Assembly (NCBI GenBank): GCA_022823505.1
Contig: JAJEIA010000096.1
Span: forward strand, 1 to 43,530
Source of the DNA: Dehalococcoidia bacterium
GTDB lineage: Bacteria > Chloroflexota > Dehalococcoidia > Lucifugimonadales > UBA3495
Direction: 5' to 3'
DNA: 43,530 nt
Below the pieces are notes generated by a model, which was not told the origin of the DNA, searched no databases, and saw nothing but the letters and a program-made list of their open reading frames with translations. Positions 1-43,530 of the stretch are shown piece by piece. Position 1 is the stretch's first letter, and each line of letters starts with the position of its first letter. Both the position numbers and the translations under genes were made by a program.

Positions 1-1623
1 CCCGCCATGCCCGTTCAAAGCAGCCAGGACCGTGTGGACACCGATCCCCAACTCAGGCATCGCGAGATATACCGTGACGTGAAGCATCTCGCGCTGGGAA
101 CGTGGCCTCTTCAGAACGCCCCCTTCAAGATGTCGGAGACGCCTGTAGTCAACAGTCGGTCAGGCCCCCTGATCGGGGGGCACAACAAGGAGGTGTTTGA
201 GGGGTTGTTGGGCATCAGTCACGAGGAACTGGTGAGCGGCTTCGCCGAGGGCATCTTCTGGCCCAAAGACCTCAGCATGGAAGACTATCCCTACTTGAAG
301 GAGATGATGGAGGATGCCTCGCTCGTACAGTGGAGTGGGAATGAGCCGATAGCGAATCCCGCTCCGGCGCCGACGCGGACACCCGACCGGAACTCCGCCG
401 GGGCCTTCGGAGGGCTGCGGGTACTGGAGCTCGCCGATGAGAAGGGGCAGTGGTGCGGCAAGCAGATGGCTGACATGGGAGCCGACGTCATCAAGATCGA
501 GCCGCCCGGTGGCGAAGCTGCCCGGACCGTGGGACCCTTCTACCAGGACCTGCCGGATCGGGAGAGCAGCCTTTACTTCTGGCATTACAACACCTCCAAG
601 CGGGGAATTACCCTGAACCTGGAGACGGAGGACGGGCGCCGGCTGTTCCGGCAAATGGCGGAGCAGGCCGATGTGATACTGGAGACCTTCCGCCCCGGTT
701 ACCTGGCCTCCCTGGGCCTGGGATACGAAGATCTGGCAAAGAATAACCCCGGGCTGATCATGTGCTCACTGACCCCCTTCGGGCAGACCGGGCCGTGGCA
801 GAACTTCCAGTCCAGCGACCTGCTGCATCTGGCAGCAGGCGGACAGATGGCCAGGTGTGGCTATGACGACGACGTGGTGCCCGGTGCGCCGCCCATCGCT
901 CCCGGCGGAGGGCAGGCCTGGCACATCGGAAGTCACTACGCCTACATCGCCATTACCGCGGCGCTGGTCAGCCGGTCGGTGACGGGGCGCGGGCAGTACA
1001 TCGATGCCTCGGTGCACGATGCCTGCGCGCTCACCACCGAGGGCCATGTGAATCAGTACATTTACAAAGGAGATGTGGTTCCCCGTAGAACAGGAGGCGG
1101 CAATACCAACATCGGGCCCAACGCCCAGGTGCTCTGCAAGGATGGAAAATACGTGAACGTCGGCCAGGTTCCCCCGCAGCGGGTGCTGACGCTTGCGCCG
1201 TGGATGGATGAGCACGGCCTGGCGGGCGACCTGCTGGACGAAAAGTACCAGGACCCAGCGGTCATCGCCGAGAACCAGTCGCATATTCGGGGGATTTTTG
1301 AAAACTTCCTCGCCAACATCCCCAGGGATGAGGCCTACCGCGGTTTGCAGACGCGTAGCTCCAACGCGGGGGCGATCCGTTCGCCGGACGAGGTCATGCA
1401 GGACCCTCACCTGGAGGACCGGGGGTTCTGGACGGATGTAGAGTATCCGGAAGTTGGCAAAACATTTCGACACCCGGGTCCGGGGGCCATCTTCAACGGC
1501 TCACCCTGGAGGATTTCCCGGCGTGCTCCTCTCATCGGGGAGCACAACGAAGAGATCCTGTGTGGCGAGTTGGGACTATCCAGGGCGGAGTTGGCGGCCA
1601 TGGCTGATGGAGGTTCGGTGTAA
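1..1623 (+). CDS. CaiB/BaiF family (type III) CoA-transferase, tandem-domain, 5' partial
   Basis: The frame is open from the first base, and the ATG at 7 is not a credible start. The first ~100 residues read as the C-terminal tail of one CaiB domain (PAMPVQ, DPQLRHR, then SGPLIGGHNKEVFEGLLGIS). A complete second domain follows, from FGGLRVLELADEKGQWCGKQMADMGADVIKIEPPGG to PLIGEHNEEILCGELGLS. The gene is therefore a fusion of two CaiB domains, most of the first lying left of the window. Family members move CoA between carboxylic acids. The second domain has the usual TSKRGITLNLE and TGRGQYIDASVHDA motifs. In my by-eye alignment the place of the catalytic Asp (Frc Asp169) holds Trp (codon 919-921, in GGGQAWHIGS), so this half may not use the standard acyl-aspartyl mechanism, or may be structural. 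Substrate unknown. Confidence 0.9.
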   Translation, partial: PAMPVQSSQDRVDTDPQLRHREIYRDVKHLALGTWPLQNAPFKMSETPVVNSRSGPLIGGHNKEVFEGLLGISHEELVSGFAEGIFWPKDLSMEDYPYLKEMMEDASLVQWSGNEPIANPAPAPTRTPDRNSAGAFGGLRVLELADEKGQWCGKQMADMGADVIKIEPPGGEAARTVGPFYQDLPDRESSLYFWHYNTSKRGITLNLETEDGRRLFRQMAEQADVILETFRPGYLASLGLGYEDLAKNNPGLIMCSLTPFGQTGPWQNFQSSDLLHLAAGGQMARCGYDDDVVPGAPPIAPGGGQAWHIGSHYAYIAITAALVSRSVTGRGQYIDASVHDACALTTEGHVNQYIYKGDVVPRRTGGGNTNIGPNAQVLCKDGKYVNVGQVPPQRVLTLAPWMDEHGLAGDLLDEKYQDPAVIAENQSHIRGIFENFLANIPRDEAYRGLQTRSSNAGAIRSPDEVMQDPHLEDRGFWTDVEYPEVGKTFRHPGPGAIFNGSPWRISRRAPLIGEHNEEILCGELGLSRAELAAMADGGSV

Positions 1624-1682
1624 CCCCGGTTTTCCCGCTGCGGCCGGGACCCGGTTCCATCTCGCCTCGGCCCACAGTCCCT

Positions 1683-1823
1683 GCCTGGCTGCTGAACAAC
1701 GTTGGGCTGCCGCCGGGCGATGATGCCGATGAGCACATCAGCCGGTTCCGCCAATTCACCTCAACAACTCTGAGCAGTTGCCGGGCGGCGGTCGCGTTTG
1801 ACGATGCCATCTGCGCGCATTAA
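1683..1823 (+). other. Open coding-like stretch without a start, possible gene remnant
   Basis: Between the CoA-transferase stop and the next gene one frame stays open up to the TAA at 1821 and reads like protein (WLLNNVGLPPGDDADEHIS, then RFRQF). I see no start codon with a ribosome site and do not recognise a family. It may be the tail of a deleted gene or chance. If it is real, it argues that the next gene starts at 1873 and not upstream. Confidence 0.2.
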
Positions 1824-1872
1824 ACTCGCTGCGCTGAACTGCGAAATCATCCGACCGTTCTTTGGGCTGATA

Positions 1873-2904
1873 ATGCTTGCCACCGATATTTCCGACGCCA
1901 TCGAGTTGATGTTCGAGACTGGGTGGACCGACGGTCTGCCGGTCGTGCCGCCCTCCGAGTCACTGGTCCGCCGCTTCGTGGAGATCACTGGACGGGGGGG
2001 CGACGAGCTCATCGCGGAGCTGCCGCCCCTGGGCGGACGGGCCACCGTGGAGCGCATCGCGGTCAACGCCGTCATGGCGGGCTGCGTGCCGGAGCACATG
2101 CCGGTGATCATCACCGCCCTGGAAGCGATGATGGACGACCGCTTCAACCTGCGGGGCGTGATGTGCTCCACCGGCATCCACACCCCGTTGCTGATTGTCA
2201 ACGGCCCCATCGTCAAGGAGTTGGACATCAACGGCGGCTACAACTGCTTCGGCTCCGGCTGGCGGGCCAACGCCACCATCGGCCGGGCGGTCAAGCTGGC
2301 CCTGCTCAACTTGGGCGGCGCGATACCCGGCGAGACCAACAAGGCCACCTTCGGCCACCCTGGCGCCTACACCTACTGCGTCGCCGAGGACGAGGATGCC
2401 AACCCCTGGGAGCCGATGCACGTCGAGCTCGGCTTTGCCCCGACCGACAGCACGGTGTCGGTGTTCCCGGCGGAGGCGCCACACAACATCATGTACCACG
2501 CCTCCCACTCGCGGAACTTCCTGACCGTGCTGGCCGACACCATGTGCACCCTGGGCAACGTCCAGATGTACGTCATGGGCGACACCTTCGTGGTCATCGG
2601 CCCGGAGCACGCCAAGTTCCTCCACCGGGACGGCTGGAACAAGCGGGACATCCGCCAGTTCCTCTACGAGCACGCCCGCAAGCCGGTGCGGAAACTGCGC
2701 CAGGGCGGCCCGCCCCAGGGCGACTCCCGGCGCGGCCATTTCTGGCCCCGGTACATCGACGCTGACGACGACGACCAGATGGTGCCGGTGGTCCGCGCCC
2801 CGGACCGCATCAACATTTTCGTCGCCGGCGGCGCCGGCGGCCCACACTCGGCCTACCTGCCCGGCTGGGGCTCCCGCCGGGTCACGCGAAAAATCGAACG
2901 CTAA
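1873..2904 (+). CDS. Conserved protein of unknown function, upstream partner of UGSC selenoprotein
   Basis: A soluble-looking protein of 343 residues with no signal peptide or membrane segment. It begins MLATDISDAIELMFETGW, followed by TDGLPVVPP and a conserved-looking core (ATVERIAVNAVMAGC, GVMCSTGIHTPLLIVNGP, NGGYNCFGSGWRANATIGRA, GETNKATFGHPGAYTYC). I cannot assign an enzyme activity. The ATG at 1873 is preferred because residues encoded from 1798 to 1872 (TTG or ATG starts) look unconserved and overlap another open stretch; no strong Shine-Dalgarno is seen for any of them. The stop lies 22 bases before the selenoprotein start, so the two are very probably co-transcribed. Several Cys residues (in VMCST, YNCFG and YTYC) could be redox or metal sites, which would fit a selenoprotein partner; that is inference. 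Confidence 0.8.
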   Translation: MLATDISDAIELMFETGWTDGLPVVPPSESLVRRFVEITGRGGDELIAELPPLGGRATVERIAVNAVMAGCVPEHMPVIITALEAMMDDRFNLRGVMCSTGIHTPLLIVNGPIVKELDINGGYNCFGSGWRANATIGRAVKLALLNLGGAIPGETNKATFGHPGAYTYCVAEDEDANPWEPMHVELGFAPTDSTVSVFPAEAPHNIMYHASHSRNFLTVLADTMCTLGNVQMYVMGDTFVVIGPEHAKFLHRDGWNKRDIRQFLYEHARKPVRKLRQGGPPQGDSRRGHFWPRYIDADDDDQMVPVVRAPDRINIFVAGGAGGPHSAYLPGWGSRRVTRKIER

Positions 2905-2926
2905 TTGCAGGATTGCAGAGGGAACT

Positions 2927-3484
2927 ATGACTGTCACGAACTACCAGGACCGAATGCGGGAACTGGGTTTGGCCCTGCCCATCGACCCGGACGCTGCATC
3001 CCGCTGGCGTGCCGCGCCCCGGCTGGACACCCTGCACCACAAGGTCGGCGGCTTGCTGGGCAACCGCAAGGCAAACGCCGACCTCCTGCTGCGAAACATC
3101 GGCGAGCGGATGGCCAAAGACCTGGAACTGGGCGACATCATCGCCGTGGACAAGTTCGTCTATTCGCGGCCGGCCACCGATGAGATCATCAACGACCTCT
3201 CCGACCGCTGCGATTTCGTGGTCATGGCGATTGCCGATTGAGGGTCCTGCACCGCGTGCAGTGTGCACGACGCAATGACCCTGGAGAACCTTGGCATCCC
3301 CACGGTGGTGCTCTGCACCGACCCGTTCCTGAACTCGGCCTTCCGCCAAGCCCGCACCTTTGGCCGCCCCGACTTCCACCCCCTGGGCATCCCCCATCCC
3401 CTGGGCGGTCTGACCGCCGACCAGGTCTCGGTCCGCGCCGGTGAGCTGGAGCAGGCGGTCATCGATACGCTGACAACCTACTAG
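2927..3484 (+). CDS. UGSC-motif selenoprotein (Sec encoded by TGA at 3239-3241)
   Basis: The frame opens at ATG 2927, behind AGAGGGA, and meets TGA at 3239-3241. It continues in the same frame for 80 codons to TAG at 3482. Read as selenocysteine, the product is 185 residues with Sec at 105 in D-U-G-S-C-T-A-C. The parts before the TGA (LLGNRKANADLLL, then CDFVVMAIAD) and after it (SVHDAMTLENLGIPTVVLC, FGRPDFHPLGIPHP) both match the layout of the UGSC family. In that family U (or Cys) sits in a UxxC redox pair with the Cys three residues on, here Cys108. The protein is cytoplasmic-looking and its substrate is unknown; a thiol/selenol oxidoreductase or reductase role is inferred from the motif. 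Automated callers would report only the first 104 residues, or two fragments. No selA, selB, selC or selD gene lies in the window. Confidence 0.88.
3239..3281 (+). promoter_or_regulatory. Candidate bacterial SECIS element after the Sec TGA
   Basis: GGGTC at 3242-3246 can pair with GACCC at 3277-3281, closing a stem directly after the TGA. Inside it, CGTGCA (3255-3260) pairs with TGCACG (3264-3269) around a GTG loop at 3261-3263, about 20 bases after the TGA. An alternative inner hairpin is CTGCAC-CGC-GTGCAG at 3247-3261. Bacterial SECIS hairpins sit inside the coding region just downstream of UGA and carry a G in a small apical loop, which the first fold satisfies. Folding was done by eye. 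Confidence 0.55.
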
Positions 3485-3538
3485 AGCAACCAACAATTTA
3501 TTCCCCGGGTCACCGGGCGCGATTGAGGAGGCGACGAC

Positions 3539-4432
3539 ATGGTCACCGTCGGCAGTGGCAAGTACACCTACGAGCAGGTCGAGAATTGGGAGAAGCTGCC
3601 CGAGGGATGGGAGTTGGGACAGACGGCCATCGTCACCGACTCCGAGGACCGGGTGTATCTCTTCAACCGCGGCGAGCACCCGCTGATCGTCCTGGACCGG
3701 GACGGCAACTATCTCGCCTCCTGGGGCGAGGGTGTCCTCACCGACGCCCACGGTATGTTCATCGACGACGACCAGAACCTGTACCTGCCGGTCAAGAACA
3801 GCCACGTGGTCCTCAAGTATGACCCCAAGGGCAACCTGCTGATGACCATGGGCGAGTGGGACAAGCCCTCGGACACCGGTTGGTCGGGGAACTACAGCGA
3901 CACGGTGGCCCGGGCGGCCGGGCCGTTCAACAGCCCCAGCGACATCGCCATTTCGCCGGACGGTCTCCTGTACATCTCCGACGGCTACGGCAACGCCCGG
4001 GTGCACCGGTTCACCGCGGATGGCGAGCACGTGGACTCCTGGGGCGCGCCGGGGAAGACCGCTCCCGGCGAGTTCCACGTCCCCCACGGGGTCTGGGTGC
4101 ACACGGACGGGCGGGTTTTCGTGGCCGACCGCGAGAACAACCGCATGCAGATCTTCGACTCCGAGGGCAACTTCCTGGAGCAGTGGACGGACCTGGCGCG
4201 ACCCTGCGACATCTACATCGACGATAATCTGGCGGTGTACGTGCCGGAGCTGGACGGTTTCATGTCCATCCTGGACATCGAGGGCAACGTCCTGGCCCGC
4301 TGGGGCAGCCCGTCGGACGCCGGGTGGGGCAACGGCGCCCACGCCGTCTGGGTCGACTCCCACGGGGACATCTACGTGAACCAGAACCTCGCGGGCCAGC
4401 GGCTGATCAAGTACCGCCACGTCGGCGGCTAG
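3539..4432 (+). CDS. NHL-repeat beta-propeller protein (peptidyl-hydroxyglycine lyase-like)
   Basis: 297 residues starting at ATG 3539 behind GAGGAG. It is built of NHL-type blades: repeated segments such as DRVYLFNRGEHPLIVLDRDG, NLYLPVKNSHVVLKYDPKG, LLYISDGYGNARVHRF and RVFVADRENNRMQIFDSEG, each ending near a W/G-rich turn. The best family match is the six-bladed propeller group that includes peptidyl-alpha-hydroxyglycine amidating lyase, but bacterial members are mostly uncharacterised and no activity can be assigned. There is no signal peptide, so it should be cytoplasmic. It follows the selenoprotein gene by 54 bases, in the same direction, and is likely the third gene of that cluster. 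The IS110-type element starts within a few bases of its stop codon and leaves it intact. Confidence 0.85.
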   Translation: MVTVGSGKYTYEQVENWEKLPEGWELGQTAIVTDSEDRVYLFNRGEHPLIVLDRDGNYLASWGEGVLTDAHGMFIDDDQNLYLPVKNSHVVLKYDPKGNLLMTMGEWDKPSDTGWSGNYSDTVARAAGPFNSPSDIAISPDGLLYISDGYGNARVHRFTADGEHVDSWGAPGKTAPGEFHVPHGVWVHTDGRVFVADRENNRMQIFDSEGNFLEQWTDLARPCDIYIDDNLAVYVPELDGFMSILDIEGNVLARWGSPSDAGWGNGAHAVWVDSHGDIYVNQNLAGQRLIKYRHVGG

Positions 4433-4445
4433 GGCTTGTTGACAT

Positions 4446-4686
4446 GTAACCGTCATTTGTATGTTGCGCCTGCTGGGCAGATAGGCCAATCTGCGCAGCA
4501 GGTGTGGGGGGGCGCGTCGACCGTCATTGGGTGGGTCAGGCCGTGGGACCTGACCGCGCCGAGCGGGAGTAGGACACCCCTCACACCACCAACTCGGCCC
4601 TCCGAACGGATACTGGGGCTTGGGGCCCGCATCAGCAAGTGGGGAGGACCGCAGCACAATCATATCGGCAGACAGGATCGGCAACA
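4446..4686 (+). ncRNA. Candidate IS110 bridge (seek) RNA in the left end
   Basis: IS110 elements are known to carry a guide RNA in a non-coding end, upstream of the transposase in the IS110 group. This 240-base leader has no protein-like ORF but has clear structure. GCCTGCTG (4468-4475) pairs with CAGCAGGT (4496-4503) and continues with GCAGAT (4477-4482) on ATCTGC (4489-4494), giving a long 5' stem-loop. GGTCAGG (4534-4540) pairs with CCTGACC (4549-4555) around an 8-base loop. A 5' stem-loop followed by loop-bearing stems is the expected bridge-RNA layout. I have not identified which loops read target and donor. Confidence 0.55.
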
Positions 4687-5655
4687 ATGAGCACAATGAT
4701 GACCAACGTGGTGGTGGGGATTGACGTGGGCAAAACCGGTTTGGACGCATCGGCGGACGGTGGCGCGGTGCGGTCCTTTAGCAACGATGCTGTTGGCATA
4801 TCGGATCTGGTGGCATGGGTGATGTCCCAGGGGCCGGCGCTGGCGGTGTGTGAGCCCACCGGCGGTTACGAGGGACCCCTGGTGCAGGGGCTGCGTCGGT
4901 CGGGTGTGAGGGTGCAGTTGGCCCATCCGGTCAAGGTGCGAGCCTTTGCCCAGGCCAGCGGACGCCAGGCCAAGACTGATCGTATCGACGCGCAAGCACT
5001 GTCCCACTACGGACGGGTTTTTGCGGCGTCTGCGGACCCGCCACCGGAGGCGGAGGGTGAACCGGAGCGCGGTGAGGTCCAGGCGCTGCTGCGCCGGCGG
5101 CGGCAACTGGTCAACCAACGCGTCCAGGAACTGAACCGGCTGGATCGGGCCTGGAACGCCCGAGCCCAGGCGTCCACCCGACGCCACATCGCCTGGCTGG
5201 ATGAAGAGATCGCCCGGTTGGATCAGGAGTACCGGGAAGCACTGGGCAGCAGTGAGGTCCTGTCCCAGCAAGCCGAACTCTACCGCAGCGTCCCCGGCGT
5301 GGGGGCGTTGACCGCCGCCACCCTGGTGGCCCACCTGCCCGAGTTGGGTCGGGGCGACGGCAAGGGACTGTGCTCTCTGGTGGGTTTGGCGCCCTGGTCT
5401 CGGGACAGCGGTCAACAACGCGGCTACCGGGCCATTCGCGGCGGACGGGGCGAGGTGCGTCAGGCCCTTTATATGGCGGCCCTGTCCTCGGTGCGGGTCG
5501 AAGGCCCATTGCGGCGTTTTCACCAGGGACTGCGACAACGGGGCAAGGCGGGGAAGGTGGCCCTGGTGGCGGTGATGCGCAAGCTACTCCTGCAACTGCA
5601 CGCCGTCGCCCGCCGCGGCACACCCTGGCAACCGAGTAACGCTACACCTTCCTGA
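4687..5655 (+). CDS. IS110-family transposase (DEDD recombinase)
   Basis: 322 residues from ATG 4687. The N-terminal RuvC-like DEDD domain shows GIDVGK (Asp13), CEPTGGYEG (Glu56) and KTDRIDAQAL (Asp98, Asp101). A charged, Arg-rich helical middle (residues ~135-190) is followed by the Tnp_20 domain with SVPGVGALTAATLVAHLPELG-type helix-hairpin-helix and GLAPWSRDSG with the presumed catalytic Ser. All catalytic residues are present and the length is normal for the family, so the element may still be active. The upstream ATG at 4639 lies inside the structured non-coding left end and is not used here. Confidence 0.92.
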   Translation: MSTMMTNVVVGIDVGKTGLDASADGGAVRSFSNDAVGISDLVAWVMSQGPALAVCEPTGGYEGPLVQGLRRSGVRVQLAHPVKVRAFAQASGRQAKTDRIDAQALSHYGRVFAASADPPPEAEGEPERGEVQALLRRRRQLVNQRVQELNRLDRAWNARAQASTRRHIAWLDEEIARLDQEYREALGSSEVLSQQAELYRSVPGVGALTAATLVAHLPELGRGDGKGLCSLVGLAPWSRDSGQQRGYRAIRGGRGEVRQALYMAALSSVRVEGPLRRFHQGLRQRGKAGKVALVAVMRKLLLQLHAVARRGTPWQPSNATPS

Positions 5656-5725
5656 AACCAAACCCTTGACATCCGACACGGATACTCCCGCTTTCGCAGC
5701 AACGACGGTGTGACTGGGTGACAAT

Positions 5726-6736
5726 ATGCGCGTTGGTTATCAGGTCGGGCACGTGGTGGAGCGGGACAGCATCGACCATCAGCAACAGTGGCAGAACCAC
5801 CTGGAGCAGTTCCGGGCCTCCCGCGACGCTGGGTTTGACATCTACTGCTGGGGTCACCACTACCTGATCGACCCCTTCCAGCACTTCCAGCCCTGGCCGG
5901 TGCTGGCGCGCCTGGCCGCCGAGCCGGGAGACATGAAACTGGCCACCTCGGTGCTGTTGCTGCCGTTGCTGAACCCGGTGGACGTTGCCGAGCAGGCGGC
6001 GACCCTCGATCACATCGCCGAAGGCCGCTTCATCCTCGGTATCGGGCTGGGCTACCGGCCTGAGGAGTTTGAAGCCTTCGGAACTAGGATGTCCGAGCGC
6101 GGCGCCCGCTGCACCGAGGCTCTCGGCCTCATGCGCCGGCTGTGGAGCGACGAAGAGGTGACCCACCACGGCCGCTACTACAACGTGACGGGAGCCAGGC
6201 CCACCGCCCGGCCCTACCAGCAGCCTCACCCCAAAATCTGGCAGGCCGCCATGAGCGATCCGGCGGTGCGCCGGGTCGCCCGGGGCGGCGACATTCTCTA
6301 CGTCGGGCCAGCCCAGTCCAACGCCACCATACGGCACCAGATATCGCTGTACCATCAGACCCTGGAGGAGAACGGCCACGACGTTCCCGAGGACATGGTC
6401 ATCGTGCGCGAGTTCTTCTGCGCCCCGACCCGCGATGCGCTGGACCGGGCCCGGGTCAACCTGGCGAGGAAATACGAAGTCTACGCCCAGCACGGCCTCC
6501 ACGGCACCGACGCCGAGCTGACCCGGAAGGTGACCGGCGACCTGGAAACGCTGATGGACGACACCTTCCTGGTGGGCAGCCCGGAGCAGTGCGTCGAACA
6601 GATCGCCGCCTACCACGAGATGGGGTTCACCGACGTGGCGCTGCGGCTGTTCTACCCCGAGATGTCCCAGGCCGAGGTGCTGGAGCATATCGACCTGGTG
6701 GGTCGAGAGGTCATGCCGGCGGTGCACGCCCTGTAG
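5726..6736 (+). CDS. LLM-class flavin-dependent oxidoreductase (luciferase-like)
   Basis: 336 residues, a bacterial-luciferase TIM barrel. Landmarks are the N-terminal strand MRVGYQVGHVVE, the ATLDHIAEGRFILGIGLGYR segment typical of the family (residues ~92-111), the insertion around RLWSDEEVTHHGRYYNV and the C-terminal VGSPEQCVEQIAAYHEMGF helix. Such enzymes use FMNH2 or F420H2 to oxidise small organic molecules; the substrate and choice of cofactor cannot be read here. The ATG at 5726 is preceded only by a weak ribosome site (GGGTGACAAT). It lies 54 bases after the right end of the IS110 element, so its original upstream context may have been separated from the selenoprotein cluster by that insertion. 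Confidence 0.9.
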   Translation: MRVGYQVGHVVERDSIDHQQQWQNHLEQFRASRDAGFDIYCWGHHYLIDPFQHFQPWPVLARLAAEPGDMKLATSVLLLPLLNPVDVAEQAATLDHIAEGRFILGIGLGYRPEEFEAFGTRMSERGARCTEALGLMRRLWSDEEVTHHGRYYNVTGARPTARPYQQPHPKIWQAAMSDPAVRRVARGGDILYVGPAQSNATIRHQISLYHQTLEENGHDVPEDMVIVREFFCAPTRDALDRARVNLARKYEVYAQHGLHGTDAELTRKVTGDLETLMDDTFLVGSPEQCVEQIAAYHEMGFTDVALRLFYPEMSQAEVLEHIDLVGREVMPAVHAL

Positions 6737-6977
6737 TTCCCCTCGGGGTCCTCGCGCGGGACAGTGGCAATCATCCCGGCGCTGTCCCTGGCCGGCGCAT
6801 TCGCAGTTGGCGGCCACCCCCTTCGGCGGCGAGACCGCTGCGTTCTCTCGCTTCTCACGTTGACAAACTGCGTACGCGTGAGGCGTCACCTTCCTTTGCA
6901 ACGCGATTATGGCCACGCTCGGCCGCCAACGATGGTAGTATCGTCACGTCGATCAACTCTGCATGCGAGGATTAGAA

Positions 6978-8684
6978 ATGTACAACCACGCCCCGGTGGA
7001 GAGCGTAGCGGAGGCTTACCTGGAGTTGCTGGCCTCCCGTGGGATAGATTATTTCTTCGGCAACGGCGGGACCGATTTTGCGCCCATCATCGAGGCCTAC
7101 GCCAAGCGGCAGGTGCAGGAATTGCCGTCCCCGCATCCTATACCGGTGCCCCACGAGGTCACTGCCGTCAGCATGGCGCATGGCTACACGATGGTCACCG
7201 GGCGCCCGCAGGTGGTGATGGTGCACACCGTTCCCGGTACCGCCAACGCCATCGGCGGCATCGTCAACGCCGCCCGCTCCAATATGCCGATGCTTTTCAG
7301 CGCCGGCCGGACGCCCATCACGGAGGGAGATGCCCGGGGTTCCCGCGACGGCAGCATCCACTGGGCGCAGGAGTCCTTCGACCAGGCCGCAATGGTGCGC
7401 GAGTGGGTGAAGTGGGACTACGAGCTGCGCCACGGCGCCGACCTGGAAAGCCTGGTGGACCGCGCATTCGCCATCGCCGAGTCGCCGCCGGCCGGGCCGG
7501 TGTACCTGACCCTGCCCCGGGAAGTGCTGGCCGAGGAGATCGACGGGCTGGCCTACCGCCACGATTCCCGGCAACAGAAGGCCGGCGACCGTCTGCCCAC
7601 GCCGGAGGCCATCGCACAGGCGGCCCGCCACCTGGCCCGGGCGCGCAATCCTATCCTGGTCACCAGGGGCGGCGGCAAGGACCCCCGGGCAGTTGCGCCG
7701 CTGGTGGAACTGGCCGAGCTGCTGGGCATGGCGGTGTTCGAGTCGGGAGCGCTGTACGCGAACTTCCCTAAGAACCACGGCCTGTACGCCGGGTCGGACG
7801 CCGGGCCGGCGCTGGCCGATGCGGATGCGGTGATCGTGCTCGAAGCCGACGTGCCCTGGACCCCAAAGCGACACCAACCCGCCGACGGCAGCGTTGTAAT
7901 CGGCATCGGCGATGACCCGCTCTTTTCCAGCTATCCGGTGCGGGGTTTCCAGGTTGACCTGAACCTCGCCGGAACGCCCCGGTTGATCCTGCAGGCGCTG
8001 GTGGACGCGGTCAGTGAGATTGGGGTTGACACCGGGACGGTCAACAAGCGGACCAATGAGTGGACGCGTCGCAACGACGAGATGCGGGCCGGCTGGCTGC
8101 GGCAGGCCCAGTCCGCCAGCGATCAGACCCCCATCAGCAAGTCGTGGTTCACCAGGTGCCTGTCCGACGCGCTGGACGACGATACCATCGTGCTGAACGA
8201 ACTGGGCATCGACGCCGTGCAGATCGACACCAGGAATCCAGGAAGCTTCTACGGCGTGCCGGTGTCCGGTGGCCTGGGCTGGGGGATTGGCGCGGCGCTG
8301 GGCGCCAAGCTCGCCGACCGCGAACGGACCGTGATCTGCTGTGTCGGCGACGGGTCGTACATCTTCGGTTCCGGCACCGCCGGGCACATCGTGTCCGATG
8401 CGCAGGGGCTGCCCATCCTGACCATCGTGTGGAACAACGGCATCTGGAACGCCGTGCAGAGCGCCACCCGGGGCACCTATGCCGACGGTTACGCGGTGCA
8501 GACCAACAACTTCGCGGTTACGACCCTGTCGCAATCCTTCCAATACGAGCTGATCTGCCAGGCGGCCGGCGGCTACGGGGAGCGGGTCGAGGATCCCGCG
8601 GACGTGCCGGCAGCGCTGGAACGCGCCCTGAACGCGGTTCGCCACGAAAAACGCCAGGCCCTGCTCAATGTGATCGGCCAGTAG
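6978..8684 (+). CDS. ThDP-dependent enzyme, acetolactate synthase-like
   Basis: 568 residues with the three ThDP-enzyme domains in order. The N-terminal PYR domain carries the cofactor-activating Glu60 in PHEVTAVSMAHG. A central domain follows at ~190-320. The C-terminal PP domain has the Mg-diphosphate motif GDG at 457-459 and NN at 486-487. The start at ATG 6978 is chosen over 6963 because GAGG lies 7 bases before it. The length fits the acetolactate synthase, benzoylformate decarboxylase and oxalyl-CoA decarboxylase superfamily, but residues setting substrate class are not clear enough to choose. There is no regulatory small subunit nearby, which argues against a biosynthetic IlvB. A hydroxy-acid oxidase gene follows, which could supply a 2-oxo acid substrate (inference). 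Confidence 0.88.
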   Translation: MYNHAPVESVAEAYLELLASRGIDYFFGNGGTDFAPIIEAYAKRQVQELPSPHPIPVPHEVTAVSMAHGYTMVTGRPQVVMVHTVPGTANAIGGIVNAARSNMPMLFSAGRTPITEGDARGSRDGSIHWAQESFDQAAMVREWVKWDYELRHGADLESLVDRAFAIAESPPAGPVYLTLPREVLAEEIDGLAYRHDSRQQKAGDRLPTPEAIAQAARHLARARNPILVTRGGGKDPRAVAPLVELAELLGMAVFESGALYANFPKNHGLYAGSDAGPALADADAVIVLEADVPWTPKRHQPADGSVVIGIGDDPLFSSYPVRGFQVDLNLAGTPRLILQALVDAVSEIGVDTGTVNKRTNEWTRRNDEMRAGWLRQAQSASDQTPISKSWFTRCLSDALDDDTIVLNELGIDAVQIDTRNPGSFYGVPVSGGLGWGIGAALGAKLADRERTVICCVGDGSYIFGSGTAGHIVSDAQGLPILTIVWNNGIWNAVQSATRGTYADGYAVQTNNFAVTTLSQSFQYELICQAAGGYGERVEDPADVPAALERALNAVRHEKRQALLNVIGQ

Positions 8685-8742
8685 GCGGCCCCGCTGCAAA
8701 CGCGGCGGATTGGCATTGGCGCGGCAAACGACCAACTGCAGC

Positions 8743-8780
8743 TCGAGCCCGTGGCCGCGCCGGAAACCACACGGGCTCGA
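8743..8780. repeat. Perfect 11-bp inverted repeat in intergenic DNA
   Basis: TCGAGCCCGTG at 8743-8753 is matched exactly by CACGGGCTCGA at 8770-8780 around a 16-base spacer, 58 bases after the ThDP-enzyme stop. There is no T-run after it, so it is either a terminator of a T-poor type or an mRNA stem between two genes. Confidence 0.5.
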
Positions 8781-8795
8781 TCACGTCCCCGTGAC

Positions 8796-8824
8796 TTGCC
8801 CGCAGCCGCACCAGGACGTAAAGT
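8796..8824 (+). promoter_or_regulatory. Possible sigma70-type promoter for the hydroxy-acid oxidase gene
   Basis: TTGCCC (8796-8801) and TAAAGT (8819-8824) are spaced by 17 bases and lie about 95 bases upstream of the start at 8921, just after the inverted repeat. Each hexamer matches the consensus at four of six positions, so the support is modest. Confidence 0.3.
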
Positions 8825-8920
8825 ATGGGCGTTGTCAACTCTACCCACTGAGAACGCTGCCCATACCCGCATCCCGAGCGGGCGGCGGCCGTCAGGAACC
8901 GTCTCCAAAGGGAGGTCCAT

Positions 8921-10021
8921 ATGCGACTCGACCCCATCAACCTCTACGATTACGAGGAACGCGCCAGGCTGGTGCTGCCCCACGACGACTGGGACACCAT
9001 CGACGCCGGGGCCATGGACATGTTCACCACCCGGCGCAACCGTACCGCCTTCGAAGAACTGACCCTGCGCCCCAGGTTCCTCCGCGACATCGGGGAGCGG
9101 GACCTTTCCACCACCATGCTGGGCAATGAGATCAGCATGCCCGTGTTCGTTTGCCCCGCCGGCTCCCACCACCGCGCGCATCCCGAGGGAGAGGTGGCCA
9201 CCGCCCGCGGCGCGAGCATGTCCGACACCCTGATGATGCTCAGCACCGGCTCCAACTGCAGCATGGAAGAGGTCGCCGAGGAGGCCACCAGCCCCCTATT
9301 CTTCCAACTCTACCACCGGGGTTACGACCTCACCGAAATGCTGGTCCGCCGCGCGGAAGAGGCCGGGTTCAAGGCCATCACCCTGACGGTGGACACCCCC
9401 ACCCCCAGCCCCAAGGAGCGCGACCTGCGCAACCGGTACAACCGGAACTTCGAGCAGGGCAACTTCCGGGGCGTCAACCAGCCGGAGAACGTGCTGCGCG
9501 GCACCGATGAATCCGTCGGCTGGAACGTGAACCGCACCGTTCCCCTCACCTGGCACGAGCTCGATTGGCTCCGCAACCTCACCGGCCTGCCGCTGGTGCT
9601 CAAGGGCATCCGCACCGCCGAGGACGCCCACATCGCCGCCGAGAGCGGCATCGACGGCGTCCTGGTGTCGACTCACGGCGGACGCCAACTGGACATGACC
9701 ATGGGCGCTATCGAGATGCTGCCCGAGGTCGTCGATGCGGTCAAGGGCAATTGCGAGGTCTACGTCGACTCCGGCGTCCGCCGCGGCAGCGACGTCGTCA
9801 AGGCGCTGGCCCTGGGAGCCACGGCCGTAGGCATCGGGCGTCCCCTCTTCTGGGGGCTGGCCGTCAACGGCGCCGAGGGCGTGCACGGCGTCCTGGAACT
9901 GATGCGGGAAGAGGTCGACCGGGCCATGGCCTACTGCGGCCAGACCTCCGTTCAGGACCTTGAGCCAAACCTCGTCAACATCCCCCAGGGCTGGGGAGCC
10001 GCGCCCCAACCCGACTTCTAG
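8921..10021 (+). CDS. FMN-dependent 2-hydroxy-acid oxidase (lactate/glycolate oxidase family)
   Basis: 366 residues from ATG 8921 behind GGGAGG. It is a TIM-barrel flavoprotein: INLYDYEERARLVLP at the N-terminus, TLRPRFLRDI, the FMN-contacting SHHRAHPEGEVATARGA and STGSNCSMEEV segments, LVLKGI (the conserved Lys), the catalytic His252 in STHGGRQLD, and VDSGVRRGSDVVKALALGA for phosphate binding. Such enzymes oxidise 2-hydroxy acids to 2-oxo acids with O2 or a carrier. The classic S-N-H-G-A-R motif reads STHGGR here, and the substrate is not determinable. A second copy of the same subfamily lies at 27605-28726 on the other strand. A strong terminator follows. Confidence 0.92.
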   Translation: MRLDPINLYDYEERARLVLPHDDWDTIDAGAMDMFTTRRNRTAFEELTLRPRFLRDIGERDLSTTMLGNEISMPVFVCPAGSHHRAHPEGEVATARGASMSDTLMMLSTGSNCSMEEVAEEATSPLFFQLYHRGYDLTEMLVRRAEEAGFKAITLTVDTPTPSPKERDLRNRYNRNFEQGNFRGVNQPENVLRGTDESVGWNVNRTVPLTWHELDWLRNLTGLPLVLKGIRTAEDAHIAAESGIDGVLVSTHGGRQLDMTMGAIEMLPEVVDAVKGNCEVYVDSGVRRGSDVVKALALGATAVGIGRPLFWGLAVNGAEGVHGVLELMREEVDRAMAYCGQTSVQDLEPNLVNIPQGWGAAPQPDF

Positions 10022-10049
10022 GCGCCTGCGTCAAAGCGGGGTTATTTTG

Positions 10050-10092
10050 AACCGCGGAGGGCAGGTCGCCCTCCGCGGTTGTACTTTTCTTT
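10050..10092 (+). terminator. Strong intrinsic terminator
   Basis: A 13-bp GC-rich stem, AACCGCGGAGGGC (10050-10062) with GCCCTCCGCGGTT (10068-10080), has a 5-base loop and a T-rich tail (TACTTTTCTTT). It ends the hydroxy-acid oxidase transcript. It lies between convergent genes and can also fold on the minus strand, where it follows the end of tex. Confidence 0.9.
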
Positions 10093-10184
10093 GGGTTCCG
10101 CCGGTCAGTTCCGGCCCAGTGCTTTGAGGCAGAACGGCCACTTACGGGCGCGAAACCGGCAGCGCTTCGGGGCAGCGCCGCAAC

Positions 10185-12317
10185 CTATTGCTTCAGCGAC
10201 AGGGCAATTCGTTTGCGTCCAAGGTCCACATCAAGCACCGTGACCCACACGCGCTGCTGCACCTTCACCACGTCCGAGGGATTGCTGACGAAACCCTCGG
10301 CCATCTGGCTGATGTGCACCAGCCCGTCCTGGTGTACGCCGACATCGACAAAGGCCCCGAAACCCGTCACGTTGGTTATCACCCCAGGCAGTCTCATCCC
10401 GACCGCCAGGTCCTCGATACGGTGAACGCCTGCGGCGAAGTCGAACGGTTCGAACTCCTGGCGGGGGTCCCGGCCCGGCCGCGCCAGTTCCTCGATGATG
10501 TCGTGCAACGTCGGCAGACCAACCACATCGCTGGTGTAGCGACCGGGATCAATCCGGTCGCCGATACTCGCGTCGCCCAGCATTTGCTCTACCGGGCGCC
10601 CCAGATCCCGGGCAATCGCAGCCACCACCGGGTAGGACTCCGGATGCACCGCGCTGGCGTCCAGCGGCTGCGCACCCTCTCGGATGCGCAAAAACCCGGC
10701 AGCCTGCTCAAACGCCCTGGGGCCCAGGCGCGGCACTTTCTTCAGGCCGTCCCGGGAGGCAAAGGGGCCGTTGCGGTTCCGGTAATCCACGACGGCATTG
10801 GCCAACCGGGGCCCCAGCCCTGACACGTATGACAGCAATTCGGGACTGGCGGTGTTCAGTTCCACCCCGACCCGGTTCACACAACTGACCACCACATCGT
10901 CCAGACGTTGCTTGAGAGCCTTCTGGTCGACATCGTGCTGGTACTGGCCCACGCCGATGGACTTGGGATCTATCTTTACCAACTCGGCCAACGGGTCCAT
11001 GAGGCGGCGGCCGATGGACACCGCTCCCCGCACGGTGATGTCGTGGTCCGGGAATTCCGTTCGGGCCGCCTCGGACGCCGAGTAGACCGAAGCCCCGCTT
11101 TCGTTGACCATGACCACGGTGATCCCGGGGCCCGGATCCAGCGACCGCAGGAACCCCTCGGTCTCACGCCCCCCGGTTCCGTTGCCCACGGCGATGGCCT
11201 CGATCTGATACTCATCGCACAACCGGCGGATCTTCCCGCCGGCCTCCTCGGCGTCCTGCTTTCCGAGCAGCGGATAAACGGTTTCGTGGTGCTGCAGATG
11301 GCCCTGCCGGTCCAGGCACACCAGCTTGCAACCGGAGCGAAACCCGGGGTCCAGCGCCATCACGTTCGTCTGTCCCAGCGCCGGCGCCAGCAGCAACTCC
11401 CGCAGGTTGTCGGCAAACACCCTGATGGCGGTATCCTCGGCGCGGACCCTCACCGCGTTGCGCACCTCGGTTGCCATCGACGATTCCAGCAACGCCCGGT
11501 ATCGTTCGCGGATCGCCAGCCGGATGTGTTGCGCAGCCTCCGTGTCGCCACGGACAAAAAGCCGCTCCAGGATCGCCGTGGCCGACGCAACCGGCGGCGC
11601 AATCCGGACCGAAAGCAACGACTCCTTCTCGCCTCGAAGCATGGCCAGGATCCGATGGGAGGGCGAGTTCGCGATGGGTTCCTGCCAGTCGAAGTAATCC
11701 CGGTACTTTCCAGCCTCCGATTCCTTGCCCGATACCACCTTGGACGCAATGGCACCCTGCGACCAGAATAACGCGCGAATTTCCCGCCGAGCGATCGGGT
11801 CCTCGCTGATCCACTCGGCAACGATGTCCCTGGCTCCTTTCAGCGCGTCACTGACGCTTTCCACGCCGGCCTGGGGATTGACGTACTCGGCAGCCGCTTG
11901 AAGCACGTCAAAGTTCCCCTGCTGCCAGAGGCGCGACGCCAGGGGTTCCAGTCCTCTCTCCCTTGCGATGGCGGCCCGGGTGCGTCGCCTGGGCCGGTAG
12001 GGCAGGTAGGTGTCCTCCAGGGCGGTCAGAGTTTCGGCAGAAAGCACCGCCTTCCGTAGTTCATCGTTCAGCAGACCCTGCTTTTCCAGGGAAGCAAGGA
12101 TGGCCTCTCGCCGTTGGCCGAGTTCCCGAAGCTGGGTCAGCCGGTCCCGAATGTTGGAGATCGCCACCTCGTCAAGGCTGCCGGTGCTCTCCTTGCGGTA
12201 TCGCGCGATGAACGGCACCGTGGCGCCGTTGTCCAGCAAGCCAACCGTGGCCTGCACCTGCCCTTCCTCCAACCGCAACTCGCCGGCAATTTGGCGGGTC
12301 GTCGTGTCAATCATCAT
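10185..12317 (-). CDS. tex: Tex-family S1 RNA-binding transcription accessory protein
   Basis: About 710 residues, the normal Tex length. The N-terminal helical Tex domain includes the family hallmark GATVPFIARYRKE-type segment and YLPYRPRRRTRA. A YqgF/RuvC-like domain follows around ALDPGFRSGCKLV, then helix-hairpin-helix repeats (LLSYVSGLGPRLANAVVDYR, then KKVPRLGPRAFEQAAGFLR), and a C-terminal S1 domain (GVITNVTGFGAFVDVGVHQ, DGLVHISQMAEGFV). Tex binds nucleic acid and associates with transcription and stress functions. The ATG codons at 12317 and 12314 are the likely starts; a TTG at 12335 would add six residues. No clear Shine-Dalgarno is visible. It stands alone on this strand. Confidence 0.96.
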   Translation of the reverse strand: MMIDTTTRQIAGELRLEEGQVQATVGLLDNGATVPFIARYRKESTGSLDEVAISNIRDRLTQLRELGQRREAILASLEKQGLLNDELRKAVLSAETLTALEDTYLPYRPRRRTRAAIARERGLEPLASRLWQQGNFDVLQAAAEYVNPQAGVESVSDALKGARDIVAEWISEDPIARREIRALFWSQGAIASKVVSGKESEAGKYRDYFDWQEPIANSPSHRILAMLRGEKESLLSVRIAPPVASATAILERLFVRGDTEAAQHIRLAIRERYRALLESSMATEVRNAVRVRAEDTAIRVFADNLRELLLAPALGQTNVMALDPGFRSGCKLVCLDRQGHLQHHETVYPLLGKQDAEEAGGKIRRLCDEYQIEAIAVGNGTGGRETEGFLRSLDPGPGITVVMVNESGASVYSASEAARTEFPDHDITVRGAVSIGRRLMDPLAELVKIDPKSIGVGQYQHDVDQKALKQRLDDVVVSCVNRVGVELNTASPELLSYVSGLGPRLANAVVDYRNRNGPFASRDGLKKVPRLGPRAFEQAAGFLRIREGAQPLDASAVHPESYPVVAAIARDLGRPVEQMLGDASIGDRIDPGRYTSDVVGLPTLHDIIEELARPGRDPRQEFEPFDFAAGVHRIEDLAVGMRLPGVITNVTGFGAFVDVGVHQDGLVHISQMAEGFVSNPSDVVKVQQRVWVTVLDVDLGRKRIALSLKQ

Positions 12318-13251
12318 CGGTGTACTCGATTGCAAGCGGGCGCGGAGCTCGCGGGTGCCCAGTTTGAGTTGGGGTTCAAAAAGGTCGGTCTCTCAGGGCA
12401 AAAACGGGTTACGAAGCACCGTTGCCACCAAGGGAGGCCGACCATGCCATGGTATCACCGCATCGCCGCCTTTCCGCACTACTCGCTGCTCCTCATGCGT
12501 ACCTGTTTTCGTTGGGCCAGGACCCGGCGGGTTGCACCCATGGGTTTCAGATCACATTCGACGAAGTGACACCGCACGGCCCGGTGACGCTGAACGCTTC
12601 TCATGTCAATTCAAGGTGAAATGCGCTAACGAAAGCGGGTGCGCACTGACCGTTTTCCCAGGGCTCGTGATTTCAGACCGCCGGACTAGTACGATCTTTA
12701 CGGGGCACATAGCCTCAGGGATTTTTCAGGGAGCACGGAGTAATCTCCGAAAGCGGGAGACTCGTCCTGATATGGGCGGTCACGTCAAGCCAACGGTTCG
12801 ATCACTTTGGGGGTCGGCCGCATATTTCGGGTTCCGGATAAACGGGCTACCGTCGGGCACCCGCCTTTCGTGGGGGGCGGCCCGGCCGTGGTCGGGCCGA
12901 CAATCGCGTGCCCCTCTCCGACGCCGTGCCGTGGGTCGGTGGACGCGCACTCGGCAACCCCCAGGTCCTGTTTCCCGTTCTCAGCCGGTTGGCAACAATC
13001 GGCAAGGCGATCCCAGGGTTGCTCATCCGGCCTGAATCATCGGGGAACTTCCGGTCCCCGCACACGGAAGGGACAAACGTAGCCCTGCCACGTATCCGCT
13101 CCAATCCCCCAAGCATTTGGCGCACGGCTGGGAACACGTCCACGAGCTTTGACCCCCCAAGGAGGTATCACCCAAACACCAGCGAACGATCCAGCGTCCA
13201 TAGCCGATGCAATCCTGACGATAACTCAACGAACAGCTGGGACAACCATAA
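12318..13251. other. Gene-free region of about 0.9 kb
   Basis: No ORF here looks conserved. The only candidate with a good ribosome site is a 41-codon frame at 12444-12569 (AGGGAGG, then ATG; begins MPWYHRIAAFPHYSLLL), which I cannot assign. The right part should contain the promoter and leader of the large surface protein; an AGGAGG at 13158 is not followed by a usable start. I see no terminator, repeat or RNA gene that I can support. Confidence 0.5.
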
Positions 13252-16200
13252 ATGTCCCGGCGACGGAGCATAACTGTGTTCACAATCAACGAGGGCAATT
13301 CAAGGACAATCCACTACTCAATAGCCATTTCTACCGCAATCATCGTCATCATCATCGCAGGCATACTGCTTTTCGCAGTCGGACCCGACACTGTCGACGC
13401 CGGCGTCAACGCGTACACCCGCAGTTTCGATGTCGGCTCCAAACACGATAAGCCAGAGGGAGTGTGGTCCGACGGGCATACCATGTGGATCCTCGACGAC
13501 CGGCGCGACAAGAGCGAACTGATCGCCTACCGGTTGTCGACAGGCGCCCGCATCCCGGAGAAGGACATAGACCTGTCCAGCAACAACGACAAACCGCAAG
13601 GCATAACGTCAGACGGCACCATCATGTGGGTCGCCGATTGGAACGAGAAAAAAATCTTTGCCTACAACATCGACTCGCAGTCGCGAGTGCCGGACCGGGA
13701 CATCACCCTGCTCGGCGGCAACGATGCACCGCGGGGTATTGCTGTCGGTCCTTATCAGATGTTTGTCGTCGATAGTCGCGACAAAAAGGTGTACATGTAC
13801 CGGCTGTCCACCGGGGAACAAATGCCATCACGCACCTTCCCGCTGCGCGCCGGCAACGATCACCCGTGGGGGATCTGGTCGACGCGCAGCACAAATTCCT
13901 ATGTGGTATGGGTCACCGACTACTCGGACGACACCGTGTACCGGTACGATTACTTTCTGAACACGGCAGAGGAGGCGTTCCGACTTCCCGTCGGTAGTGG
14001 AGACCCCAAGGGCATATGGTCTGATGGAAAACACTTCTGGATCGTGGACGATGACGACGATCACGTCTACGCGGTGACCTACGAGGGTTTCAGGCGGCAG
14101 GACGCCGACATCTCCATCACTGAACCCAACCAACCCAAAGGCCTCTGGACCGACGGAACCACCATGTGGGTTGGGAACAAGGAAGGCAGCGACAGCACTC
14201 TGCTCGCCTATAATTTGAGCGACGGGTCCCGGTTGGACTCGGATTTCACCCTCAACGAAAGCAACGACGACCCGGTGGCCATGTGGTCGGACGGCGCCCA
14301 CATCTGGGTCTGCGACGATGCGGACGGCATCCTGTACGCGTATCAGATGAACGCAACCCGCGCGCTCGACCTCTCGAAATTGAGGTTGCTGGATTCGGAA
14401 AACGCCCATCCCACCGGCATTTGGTCAAACGGCAGATTGATGTGGGTAGCCGACAAATCCGACGACAAGCTCTACGCCTACGACTGGCCCACGATGACCC
14501 GCAACGCAACCCGGGACATTCCTCTGGATTCCGGCAATGACAATCCGGGCAACATCTGGTCCAACGGCCAGCACATCTGGGTATTCGACAGGAGCCGCAA
14601 AAACGCGTACGCCTACAGCCTGGACGACGGTGTCCGTCAACGGTCCCAGGAATTCCGTCCGGCCCCGCAAAATGACCGCTTCAGTGGCGGCATGACCGGC
14701 TACCGCCAACAGGTGTGGATCTTGGACACCCTGGACGAGAAGCTCTATGCGTACCGCAAGCTGAACGCGCCGCCTTTGTTCACCGTCGATTCGGTTCGGT
14801 TCAAAATCCATCACGGGCTGCCCGCAGGCGGCCTCGTTGGCGCGATGCCCGAGGCTATCGACCCGGAAGACGATTCCCTGCTCTATCACCTCAGGGGCGC
14901 GGACGCCAGTGGATTCTACATCGACCACAATCTCGAAATCCGCGGCCGTTCTTCCGGGAGTTTCTCGGCCGGAGAGAGCCTGTCCTTCGAAGCCACCGTC
15001 CGCGATGGGAAGGGCCTGATCAGCAGTACCAATAGCAGCACCGACGATTCCGTCACGGTGTACGTGGACGTGCTCCACAACGCCGACCCGGAATTCATCA
15101 TCACCACCGACGTATTTTCCACGGTTGCCGAAAACGCTTCGGAGACCGACGTGATCGCCGATCTGGACGTTTACGATCCGGATGGTGATGTCCTGGTATA
15201 CGCGATAGACGCCTCGTCGGCGCATCCTTTCAGCGTGACCAATGAGCAGATCACGTTGAAAGCCGGGGAGACCCTCGATTACGAAGGCGCCACTTCCTAC
15301 GACCTGGTCGTTCGGGTGAGGGACGACAAGGACGAAAACGACGGTGTGGATACCAGTTGGGACGACGAGATATCCATCACCATCGAGGTGACCAACGTCG
15401 ATGAGGACGGAACCGTCACCCTGGGATCCAATAACCCCGAGGTCAACGCCTCGTTGTCCGCGTCCCTGACCGACCCTGACGGCTCCGTGACAGACCTCAC
15501 CTGGCAATGGCAAAGGGCGGATACCGTCGACGCCGCCACCTGGACCAATATCAGCGGCGCCACGTCGAGCGCCTACACGCCGGTATCGGGTGACGCCGGC
15601 AAGTTCATCCGGGCGTTGGCGTCCTACGACGACGGAGAAGGGGACGACAAGACGGCAATAGGCGCCGCCGGTAACGCGGTTTTGGCTGACATCCCGGCCA
15701 ACCAGTCTCCGTACTTCGCCGAAGGCGCTACGGCCATACGGTCAGTACGTGAGGACGCGACGGCCGGCGATTTTGTCGGCACGCCGGTGACGGCTACCGA
15801 CCCGGACTCCGACGACACTCTGGACTACCGCCTGACAGGGTATTTTTTGGGATATTTTGCGACAGAATTCACTGACGGGCAGATCTTCATGCCGCACGGC
15901 TCTTTCCTGAATTACGAAAGCAGACAGTCCTACACCGTCAACCTGCAGGTTCGCGACAACAAGGACGCCGACGGCGAAGACGACCTGGCGTGGGATGCCT
16001 TTATCGACGTTACCATCAACATAATCGACGTCGACGAGCCCGGCACAGTCGAACTCACCGTTGAATCGCCTCGCCTGGCCCACGAGATAAGCGCCTCGTT
16101 GAATGATCCCGACGCGCCGGTCAGCAACGTGGCCTGGCAGTGGCAGCGGGCGAACACTGCCGATGCCGCCACCTGGACCGACATCACGGACGCCACCACC

Positions 16201-17862
16201 GCGGAATACACACCAGTGTTTGCCGATCACGGGAAGTTCCTGCGCGCCCAGGCCACCTACGACGACAAGCACGGTACTGGCAAAATCGTCCACGGGACAT
16301 CGACCAACCCGGTCCCGCCGCGGTCGGCCAACCAGCCGCCCGAATTTGGCGAAGGCGCGACGGCGACCCGAACCGTAAGCGAGGCCGCAGTAACCGGCAC
16401 TCGGTTGGGCGCCGCCTTGGCTGCGTCAGACAACGATGGCGATGCCCTGACCTATTCGCTGGCCGACGGTTACGACGCTGCCAAATTCGTCATTGACTCC
16501 GCCACCCGCGAACTGAAGGTCGCGGCCGGCGCGTTGCTCGATTTCGAAGCAGCGCCGTCACTGACCGCGGTCGTGCAGGTTTCGGACGGCAAAGACGCGG
16601 CTCACAATTCGGACACCGCCATCGACGACACGATCACGGTAACCATCAACCTGATCAACGCCGATGAGATGGGCCGTATGAGCCTGTCGACGTCGAACCC
16701 GAAATACGGCACGGCCGTATCAGCGACGCTGACCGACCCGGACGGCGGAGAAACCTCCGTCACCTGGCAATGGGCCAAGTCACACGACCACGGCGCCAAC
16801 TGGACTGACCTGGACAGCGCCACCTCCGACGCCTACACGCCGGTACCGGATGACGAGGGCGCACTGCTGCGTGTCACCGCGAGCTATACCGACGCCCAGG
16901 GGCCGGGCAAGAGCGCGTCGCTTACGTCTTCAAGAATGGTGAGCGACCCCACCGTGATTGACACCAGCCTGGAATCGCTGCTGGTCGATGGCATCGGCCT
17001 GGAGTTCCACCACCGGGCATTCCAGTACGGCGTGAGCACCCCGTTCGAGGATACGCGCACCACGGTAACGGCGGTCCCATCGGCGGAGACCGGCGTCACC
17101 GTGACGGTCTCGCCGGCGGATAGCGTGTCGTCCGAGGACGGGCACCAGATCGACCTGGCGGTGGGCAACAATCCCATCACCGTTACGGTCTCGCACGATG
17201 AGACTGGTGCATCCACAACTTACCTGGTGCGGGTGAACCGTCGGGTGGAAGTGCAGAACATATTTGGGTTGAACATGAACCAGGGCTGCTCCCAGGGGTT
17301 CACGGGCACTCTGTATGTGCTCTGCGGCTCGACGTCGTTCGCGAACATGCAGATGCGCATGGACGGGTATTACACCATCAACTGGCGCAAGTGGGATCGC
17401 AAGAAACCTGCCGTGACCGGATATACGGTGACGCTTGAGCAGTATCTGCGCAAGACGTACCACCAGGGGTATCAAGAGGTCAAAATGTCCGCACTGCGCA
17501 ACGTATACGAGAGCTGCGAATTTTCGGACGGAAGCTGGAGCTGTGAGGGTCCGGTGCGCCGAAAGTACCATGTGGACGGCGACGGACAGCCGACGCAACG
17601 CCGGGTCGTAATCGACAACGTCGATCAGACGCAGTTGGGCTGGACCCTGGACGCGACGGGCGTGACCACCGCGCAGGAAACGTTCTACAAATGGAGCGGC
17701 GATGCCACCGACCCAGACAACGTGCCCACCGAGGTGACCTACCGGACCAAGACTTCCGAGGTGGACCACTACCGCTTCGTGCCCCACACCGGCAACGGAG
17801 AGATGAAGGATAAAAGGATCACTCTCGATGGGGTGGTTTTCGGGAGCCCCTTCGCACCATGA
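13252..17862 (+). CDS. Large envelope protein: propeller-like repeats plus cadherin/Ig-like domains
   Basis: 1536 residues. Residues ~21-47 form a hydrophobic segment (IAISTAIIVIIIAGILLFAV) that acts as signal or anchor. Residues ~60-505 contain about nine repeats of roughly 45-50 residues with the pattern G-I-W-S-D-G...M-W-V-x-D, then D-K-L-Y-A-Y, and acidic N-x-D-x-P turns; this should fold as a beta-propeller. Next come cadherin-type domains with DPDGD and DEDGTV calcium-like motifs, alternating with Ig-like modules (TWQWQRADT...ATWTNISGATSSAYTPV), three times in all. Then comes a cadherin-like beta-sandwich (LESLLVDGIGLEF...GHQIDLAVGNNPITVTVS). The last ~190 residues are Cys- and Trp-containing and unrecognised. 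ATG 13252 lacks a clear ribosome site; GTG 13276 has GGAG before it and is a fair alternative. Probable role: cell-surface adhesion or binding. Confidence 0.85.
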   Translation: MSRRRSITVFTINEGNSRTIHYSIAISTAIIVIIIAGILLFAVGPDTVDAGVNAYTRSFDVGSKHDKPEGVWSDGHTMWILDDRRDKSELIAYRLSTGARIPEKDIDLSSNNDKPQGITSDGTIMWVADWNEKKIFAYNIDSQSRVPDRDITLLGGNDAPRGIAVGPYQMFVVDSRDKKVYMYRLSTGEQMPSRTFPLRAGNDHPWGIWSTRSTNSYVVWVTDYSDDTVYRYDYFLNTAEEAFRLPVGSGDPKGIWSDGKHFWIVDDDDDHVYAVTYEGFRRQDADISITEPNQPKGLWTDGTTMWVGNKEGSDSTLLAYNLSDGSRLDSDFTLNESNDDPVAMWSDGAHIWVCDDADGILYAYQMNATRALDLSKLRLLDSENAHPTGIWSNGRLMWVADKSDDKLYAYDWPTMTRNATRDIPLDSGNDNPGNIWSNGQHIWVFDRSRKNAYAYSLDDGVRQRSQEFRPAPQNDRFSGGMTGYRQQVWILDTLDEKLYAYRKLNAPPLFTVDSVRFKIHHGLPAGGLVGAMPEAIDPEDDSLLYHLRGADASGFYIDHNLEIRGRSSGSFSAGESLSFEATVRDGKGLISSTNSSTDDSVTVYVDVLHNADPEFIITTDVFSTVAENASETDVIADLDVYDPDGDVLVYAIDASSAHPFSVTNEQITLKAGETLDYEGATSYDLVVRVRDDKDENDGVDTSWDDEISITIEVTNVDEDGTVTLGSNNPEVNASLSASLTDPDGSVTDLTWQWQRADTVDAATWTNISGATSSAYTPVSGDAGKFIRALASYDDGEGDDKTAIGAAGNAVLADIPANQSPYFAEGATAIRSVREDATAGDFVGTPVTATDPDSDDTLDYRLTGYFLGYFATEFTDGQIFMPHGSFLNYESRQSYTVNLQVRDNKDADGEDDLAWDAFIDVTINIIDVDEPGTVELTVESPRLAHEISASLNDPDAPVSNVAWQWQRANTADAATWTDITDATTAEYTPVFADHGKFLRAQATYDDKHGTGKIVHGTSTNPVPPRSANQPPEFGEGATATRTVSEAAVTGTRLGAALAASDNDGDALTYSLADGYDAAKFVIDSATRELKVAAGALLDFEAAPSLTAVVQVSDGKDAAHNSDTAIDDTITVTINLINADEMGRMSLSTSNPKYGTAVSATLTDPDGGETSVTWQWAKSHDHGANWTDLDSATSDAYTPVPDDEGALLRVTASYTDAQGPGKSASLTSSRMVSDPTVIDTSLESLLVDGIGLEFHHRAFQYGVSTPFEDTRTTVTAVPSAETGVTVTVSPADSVSSEDGHQIDLAVGNNPITVTVSHDETGASTTYLVRVNRRVEVQNIFGLNMNQGCSQGFTGTLYVLCGSTSFANMQMRMDGYYTINWRKWDRKKPAVTGYTVTLEQYLRKTYHQGYQEVKMSALRNVYESCEFSDGSWSCEGPVRRKYHVDGDGQPTQRRVVIDNVDQTQLGWTLDATGVTTAQETFYKWSGDATDPDNVPTEVTYRTKTSEVDHYRFVPHTGNGEMKDKRITLDGVVFGSPFAP
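13430..14760 (+). repeat. In-gene repeats encoding propeller blades
   Basis: About nine units of ~140-150 bases encode the W-S-D-G / M-W-V-x-D / L-Y-A-Y blades of the surface protein. They are diverged at DNA level but regular at protein level, so they are old repeats under selection. Confidence 0.7.
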
Positions 17863-17915
17863 CCGTGAGGCTCACGAATGCGCCGGAGATCATCGGGCCA
17901 CCCGGTGGTCTCCTC

Positions 17916-17945
17916 GCAAGGCAGTTCCCGGCAAGGCAGTTCCCG
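17916..17945. repeat. Two perfect tandem copies of a 15-bp unit
   Basis: GCAAGGCAGTTCCCG occurs at 17916-17930 and again at 17931-17945, followed by a partial third copy (GCAG). It lies in the non-coding DNA 54 bases after the surface-protein stop. Confidence 0.8.
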
Positions 17946-18011
17946 GCAGCCCATCAGGCACGATTGCTCCCATACAAAGCCCCGCCCTGGCGCGTACCCA
18001 GCCGGCAAGGA

Positions 18012-18108
18012 ATGTCATAGCGAGCGCGGCGTGGCAATCTCGTCGAGGCAAAAGACACGACTGCGGCAGCAGCATCGCCTCGTCGCTGCGCTTTTCGCAA
18101 TGGGAAAT
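18012..18108. repeat. Dispersed palindromic repeat (MITE-like)
   Basis: The ends ATGTCATAGCGAGCGCGGCG and CGTCGCTGCGCTTTTCGCAA form imperfect inverted repeats around a ~60-base middle containing GTGGCAATCTCGTCGAGGC. This strongly resembles the GTCATTGCGAGC...GGCAATCTC type of short intergenic repeat common in Dehalococcoidia and several other phyla. It probably folds into a long RNA hairpin. No other full copy lies in the window. Confidence 0.6.
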
Positions 18109-18134
18109 CGGGTACGCGCGAGCGTCCCGGCACG

Positions 18135-18163
18135 TTGACAGCCCAATTCGGCCAATATAGGCT
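18135..18163 (+). promoter_or_regulatory. Possible promoter of the monooxygenase-hydrolase operon
   Basis: A perfect -35 hexamer TTGACA (18135-18140) is followed 17 bases on by TAGGCT, or 15 bases on by TATAGG. The -10 match is weak. It would give a leader of ~165 bases before the start at 18336. Confidence 0.3.
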
Positions 18164-18335
18164 GGCGGCAATGGCACGGCAACGTTTTGGTGGTTGTCGA
18201 CGGCTCCAGCCGCGTCAATTGGCCGGGTGAACGCGTTGGTCCCGCAATCTTGACGGATCCACCAATCGAGGGCCTCACGCGGGGGGCGGACCGTGCGGCG
18301 TCTTCGCCGGATCAGCGAAGGGGGGTTGAACGACA

Positions 18336-19496
18336 ATGAAGTTCTACAGCTTTGACGAGACGACCTATCCCGGAATTCCCGACGAGGTTGGGCCCGAGAC
18401 GCGCCAGACCAACAAGTTCTGCGACCCGCAGTTGGCGGCCCTCACCTACCAGGAGCACCTGGAAGAGTGGGAACTGTGCGAGGAACTGGGCTTCGACGGC
18501 GCCTTCGTCAACGAGCACCATTTCACCTATTTCAACATCAACCCGTCCTGCACCGTGCTGGCCGCGGCCCTGATTGCCCGGACCAGGCGCATGAAGGTGG
18601 GCGTCATCGGACACGTCCTGCCGCTGCGGCACCCGGTGCAGACGGCCGAGGAGTTCGCCCAACTGGACGTGCTTTCGGGAGGCCGCTTCATCGGCGGAAT
18701 CGTCCGCGGAGTGCCGCAGGAGTACGTGTCCTACAACGTGGACCCCTTCAGCAGCCGCGAGCGCTTTGCCGAGTCCTACGAAATCCTGAAGAAGTGCCTG
18801 ACCGAGGAGATATTCGACTATCAGGGCGACTTCTACAACCTCAGGGCGGTGTCGGTCTGGCCGCGTCCGATCCAGGACCCGCTGCCCATCTGGATGCCCG
18901 CCGGCTCCGCCGAGACGATTGAATTCGCGGCGAGGAACCACCTCCCCATCGCCCGGGTTTGGAACCCCACCGTGGTGTTCCAGGACGCCTTCGAGTACTA
19001 CCAGGAGGTGGCCAGGGAGAAGTTCGGCTGGGAGGCTGGCCCCGAAAACTTCATCGGTTCCCGCTACATCCACGTTGCGGAGACCACCGAGCAGGCGATC
19101 GAAGAGTGCCGCGAGGCCGTGATGTACGTGCGCCGCCTGACCACCTTCAGCCGCCCGGTGCAGGTGCCCGCACCGGTGCCGGGGTTGCAGACCGACCGTT
19201 CCTACCAGTATCGCAAGCGCTCCTCGGGCGCCGAAATGCCGGGGCCGGGCACGCCCTTTGAACGGCTGCGGGAGACCGGCTTCATCGTCTGCGGAGACCC
19301 CGACTACGTGACGGAATGGCTGGCCAACGACATGGAGACGGCGGGCTACGGTCACTTCCTGGGCATGTTCCGGGTGGGCAAGAACACCCATGAGAACGTC
19401 ATCAAGTCAAAGCGTCTTTTTGCCGAGGAGGTCATGCCGCGGCTGAAGGACATCAACGCTCCCAAGGCCGCATCCCCGGCGGCCGAGGCGGTGTAG
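18336..19496 (+). CDS. LLM-class flavin-dependent monooxygenase
   Basis: 386 residues from ATG 18336 behind a G-rich ribosome site (AAGGGGGGTT). It has the luciferase-like barrel: LGFDGAFVNEHHF (the common N-x-H-H motif, residues ~57-69), VGVIGHVLPLRHPVQTAEEF, QLDVLSGGRFIGGIVRG and a C-terminal VIKSKRLFAEEVMPRL helix. The longer size and the EHH motif place it with two-component FMNH2-dependent monooxygenases rather than the short F420 group; that is inference. It is the first gene of a four-gene plus-strand run (gaps 44, 51 and 92 bases) with a hydrolase and a VOC protein, which suggests oxidative degradation of an organic substrate. Confidence 0.9.
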   Translation: MKFYSFDETTYPGIPDEVGPETRQTNKFCDPQLAALTYQEHLEEWELCEELGFDGAFVNEHHFTYFNINPSCTVLAAALIARTRRMKVGVIGHVLPLRHPVQTAEEFAQLDVLSGGRFIGGIVRGVPQEYVSYNVDPFSSRERFAESYEILKKCLTEEIFDYQGDFYNLRAVSVWPRPIQDPLPIWMPAGSAETIEFAARNHLPIARVWNPTVVFQDAFEYYQEVAREKFGWEAGPENFIGSRYIHVAETTEQAIEECREAVMYVRRLTTFSRPVQVPAPVPGLQTDRSYQYRKRSSGAEMPGPGTPFERLRETGFIVCGDPDYVTEWLANDMETAGYGHFLGMFRVGKNTHENVIKSKRLFAEEVMPRLKDINAPKAASPAAEAV

Positions 19497-19540
19497 CTTC
19501 GGCGGCGCCGGTCGAATTGAGTCTCGGTCAGGCAGGACAA

Positions 19541-20050
19541 ATGACCCTTCCACTGTATGAGGACTTCAACTACACCCTGAGCCGGGAGTCCCTGGAGACC
19601 CGTGGCGAATTCCAGGAGGCCGGAGACGGGACGATCTCGGTGGGCTGGGAGATATTGGTGCCGCCGCCGGGGCCAGACGGAGTGCCGTACCAGCTGATCT
19701 TCGTCGGGCCGACGGCCGAGCACCGGGGCTGCGCCATGCGGTTGTGCCTGGTGGACGCACGGGGCGCTCCGGCGCCGGACCACGCTGAGGTCATCCTTGA
19801 GACGTATTACCGGACCGGCTCGGAGCGGACCGTGATGTTCCAGGGCCGCTACGGCGACTTTGCTGGGATAGAGGATCAACGGGCTCCTGACGCCGCGCTG
19901 GCGGTGCAGAAGCGCGCCGAGTCAGGCGAGGACTACGTGATCCGCTTCGGCGTGAGCGTGCCCGAGGGATCTACCCTGCCGGACCCCGAGGCCGACGGAT
20001 CGTACTTCGAGTTGGAATGCGTCAAACTCTGGTGGAACGAAACGGCCTGA
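19541..20050 (+). CDS. Hypothetical protein in monooxygenase operon
   Basis: 169 residues from ATG 19541, behind a weak AGG; an in-frame TTG at 19517 would add eight residues. The protein is acidic, beta-rich and has no signal or membrane segment (MTLPLYEDFNYTLSRESLE at the start, SYFELECVKLWWNETA near the end). I recognise no family. Its position between the monooxygenase and the hydrolase genes suggests a role in the same pathway, perhaps as an accessory or ligand-binding protein. Confidence 0.7.
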   Translation: MTLPLYEDFNYTLSRESLETRGEFQEAGDGTISVGWEILVPPPGPDGVPYQLIFVGPTAEHRGCAMRLCLVDARGAPAPDHAEVILETYYRTGSERTVMFQGRYGDFAGIEDQRAPDAALAVQKRAESGEDYVIRFGVSVPEGSTLPDPEADGSYFELECVKLWWNETA

Positions 20051-20101
20051 CCGCCGCGAACTTTTGCGCCAGGGCCGGTGTGATGCCAAAGAGGTGGGTT
20101 T

Positions 20102-20956
20102 ATGGGAGCCGCTGACGGGTCCATTTTCAACCGGAGGACAGTGCCGGCCGGCGGCTTCGACATCTCCTGCCTGGTGGGCGGGGCCGATGAGGGCCTCGAT
20201 CCGGTGCTCTACCTGCACGGCATGGGCGGAGCGGGCAAGTGGGAGGCATGTCACATGTCCCTGGGCACCGTCGCCGTGACCTACCTGCCCCAGCTGCCGG
20301 GATGGCGGGAAGGCCGGCCGCCGGACACGCTGCGGTCCGTCGGCAATTATGCCGACCTGGTCCTGGCCCTGATGGACGCCCTGGCGTTGGAGCGGGCCAC
20401 GTTGGTGGGACACTCCATCGGCGGCTGGATCGGGCTGAAAGCCGCCGTCCAGAACCCGGAACGGTTCGGGAGGATGATCCTGGCGAACCCCATGGGTTTG
20501 GACTTTCCGCAGGCGGCCGCCCCGGACCTGAGCAGCCTGAACGAGGAGTCGTTCGCCACGGCGGTGTTTGCCAAGCTGGGTCTCATCGCCACCGCGCAGT
20601 CCTACGGGTTTGGCGCGGAGTGGGAGAACGTGCGGCGGGGTCCGGAGTTCGAGCGGCAATGGAAGGGCCGGGGGTTGGTTGCCGATTTGGTGAAGGGCGG
20701 GTGCGCCGATCCAGAAATGACGGCAATGCTCCCCACCATTGACGCGGAGACCCTGCTGGTCTGGGGCCGGCAGGACGGGCTGGCGCCCGTTGAACAGGGC
20801 GAGGCTCTCCGCTCCACCCTGCCGAACGCCAGGCTGACCCTGATCGACAACTGCGGGCACCTGCCGATGGCGGAAAAGCCGGAAACCTTCAATCGCCTGG
20901 TGCGGGACTTCATCGTGGGGATGGAGGTGGACATTCCCGACGTGGTCCGGGTTTGA
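20102..20956 (+). CDS. Alpha/beta-fold hydrolase
   Basis: 284 residues from ATG 20102, with GAGGTGGG just before it. It has the full hydrolase triad: nucleophile Ser105 in GHSIGG, acid Asp225 in WGRQDGLAP, and His253 in NCGHLPMAEKPE, plus the oxyanion strand VLYLHGMGGAGK. It resembles C-C bond and ester hydrolases of aromatic ring-cleavage pathways, but the family is broad and substrates cannot be deduced. It lies in the run monooxygenase, unknown protein, hydrolase, VOC protein. Confidence 0.9.
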   Translation: MGAADGSIFNRRTVPAGGFDISCLVGGADEGLDPVLYLHGMGGAGKWEACHMSLGTVAVTYLPQLPGWREGRPPDTLRSVGNYADLVLALMDALALERATLVGHSIGGWIGLKAAVQNPERFGRMILANPMGLDFPQAAAPDLSSLNEESFATAVFAKLGLIATAQSYGFGAEWENVRRGPEFERQWKGRGLVADLVKGGCADPEMTAMLPTIDAETLLVWGRQDGLAPVEQGEALRSTLPNARLTLIDNCGHLPMAEKPETFNRLVRDFIVGMEVDIPDVVRV

Positions 20957-20984
20957 GCCTGGGGCTCGGGTGAGAATGCAATAG

Positions 20985-21001
20985 GCGGCCAAACCGGCCG
21001 C
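20985..21001 (+). terminator. Short GC hairpin between hydrolase and VOC genes
   Basis: GCGGCC and GGCCGC pair around AAACC, followed by TTCT. It is a weak or partial terminator candidate inside the operon; the tail is too short to be confident. Confidence 0.3.
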
Positions 21002-21048
21002 TTCTCGAAATGGTCGAACCAATCAAGATTCCACGCAGGAGGAGAACC

Positions 21049-21450
21049 ATGGCCAAGATCAAGCACATCGCGATCCGCACGCCGGACCCCGAAAAGACTG
21101 CGGCCTTCTACAAGTCGGTGTTCGAGTTGGAGGAAGTCGGTCAGGCCGGCTCCGGGGTGTACCTGTCCGACGGCTACATCAACCTGGCGATTCTGAGGAG
21201 CAACGACAACGGCAACGGGGAGTCGCCCCGGGACGTCCCCGGCTATGCTGGCATCGACCACCTGGGGTTCGTGGTGGAAGACGTGGACGTCGCCACCGAG
21301 AAACTCGAGGAGCACGGCGCCACCGCCATGGGGCGGCTGGACCTGGGCCACCAGCAGCCCGCCGGCGGTCGGGCCTACTATGAGCTCAAATTCCGCGGGC
21401 CCGACAACCAGGTCATCGACATCAGCGGGGCGGGCTGGATCGGTACTTAA
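21049..21450 (+). CDS. VOC-family (glyoxalase/dioxygenase fold) protein
   Basis: 133 residues from ATG 21049 behind a perfect AGGAGGAG. It is a single VOC module pair with a plausible metal triad: His in IKHIAIRTPDPEKT, His in GIDHLGFVVEDVD, and Glu in YYELKFRGPDNQVIDISG. The family includes glyoxalase I, extradiol dioxygenases and resistance proteins, and the substrate is unknown. As last gene of the monooxygenase operon it may act on a ring-opened or oxidised intermediate. The in-frame ATG at 21010 upstream has no ribosome site. Confidence 0.9.
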   Translation: MAKIKHIAIRTPDPEKTAAFYKSVFELEEVGQAGSGVYLSDGYINLAILRSNDNGNGESPRDVPGYAGIDHLGFVVEDVDVATEKLEEHGATAMGRLDLGHQQPAGGRAYYELKFRGPDNQVIDISGAGWIGT

Positions 21451-21527
21451 GCCCTATCCATATGCCCCGCCGTCTCTGACGCCGGCGAGAGGGAAAGTCG
21501 CCTCGCCCGTGATCTCTTTGCGCAGCC

Positions 21528-22652
21528 TCAGCCGGCAAGCAGTTCCGTAACCGCGAGGTCGGATATGGCGGCGTCGAACCGGGCCAGTGTGTTGTGCAGG
21601 TAAACCGTGGCACGCTGGCCCGCGAAGTTGCAATACCCTCCGGTGATTATCCAGAAGACGAAGGCTTCCAGCATCGCCATCCGGTAGTCTCGCCAGCATT
21701 GATCAAATGAGTAGCCGTTGACGCCGTTGCCCTCCAGGACGGAGTGATACGTTTCGAGCAGCGCCAACTCCGCTTCCCTGCGCTGCCGGGAAGGAAAAGC
21801 CTCGCTGATAAAGGTGGCGACGTCGCAGACGCCCCGGCCACGCACGCAGAACTCCCAATCGAATACCACCGGCGACCGGGAATGGGCGCCGGTGGGGAAG
21901 AAGCAATTGTCCAGGCGAAAGTCTCCGTGAACAATCGTCCTTGGCGGTTTCGTGAGATGCGCTTTGATCCTGGGCACGTCCCTGCGCAACCGGTCCCCCA
22001 ACCGGCGCAGGACTTGGGGCATGCCGTTTCCGGCCTGTTCCACCAGCGATGCCCACGCGCCGGGATATATCGCCTGGTAAACGCCGGATTCGGCGTCTTT
22101 CAACGGGATCCAGTCCAATTCGTCCAGCCGGGGGCTGTCCCACCACGAAGCGTGGAACCGGGCCAGTTGAACGATGGCACGGCGCGCATCGTACATGGAG
22201 CATCCGGCGACGCTATCGCCCTGCCGGGCGTGGGTCATGTCCTCCACCAGCAGGATTGAGTTCCCGGTGGCGGAGTCTAAACCGGAGTGGAAACAGCGGG
22301 GCGCCGGCAAGTGGTGGTTGCTCGCCAGTTCCCGGTAAAACCTGACCTCGCGCCGGTTTTGCCTCAATCCTTCGAAGATCGTTCTCAGCAGGGGATCGGC
22401 TGACGGGAGCTTGGCGATGACGGTGGCGGGAAGGCCGGAAGGGTCTGCGTCGTGGTCCAACGTCGGGTCGTAGTCCAGCGTCAGCCGGAACAGCCGGTTC
22501 ATGAACCCCCTGCCCTCGGCGATGGGTTCGGCCGAGTGCCCGACGACGGAAGCGTCGCCCAGCGCGCCGCCGTGTCTGAGGGCCGCGGTCAGCCACGCCG
22601 GCGTGATGTCCCCCGGGGATTGGGGAACCGTTGGGCCACCGCGTTCACTCAT
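21528..22652 (-). CDS. Phosphotransferase family protein (APH / ecdysteroid-kinase-like)
   Basis: 374 residues from ATG 22652 (TTG 22664 would add four). It has a protein-kinase-like fold: an N-lobe with ATVIAKLPS (the likely ATP-anchoring Lys), the catalytic loop IVHGDFRLDNCFF (residues ~239-251) and the metal-binding VVFDWEF. A C-terminal helical part follows (YRMAMLEAFVFWIITGGYC). The sequence around SWWDSPRLDELDW and the overall size resemble the EcKinase/DUF1679 group that phosphorylates small hydroxylated molecules. No antibiotic target can be inferred. A methyltransferase gene lies 43 bases upstream on the same strand and is probably co-transcribed with it. Confidence 0.88.
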   Translation of the reverse strand: MSERGGPTVPQSPGDITPAWLTAALRHGGALGDASVVGHSAEPIAEGRGFMNRLFRLTLDYDPTLDHDADPSGLPATVIAKLPSADPLLRTIFEGLRQNRREVRFYRELASNHHLPAPRCFHSGLDSATGNSILLVEDMTHARQGDSVAGCSMYDARRAIVQLARFHASWWDSPRLDELDWIPLKDAESGVYQAIYPGAWASLVEQAGNGMPQVLRRLGDRLRRDVPRIKAHLTKPPRTIVHGDFRLDNCFFPTGAHSRSPVVFDWEFCVRGRGVCDVATFISEAFPSRQRREAELALLETYHSVLEGNGVNGYSFDQCWRDYRMAMLEAFVFWIITGGYCNFAGQRATVYLHNTLARFDAAISDLAVTELLAG

Positions 22653-22695
22653 AGGCGCCCCCAACTGAACCTGCGAAACCGGGTTGCCTCAGTTC

Positions 22696-23388
22696 TCACC
22701 TTTCCTTGCGGGCAAAGAGGACGCAGTGGTCCATGGGTTTGGGGTCCGTGAAGTGCATGACGCCGCCCAGCTTCGCGCCTTCCTCCGGCACCACGGTGAA
22801 ACCCTGGCCCGTGAGGACGGTCAGCACGTCATCCGTTTCGTAGAGCTGGAAGGTCCGGTCTGATGCGTAGTCCCTGTCGTAGACCGTCGCTATCCCGCTG
22901 CCCGTTTTGAACATGAGCTGTAGAACGCCGCCGGGAACAAGAAGCCGGGCGAACTCCGGCAGCGTGACCTCCATGGCAATGTCCGGAGAAATGTGCTGGA
23001 TCACCGCGTTGCACAGGATGAAGTCGAATGAGCCGTCCCGTTGGTCGATGGGACGGCGCAGGTCGGCAACCGACACCCGCTCTGCAATCTCGGGATGAAG
23101 CCGGCGCGCTTCCTGGATGTTCTCCTCAACGGCGTCCACCCCGTAAATGTCGTAACCCCTTTGCCAGTAGTGAAAGACGTCGCGAGCTCCCGCGCCGCAG
23201 CCGGCGTCCAGTCCGCGACACCCTGCGGGCACCAGCTCCTGCAGCCGTTCCATGAGGTCCGCATCGCCACCCAGCGCCGGGTGGGAGGCATCGATGTAAA
23301 CGGACTGGATGAAGTTGTGGCTCACCTCGGCGTAACGCCGAGCATGGCGGCGGTAAAAGTCTTCGGAAAAATCTGGATTGCGACTCAT
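22696..23388 (-). CDS. SAM-dependent methyltransferase, class I
   Basis: 230 residues from ATG 23388 (MSRNPDFSEDFYRRHARRYA); the longer frame upstream is not protein-like. Motif I is RGLDAGCGAGARDVFHYW, the acidic ribose-binding residue lies in YDIYGVDAVEENI, motif II is FDFILCNAVIQHI, and LLVPGGVLQLMFKTG follows. It is a Methyltransf_11/25-type enzyme with unknown acceptor. Together with the kinase-like gene downstream it may form a small-molecule modification pair. No clear Shine-Dalgarno is seen. Confidence 0.88.
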   Translation of the reverse strand: MSRNPDFSEDFYRRHARRYAEVSHNFIQSVYIDASHPALGGDADLMERLQELVPAGCRGLDAGCGAGARDVFHYWQRGYDIYGVDAVEENIQEARRLHPEIAERVSVADLRRPIDQRDGSFDFILCNAVIQHISPDIAMEVTLPEFARLLVPGGVLQLMFKTGSGIATVYDRDYASDRTFQLYETDDVLTVLTGQGFTVVPEEGAKLGGVMHFTDPKPMDHCVLFARKER

Positions 23389-23525
23389 GGCTGTTGCACC
23401 ATTTGCCAAGGTTCGAGACACGTCTGCCAAGCATATCAATTGAAGGTGCGGTGGCAAGCAGGGACGCCACGGCTGCCGGTCACAACGAGATGGTGGTGTT
23501 GACCAGGGCCCATTAATCTCCGGCC

Positions 23526-23875
23526 CTATTTTCGCAACTCCAACCAAGGTTGCAGCAACCGGTCCGGTACCTGTGTCTCCCGCACGAACCGCAGCAGGAG
23601 CCGGTGGAGTTCTCCGGCCGCGTCACCACGCGTCCCTGTCAGGTTCGTCAGCGCGGGTCGGAGGCCAGATGGTAAAGCTCCGAACGGCCTTCCTCGGGGC
23701 GGTAGAGCAGGCTCCGGTCACCGGAGGTCATGGTGGTGACCGGACTATCCGAGAGGGGACGGAGCAGGTTGTCCACGGAATGGACCGGATCACCCAAGTC
23801 AGCGAAAGGAATGCTGCCGATCACGTACTCCCTGCCCTGGGCCAGGCCGTCCCTCAAGGCGGCAGCGACCGGACC
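23526..23875 (-). pseudogene. Sulfatase C-terminal remnant, frameshifted
   Basis: The minus strand encodes a typical type I sulfatase tail: GREYVIGSIPFADLG, then TSGDRSLLYRPEEGRSELYH, then LASDPR followed by a TGA at 23648. In a shifted frame the same tail continues TNLTGTRGDAAGELHRLLLR, FVRETQVPDRLLQPWLELRK, and stops at TAG 23526. The N-terminal catalytic domain with its Cys/Ser formylglycine motif is absent. It is a decayed fragment; sulfatases are abundant in marine bacteria that use sulfated polysaccharides. Confidence 0.8.
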
Positions 23876-23957
23876 TGCCCTGGATCGGGACCGGCCGGCC
23901 CAATTTGCCGCCGTCGTTGGCGCGACCATCCGGCAGCGCCCCACGCGATGCCCGGAT

Positions 23958-24284
23958 TCAAGCCAGCGGTCCCAGTCCCAACCGGATCCGACACTCCTCG
24001 TACACTGCTTCCAGGAAACCGCCGGCGTAATGTTGGTGGCTGAATGTGACGCCGTGAACTGCGGCGTCCGATTTCGCTGCTTCGTACAACTGCACCGCCG
24101 CTTCGTTGTCGTACGGGAAGGGCATCGGCCCCATGTAGTGTTCGAAATCGGAAATGTCAGCCCAGGCAAACAGTTCACCCACCCCAGCGTCGTTCCTCGC
24201 CCAGCGGCGGCCATCGTTTTGACCCCGCATCAGCGACCACGCCGGCAGGTCCTCCGGGGACTTCAGATCCCCTCCCGACGACAT
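23958..24284 (-). CDS. Hypothetical 108-residue protein downstream of LLM gene
   Basis: ATG 24284 lies three bases after the stop of the luciferase-like gene, an arrangement that suggests translational coupling. The protein reads as globular (LFAWADISDFEHYMGPMPFP, YDNEAAVQLYEAAKSDAAVH, FSHQHYAGGFLEAVYEECRI), without signal or membrane segment. I recognise no family. Because decayed sulfatase sequence follows it directly, it could itself be the remnant of a larger gene. Confidence 0.5.
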   Translation of the reverse strand: MSSGGDLKSPEDLPAWSLMRGQNDGRRWARNDAGVGELFAWADISDFEHYMGPMPFPYDNEAAVQLYEAAKSDAAVHGVTFSHQHYAGGFLEAVYEECRIRLGLGPLA

Positions 24285-24286
24285 TC

Positions 24287-25129
24287 TTACAGAACCCGTT
24301 CCGCCAGACGCTCCAGCTCGTTCAGACCCTCCGCGCCGGCGTCCGGAGGCAAGGCCACCGTCACCCGGTTGGCGCCGGCCTCGACGTATCCGGCAATGAC
24401 CTCCCGGTCCGGTTGGACGTTGGTCACGATGAGCTGTATCGTGCTCGGATCCCGGCCAGCGGCCTCCGCCAACTCGTCCATGGTGGCGCGACCGGCCCGC
24501 ACCTGCTCTTCGGTGACCCGCACCGGCATCCAGCCGTCGCCCCAGGCCACCACGCGCTTGAAAACGTTGGCGGCGTAACCGCCGAGCAGCACCGGCGGAT
24601 GTGGCTGCTGGACCGGCTTTGGGGAGCATTTGACTGGCGGGAAGTCGAAGAAGCGCCCGTGAAATTCCGCTTCTTCTTTGGTCCATAGCTCCTTCATCGC
24701 AAGGATTGCTTCCCGAGTCTGGCCCCAGCGGTGTTCAAAATCGCCGCCCATTATTTCCGTTTCTTCCCGCAGCCAGCCCGCGCCGATCCCGAACAGGAAC
24801 CTCCCACCCGAGAACTTGTCCAGTGTGGCGATCTGCTTGGCCTGCATCAGCGGGTTGTGTTCAGGAACCAGACTGATGCTGGTGCCAAGCTTGATGCTGT
24901 TGGTGGCCGCCGCCGCCATGGCCAGAGCAATGAGCGGATCGCCGATGTCCGCCATGGAATCCGGGATCGACCCGTCCGGCGTGCCGCCGTAGCGGGAGGT
25001 GGTATGCACGGGAAGGATGGGGTGCTCCGGAAGCCAGAAAGACTCGAACCCCAGTTCCTCGGCCCGCTTCGCCAATTCGGCCGGATCAACCGAATTGCTG
25101 GATGCCCTGGCGGTAACTCCTATCTCCAT
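24287..25129 (-). CDS. LLM-class oxidoreductase, F420-type subgroup
   Basis: 280 residues from ATG 25129, with GGAGG seven bases upstream. Landmarks are ELGFESFWLPEHP, IKLGTSISLVPEHNP, ATLDKFSGGRFLFGIGAGW, LWTKEEAEFHGRFFDFP and PVLLGGYAANVFKRVVAWGD. The LPEHP motif, short length and the HGRFFDFP segment match the TIGR03619-like group of probable F420-dependent oxidoreductases. Cofactor choice is inference from the family. A 108-residue unknown gene follows with three bases between. Confidence 0.9.
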   Translation of the reverse strand: MEIGVTARASSNSVDPAELAKRAEELGFESFWLPEHPILPVHTTSRYGGTPDGSIPDSMADIGDPLIALAMAAAATNSIKLGTSISLVPEHNPLMQAKQIATLDKFSGGRFLFGIGAGWLREETEIMGGDFEHRWGQTREAILAMKELWTKEEAEFHGRFFDFPPVKCSPKPVQQPHPPVLLGGYAANVFKRVVAWGDGWMPVRVTEEQVRAGRATMDELAEAAGRDPSTIQLIVTNVQPDREVIAGYVEAGANRVTVALPPDAGAEGLNELERLAERVL

Positions 25130-25273
25130 CCCGAAACCTCCATGTGAAAACTTGGCCTGATGTTACCACTGAACGGCGCCGGATTCGGTCCGGTTATGTC
25201 CCTTCAAGTATTGAAGGAATCGTCATCCTTGCTGGCGTTGCTCAGGATGTTGCCTCCAGGATGTTGCCGGAAG

Positions 25274-25388
25274 TTAGGGTTCCGCGTCGAGATCGTCCGT
25301 GAAGGTGAGGTAGCGGCGACCTTCGGCCCATTCGTCGTGCTGCTCGGCCGGCACCGCGCCCGCAAAACGCCCGGTTGGACATCGCAAG
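25274..25388 (-). pseudogene. IS256/Mutator-type transposase C-terminal scrap
   Basis: One minus-strand frame, bounded by stops, reads CPTGRFAGAVPAEQHDEW followed by AEGRRYLTF, closely like the C-terminal end of IS256-family transposases (R-L-x-x-A-V-L-x-E-x-x-E-W-x-x-x-R-R-Y-L). Only ~35 codons remain and no DDE residues are present. The rest of 25130-25800 shows no gene. Confidence 0.5.
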
Positions 25389-25711
25389 GTTCAATGTGAC
25401 GACACGGCAAGCATCGCCACAACCGCACATTGCCCGTAGCGCGCTGAACACCGATGGAATGACCGTACCGAGCAAACGGGCATTTCCTACGTAAAATGAG
25501 CGTGCGCGATCTGTGCCGACACCACGTGCATACTGCACATTGACATCGCAAGTATCGGAACGTCACCGGCGATGAGGGGACCATGCCGGCGCCGTGCGCT
25601 GGCACGTCAACACGAAACTGCCATCGAGAGGGCTGTGGCGCGACTCCCAGGGGCTCCGTCAGGTAATATTTGCGGGCTGAATCCAGCGCCGTACTGACTG
25701 TGAATCGCGGA

Positions 25712-25740
25712 TTGCTCGCAGGGACAAATGCGGCAATAAT
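25712..25740 (+). promoter_or_regulatory. Candidate promoter of the HTH-membrane protein gene
   Basis: TTGCTC (25712-25717), a 17-base spacer and AATAAT (25735-25740; five of six matches to the -10 consensus) lie 49 bases before the GTG at 25789. It is the most AT-rich spot in this intergenic region. Confidence 0.4.
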
Positions 25741-25803
25741 TGCACGCGGGTCGCACCGTAACTGGTGCGCACAACGTTTTGAGTCTAGGTGTACCGCCCG
25801 GTC

Positions 25804-27258
25804 ATGGCATTAGATCGAGAAACGCAGCGGGAGCGGTTCGCGCAGGTTGGCTTCCTCATGCGCGCGTACCGGGAGGCTTTCTCGGAGCCCGGCAGACGCC
25901 GTGGCCTTTCGCAGGACGAGTTGTTGCAGCGCATGGCGGAGGTCGACGAATCTTACGACCGACGGTTCAGTCACGCCACCGTGACCCGTTGGGAATCCGG
26001 AGCGACTCGACCCAACGTGGAGCGCCTCCGCATCTTCGGCAAGGCATTGAACCTCTCCGAAATCGAGGTGGATGGGCTCATCATGCTGGCCGGACTGGCG
26101 CCGGATGGCGACACCGCCGGCGCGGAAGGTGACGGCTCCCTCCTCGATTCCACACCCGCCGACCAAACGGTTCCAAGCTTGGACCCCATTGTGGTTCCGA
26201 ACCCGTCAAGTGTGGGCCGCGGCGAAGCCAAACTCCCGCCGTTGCTGAACGCCACGCTCGGTTTTCTGGCATTCCGGGTCCTCCTGCCAACCCTCTTCGT
26301 GGTCGCCAGCGGCTACGCTCTGGGCGCAATGGGCTGGAATGATGACTGGATGCCCTTGGCGTACCTGATGATCACGTCGCTGCTGGTCCTGGCGCAGGCG
26401 TTTGTCTGGACGGATCGGCGGGAAGCCCTGCGAGATTTCTACTGGGCTTCAATGTTCATCCTGCTGGCGTTCCCCGCCTTCCGTTACGCTCTCCTGGGAC
26501 TGGACCAGTACGGCTTTTACCGCATCGGCGACCTGGCCGGAACCCACGTGCCCCACATGCTGATGCTGCTGGTGGCAGTGGTACTGTCCGGGTTGTCAGC
26601 GATGGTGTTCCAACTGCTCTGGGCTTGGCAAACCTCGGGCCCCCGGGCGGAACGCAGCGTTCTCGTCCGGGCGACGTGGGCGGTGTTGCCGGCCACGTTG
26701 TTGTCGTATGGCCCGGTAATCGTCCTGTCCGGCACGGCGGTATGGGTCCAATCGACCGTTGCCATGCCGATACTGGTGGGAGTGCTCGTCTCCTTGCTGG
26801 TGATCAAGGATCCGAAAACCAATCCCGACCGGGCTCAATGTCGTTTCCTGCTCCATGCCGTATTCACCATCGCCATCGTTGCATCCACCCTGGGCGCAGT
26901 CACGATCGCGATGGTCTACTGGCTTCCAGACCTGCGGATGACCCTGCCCGACCACAATCTGATGGGTCCATGGCGAATTGACTTTGACCACTTGGGGTAC
27001 ACTCCGGAACAGGTGATGAAGCGCCTCGACGCAGGCTATATGTGGTACAGCATGTGCGTATTTGCGTACATGGTGGCCGTCGTGGGCGGGAACCTGCTCA
27101 TTGCGGTCTATCGCCTGGAAAACAAGACCCGCATGGGCCCGGACGCGGTCCATTCGGAAGCGCCAATGGATCCCCCGCCGGCGCGTGACAACGCCCGCTC
27201 CGGTTTGCTGCGGTCGCTCCTGCCCCGCCTTACCTTGGTCGCAATGAGCCGGCGGTAG
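25804..27258 (+). CDS. XRE-type HTH protein with eight predicted membrane segments
   Basis: 484 residues from ATG 25804; GTG 25789 is an alternative, and neither has a good ribosome site. Residues ~10-90 form a lambda-repressor-like HTH (LSQDELLQRMAEVDES, VTRWESGATRPNVERLRIFG, ALNLSEIEVDGLIMLAGLAP). A ~50-residue acidic linker follows, then about eight hydrophobic helices between residues ~145 and ~450 (for example FRVLLPTLFVVASGYALGAM, LAYLMITSLLVLAQAFVW, LPATLLSYGPVIVLSG, TIAIVASTLGAVTIAMVYWL). The C-terminal tail is basic (LLRSLLPRLTLVAMSRR). The plain reading is a membrane-tethered DNA-binding sensor. No metalloprotease site or known sensor domain is visible. It is transcribed alone. I know no named family with exactly this architecture. 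Confidence 0.85.
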   Translation: MALDRETQRERFAQVGFLMRAYREAFSEPGRRRGLSQDELLQRMAEVDESYDRRFSHATVTRWESGATRPNVERLRIFGKALNLSEIEVDGLIMLAGLAPDGDTAGAEGDGSLLDSTPADQTVPSLDPIVVPNPSSVGRGEAKLPPLLNATLGFLAFRVLLPTLFVVASGYALGAMGWNDDWMPLAYLMITSLLVLAQAFVWTDRREALRDFYWASMFILLAFPAFRYALLGLDQYGFYRIGDLAGTHVPHMLMLLVAVVLSGLSAMVFQLLWAWQTSGPRAERSVLVRATWAVLPATLLSYGPVIVLSGTAVWVQSTVAMPILVGVLVSLLVIKDPKTNPDRAQCRFLLHAVFTIAIVASTLGAVTIAMVYWLPDLRMTLPDHNLMGPWRIDFDHLGYTPEQVMKRLDAGYMWYSMCVFAYMVAVVGGNLLIAVYRLENKTRMGPDAVHSEAPMDPPPARDNARSGLLRSLLPRLTLVAMSRR

Positions 27259-27604
27259 ATCGCCTCCGCCACCTCCGGAGGTCGGGAGTTCGGAGTTCAC
27301 CATTGTTGAGCGTGCAGCGGCTTTGGCGGACACCGGGAAGTCCCAATGCGGTTGCCGCGCATTAGCGCCCGAAAAGCGCGCGAACATTATTCCGCACGTA
27401 TCAGGTTGCCCAATCCGCAACGGCCATCCATTATGGCGGCCGCGCCTTCCTGGGACAGCCGGCCCCGGATGCTTCCTGCGCCCGATCGGATCGAAACCCT
27501 CGCGCGGTTGCTGATTCGGCTGTCCGGTGCCGCGACCAACATGACACGGACCCCTGGCGCTTCGGCGTCGCACCAACGTATCCGGACCGTGGGTCATCCT
27601 CGAA
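27259..27604. other. Gene-free convergent intergenic region
   Basis: About 350 bases between two convergent genes. A CCTCCGGAGG palindrome near 27275 may belong to a terminator. I find no coding frame of quality and no other structure. Confidence 0.4.
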
Positions 27605-28726
27605 TTACAGGGGGAGATGGTCTGCGATGTCGTTTTCCGTCCGGAACGGACCCCAGTTGCGCGGAATGTTGAGCAGTCGGTCCTCCAGGCTGTCCACGCT
27701 GTTCTGGCCGCAATAAGCCATGGCGCGGTTGAACTCCTCGCGCAGGATTTCAAGCATGTGATGGACGCCCTCCGCGCCGTTGACCGCAAGGCCCCAGTAG
27801 AGCGGCCGTCCAACGGCCACCGCGGTTGCGCCCAGGGCCAGCGCCTTGAGCACGTCGCTGCCGCGCCTGACGCCGGAATCGACGTACACCTCGACTTTTC
27901 CACCGGTGGCAGCGACGACCTCGGGCACCATTTCAATGCTGGACATGGTGTCGTCGAACCTGCGCCCACCGTGGGTGGAAACCATGATCGCGTTGGCGCC
28001 GTGCTCCACGGCCAGGCGCGCGTCTTCGGCGACACGGATGCCCTTCAACACCAACGGCAGGTCGGTGAGGCTCCGTAGCCATTCCAATTCTCGCCAGGTG
28101 AGGGGCGGGCATGGCGGCATTTCCCAGGCTTGCGATGCGTCGACGCCGTCTGCGGTGGCAGCCGGATTCAGCGATGCGCGGAAGTTGCCGTACTCACCCG
28201 GGCGTTCATAGCGATTGCGTATGTCCCGCTCCTTGGGAGTGGGAATAGGCGCGTCGACGGTGAGCACGATGGCGCCGAAACCGGCAGCCTCCGCGCGCTT
28301 CACCAGGTTTTCGGTCAGGTCGTAACCGCGATGAGAGAGCTGGAACCAGAGCGGGCCCGTCGCCGCCTCGGCGATCTCTTCCAGGCTGCAGTTGGACGAG
28401 GTGCTGCACATCATGAGGGTGTTGGACATGCCGGCGCCGCGCGCGGTGGCGCGCTCCGCCTCCGGGTGTGCGTTGAGGTGGGAGTCGGTGGGCGAGATCA
28501 TGACCGGGAAGCTGATGTCGGTTCCGAGAACGGTGGTAGAGATCTTTCGCTCCGTGGTATCCCGCAGGAAACGCGGTCGCAACGTCAACGCTTCGAAAGC
28601 GGTGCGGTTCCGGGCCGTGGTTCTCTCGTCCATCGCGCCGGCTTCGACGAACACCCAATTGTTGTGGGGCAGAATGTGCCGGGCGCGCGCCTCGTAATCG
28701 TACAAACTGATCGGATCCATTCGCAT
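27605..28726 (-). CDS. FMN-dependent 2-hydroxy-acid oxidase, second paralogue
   Basis: 373 residues from ATG 28726 with GAGGAG upstream. It is collinear with the oxidase at 8921-10021: ISLYDYEARARHILP, TLRPRFLRD, LMMCSTSSNCSLEEIAEAA, LVLKGIRVAEDA, the catalytic His in STHGGRRFD, VDSGVRRGSDVLKALALGA, and FNRAMAYCGQNSVDSLE. Identity is high throughout but the segment after RNRYERPGEYGNFR differs, so the two probably have different substrates. Opposite strand and ~18 kb distance rule out a simple recent tandem duplication. It is followed upstream by an aminotransferase gene on the same strand, 127 bases away. Confidence 0.92.
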   Translation of the reverse strand: MRMDPISLYDYEARARHILPHNNWVFVEAGAMDERTTARNRTAFEALTLRPRFLRDTTERKISTTVLGTDISFPVMISPTDSHLNAHPEAERATARGAGMSNTLMMCSTSSNCSLEEIAEAATGPLWFQLSHRGYDLTENLVKRAEAAGFGAIVLTVDAPIPTPKERDIRNRYERPGEYGNFRASLNPAATADGVDASQAWEMPPCPPLTWRELEWLRSLTDLPLVLKGIRVAEDARLAVEHGANAIMVSTHGGRRFDDTMSSIEMVPEVVAATGGKVEVYVDSGVRRGSDVLKALALGATAVAVGRPLYWGLAVNGAEGVHHMLEILREEFNRAMAYCGQNSVDSLEDRLLNIPRNWGPFRTENDIADHLPL

Positions 28727-28853
28727 GGCGGGACTCCTCGTGACTTTTCGTCGCTGGCAAACAAACTCAAACCGCCAACAGCGGAACTCGAAATGCTCCC
28801 TGGGTACCTCTGGACAATTCCCCGTATCGGCCGGCCCGGGAGCGCAATGACGG

Positions 28854-30029
28854 CTAGAGGCTTTCTAGGAACCGCGCTATGCGTTCCACCCCTTCCACAA
28901 CTCGCTCAGCCGGAGACCGCATCAGGGCTATGCGGAAGTGGCCTTCCCCGCTTTCGCCGAAGCCGATGCCAGGGGTTACCACCACTCCTTCCCGCTCCAC
29001 CAGCAGTTCGGCCATCTCCGTGGATGACACGTCCGCCGAGTAGCGGGGGAACAGGAAAGTGGCCCCTTCGGGCCGAGGACAGTGCACGCCGGGAACCTGG
29101 GACAACCGGCTAACGCAGTACGCGCGCAGTTCATCGCAATCCTCCCGCCACTTGGACAGGTGATCCTGGGGGCCCTGGAGGGCGGCCACCCCGGCCATCT
29201 GCACAAAGGGAGAAACAAAGCTGGCCGTTTGTTCCTGTATCTTCAGCAATGGGTCCAGGAGGTTTGATTGAGCCACGATGCAGCCCAACCGCCAGCCGGA
29301 CATGGAATAGGCTTTGGTGAATGTGTAACTGGTCAGGGTCCGTTCCGCCATGCCCTCAAAATTCGCGATGGTGACGTGCCGGTTGGAATCGTAGAGGAAA
29401 TACTCATAGGTCTCATCGCAAACGACGAGCAGATCCTGCTCCCGGGCCAGGCGCGCCACGTCTGCCAGTTCTTCCGCGGTGTAAACCCGGCCAGTGGGAT
29501 TGTTGGGGTTGTTGATGACAATCATCTTGCTGCGCGGGGTGACGTACTCCTTCAGCCGGTCGTAGCTAATGTGGTACTCCTCCTCCTCGCTGAGTGGCAC
29601 GGCCACGGGCACACCCTCAGCCATCTCCACCTGCTGGCTGAAGCTGACCCACGTGGGCTCAAGCACCAGCACTTCATCTCCCGCCTCGATGTAGGCGTTG
29701 ATGGCCTCATACAGGCCCATCTTGCTGCCGGGAGTAACCAGAATATCGCCGTCGGGATCAACGGAGCGACCGTTGTGGGATGCCAGCTTTGCGGACATCG
29801 CCTGGCGCAGTTCGGGCAGCCCGCGGGATGAACTGATGTTGGTGTGTCCTGCGTTCAGGGCCTGGACCCCGGCGTCGATGATGTGCTGCGGGGTCACTTG
29901 GTGCGGACTCGACTGGCCCAGGTCAATCACGTCGTGACCCTGCCGCGCCAGTTGTCGGGCTTTTTCTCCGGCGGCCAGGGTGGCCGGCGGCTGTACTCTT
30001 TGGATGCGTGTCGCGGGAGCTCTGGTCAT
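28854..30029 (-). CDS. PLP-dependent aminotransferase, class I/II
   Basis: 391 residues from ATG 30029 with GAGGTGAACC before it. It is a fold-type I aminotransferase with the substrate-facing DLGQSSPHQVTP, VTPGSKMGLYEAINAY, the NNPNNPTGRVYT motif, VVCDETYEYFLYD (Asp pairs with the PLP pyridine), Schiff-base Lys239 in TFTKAYSMSGWRLG, and a carboxylate-binding Arg in GHFRIALM. It is nearest to AspC/AAT-like enzymes of subgroup I-gamma; the amino-acid partner is not determinable. It may share a transcript with the hydroxy-acid oxidase downstream, giving a possible hydroxy acid to oxo acid to amino acid route. Confidence 0.93.
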   Translation of the reverse strand: MTRAPATRIQRVQPPATLAAGEKARQLARQGHDVIDLGQSSPHQVTPQHIIDAGVQALNAGHTNISSSRGLPELRQAMSAKLASHNGRSVDPDGDILVTPGSKMGLYEAINAYIEAGDEVLVLEPTWVSFSQQVEMAEGVPVAVPLSEEEEYHISYDRLKEYVTPRSKMIVINNPNNPTGRVYTAEELADVARLAREQDLLVVCDETYEYFLYDSNRHVTIANFEGMAERTLTSYTFTKAYSMSGWRLGCIVAQSNLLDPLLKIQEQTASFVSPFVQMAGVAALQGPQDHLSKWREDCDELRAYCVSRLSQVPGVHCPRPEGATFLFPRYSADVSSTEMAELLVEREGVVVTPGIGFGESGEGHFRIALMRSPAERVVEGVERIARFLESL

Positions 30030-30228
30030 GGTTCACCTCGTTCGTGTTCGGGCAATGCAGTTTAGCAACCCCGTTGCCAACGAACCACACGCCAGGCATT
30101 ACCGGAATGATTCGCTGAGCGGGAATGCGTTCGCAATCTCATCTCTCCCCCGAAATTCACGTCCGGCTATTCGGACACGCTCTTTCCGAAGTACATGTCG
30201 GCGCCTGTGAATTTGTCGATAAAACGAC

Positions 30229-30254
30229 AAAACGGCTCCGATTGGGGCCGTTTT
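30229..30254 (-). terminator. Intrinsic terminator of the former integrase gene
   Basis: On the minus strand AAAACGGCCCC pairs with GGAGCCGTTTT around a 4-base loop (one G-U pair), followed by TGTCGTTTTAT. It lies 75 bases after the integrase stop. The A/T arms make it usable in both directions. The rest of 30030-30328 shows no gene. Confidence 0.75.
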
Positions 30255-30328
30255 GAGTAGGAAATGGAGGAATTGGTGCCGGAGTTCAGATACTAAATGG
30301 CCCCCAATCCAGTATGTTTTGGGGCGGT

Positions 30329-30690
30329 TTAGCACGCTTTCCTACTTGGAGCAGTAGGCACTTCACGCTTAAATCTGACCCAATATGACCAGTTGGGCGG
30401 CAAAATGGCGGCAATCAACGGACCCTCTCCATCGATGGCACTGGCCACGTTTTCAGCCAAATCCCTTCGCCACCCGGGCAGCGCGTGACCATACAGGTCC
30501 ATGGTGATGCTCACTTTGCTGTGCCCCAACCTTCGTGACACAACCCTGTGGTTGTTCCCCTGGTTCAACGCTAATGCGGCATGGAAATGACGCAGCTTGT
30601 GAAAGGTGATATCCGGCGTTCCCACCTTGGCGCCCAGTTCCTTCAGGTGTCGGAGCAACCAAGCGACGCCAGCCCGGAGAAATCCTTGGG
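30329..30690 (-). pseudogene. Tyrosine recombinase (phage-type integrase), C-terminal remnant
   Basis: The frame ending at TAA 30329 encodes the catalytic C-terminus: LLRHLKELGAKVGTPD, ITFHKLRHFHAALALNQG (H-x-x-R box), RRLGHSKVSITMDLYGHALP (the H and the Tyr nucleophile). The first catalytic Arg and the whole N-terminal DNA-binding part are missing. Upstream, the frame runs into IS701-type sequence in antisense, so the insertion or a deletion removed the 5' half. It points to an integrated element once present here. Confidence 0.85.
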
Positions 30691-31157
30691 GCAATCTATC
30701 GTCGGAACCGGGACGGCAGTGAACCCCGCTACTACCTGTCCAACGCGCCAGACGACGCGACCCTGGAGACCCTGGCCTACGTGGGCGGCGCCAGGTGGCG
30801 CATCGAAACCGAGTTCGAGACTGAGAAAGGCGACGTGGGCCTGGACGAATATGAGACCCGCACCCCGTATCAAGTACGGGGCAGGCTCTGGGCCGGCTGG
30901 CACCACCACATCGCCCTGTGTCTGCTGGCGGGTGCCTTCCTGCTGGCCCGGCAACAGGCTTGGGGAAAAAGATGCCCCGGATCACCCGACCCCAGGTATA
31001 CCGAGTGGTCCGTGAGCTTGTGCCCAAAGAACGGTTCGGGCCGGAGGAACTGCTGGGGTGGCTGGCAGATGTCCAGAAGCGCAACCAACGGGCCAGACGC
31101 TCCCACCAGAAACGCCGGGCCGCCCTCGGTCGCCGCACTTCCGGCCTCCCTCCATAA
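30691..31157 (+). pseudogene. IS701-type transposase C-terminal remnant with -1 frame break
   Basis: Plus-strand sequence encodes YRRNRDGSEPRYYLSNAP, ARWRIETEFETEKGDVGLDE and WAGWHHHIALCLLAGAFLLA, typical of the C-terminal part of IS701-family DDE transposases (ending with the last catalytic Glu region). At ~30963 the frame breaks: GGGGAAAAAG precedes ATG, and a -1 shift restores KKMPRITRPQVYRVVREL, then VPKERFGPEELLGWLADVQK to a TAA near 31157. The N-terminal half is missing, so the copy is dead. The break contains a canonical slippery heptamer, G GGA AAA, so the shift could be programmed in the intact element. Confidence 0.8.
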
Positions 31158-31209
31158 CCCGTCGTTGTAATATCAGAGGGTGTGTAGCCAATGGGTTCAG
31201 AGATGGGGA

Positions 31210-31358
31210 TGGTACTGACGCACGTCGAAGGGCAGCTGGTGTAGTTATTCCCTCGGGCGAACTCTTGCCACTCTCTGAAATCCTCGGTGTCGGCATTGTT
31301 GAGAGAAACTTCGTAGAAGGGCTTGCAGCGCATTTCAAATATCACGTCTTCGTCGGGC
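31210..31358 (-). pseudogene. Duplicated fragment of a surface-protein gene
   Basis: Minus-strand FEMRCKPFYEVSLNNADTED, FREWQEFARGNNYTSCPSTC repeats, with few changes, the FEMRWKPFYGVPIDETDTED, FREWLEFARGNNYTSCPSMC segment of the adjacent giant protein. The DNA copies lie at ~31213-31356 and ~31874-32017, exactly 661 bases apart. It is either a scrap of a neighbouring paralogue cut by the IS701-type element or a local duplication. The ATG at 31345 opens a 338-codon chimeric frame that is an accident. Confidence 0.8.
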
Positions 31359-31367
31359 GGAGGACCA

Positions 31368-34300
31368 TCACGGTTCGGCCGTTTTCACGGTCAGGGTGTT
31401 GGAGGCATTGTTGCGGCGCGTGAAGTCGTTCCTGCCGTCCTGGTGGATCGCCGCTCCGACGCCGGATACCGTTCCCTGAGGCAGGGTGATGGTGACCGGC
31501 TTGCCAAGGACGGTGGGCACGACGGTTATCACGTAGCTGGCGCCCGGGTCGGGTACTATGTTGGTAACGGCGCCATTTGAAATGTTGAAGTCCGAGAGTT
31601 GCAGACCTCTGACGAGCTCCACAACCGTGGCCCGCACCACGGGATCAGTGAAGGTCAAATCGGTGCGGAAAGGACCCGTTGCAACGTCGCCAGGGTACGA
31701 CGTGAAATCGTGAGGATGGAACACGCCGCTCAACTCCACGTCCAGTTCGGCATCGTTCCGATTGGGAGCGTGCACCTCCAGGCGGCTCGATATGCCGAGG
31801 ATGGTATCGCCCCGACGCATGCGCAACTGGTAAGTTAAGCCCCCGCCGCGGCCGGAGCTGGTGACGTGGGTGGTCCGGACGCACATTGACGGGCAGCTGG
31901 TGTAGTTATTCCCCCGGGCGAACTCTAGCCACTCTCTGAAATCCTCGGTGTCAGTTTCGTCGATGGGGACTCCGTAGAAGGGCTTCCAGCGCATTTCAAA
32001 TATCACGTCTTCGTCGGTCGGGATGGGAGTTAGCATCTGCCAGCAGAGGTCCACCTCGGCATTTTTGTCGGGCACGCGCAATCCGCAAAGGAAGAGCAGC
32101 GTGGGCACTATTGTGGAATCCACCTTGTGGCCCGCATCCGTATCGACGCCGCCATGCGTCAAGCGAGCGTCTCTGTGGGTGGTCATGTGGCGGATGGCGC
32201 CACCATTGAGAGAAAGTGGGTTTGATCTCACAGAAATGCCGTCGTTATCCGCATCCCCGGGCTGGACCACGCGCTCAAAATAAAGGTTTTGGGAGCCGGA
32301 GCCGGCTGTGTATCTGAAGGGAACATCACGACCAAGGTGGCCACGTTCGATAAACCTGACCGTTAGAAACGGGACGCCATTTTCGGTGTCGACGACCACC
32401 AGCGAATCGAAGGTGACCCTGAACCTGATGATCTCTCCCTCACCGTAGGTACCTTCGCCGGCGACTGGGTTCGAGGCGATTTTGATGCCTCCAGGGATAA
32501 TCTCCGGTTGCTTGTTGATCCGATGCCGCGGGTCGGGACGCAGAACGGGGTGGGTGATCAGCGCATTCTCGTTGGTGTAGGCGTGCTTGATGGTCGCTCC
32601 GTTGCGAACCAGGCTATCTTCCCTCAGCGCCGCCCCGGATTCAGAATGGTCCACGGGTCCCAGGGTGTAGGTGAAAGTAAGTATCCGGCTGGTGGGATCT
32701 ACTGATGCGAAGGTGGCATTGCGGTGGCGAACTCCCGACGTGAGCACAACATAAGGCCTGCCGTTGGTGGTATCCACCGACACCGGTTGATTGAAAATAA
32801 TGGACACTTCGATCTCGTCCCCGGGCGCGTAAGTATTGTCCCATCCGGGGTCGCTGGTGATCGCTACCTTCCGGATTTCCGCCCACGTTCGAGTGAGGGT
32901 GACGGTATAGGTTCGGGTGATCAGACCGCTTTTGGACACCGTGACCGTGATGGTGTTGGCGCCCCTGGCTAAGTCAACTTGGTGCCCGGGCGTATCGGTG
33001 TCCGAGTCCTCGGGCGAGATGCTGACCGTGGTCCCGGTGTCGGCGGAAGCCGCGACGGTGGTTCGCGGGACGGCGCGCCCCACCACTGCCGTGTAGTTCG
33101 CTATTCCGGGATTGAAGGTCGGCGAAAGAGTTCCATCGCCCAGGGACAGGGCAGTGAGCATGGCGCCCTGGAGCCCGCCGTTAACCTTGTGGCCGGGGAA
33201 CCGGCCGGCGTCGCCGGGTCCGGCATGCGTTAGTACAGCATCCTGTGTCGTGGTTGCGTGCGTGATGGTTCCGCCGTTCAATCGCAGCTGGTTTGCTTCC
33301 ATGGTAAGGCCGTTGTAATCGAGGTCGCCGGACTGCACCTCATACTGGAACACCAGCGTGGATGTGCCCGAGCCTCGGGCGTAGACCAGTTCCTTGGGAA
33401 GCAGTGGCACCCCCTGCGATGGCTGGAAATTCATCCTCAAAGAGGGGGTACCCTGCGCGGTGTCCACCACCACGTTGGAGTCGAAGGTGACGCTGAACGC
33501 TATGATCTCTCCGACTCCGTAGGCATCTGCGCTGGCCAGGGGTGTGGAAGTGATGCGAACGCCGTTCGTGACGATGTTGGGGATCTTGTTGACCAGGTGG
33601 CCGGCGTGGTCGGACACCGGGTCGTGGGAGAGAATTGCAGGCTGGCCGCTTCCGGCGTCGGTGATGGACCCACCATTGAGGGCAATGTAATCGGCGTCGA
33701 CGGAGATACCGTCCTGGTCGCTATCCCCGGCTACCAGCGTGTAGGAGAAGGTGAGGATGCGCCCGGTGGAGTCGATGGCGGAGTAAGCGGCGTTGCGGTC
33801 GTTATCGCCCACCTTGATGGTCACGTCGGGAGTACCGCCGCCGGTGTTCACGGAGACCGGCTTGTCGAACTTGACGTCGAGCGACACCACATCGCCGGTG
33901 GCGTAGGTCGCGTCTGCACCCGGGTCGCTGGAGAATGCCGCCGACAGCGCTTCCGCATTGAAGTACACTGTAACCTTGTACCTGGTGGTGAGGTGATTCA
34001 TGGCGAACGTCGTGACGGTAATCTCGGTGCCGTGGCCGACGTTTACCTGGTGTCCGTTCAGCCCACCGTCGCCGTCGTCGGGAGAGACTCTGACGCTTAT
34101 TCCCGAGTCGGCGGCGGCCGCCACCGTGGTTCGTGTGGTACCCGGGATCGCTGTTCCGACGTAGTTGGTTATTCCTGCCTCGAAGGCGGGAGACAACGTA
34201 ATATCGGTGAGCGACAGCGTGGACAGCGTGGCGCGCGGAGCATTCAAGTCGCCGTCCACCTTGTGGTCGGAGAAAACGCCATCCGTGCCGGGTATTGCGT

Positions 34301-37300
34301 GGTTCAGGTTCGCATCTCTGCCGGTGGTTGAATGCTTGATGGTGGCGCTGTTGAGGACTAGTTGATTGGCCGCCACGGCCAGGCCATTATCATCGACGTC
34401 GCCGATCTGCACGACGTACTCGAACACCAGGGAGGCGGTTCCGGTCCCGTTCGTGTAAGAAAGGTTCCTGGTAACCGGAATACCACCTCCTTCGGAGAAC
34501 TTCATTGCCAGGGTTGGCACGCCATTGGTGGTGTCCACCACCACCTTGGAGTCGAAGGTGACGGTGAAGGAGATGGTCTCTGCGAAACCGTAGGTGTCGG
34601 ACGTGGCGAGGGGCGTGGAGGTGATTGCCACGCCGCCGGTAACGATCCTGGGTATCTTGTTGACGCGGTGGCCGGCTCGGTCGGCAATGGCATCGTGGAC
34701 GAGAACAGCCTCCGTATTGATGGCACTGTCCGTGATCGTCGCGCCATTCAACGAGAGCGAATTTGCGTCGATGGAGATACCGTCCTGGTCGCTGTCTGAG
34801 GCCTTGACGGTGTAGGAAAAAGTGAGGATGCGGTTGGTCGCGTCGATGGCGGAGTAACCCGCGCTCCGGTCACTGCCGCCCAGGTTGATGATGAGGCTGG
34901 GGGTGCCGTCGGCGGTGTCCACGGAGACGGGGTAATTGAATGTGACCGCGACGGCGATGGTGTCATCTTCCGCATAGGTGGCGTCCGTGCCGGCGTCGCT
35001 GGTGATCGCGACGGACTGCACCGCCGTAGTGAATTGAACCGTGACGGCATAAGTGGTGGAGATTGTGCCATCGGCGGAGGTGGTGATGGTAATTTCGGTA
35101 CCCTGGGTGATGTCCACCTGGTGCCCGTCCGTACCTCCGTCGGCGTCGGCAGGCGAGATGGTGATCGCGGTTCCCGAGTCAGCGGTCGCGGAAACCGTGG
35201 TTCGAGTGGTTCCCGCGGTAGCCGCTCCGATGTAAGTGGTGGTTTCGGCTTCGAAGATGGGAGACAGGGTGGCGTCTGAGAGCGAAAGGGTGGACAGTGT
35301 GGCACGCGGAGGGTTGAGGCTACCGTCCACCTTGTGGCCGGAGTCACCGAGGCTTGGTACTGAGTGCCGAAGGTCGGCGTTCCGGTTGGTCGTGTAATGC
35401 CTGATCGTGCCCCCGTGTAGGCGCAGCTGGTTGGCGCGGACCGCGAGTCCAGATCTGTCGCGGTCAGCGGACTGCACGACGTACTCGAAGGTCAGGGTAT
35501 CGGTGCCCGACCCGCCGACATAGGTCAAGTCCTTGTCCCGGGCGCTGACGATGCCGCGATGCCAGAACCTCATTCTCAGGGCGGGGGTGCCACCGGAGGT
35601 GTCCACCACCACCACGGAGTCGAAGGTGATGGTGAAGGAGATGGTCTCTCCGGCTCCGTAGGTGTCGGATGTGGCGAGGGGAGTGGAGGTGATGGCGATG
35701 CTGCCGGAGGGGATTGTGGGGTATTTGTTGACCCGGTGGCTGGGCTGGTTCTCCAGGGCGTCGTGATCCAGGACCGCATCCTCATCTGTGGCCATGTCCT
35801 TGATTGACCCGCCGTTCAGGGACAGCGAATTGGCGCGTATTGCGATGCCGCTCTGGTCACCGTCCGCAGACACCACTGTGTAGGCGAAGGACAGGACGCG
35901 GTTGGTCGCGTCGATGGAAGTGTAACCAGCGTTACGGTTTTTGCTGCCCGACCTGATGGTCAAATGGGGGGTGCCCTCCGCAGTGTCCACGGAGACGGGG
36001 TTATTGAACGTGACCGCGAGGGTGATGGTGTCATCGTCCGCATAGGTGGCGTCGGCGCCGGCGTCGCTGGTGACCGCGATGGACTGGACCGACGCAGCGA
36101 AGTGGATCGCGACGGTATAGGTGGTGGGGAGTGTGCCATCGGCGGAGGCGGTGACAGCGATTTCAGCACCCTGGATGATGTCCACCTGGTGTCCGTCGAT
36201 GCCGTCCTTGGAGTCGGACGGCAAGATGGTTACCGTTGTGCCGGACTCAGCGGTGGCCGTAACCGTAGTGTGGATGGTTCCAACAGTAGTGATTCCGAGG
36301 TAGCGGGCGGTTTCGGCTTCGAAGGTGGGGGACAGGGTGGTGTCGGAGAGCGAAAGGGTGGACAGGGTGGCGCGCGGAGGGCTGAGGCTGCCGTCCACTT
36401 TGTGCTCGGAGTCGCCGAGGCTTGGCGCTGAGTGGCTGAGGTCGGCGTTCCGGTTGGTCGTGTAGTGCCTGATGGTGCCGCCATGGAAACGCAGCTGGTT
36501 GGCGCGGACCGCGAGTCCAGATCTGTCGATGTCAGCGGGCTGCACGACGTACTCGAACGTCAGGGTATCGGTGCCCGACCCGCCGACATAGGTCAAGTCC
36601 TTGTCCCGGGCGCCGATGATGCCGGAATGCCAGAATCGCATCCTGAGGGCGGGCGTGCCACCACTGATGTCCACCACCACCACGGAGTCGAAGGTGATAG
36701 TGAAGGAGATGGTCTCTCCGGCTCCGTAGGTGTCGGATGTGGCGAGGGGAGTGGAGGTGATGGCGATGCCGCCGGAGGGGATTGTGGGGAATTTGTTGAC
36801 CCGGTGGGCGGGCTGGTCGTCCAGGGGGGCGTGATCCAGGACCGCATCCTCATCTGTGGCCATGTCCTTGATTGATCCGCCGTTCAGGGACAGCACGTTG
36901 GGCCGTATGGAGATACCGCTCTGGTCGCCGTCGTCGGCCACGACGGTGTAGGAGAAGGTGAGGATTTTGTTTGTGGCGTCGATGGAGGAGAATCTGGCAA
37001 CCCGGTTATGGCTGCCCGACCTGATGGTCAAATGGGGGGTGCCGTCGGCAATGTCCACGGAGACGGGTCGGTCGAAAGTCGCGCTCAGGGTGATAACATC
37101 ATTCGTGGCATAGGTCGCATCGGTTCCCGCGTCGCTAGTGACTGCTACGGACTGGACCGACGCAGCGCCGAATGAAACGACCACCGAATAGGTGGTGTCC
37201 AGTTGATTGGTGGCGGAGGTGGTGATGTCGATTTCGGTCCCGTGGACTACGTCCACCTGGTGTCCGTCGGTTAGGTCGTCAGCGTCGGCAGGGGAGATGG

Positions 37301-37619
37301 TCGCCGTGGTTCCCGACTCTGGGGTAGCGGAAACGGTGGTTTGCGTGGTCCCTGCGGCAGCCATTCCAACGTAATCGGTCGTTCCGGCTTCGAACGCTGG
37401 AGACAACGTGATGTCGCTGAGCGACAGTGCCGACAACGCGGACTGTGTTGTTTGCGCTGCCGCCGGCTGCGTCCCCAACCAAAATGCAGCGCCCACCGCG
37501 AACGTCGCCACGAATAACGCGACAACCAACATCAAACGTCGCCATGCCCTTTGACCATGCACGAGACCACAACGGCGCAATGTCTTCCCACTCAGTGTTC
37601 TTGCTCCACGACTTTCCAC
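31368..37619 (-). CDS. Giant secreted surface protein with five ~357-residue repeats
   Basis: 2083 residues from GTG 37619, with GAGGG upstream. Residues ~25-56 are a signal peptide (RRLMLVVALFVATFAVGAAF, then cleavage near PAAAQT). Five repeat units follow. Each has a cadherin-like beta-sandwich (ATLSTLSLSDTTLSP...DGHQVDI...TTYTV) and then two related blocks with VTSDAGTDATYADDDTI, FNNPVSVDTAEGTPHLTI, ITSTPLATSDTYGAGETISF and GTDTLTFEYVVQ, resembling SwmB-type repeats of bacterial surface proteins. The last ~250 residues are unique: a Cys-containing part (VDLCWQMLTPIPTDEDVIFE), then an Ig-like domain (LQLSDFNISNGAVTNIVPDP). No sortase motif or membrane anchor is visible at the end. Likely role: adhesion or surface coat; this is inference. 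Confidence 0.88.
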   Translation of the reverse strand: MESRGARTLSGKTLRRCGLVHGQRAWRRLMLVVALFVATFAVGAAFWLGTQPAAAQTTQSALSALSLSDITLSPAFEAGTTDYVGMAAAGTTQTTVSATPESGTTATISPADADDLTDGHQVDVVHGTEIDITTSATNQLDTTYSVVVSFGAASVQSVAVTSDAGTDATYATNDVITLSATFDRPVSVDIADGTPHLTIRSGSHNRVARFSSIDATNKILTFSYTVVADDGDQSGISIRPNVLSLNGGSIKDMATDEDAVLDHAPLDDQPAHRVNKFPTIPSGGIAITSTPLATSDTYGAGETISFTITFDSVVVVDISGGTPALRMRFWHSGIIGARDKDLTYVGGSGTDTLTFEYVVQPADIDRSGLAVRANQLRFHGGTIRHYTTNRNADLSHSAPSLGDSEHKVDGSLSPPRATLSTLSLSDTTLSPTFEAETARYLGITTVGTIHTTVTATAESGTTVTILPSDSKDGIDGHQVDIIQGAEIAVTASADGTLPTTYTVAIHFAASVQSIAVTSDAGADATYADDDTITLAVTFNNPVSVDTAEGTPHLTIRSGSKNRNAGYTSIDATNRVLSFAYTVVSADGDQSGIAIRANSLSLNGGSIKDMATDEDAVLDHDALENQPSHRVNKYPTIPSGSIAITSTPLATSDTYGAGETISFTITFDSVVVVDTSGGTPALRMRFWHRGIVSARDKDLTYVGGSGTDTLTFEYVVQSADRDRSGLAVRANQLRLHGGTIRHYTTNRNADLRHSVPSLGDSGHKVDGSLNPPRATLSTLSLSDATLSPIFEAETTTYIGAATAGTTRTTVSATADSGTAITISPADADGGTDGHQVDITQGTEITITTSADGTISTTYAVTVQFTTAVQSVAITSDAGTDATYAEDDTIAVAVTFNYPVSVDTADGTPSLIINLGGSDRSAGYSAIDATNRILTFSYTVKASDSDQDGISIDANSLSLNGATITDSAINTEAVLVHDAIADRAGHRVNKIPRIVTGGVAITSTPLATSDTYGFAETISFTVTFDSKVVVDTTNGVPTLAMKFSEGGGIPVTRNLSYTNGTGTASLVFEYVVQIGDVDDNGLAVAANQLVLNSATIKHSTTGRDANLNHAIPGTDGVFSDHKVDGDLNAPRATLSTLSLTDITLSPAFEAGITNYVGTAIPGTTRTTVAAAADSGISVRVSPDDGDGGLNGHQVNVGHGTEITVTTFAMNHLTTRYKVTVYFNAEALSAAFSSDPGADATYATGDVVSLDVKFDKPVSVNTGGGTPDVTIKVGDNDRNAAYSAIDSTGRILTFSYTLVAGDSDQDGISVDADYIALNGGSITDAGSGQPAILSHDPVSDHAGHLVNKIPNIVTNGVRITSTPLASADAYGVGEIIAFSVTFDSNVVVDTAQGTPSLRMNFQPSQGVPLLPKELVYARGSGTSTLVFQYEVQSGDLDYNGLTMEANQLRLNGGTITHATTTQDAVLTHAGPGDAGRFPGHKVNGGLQGAMLTALSLGDGTLSPTFNPGIANYTAVVGRAVPRTTVAASADTGTTVSISPEDSDTDTPGHQVDLARGANTITVTVSKSGLITRTYTVTLTRTWAEIRKVAITSDPGWDNTYAPGDEIEVSIIFNQPVSVDTTNGRPYVVLTSGVRHRNATFASVDPTSRILTFTYTLGPVDHSESGAALREDSLVRNGATIKHAYTNENALITHPVLRPDPRHRINKQPEIIPGGIKIASNPVAGEGTYGEGEIIRFRVTFDSLVVVDTENGVPFLTVRFIERGHLGRDVPFRYTAGSGSQNLYFERVVQPGDADNDGISVRSNPLSLNGGAIRHMTTHRDARLTHGGVDTDAGHKVDSTIVPTLLFLCGLRVPDKNAEVDLCWQMLTPIPTDEDVIFEMRWKPFYGVPIDETDTEDFREWLEFARGNNYTSCPSMCVRTTHVTSSGRGGGLTYQLRMRRGDTILGISSRLEVHAPNRNDAELDVELSGVFHPHDFTSYPGDVATGPFRTDLTFTDPVVRATVVELVRGLQLSDFNISNGAVTNIVPDPGASYVITVVPTVLGKPVTITLPQGTVSGVGAAIHQDGRNDFTRRNNASNTLTVKTAEP
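32080..37450 (-). repeat. Five tandem ~1.07-kb coding repeats
   Basis: The ATLSTLSLSD-encoding segment recurs at about 37413, 36342, 35275, 34204 and 33136, a period of 1067-1071 bases. Units 2 and 3, and parts of unit 1, are close to identical at DNA level over hundreds of bases (for example 35395-35700 versus 36455-36760), while units 4 and 5 are more diverged. This shows recent duplication or gene conversion in the N-terminal half. Confidence 0.9.
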
Positions 37620-38337
37620 GTGTCCGTACCCTCAAGTTTTTGGAAATAGGATTCGAACCGTCGAAGGTCCATGTGCCGCAACTCATCGCGATACGCGAAA
37701 GCGAGCCGCAGAAGAGACGGGCACAGTCAGCCTCGCACTGCCATGACCGGACCTCATTAACCCGATCTCATCTGGCCATCGGCTGCGGGGCAGGCCTACC
37801 AATCAACGGTAGGATGATTTTGGAACCGAAACAGAGAGATTTCTGTGCGAAAGACCGAAATGCACATCCTAAAACGACACAGTCACGGTTCGCGCCCGTA
37901 CGTATAGCTCCATACGCACATTTGCTACACGCGCCGCCCCTATACATCCGCCGTACGCAAAATTCCGGTCCCGGTGCGAAAAGCGTGTTGGGCGCGAGGA
38001 AGATGACGCGGTCCTGATGAGCGGCTGTTTAGAACGCAGCTCTGGTATACACACGCTCTACATTGCGTGTGCATCCTTAAGCCCCAATCCACCGAAAGGA
38101 CGTGGCTACTTTGGGAAGGAGGGGATGAGACGAGCCGGGCTCGATCCGGCGTGGCCTTGATCCGCTCCAATCCGGCTGGGCACAGGATGTGGTAGCCACG
38201 CCAAGGGGATGTTGACGGCCCCGAGCGGGAGCAGCAATCAAGATTATCAGGGCGAATTGCAACAAGGGACACTCGGGGACCAGCCTGGCGCAGATCTGCG
38301 ATGCAGCGCGGCGGACAATCAGACGCCGAAGGCGTGG
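37620..38337. other. Gene-free region upstream of the giant surface protein
   Basis: About 700 bases with no coding frame I trust. Composition in 37630-38070 is less GC-rich than the flanks. CACACGC (38050-38056) pairs with GCGTGTG (38065-38071) around an 8-base loop. The promoter of the surface-protein gene should lie here, but I cannot point to convincing hexamers. Confidence 0.4.
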
Positions 38338-38855
38338 TCAAGAAGGGAGTGTCAGGGCGCGCAGTCTCGCCAGGGCGCTGCCGAACTGATTTTGCCAGGG
38401 CCAGCCCTGGGGGAGATGCGGGGCGATGCGATGTGCTTTGCGGGTGATGCGTCCGGCCAGGGAGAAGAAGCGTCGCCGGAGGGTCTTGGTGGTGGCCACC
38501 GGCTCGCCCAGCCCGAGGCGTGTCGTCCTTCTCGCAAGGGATGGCGCAGTTCAACGCCGTAGCTGTCGGCCACCCCCAGCACGGTGGGTTCGGCCAGGAA
38601 GTAGCCGGTTCAGTGCTGCTGGGTCCTCAGTCGGCGGTTGAGCCGGGTACGGCGGGGCAGGTTGGGGAAAGGGCGGCCATAGTTGTCCCTGAGCCAGTGG
38701 CAGAAAGCCAGTTGGCTGACGTCCTTCATGGCTCGCAGCACACCGATGGTGACCAGTTCGCTCAGGGAGAGGATGGCCTGGCTATGGCGGGCAATATCGG
38801 GCAGGGCGTCGTCGATTTGACAGAACAGTTCGGCGATAAAATCGGCAATGTTCAT
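38338..38855 (-). pseudogene. IS982-type transposase remnant
   Basis: From ATG 38855 the minus strand reads MNIADFIAELFCQIDDALPD, LSLSELVTIGVLRAMKDVSQ, FCHWLRDNYGRPFPNLPRRT, then RLRTQQH and an in-frame TGA near 38610, continuing TGYFLAEPTVLGVADSYGVE, LRHPLREG. After a frameshift the family C-terminus follows (TLRRRFFSLAGRITRKAHRI, ALARLRALTLPS, stop at 38338). The middle of the DDE domain is deleted. The TGA replaces a Trp or similar residue and is a plain nonsense mutation. Confidence 0.75.
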
Positions 38856-38924
38856 GGGGTTCCTCGCTGCTGAGTGTTGTCAACCAGCAGGTCGCGGGAA
38901 TCCCATGACATTTTCAACCTGTTC

Positions 38925-39700
38925 TCAAACTGGCACCAAACGTTTGTAAAACCGCGGTGGGGTGGTGCACGGTGCTAGACCCAACTGGTATGCGCGGACG
39001 CAGAAAAGTTTGAGTCCTTTCCTGTAATGCTGGCTCAACTCCAACCTCAGGTTGTGGCGCAGATACTCCCGCAAGGCGGAGTTCTTCACGTCGTCTCCGG
39101 AAAAAGCGCAACTCGCGATCGCATCCAACGCCGTCATGCCCGCCTCGCGAGATGCCCAAAGCGCCTCCATGTGTTGGAGTCACACGCGCCCAGGATGTCC
39201 GGCCCCGAATGACCAGACGAAAGGCAGGCCGGTCCACTCGGTCCATTCTTCGCCCAGGTCCAATTTTGAACGCCATCATCCAGCTCGGCAAAAAGTGCGT
39301 TGTCGCACGCATCCGGCATCGTATCCAACCGCGGGTTCATCACCATGGACTCGGGCATGAAGCGCTATTTCTGCGAGCAGAGGATACGGGTCAAGGCTGC
39401 AGCGGTGCGAGAGGGCGTGTCCAGCGCGACGGTTTGGATCTCCTCCGGCTGACGCTTGGCGAACAAGGCCCCGGAGTCGACCGGTCCGCACGAAGCCGCG
39501 ACCACATCCGGAGCAATGCTGTAGCGTCCCCCACGCGGGTACTCGATGGCCGACAGTCGAGCCAAGTCGACCCGGTTGCACAGCAACCGGGTGGCGCGCA
39601 TGGCAGGAACCCCCTACTCGATCTGGAATGGGTCCGTTTGCCGGTCGAGGCCACAGACCGGTGGTTTGGAATTGAGATAACGTACGGCCTCGCCATCCAC
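38925..39700 (-). pseudogene. mqnA: Decayed mqnA, chorismate dehydratase of the futalosine menaquinone pathway
   Basis: The pieces, in minus-strand order, match MqnA along its length: VRYLNSKPPVCGLDRQTDPF, then TAG at 39614-39616, then NRVDLARLSAIEYPRGGRYS, AASCGPVDSGALFAKRQPEE, IQTVALDTPSRTAAALTRIL; after a frameshift, PDACDNALFAELDDG; after another, DLGEEWTEWTGLPFVW, a TGA at 39180-39182, MTALDAIASCAFSGDDVKNS and LREYLRHNLRLELSQHYRKG. In MqnA the LNSKP, S-x-I-E-Y, LD-x-x-SRT and DLGEEW motifs are hallmarks. Two nonsense codons and at least two frameshifts make it non-functional. The enzyme makes 3-enolpyruvyl-benzoate, the first step of futalosine-type menaquinone synthesis. Confidence 0.88.
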
Positions 39701-39856
39701 CGCTTGCTTGATTGCCAAAATCGTGGCTTCTCCTTTTCGGTTGTGGCGAGCAGGCTTCCCACCGTTGACTGACCACCCTAACTCAATGAACCTGCCAGCG
39801 TGAGCAAAATGAACATATGGGCGTGACCGACATCGGCCATCGTGCTCCGGGGATCT

Positions 39857-41571
39857 CTAGCGAGCTACCTCCACCGTGACGATATCCAGTCCGTGGTACT
39901 TGCGGTGGTGAACTGCCGATGCGAAGTGGCGCAACAAGCGCAACGACGCCAGACTTTCTTCCGCGTTGCGCGCCTGCCCGTTGACGTAAGCCAGATGGTC
40001 TGCAAGGTTTTCTTCCTGCAACACGCCCAGGACTCGAGCTCGATGGCGCCCGCGCTGGGACGCGCCGTGAGAACGAGCTTGCGCGGAGACGCATTGGCAT
40101 CCTCGCTTTCCAAAAGGCTTGTCAGCGTCTCTTCGCCAACGTATCGGAGCTTGTTCGTAGCATCTTCGTCCCATTTGGCGTGGTTGGCGATCCTTGCCAG
40201 GAACGCGTCGACCGGCGCAAACGCGGACTGGTCCAATCGGGCGCGGAGCCGTTTGCGGCCGGGGTTCGAAAACTCGACGAATGCCGTCAGGAGAACCGCG
40301 GTCAGCGTGCCGACCAGCATCCCGTCTCCCACCAGCAGCCCCAACGCACCACTGAACGTGTCCCGTATGTCCGTGCTCTGTATGCCGAGGCCTACCGCCA
40401 ATGACACGCCGAGGATCAGTGACCGACGCGGCCCCAGTCCATCCTGGAAAACTGAGCGTGTGGCTTCTACGAACAACATCCCCACGATGGCCACCAGGTA
40501 CGCGCCCATGACCACAGGCGGAATGGTGAGCAGCAGCGCCATCGCCTTCGGCAGAAATATCATGAGGACCAGCATGCCGCCGATCGCGTAGCCCACTGAT
40601 CTGGCTGCCACGCCCGTGAAGTTGGTCAGCGACACGGAAGTGGCCTCGTAGGTGCCCGTGGGCAATATGCCGGCCAGGCCCGAGAGAAAAGTCCCCAGGC
40701 CATTGGCGTTTGCCGTGCCCTGTACCAGACGGTAGTCGGTTACCTTTGACTCTCGCCTCGCCGTGCGTTGCACGACCACGCTGCTACCGACAGACTTGAT
40801 CGTGCCGGCGGTTGCGACCAGCGCAAACGCGGGTAACAGCGTCCAGAACTCCACGCCTGGCGTCAGATCGTAACCGGGTGTCCAGAGCGTCGGCATCCCG
40901 ATCCACGGCGCTTCAATCACCGGCGTCGGGTCGTACATCCCGAAGGCGATGGCCACCATGGTGCCGGCCAACATACCGAGCAGCGCTCCCCAAAGGCGAA
41001 TAGCGCCCGTGGCGCGGAGGCCCACCACGACCACCACTATCAGGGTCGCGGCGCCTACAACCAGGCCCGCGAAGGACGGTACATTGTCAGGCACGTGGGA
41101 TAGCCTGCCGAATGCCACCGGCATGACGCCGGCCGCAATCAGCATCACCACAACTCCCGACACCAACGGGGTGATGATCCTCCTCAATATGGGCAGCCAC
41201 CAAGCGAGGGCGAACTGCAGCAGGGACACGACAATGACCAGGCTTGCCAAAGTCCCGGGACCGCCGTGGTGCACGGCCAACAGCCCGGCTGCAATGTAGC
41301 TTGGCGCCATTCCCGTCATCAGGATGTGGCCACCGCCGAGCCGCCCCAGGCGAGCGGCCTGCACGGCCGTGGTGATGCCGCTGATGGCGACGGCGGCCAC
41401 TATCGACCAGGCCAGGTACTGTTCGCCCAGCCCCGACACCTGGGCGAACAGTGTTGCAGTGGCGACAGTCGGGACGAGGGCCAGCAGGATGCCCTGAAAG
41501 GCAACGCTGGCAACGAGCGCGGGCCGGCACTTATCGTCGGGTTCATGGGTGATGACCTTGGTGGCTCTCAT
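39857..41571 (-). CDS. NCS2-family purine/uracil permease with late frameshift
   Basis: About 12-14 hydrophobic helices span residues ~20-440 (for example LVASVAFQGILLALVPTVAT, LVSGVVVMLIAAGVMPVAFG, AATLIVVVVVGLRATGAIRL). The family signature lies in GLGTFLSGLAGILPTGTYEA, then SVSLTNFTGVAARSVGYAIG. A soluble C-terminal tail follows (NHAKWDEDATNKLRYVGEET). Near 40020-40035 the frame breaks. Frame 0 gives a junk end at 39865, while the next frame gives a convincing end, LQEENLADHLAYVNGQARN, LRLLRHFASAVHHRKYHGLD, IVTVEVAR, stopping at 39857. The break lies in the last tenth, so transport may survive; it could be a real mutation or a base-calling error. ATG 41571 has GGAG before it; ATG 41583 is the alternative. 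It lies 38 bases after a DUF1330 gene. Imported substrate is probably xanthine, uric acid or uracil. Confidence 0.85.
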
Positions 41572-41609
41572 GACCGTCTCCATTGTCCGGGGGTCCTGGC
41601 CCCGATGCG

Positions 41610-41900
41610 CTACAGGCCAGACACCACGAACGCGTTGACGGTTGCCACCGCGTGGCGCTCATGAACTCGCTCGCCGACTTCCGGTTGGGCCAGAAGCGCC
41701 TGCGCCTTTTCAACGCTGTCGAACTCGACAACCATGACGCGGCCGGGTTCTATGTCACCAGCAACAGCCGAGACCGGTCCTCCTCGGGCCAGGTACTTCC
41801 CGCCGCTCTTCGCAATGACGGGGACCATACGATCCGAGATTTCCTCGAGCTTCGCGCGGTTTTCAATGTCGCTGTCTATTACGACCAGGTAACCTTTCAT
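41610..41900 (-). CDS. DUF1330-family protein
   Basis: 96 residues from ATG 41900, behind GAGAGGAACAG. It is a small ferredoxin-like alpha/beta fold of the DUF1330 family: MKGYLVVIDSDIENRAKLEE, SGGKYLARGGPVSAV, GRVMVVEFDSVEKAQALLAQ, and a C-terminal VATVNAFVVSGL. The biochemical role is unknown; members resemble dimeric alpha-beta barrel proteins. It lies directly upstream of the permease gene on the same strand (gap 26-38 bases), so the two form an operon. Confidence 0.9.
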   Translation of the reverse strand: MKGYLVVIDSDIENRAKLEEISDRMVPVIAKSGGKYLARGGPVSAVAGDIEPGRVMVVEFDSVEKAQALLAQPEVGERVHERHAVATVNAFVVSGL

Positions 41901-42510
41901 CTGTTCCTCTCTTATGGTTTTCTCGACAATGGGTTCTACGCCGCACCGTCGCGGCATTCTGGGCAGGATGCGGGCACCACGCATCCGGAGGGCCACGGGT
42001 TTTGCACGCGTTATGGTTGTCGGACCCCGGCCGATGGCTCATCGACGACGTGAGTCCGCCGGCGCCGTCACGAAGCAAAGTGTTGGTGTCCCATTCGCGG
42101 AGGGTCGCCGTTACGCGCTGCGTCGCGGGCCACGTCCTGGTCCAGCCAGCGAATGCTCCGGCGGCGGCGCCGGCCGAGCCGTGGGCCAAACCCATGTGGA
42201 CGAGTTCATGCATATCACCGGAGTGGCAACGAACGGCGAGAAGTGTCTTGAGCCGCGCTTCGGTCCGGGCCAGTCCACGACGTGGGTTCGAAAAAGTTCC
42301 CATCTCATCTACATCGAAGGCATCGCTTGCGTGACGGGCCTGCAGTCCGTCACGCCCGGCACACACACGGCGACACCATCCGACGGGATGGCCAGGGTTG
42401 GGCGCCGATCCGCAATCCGGTCACCGATGGCCGGTCCCTCCCCCAGACCCGATGTGATCCAGGTCAATACCACCGAATGGTCCGCCTGCCGAACTGCCCG
42501 TCGGGCCGGC

Positions 42511-42542
42511 GTGAGAGCCTGTCCCCGCGGCCAGGCTCTCAC
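42511..42542. repeat. Perfect 11-bp inverted repeat hairpin
   Basis: GTGAGAGCCTG (42511-42521) and CAGGCTCTCAC (42532-42542) pair around TCCCCGCGGC. There is no T-run on either side; it may be a terminator without a T-run or a mobile-element trace. Confidence 0.6.
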
Positions 42543-42801
42543 GGGCACGGATTCCACGCTCAGTGCAAGGATCGAGACCGGCGCGGTGATCAGCGCCATG
42601 GATGCGACCGCGCGCGGGCAGGACCGAGAGGCCTTATGCGGCCTGCTCATGTATGACTCCTCAATCAGATGATCAGTTATATGAAGCGGCCGCGAAGGCC
42701 GCTGCCCCTGTTCCGCTCAACCCCCGGGACGGGAAATCGAGCGATCAAGCATCGTCTTTATGCAGACGAGAATCTGGTATTGGACCGTCGATAGTATGAT
42801 C

Positions 42802-42813
42802 ATGACCGGTCAT
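42802..42813. promoter_or_regulatory. Perfect 12-bp palindrome, possible operator
   Basis: ATGACCGGTCAT is its own reverse complement and lies in the AT-rich region upstream of the SDR gene. The size and symmetry suit a dimeric repressor site. No repressor gene is adjacent in the window. Confidence 0.4.
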
Positions 42814-42859
42814 ATTTGTGTGAAATCCACGTAAAAATAAAGTGAGTAAATTGTGAGAA

Positions 42860-42891
42860 GCCGGCGGCGTTACGAATCTCTGCCCGCCGGC
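42860..42891 (+). terminator. GC-rich hairpin, weak terminator candidate
   Basis: GCCGGCGG (42860-42867) pairs with CCGCCGGC (42884-42891) around a 16-base loop, followed by CGTTTGTG. The T-run is poor, so the function is uncertain. Confidence 0.35.
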
Positions 42892-43144
42892 CGTTTGTGC
42901 CGCGCTTCTGCCCATCACGGCAAGAGACCACGCCCACTACCGTTGGGTCGCTCTTATCTCTGACCTGCTCACGATAGGCGTGCCACTTGCCATGTTGGGC
43001 CGACCGGCGTTGGCACAGGGTCCTCGGGCCGGATGGTCCACGACGCCGGGGCGCATAACCCGGGGACTGTGCGACATGAGGCGATTGCAGGTCCTGGACA
43101 ACACTCTAGACGCTGCGGCCAACGAGCAACCGCTGAATAATCCG

Positions 43145-43530
43145 ATGCAGGGGAAAATCTGTCTCATAACCGGCGGCAGCGACGGCATCGGCTATGCGGC
43201 CTCCCGCGAACTGGCCCGCATGGGCGCCCGGGTGGTCATCGTGGGCCGCAACGCCGCCAAGACCGAAGGCGCAGTCCGGCAGATCATCGCCGCTACGGGC
43301 AACCCGGCGGTGCAGTACCTGCTGGCCGACCTTTCGTCCCAACGCGAGGTGCGTCGCGTCGCCGCCGAGGCGATGGAACTGGTGCCCCACCTGGACGTGC
43401 TGCTGAACAATGCCGGGGCCATCTTCCTGTCCGACCGGAGCAGCGCCGAGGGTATCGAGATGACCTTCGCGCTGAACCACCTGAGCTACTTCCTGCTGAC
43501 CGGCCTGCTGCTGGAACACTTGCGAAAAGT
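43145..43530 (+). CDS. Short-chain dehydrogenase/reductase (SDR), 3' partial
   Basis: The frame stays open to the window end. From ATG 43145 it reads MQGKICLITGGSDGIGYAAS with the Rossmann TGGSDGIG nucleotide motif, ELARMGARVVIVGRN, LLADLSSQREV (the adenine-pocket Asp), LDVLLNNAGAIF (the NNAG motif) and the MTFALNHLSYFLLT segment. The N-H-L-x-x-F-x-L-T pattern is typical of retinol dehydrogenase and WW-oxidoreductase-like SDRs. The catalytic Ser-Tyr-Lys lie beyond the window. An in-frame ATG at 43076 would add 23 residues (MRRLQVLDNTLDAAANEQ...) and has no better ribosome site. Substrate unknown. Confidence 0.88.
   Translation, partial: MQGKICLITGGSDGIGYAASRELARMGARVVIVGRNAAKTEGAVRQIIAATGNPAVQYLLADLSSQREVRRVAAEAMELVPHLDVLLNNAGAIFLSDRSSAEGIEMTFALNHLSYFLLTGLLLEHLRK

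Follow-up and report, generated by a model that had tools for sequence, protein, structure and literature searches.

A UGSC-family gene containing an in-frame TGA and the unnamed gene immediately upstream of it appear, from comparison of their sequences, to form a two-gene module in a SAR202-type Dehalococcoidia bacterium. The module lies in the window, the whole stretch of DNA that was analyzed (43,530 nt of contig JAJEIA010000096.1; Table 1). UGSC selenoproteins are known in kind and the family has been in print since 2008; what raises the finding beyond a known UGSC selenoprotein is its steady, unnamed partner and its relation to GrdB. We rate as slightly better than even the proposal that UGSC and its partner constitute a two-subunit selenoenzyme that cleaves a C-X bond as GrdB and PrdB do, without GrdE.

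Table 1. Coordinates of the features discussed (positions in the window)
Feature	Position	Strand	Basis
CoA-transferase family III protein	7..1623	+	profile matches
Partner protein, 343 aa, unnamed family	1873..2904	+	start set by orthologues; frame open from TTG 1798
Spacer between partner and UGSC, 22 nt, Shine-Dalgarno-like AGAGGG at 2917-2922	2905..2926	+	sequence
UGSC family protein, 185 aa, predicted selenoprotein with Sec105	2927..3484	+	frame, profile matches, orthologue comparison
TGA probably read as selenocysteine, U105 of DUGSC	3239..3241	+	in-frame TGA, homologues, Sec machinery
SECIS-like stem-loop from the UGA on, -20.7 kcal/mol in 48 nt	3239..3286	+	synonymous-codon shuffles, moderate
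NHL-repeat beta-propeller	3539..4432	+	profile matches

The UGSC gene and its in-frame TGA

The sequence-only reading had joined two open frames across one TGA, with D-U-G-S-C at residues 104-108, and this was borne out: the gene runs from ATG to TAG with a single internal TGA, at residue 105, and the surrounding residues (D104-U105-G106-S107-C108) contain the [U/C]-G-S-C that defines the UGSC family. A database search with the joined protein bore out the proposed family membership, with matches to PF24696 at 155.4 bits (cut-off 25) and to NF041046 at 130.6 bits (cut-off 125); the protein shares the length and motif of this family, most members of which contain Sec. The open halves are no evidence by themselves because in this G+C-rich window 29 pairs of open frames are joined by a TGA (≥100 codons before it and ≥80 after), and the probability of 80 open codons arising in the window by chance is 0.23. 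The evidence comes instead from homology and conservation. In all 10 full-length orthologues of the genus, the TGA is kept and there is no second in-frame stop; an eleventh (from G004), split by a frameshift, was omitted from the comparison. Codons 3' of the TGA showed 151 synonymous and 43 non-synonymous differences among the 10 orthologues, versus a neutral 191 and 516, indicating that purifying selection acts on the codons after the TGA. In a wider sample of 68 UGSC relatives, the Sec position was occupied by TGA in 62 and by Cys in 6 (Natrialba, Natronomonas, two Mycobacterium, Candidimonas, and a Sphingomonas MAG). The sequence-only reading had named homologues ending at the TGA, or the absence of any Cys or Sec homologue aligned at the site, as findings that would count against it; the orthologues compared read past the TGA, and both residues are represented among the relatives. 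Collectively, these comparisons indicate that the window gene encodes a Sec-containing protein. Gene calling with the standard code splits the gene at the TGA, and splits a fused form described below inside its first domain.

Each of the 14 genomes of the genus contained UGSC matches, 6-10 apiece and 114 in total. Exactly one TGA was present in 111; of the remaining three, two are fragments and one has an in-frame deletion that spans the motif. The motif segment is missing in frame from a G004 copy (L097:5577-6110), through what may be either genuine loss or faulty assembly. The second Cys of the motif was replaced by Ser in 2 of 61 UGSC rows; two relatives (L126 and L127) carry U-G-S-S in place of U-G-S-C, so this Cys is not absolute. 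The nearest named loci were those of the uncultured Dehalococcoidia chromosome OX638345.1 and SAR202 cluster bacterium Casp-Chloro-G2 (L099, L101).

The presence of Sec machinery, expected by the sequence-only reading, was confirmed in the source genome. A tRNA-Sec (selC) with anticodon UCA scored 66.4 bits (cut-off 47), selA 544 bits, and selD, with an in-frame TGA of its own, 374 bits. An N-terminal half of selB (307 bits) runs into the end of its contig, and a C-terminal portion of SelB (30.8 bits) sits at the end of a different one; the two are presumably one gene. A genome clearly without selB and tRNA-Sec would have spoken against that reading, and both were matched. The TGA of selD (G000:C40:43713-44636, L027) is near the N-terminus, and SelD is itself likely a selenoprotein. 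Of the 34 UGSC genomes, 33 gave a strong selA match (E ≤4e-123), compared with 210 of 267 other Chloroflexota (p 0.004), but with selA so widespread in the phylum this co-occurrence is only mildly supportive. The remaining UGSC genome, G230 (86% complete), gave no strong selA match.

The sequence beginning at the UGA was also assessed for a SECIS-like structure, using synonymous-codon shuffles for comparison. Shuffled versions of the window stem-loop gave -13.0 +/- 3.6, with 4.5% as low as the native sequence (7% without the UGA itself), which provides moderate support for the window gene. Over the family, folding of the 42-48 nt from the UGA gave a mean z of about -1.9 (58 of the 62 TGA loci), and 52-60% of these 58 loci reached p 0.05 or less, compared to 3-14% in six control windows from the same genes; the six Cys relatives gave a mean z of about -0.5, with one at p 0.015. 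For 38 related loci of the genus, mean z was -0.61 (42 nt) and -0.84 (48 nt), with 8% and 18%, respectively, at p 0.05 or less and 3-13% in control windows. The test omitted L099-L101 and L148 from the 62 TGA loci, and L095 and L097 from the 40 genus loci. Excess RNA folding is strong over the UGSC family but weak in the genus of the window, where it barely exceeds the controls. This weakness, together with the frequency of open halves in a G+C-rich window, is what could be said for reading the TGA as a genuine stop or a sequencing error in a truncated gene. That reading is highly improbable, and was rejected, given the conserved TGA and the selection 3' of it in the orthologues, and the TGA or Cys codons at the site in the 68 relatives; the Sec machinery of the genome also argues against it.

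A partner protein and the two-gene module

The upstream gene encodes a member of a conserved protein family (~340 residues) without a Pfam or NCBIfam match: 25 members searched against both databases returned nothing significant (best E 0.06), and PDB sequence searches with the partner and with UGSC gave no significant match. The Cys of its NAVMAGC motif (codon 2083-2085) is nearly invariant, being Cys in 68 of 69 rows. Wide stretches were fetched for 40 of the 114 genus matches (all of those in G000, G011, G012, and G013, the other stretches being one each from ten more genomes, with two from G004), and the partner was present in 38. It was missing at L080 and L082, and at L077 there is a partial copy ~5 kb off.

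A GTDB search with the partner alone identified at least 582 confirmed stretches, and the 80 best were carried forward. UGSC occurred on the same strand in 68 of these 80 loci (62 with Sec and 6 with Cys), upstream of the partner in 45 and downstream in 23, and the gap was <250 nt in 65 of the 68. UGSC was not found in the stretch at the other 12, most of which have room for it. At L106, L121, L139, L156, and L166, the partner is present with room for UGSC and UGSC is absent (the L139 partner also lacks the conserved Cys), and at L104 and L109 the stretch is cut on one flank by a contig end near the partner. The Poribacteria loci (L123, L125, L137, L146, and L149) possess a partner without UGSC, for which the main match is shorter and the C-terminal part matches separately; here the partner may act with another protein. 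A haloarchaeon with the Cys form of UGSC contains a second partner copy with an internal stop (L165:6635-7630), possibly decayed. The module was also found in MAG records titled Bordetella parapertussis (L150, L162, and L167), labels that look doubtful.

The association extends to whole genomes and to single polypeptides. Among 301 Chloroflexota genomes, UGSC was detected in 34, the partner in 32, and both in 30 (Fisher 1e-34). G086 and G191 have the partner without UGSC and G264 has UGSC without a partner match; three of the 34 UGSC genomes (G181, G182, and G234) have only matches at E 1e-4 or weaker, those in G182 being at GrdB genes. Natural fusions of UGSC and partner were read as a single frame of 572-574 aa with Sec103 in U-G-G-C in four of four genomes, one copy in each, and every one of the 14 genus genomes has a UGSC match inside an open frame of 577-614 aa (partner half confirmed in four). 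When paralogous loci were compared between four genomes, 66 of 78 comparisons placed the best UGSC match and the best partner match at one locus; nine of the 12 discordant cases led to the partner-less (L080 and L082) or partial (L077) loci and three concerned L085, which has no orthologue, and the partial L077 partner was itself omitted from the comparison. These results suggest that the paralogous pairs have been inherited together, and they support a gene partnership between UGSC and the upstream protein. Fusion of UGSC with a domain termed "Unknown_1" has been reported (PMC2398784), and this domain is very likely the same family as the partner. In the part of that paper available to us, UGSC is not described as having a general gene partner or as being related to GrdB.

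The remaining neighbors are less consistent. All 11 orthologous stretches retain the NHL gene at ≥91% identity, and three paralogous stretches have it at 37-38%. CoA transferases occur in only 3 of the 11 orthologous stretches, at 25-37% identity, so the CoA-transferase gene belongs only loosely to the UGSC context. An IS110-type transposase gene (4639-5655; NF033542, 197.6 bits) lies just 3' of the NHL gene, and the minus strand contains an open frame of 2083 codons at 31368-37619. In a survey of nearest genes (76 of 95 scanned), TctC was found in 13 of 76 and each other listed family in three or fewer; we presume that the TctC lead may merely mirror the number of TctC genes in Betaproteobacteria. 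Neighbors across loci include CoA transferase III, TPP enzymes, luciferase-like monooxygenases, TctC, and NHL/SGL propellers. They suggest catabolism of organic acids, but no substrate is indicated because the immediate neighbors are diverse.

Relation to GrdB and PrdB

Profile comparison by hhalign matched UGSC to the C-terminal Sec domain of GrdB (95.5%, E 1.5e-8, 77 columns), with Sec aligned on Sec. The GrdB-like rows came from Chloroflexota and were read past the end of the Pfam model, with 6 of 15 long matches used in the alignment. PrdB-like singletons matched the UGSC profile at E 1.4e-4, and control pairs of unrelated profiles gave E 0.49 and 0.49. TIGR01917 was matched by 13 of 26 UGSC rows at E 1 or less (best 5e-5). 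UGSC scored far below the GrdB/PrdB cut-offs (21.2 bits vs. 602.2 for TIGR01917, 19.4 vs. 65.45 for TIGR01918, and 14.5 vs. 300 for TIGR04483), and for this reason the alignments identify UGSC as a relative of the GrdB family and not as a member. As in GrdB/GrdF/GrdH and PrdB (PF07355, TIGR01917, and TIGR04483), Sec is located at a strand end in U-G-[ST], with E-x-x-G-[IL]-P next and then H-P 47-52 residues past Sec; H-P is present in three of the six GrdB-like copies read. In contrast to GrdB, UGSC has only 185 residues, lacks the GrdB N-terminal part, falls below the curated cut-offs, and has a partner that is not GrdE-like. The partner was rejected as a GrdE homologue (hhalign 0.1%, with 9 of 26 matches in the GrdE alignment) and as a relative of UGSC or GrdB (the two profile comparisons at E 0.49). 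Searches of the source genome (G000) and of G011 with the PF09338 profile found nothing. The source genome also encodes a PrdB-like singleton (G000:C56:2568-2972, L193) whose U-P-L-C lies immediately beyond the point where the GRDB Pfam model stops; this protein, and several other Chloroflexota copies as well, are probably additional selenoproteins.

The AlphaFold2 model of UGSC (61 rows; pLDDT 94.5) contains five strands alternating with helices and positions Sec immediately before helix 106-121. The alignments used for modeling comprised the window with 60 of 68 UGSC loci or 68 of 80 partner loci, and omitted short or cut copies, two mycobacterial loci, the three Bordetella parapertussis-labeled records, L119, and L148. 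In a Foldseek search of the PDB with the UGSC model, the best 50 of 1715 matches included lumazine synthases and flavodiiron proteins (query-normalized TM ≤0.48), and thioredoxin was absent among those 50. The predicted fold thus appears Rossmann-like, rather than the thioredoxin-like fold supposed when the "UGSC-containing protein" was described in 2008 (PMC2398784). Class I fumarase was a weak structural match to the partner model (pLDDT 92.5; best E 5e-4, TM 0.30), and a profile search of eight genomes with PF05681 gave no match.

A proposed selenoenzyme

The sequence-only reading stated that the function of the UGSC family is not established, which agrees with the literature searched. In GrdB-type proteins, attack by Sec on an activated carbon is considered to create a selenoether that is resolved by a thiol (PMC10298544). 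In the proposed two-subunit enzyme, UGSC would be the Rossmann-like subunit, homologous to the Sec-bearing C-terminal domain of GrdB/PrdB, and the partner would hold a small substrate. The Sec selenolate, positioned where a strand gives way to a helix, would attack the activated carbon; C108 of U-x-x-C, or another thiol, would resolve the adduct to generate a selenenylsulfide, which a cellular thiol system would then reduce. Overall, a C-X bond (where X is N, S, O, or halogen) would be cleaved reductively. The role of C108 is doubtful because the equivalent residue is Gly in three of six GrdB-like copies, and because of the Ser found in two of the UGSC rows. We infer the complex, the reaction, the resolving residue, and the substrate alike. 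Paralogous loci in one genome may represent substrate-specific versions, by analogy with GrdB-bearing bacteria, where a single reductase is said to be supplied by several B complexes, each with its own substrate (PMC10838667). The same report links GrdB/GrdE-like genes to C-F cleavage in Synergistota. There, FarB/FarE, linked to monofluoroacetate, resemble the UGSC system in the recruitment of GrdB-type proteins to another C-X bond and in having several paralogues per genome, but they are found in anaerobes and have a GrdE-type subunit, whereas UGSC pairs with another partner (PMC10838667).

Several observations weigh against such an enzyme: no similarity to GrdE was detected in the partner, and UGSC scores far below the GrdB cut-offs; 12 of the best 80 partner loci are without UGSC, the neighbors are diverse, and G264 and G230 are exceptions; and the fumarase likeness of the partner model and the RNA folding in the genus are both weak. 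The literature favors a thioredoxin-like thiol oxidoreductase or peroxidase, for which the partner would be a substrate or accessory protein. The U-x-x-C motif is in keeping with this, but we consider it unlikely, since the order of strands and helices in the model is Rossmann/flavodoxin-like, no thioredoxin appears among the 50 PDB matches listed of 1715, and the profile homology leads to GrdB. The diversity of catabolic neighbors might instead reflect a redox sensor or regulator of adjacent catabolic genes. We regard this as quite improbable because neither protein has a significant DNA-binding or signaling domain in Pfam or NCBIfam, and several paralogous pairs per genome, together with the fusions, suit an enzyme better.

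The module is distributed across SAR202 and other Chloroflexota, Proteobacteria, and Rokubacteria, with the Cys form in haloarchaea and mycobacteria. With a steady partner, natural fusions, and homology to GrdB, what was an "unknown redox protein" becomes the subject of an enzyme hypothesis that can be tested. With confidence a little short of even, we suggest that UGSC and its partner represent an undescribed class of selenoenzyme, a stripped-down protein B operating without GrdE that would cleave C-X bonds of environmental organic compounds, and that the SAR202 paralogues would form a substrate-specific panel of such enzymes.
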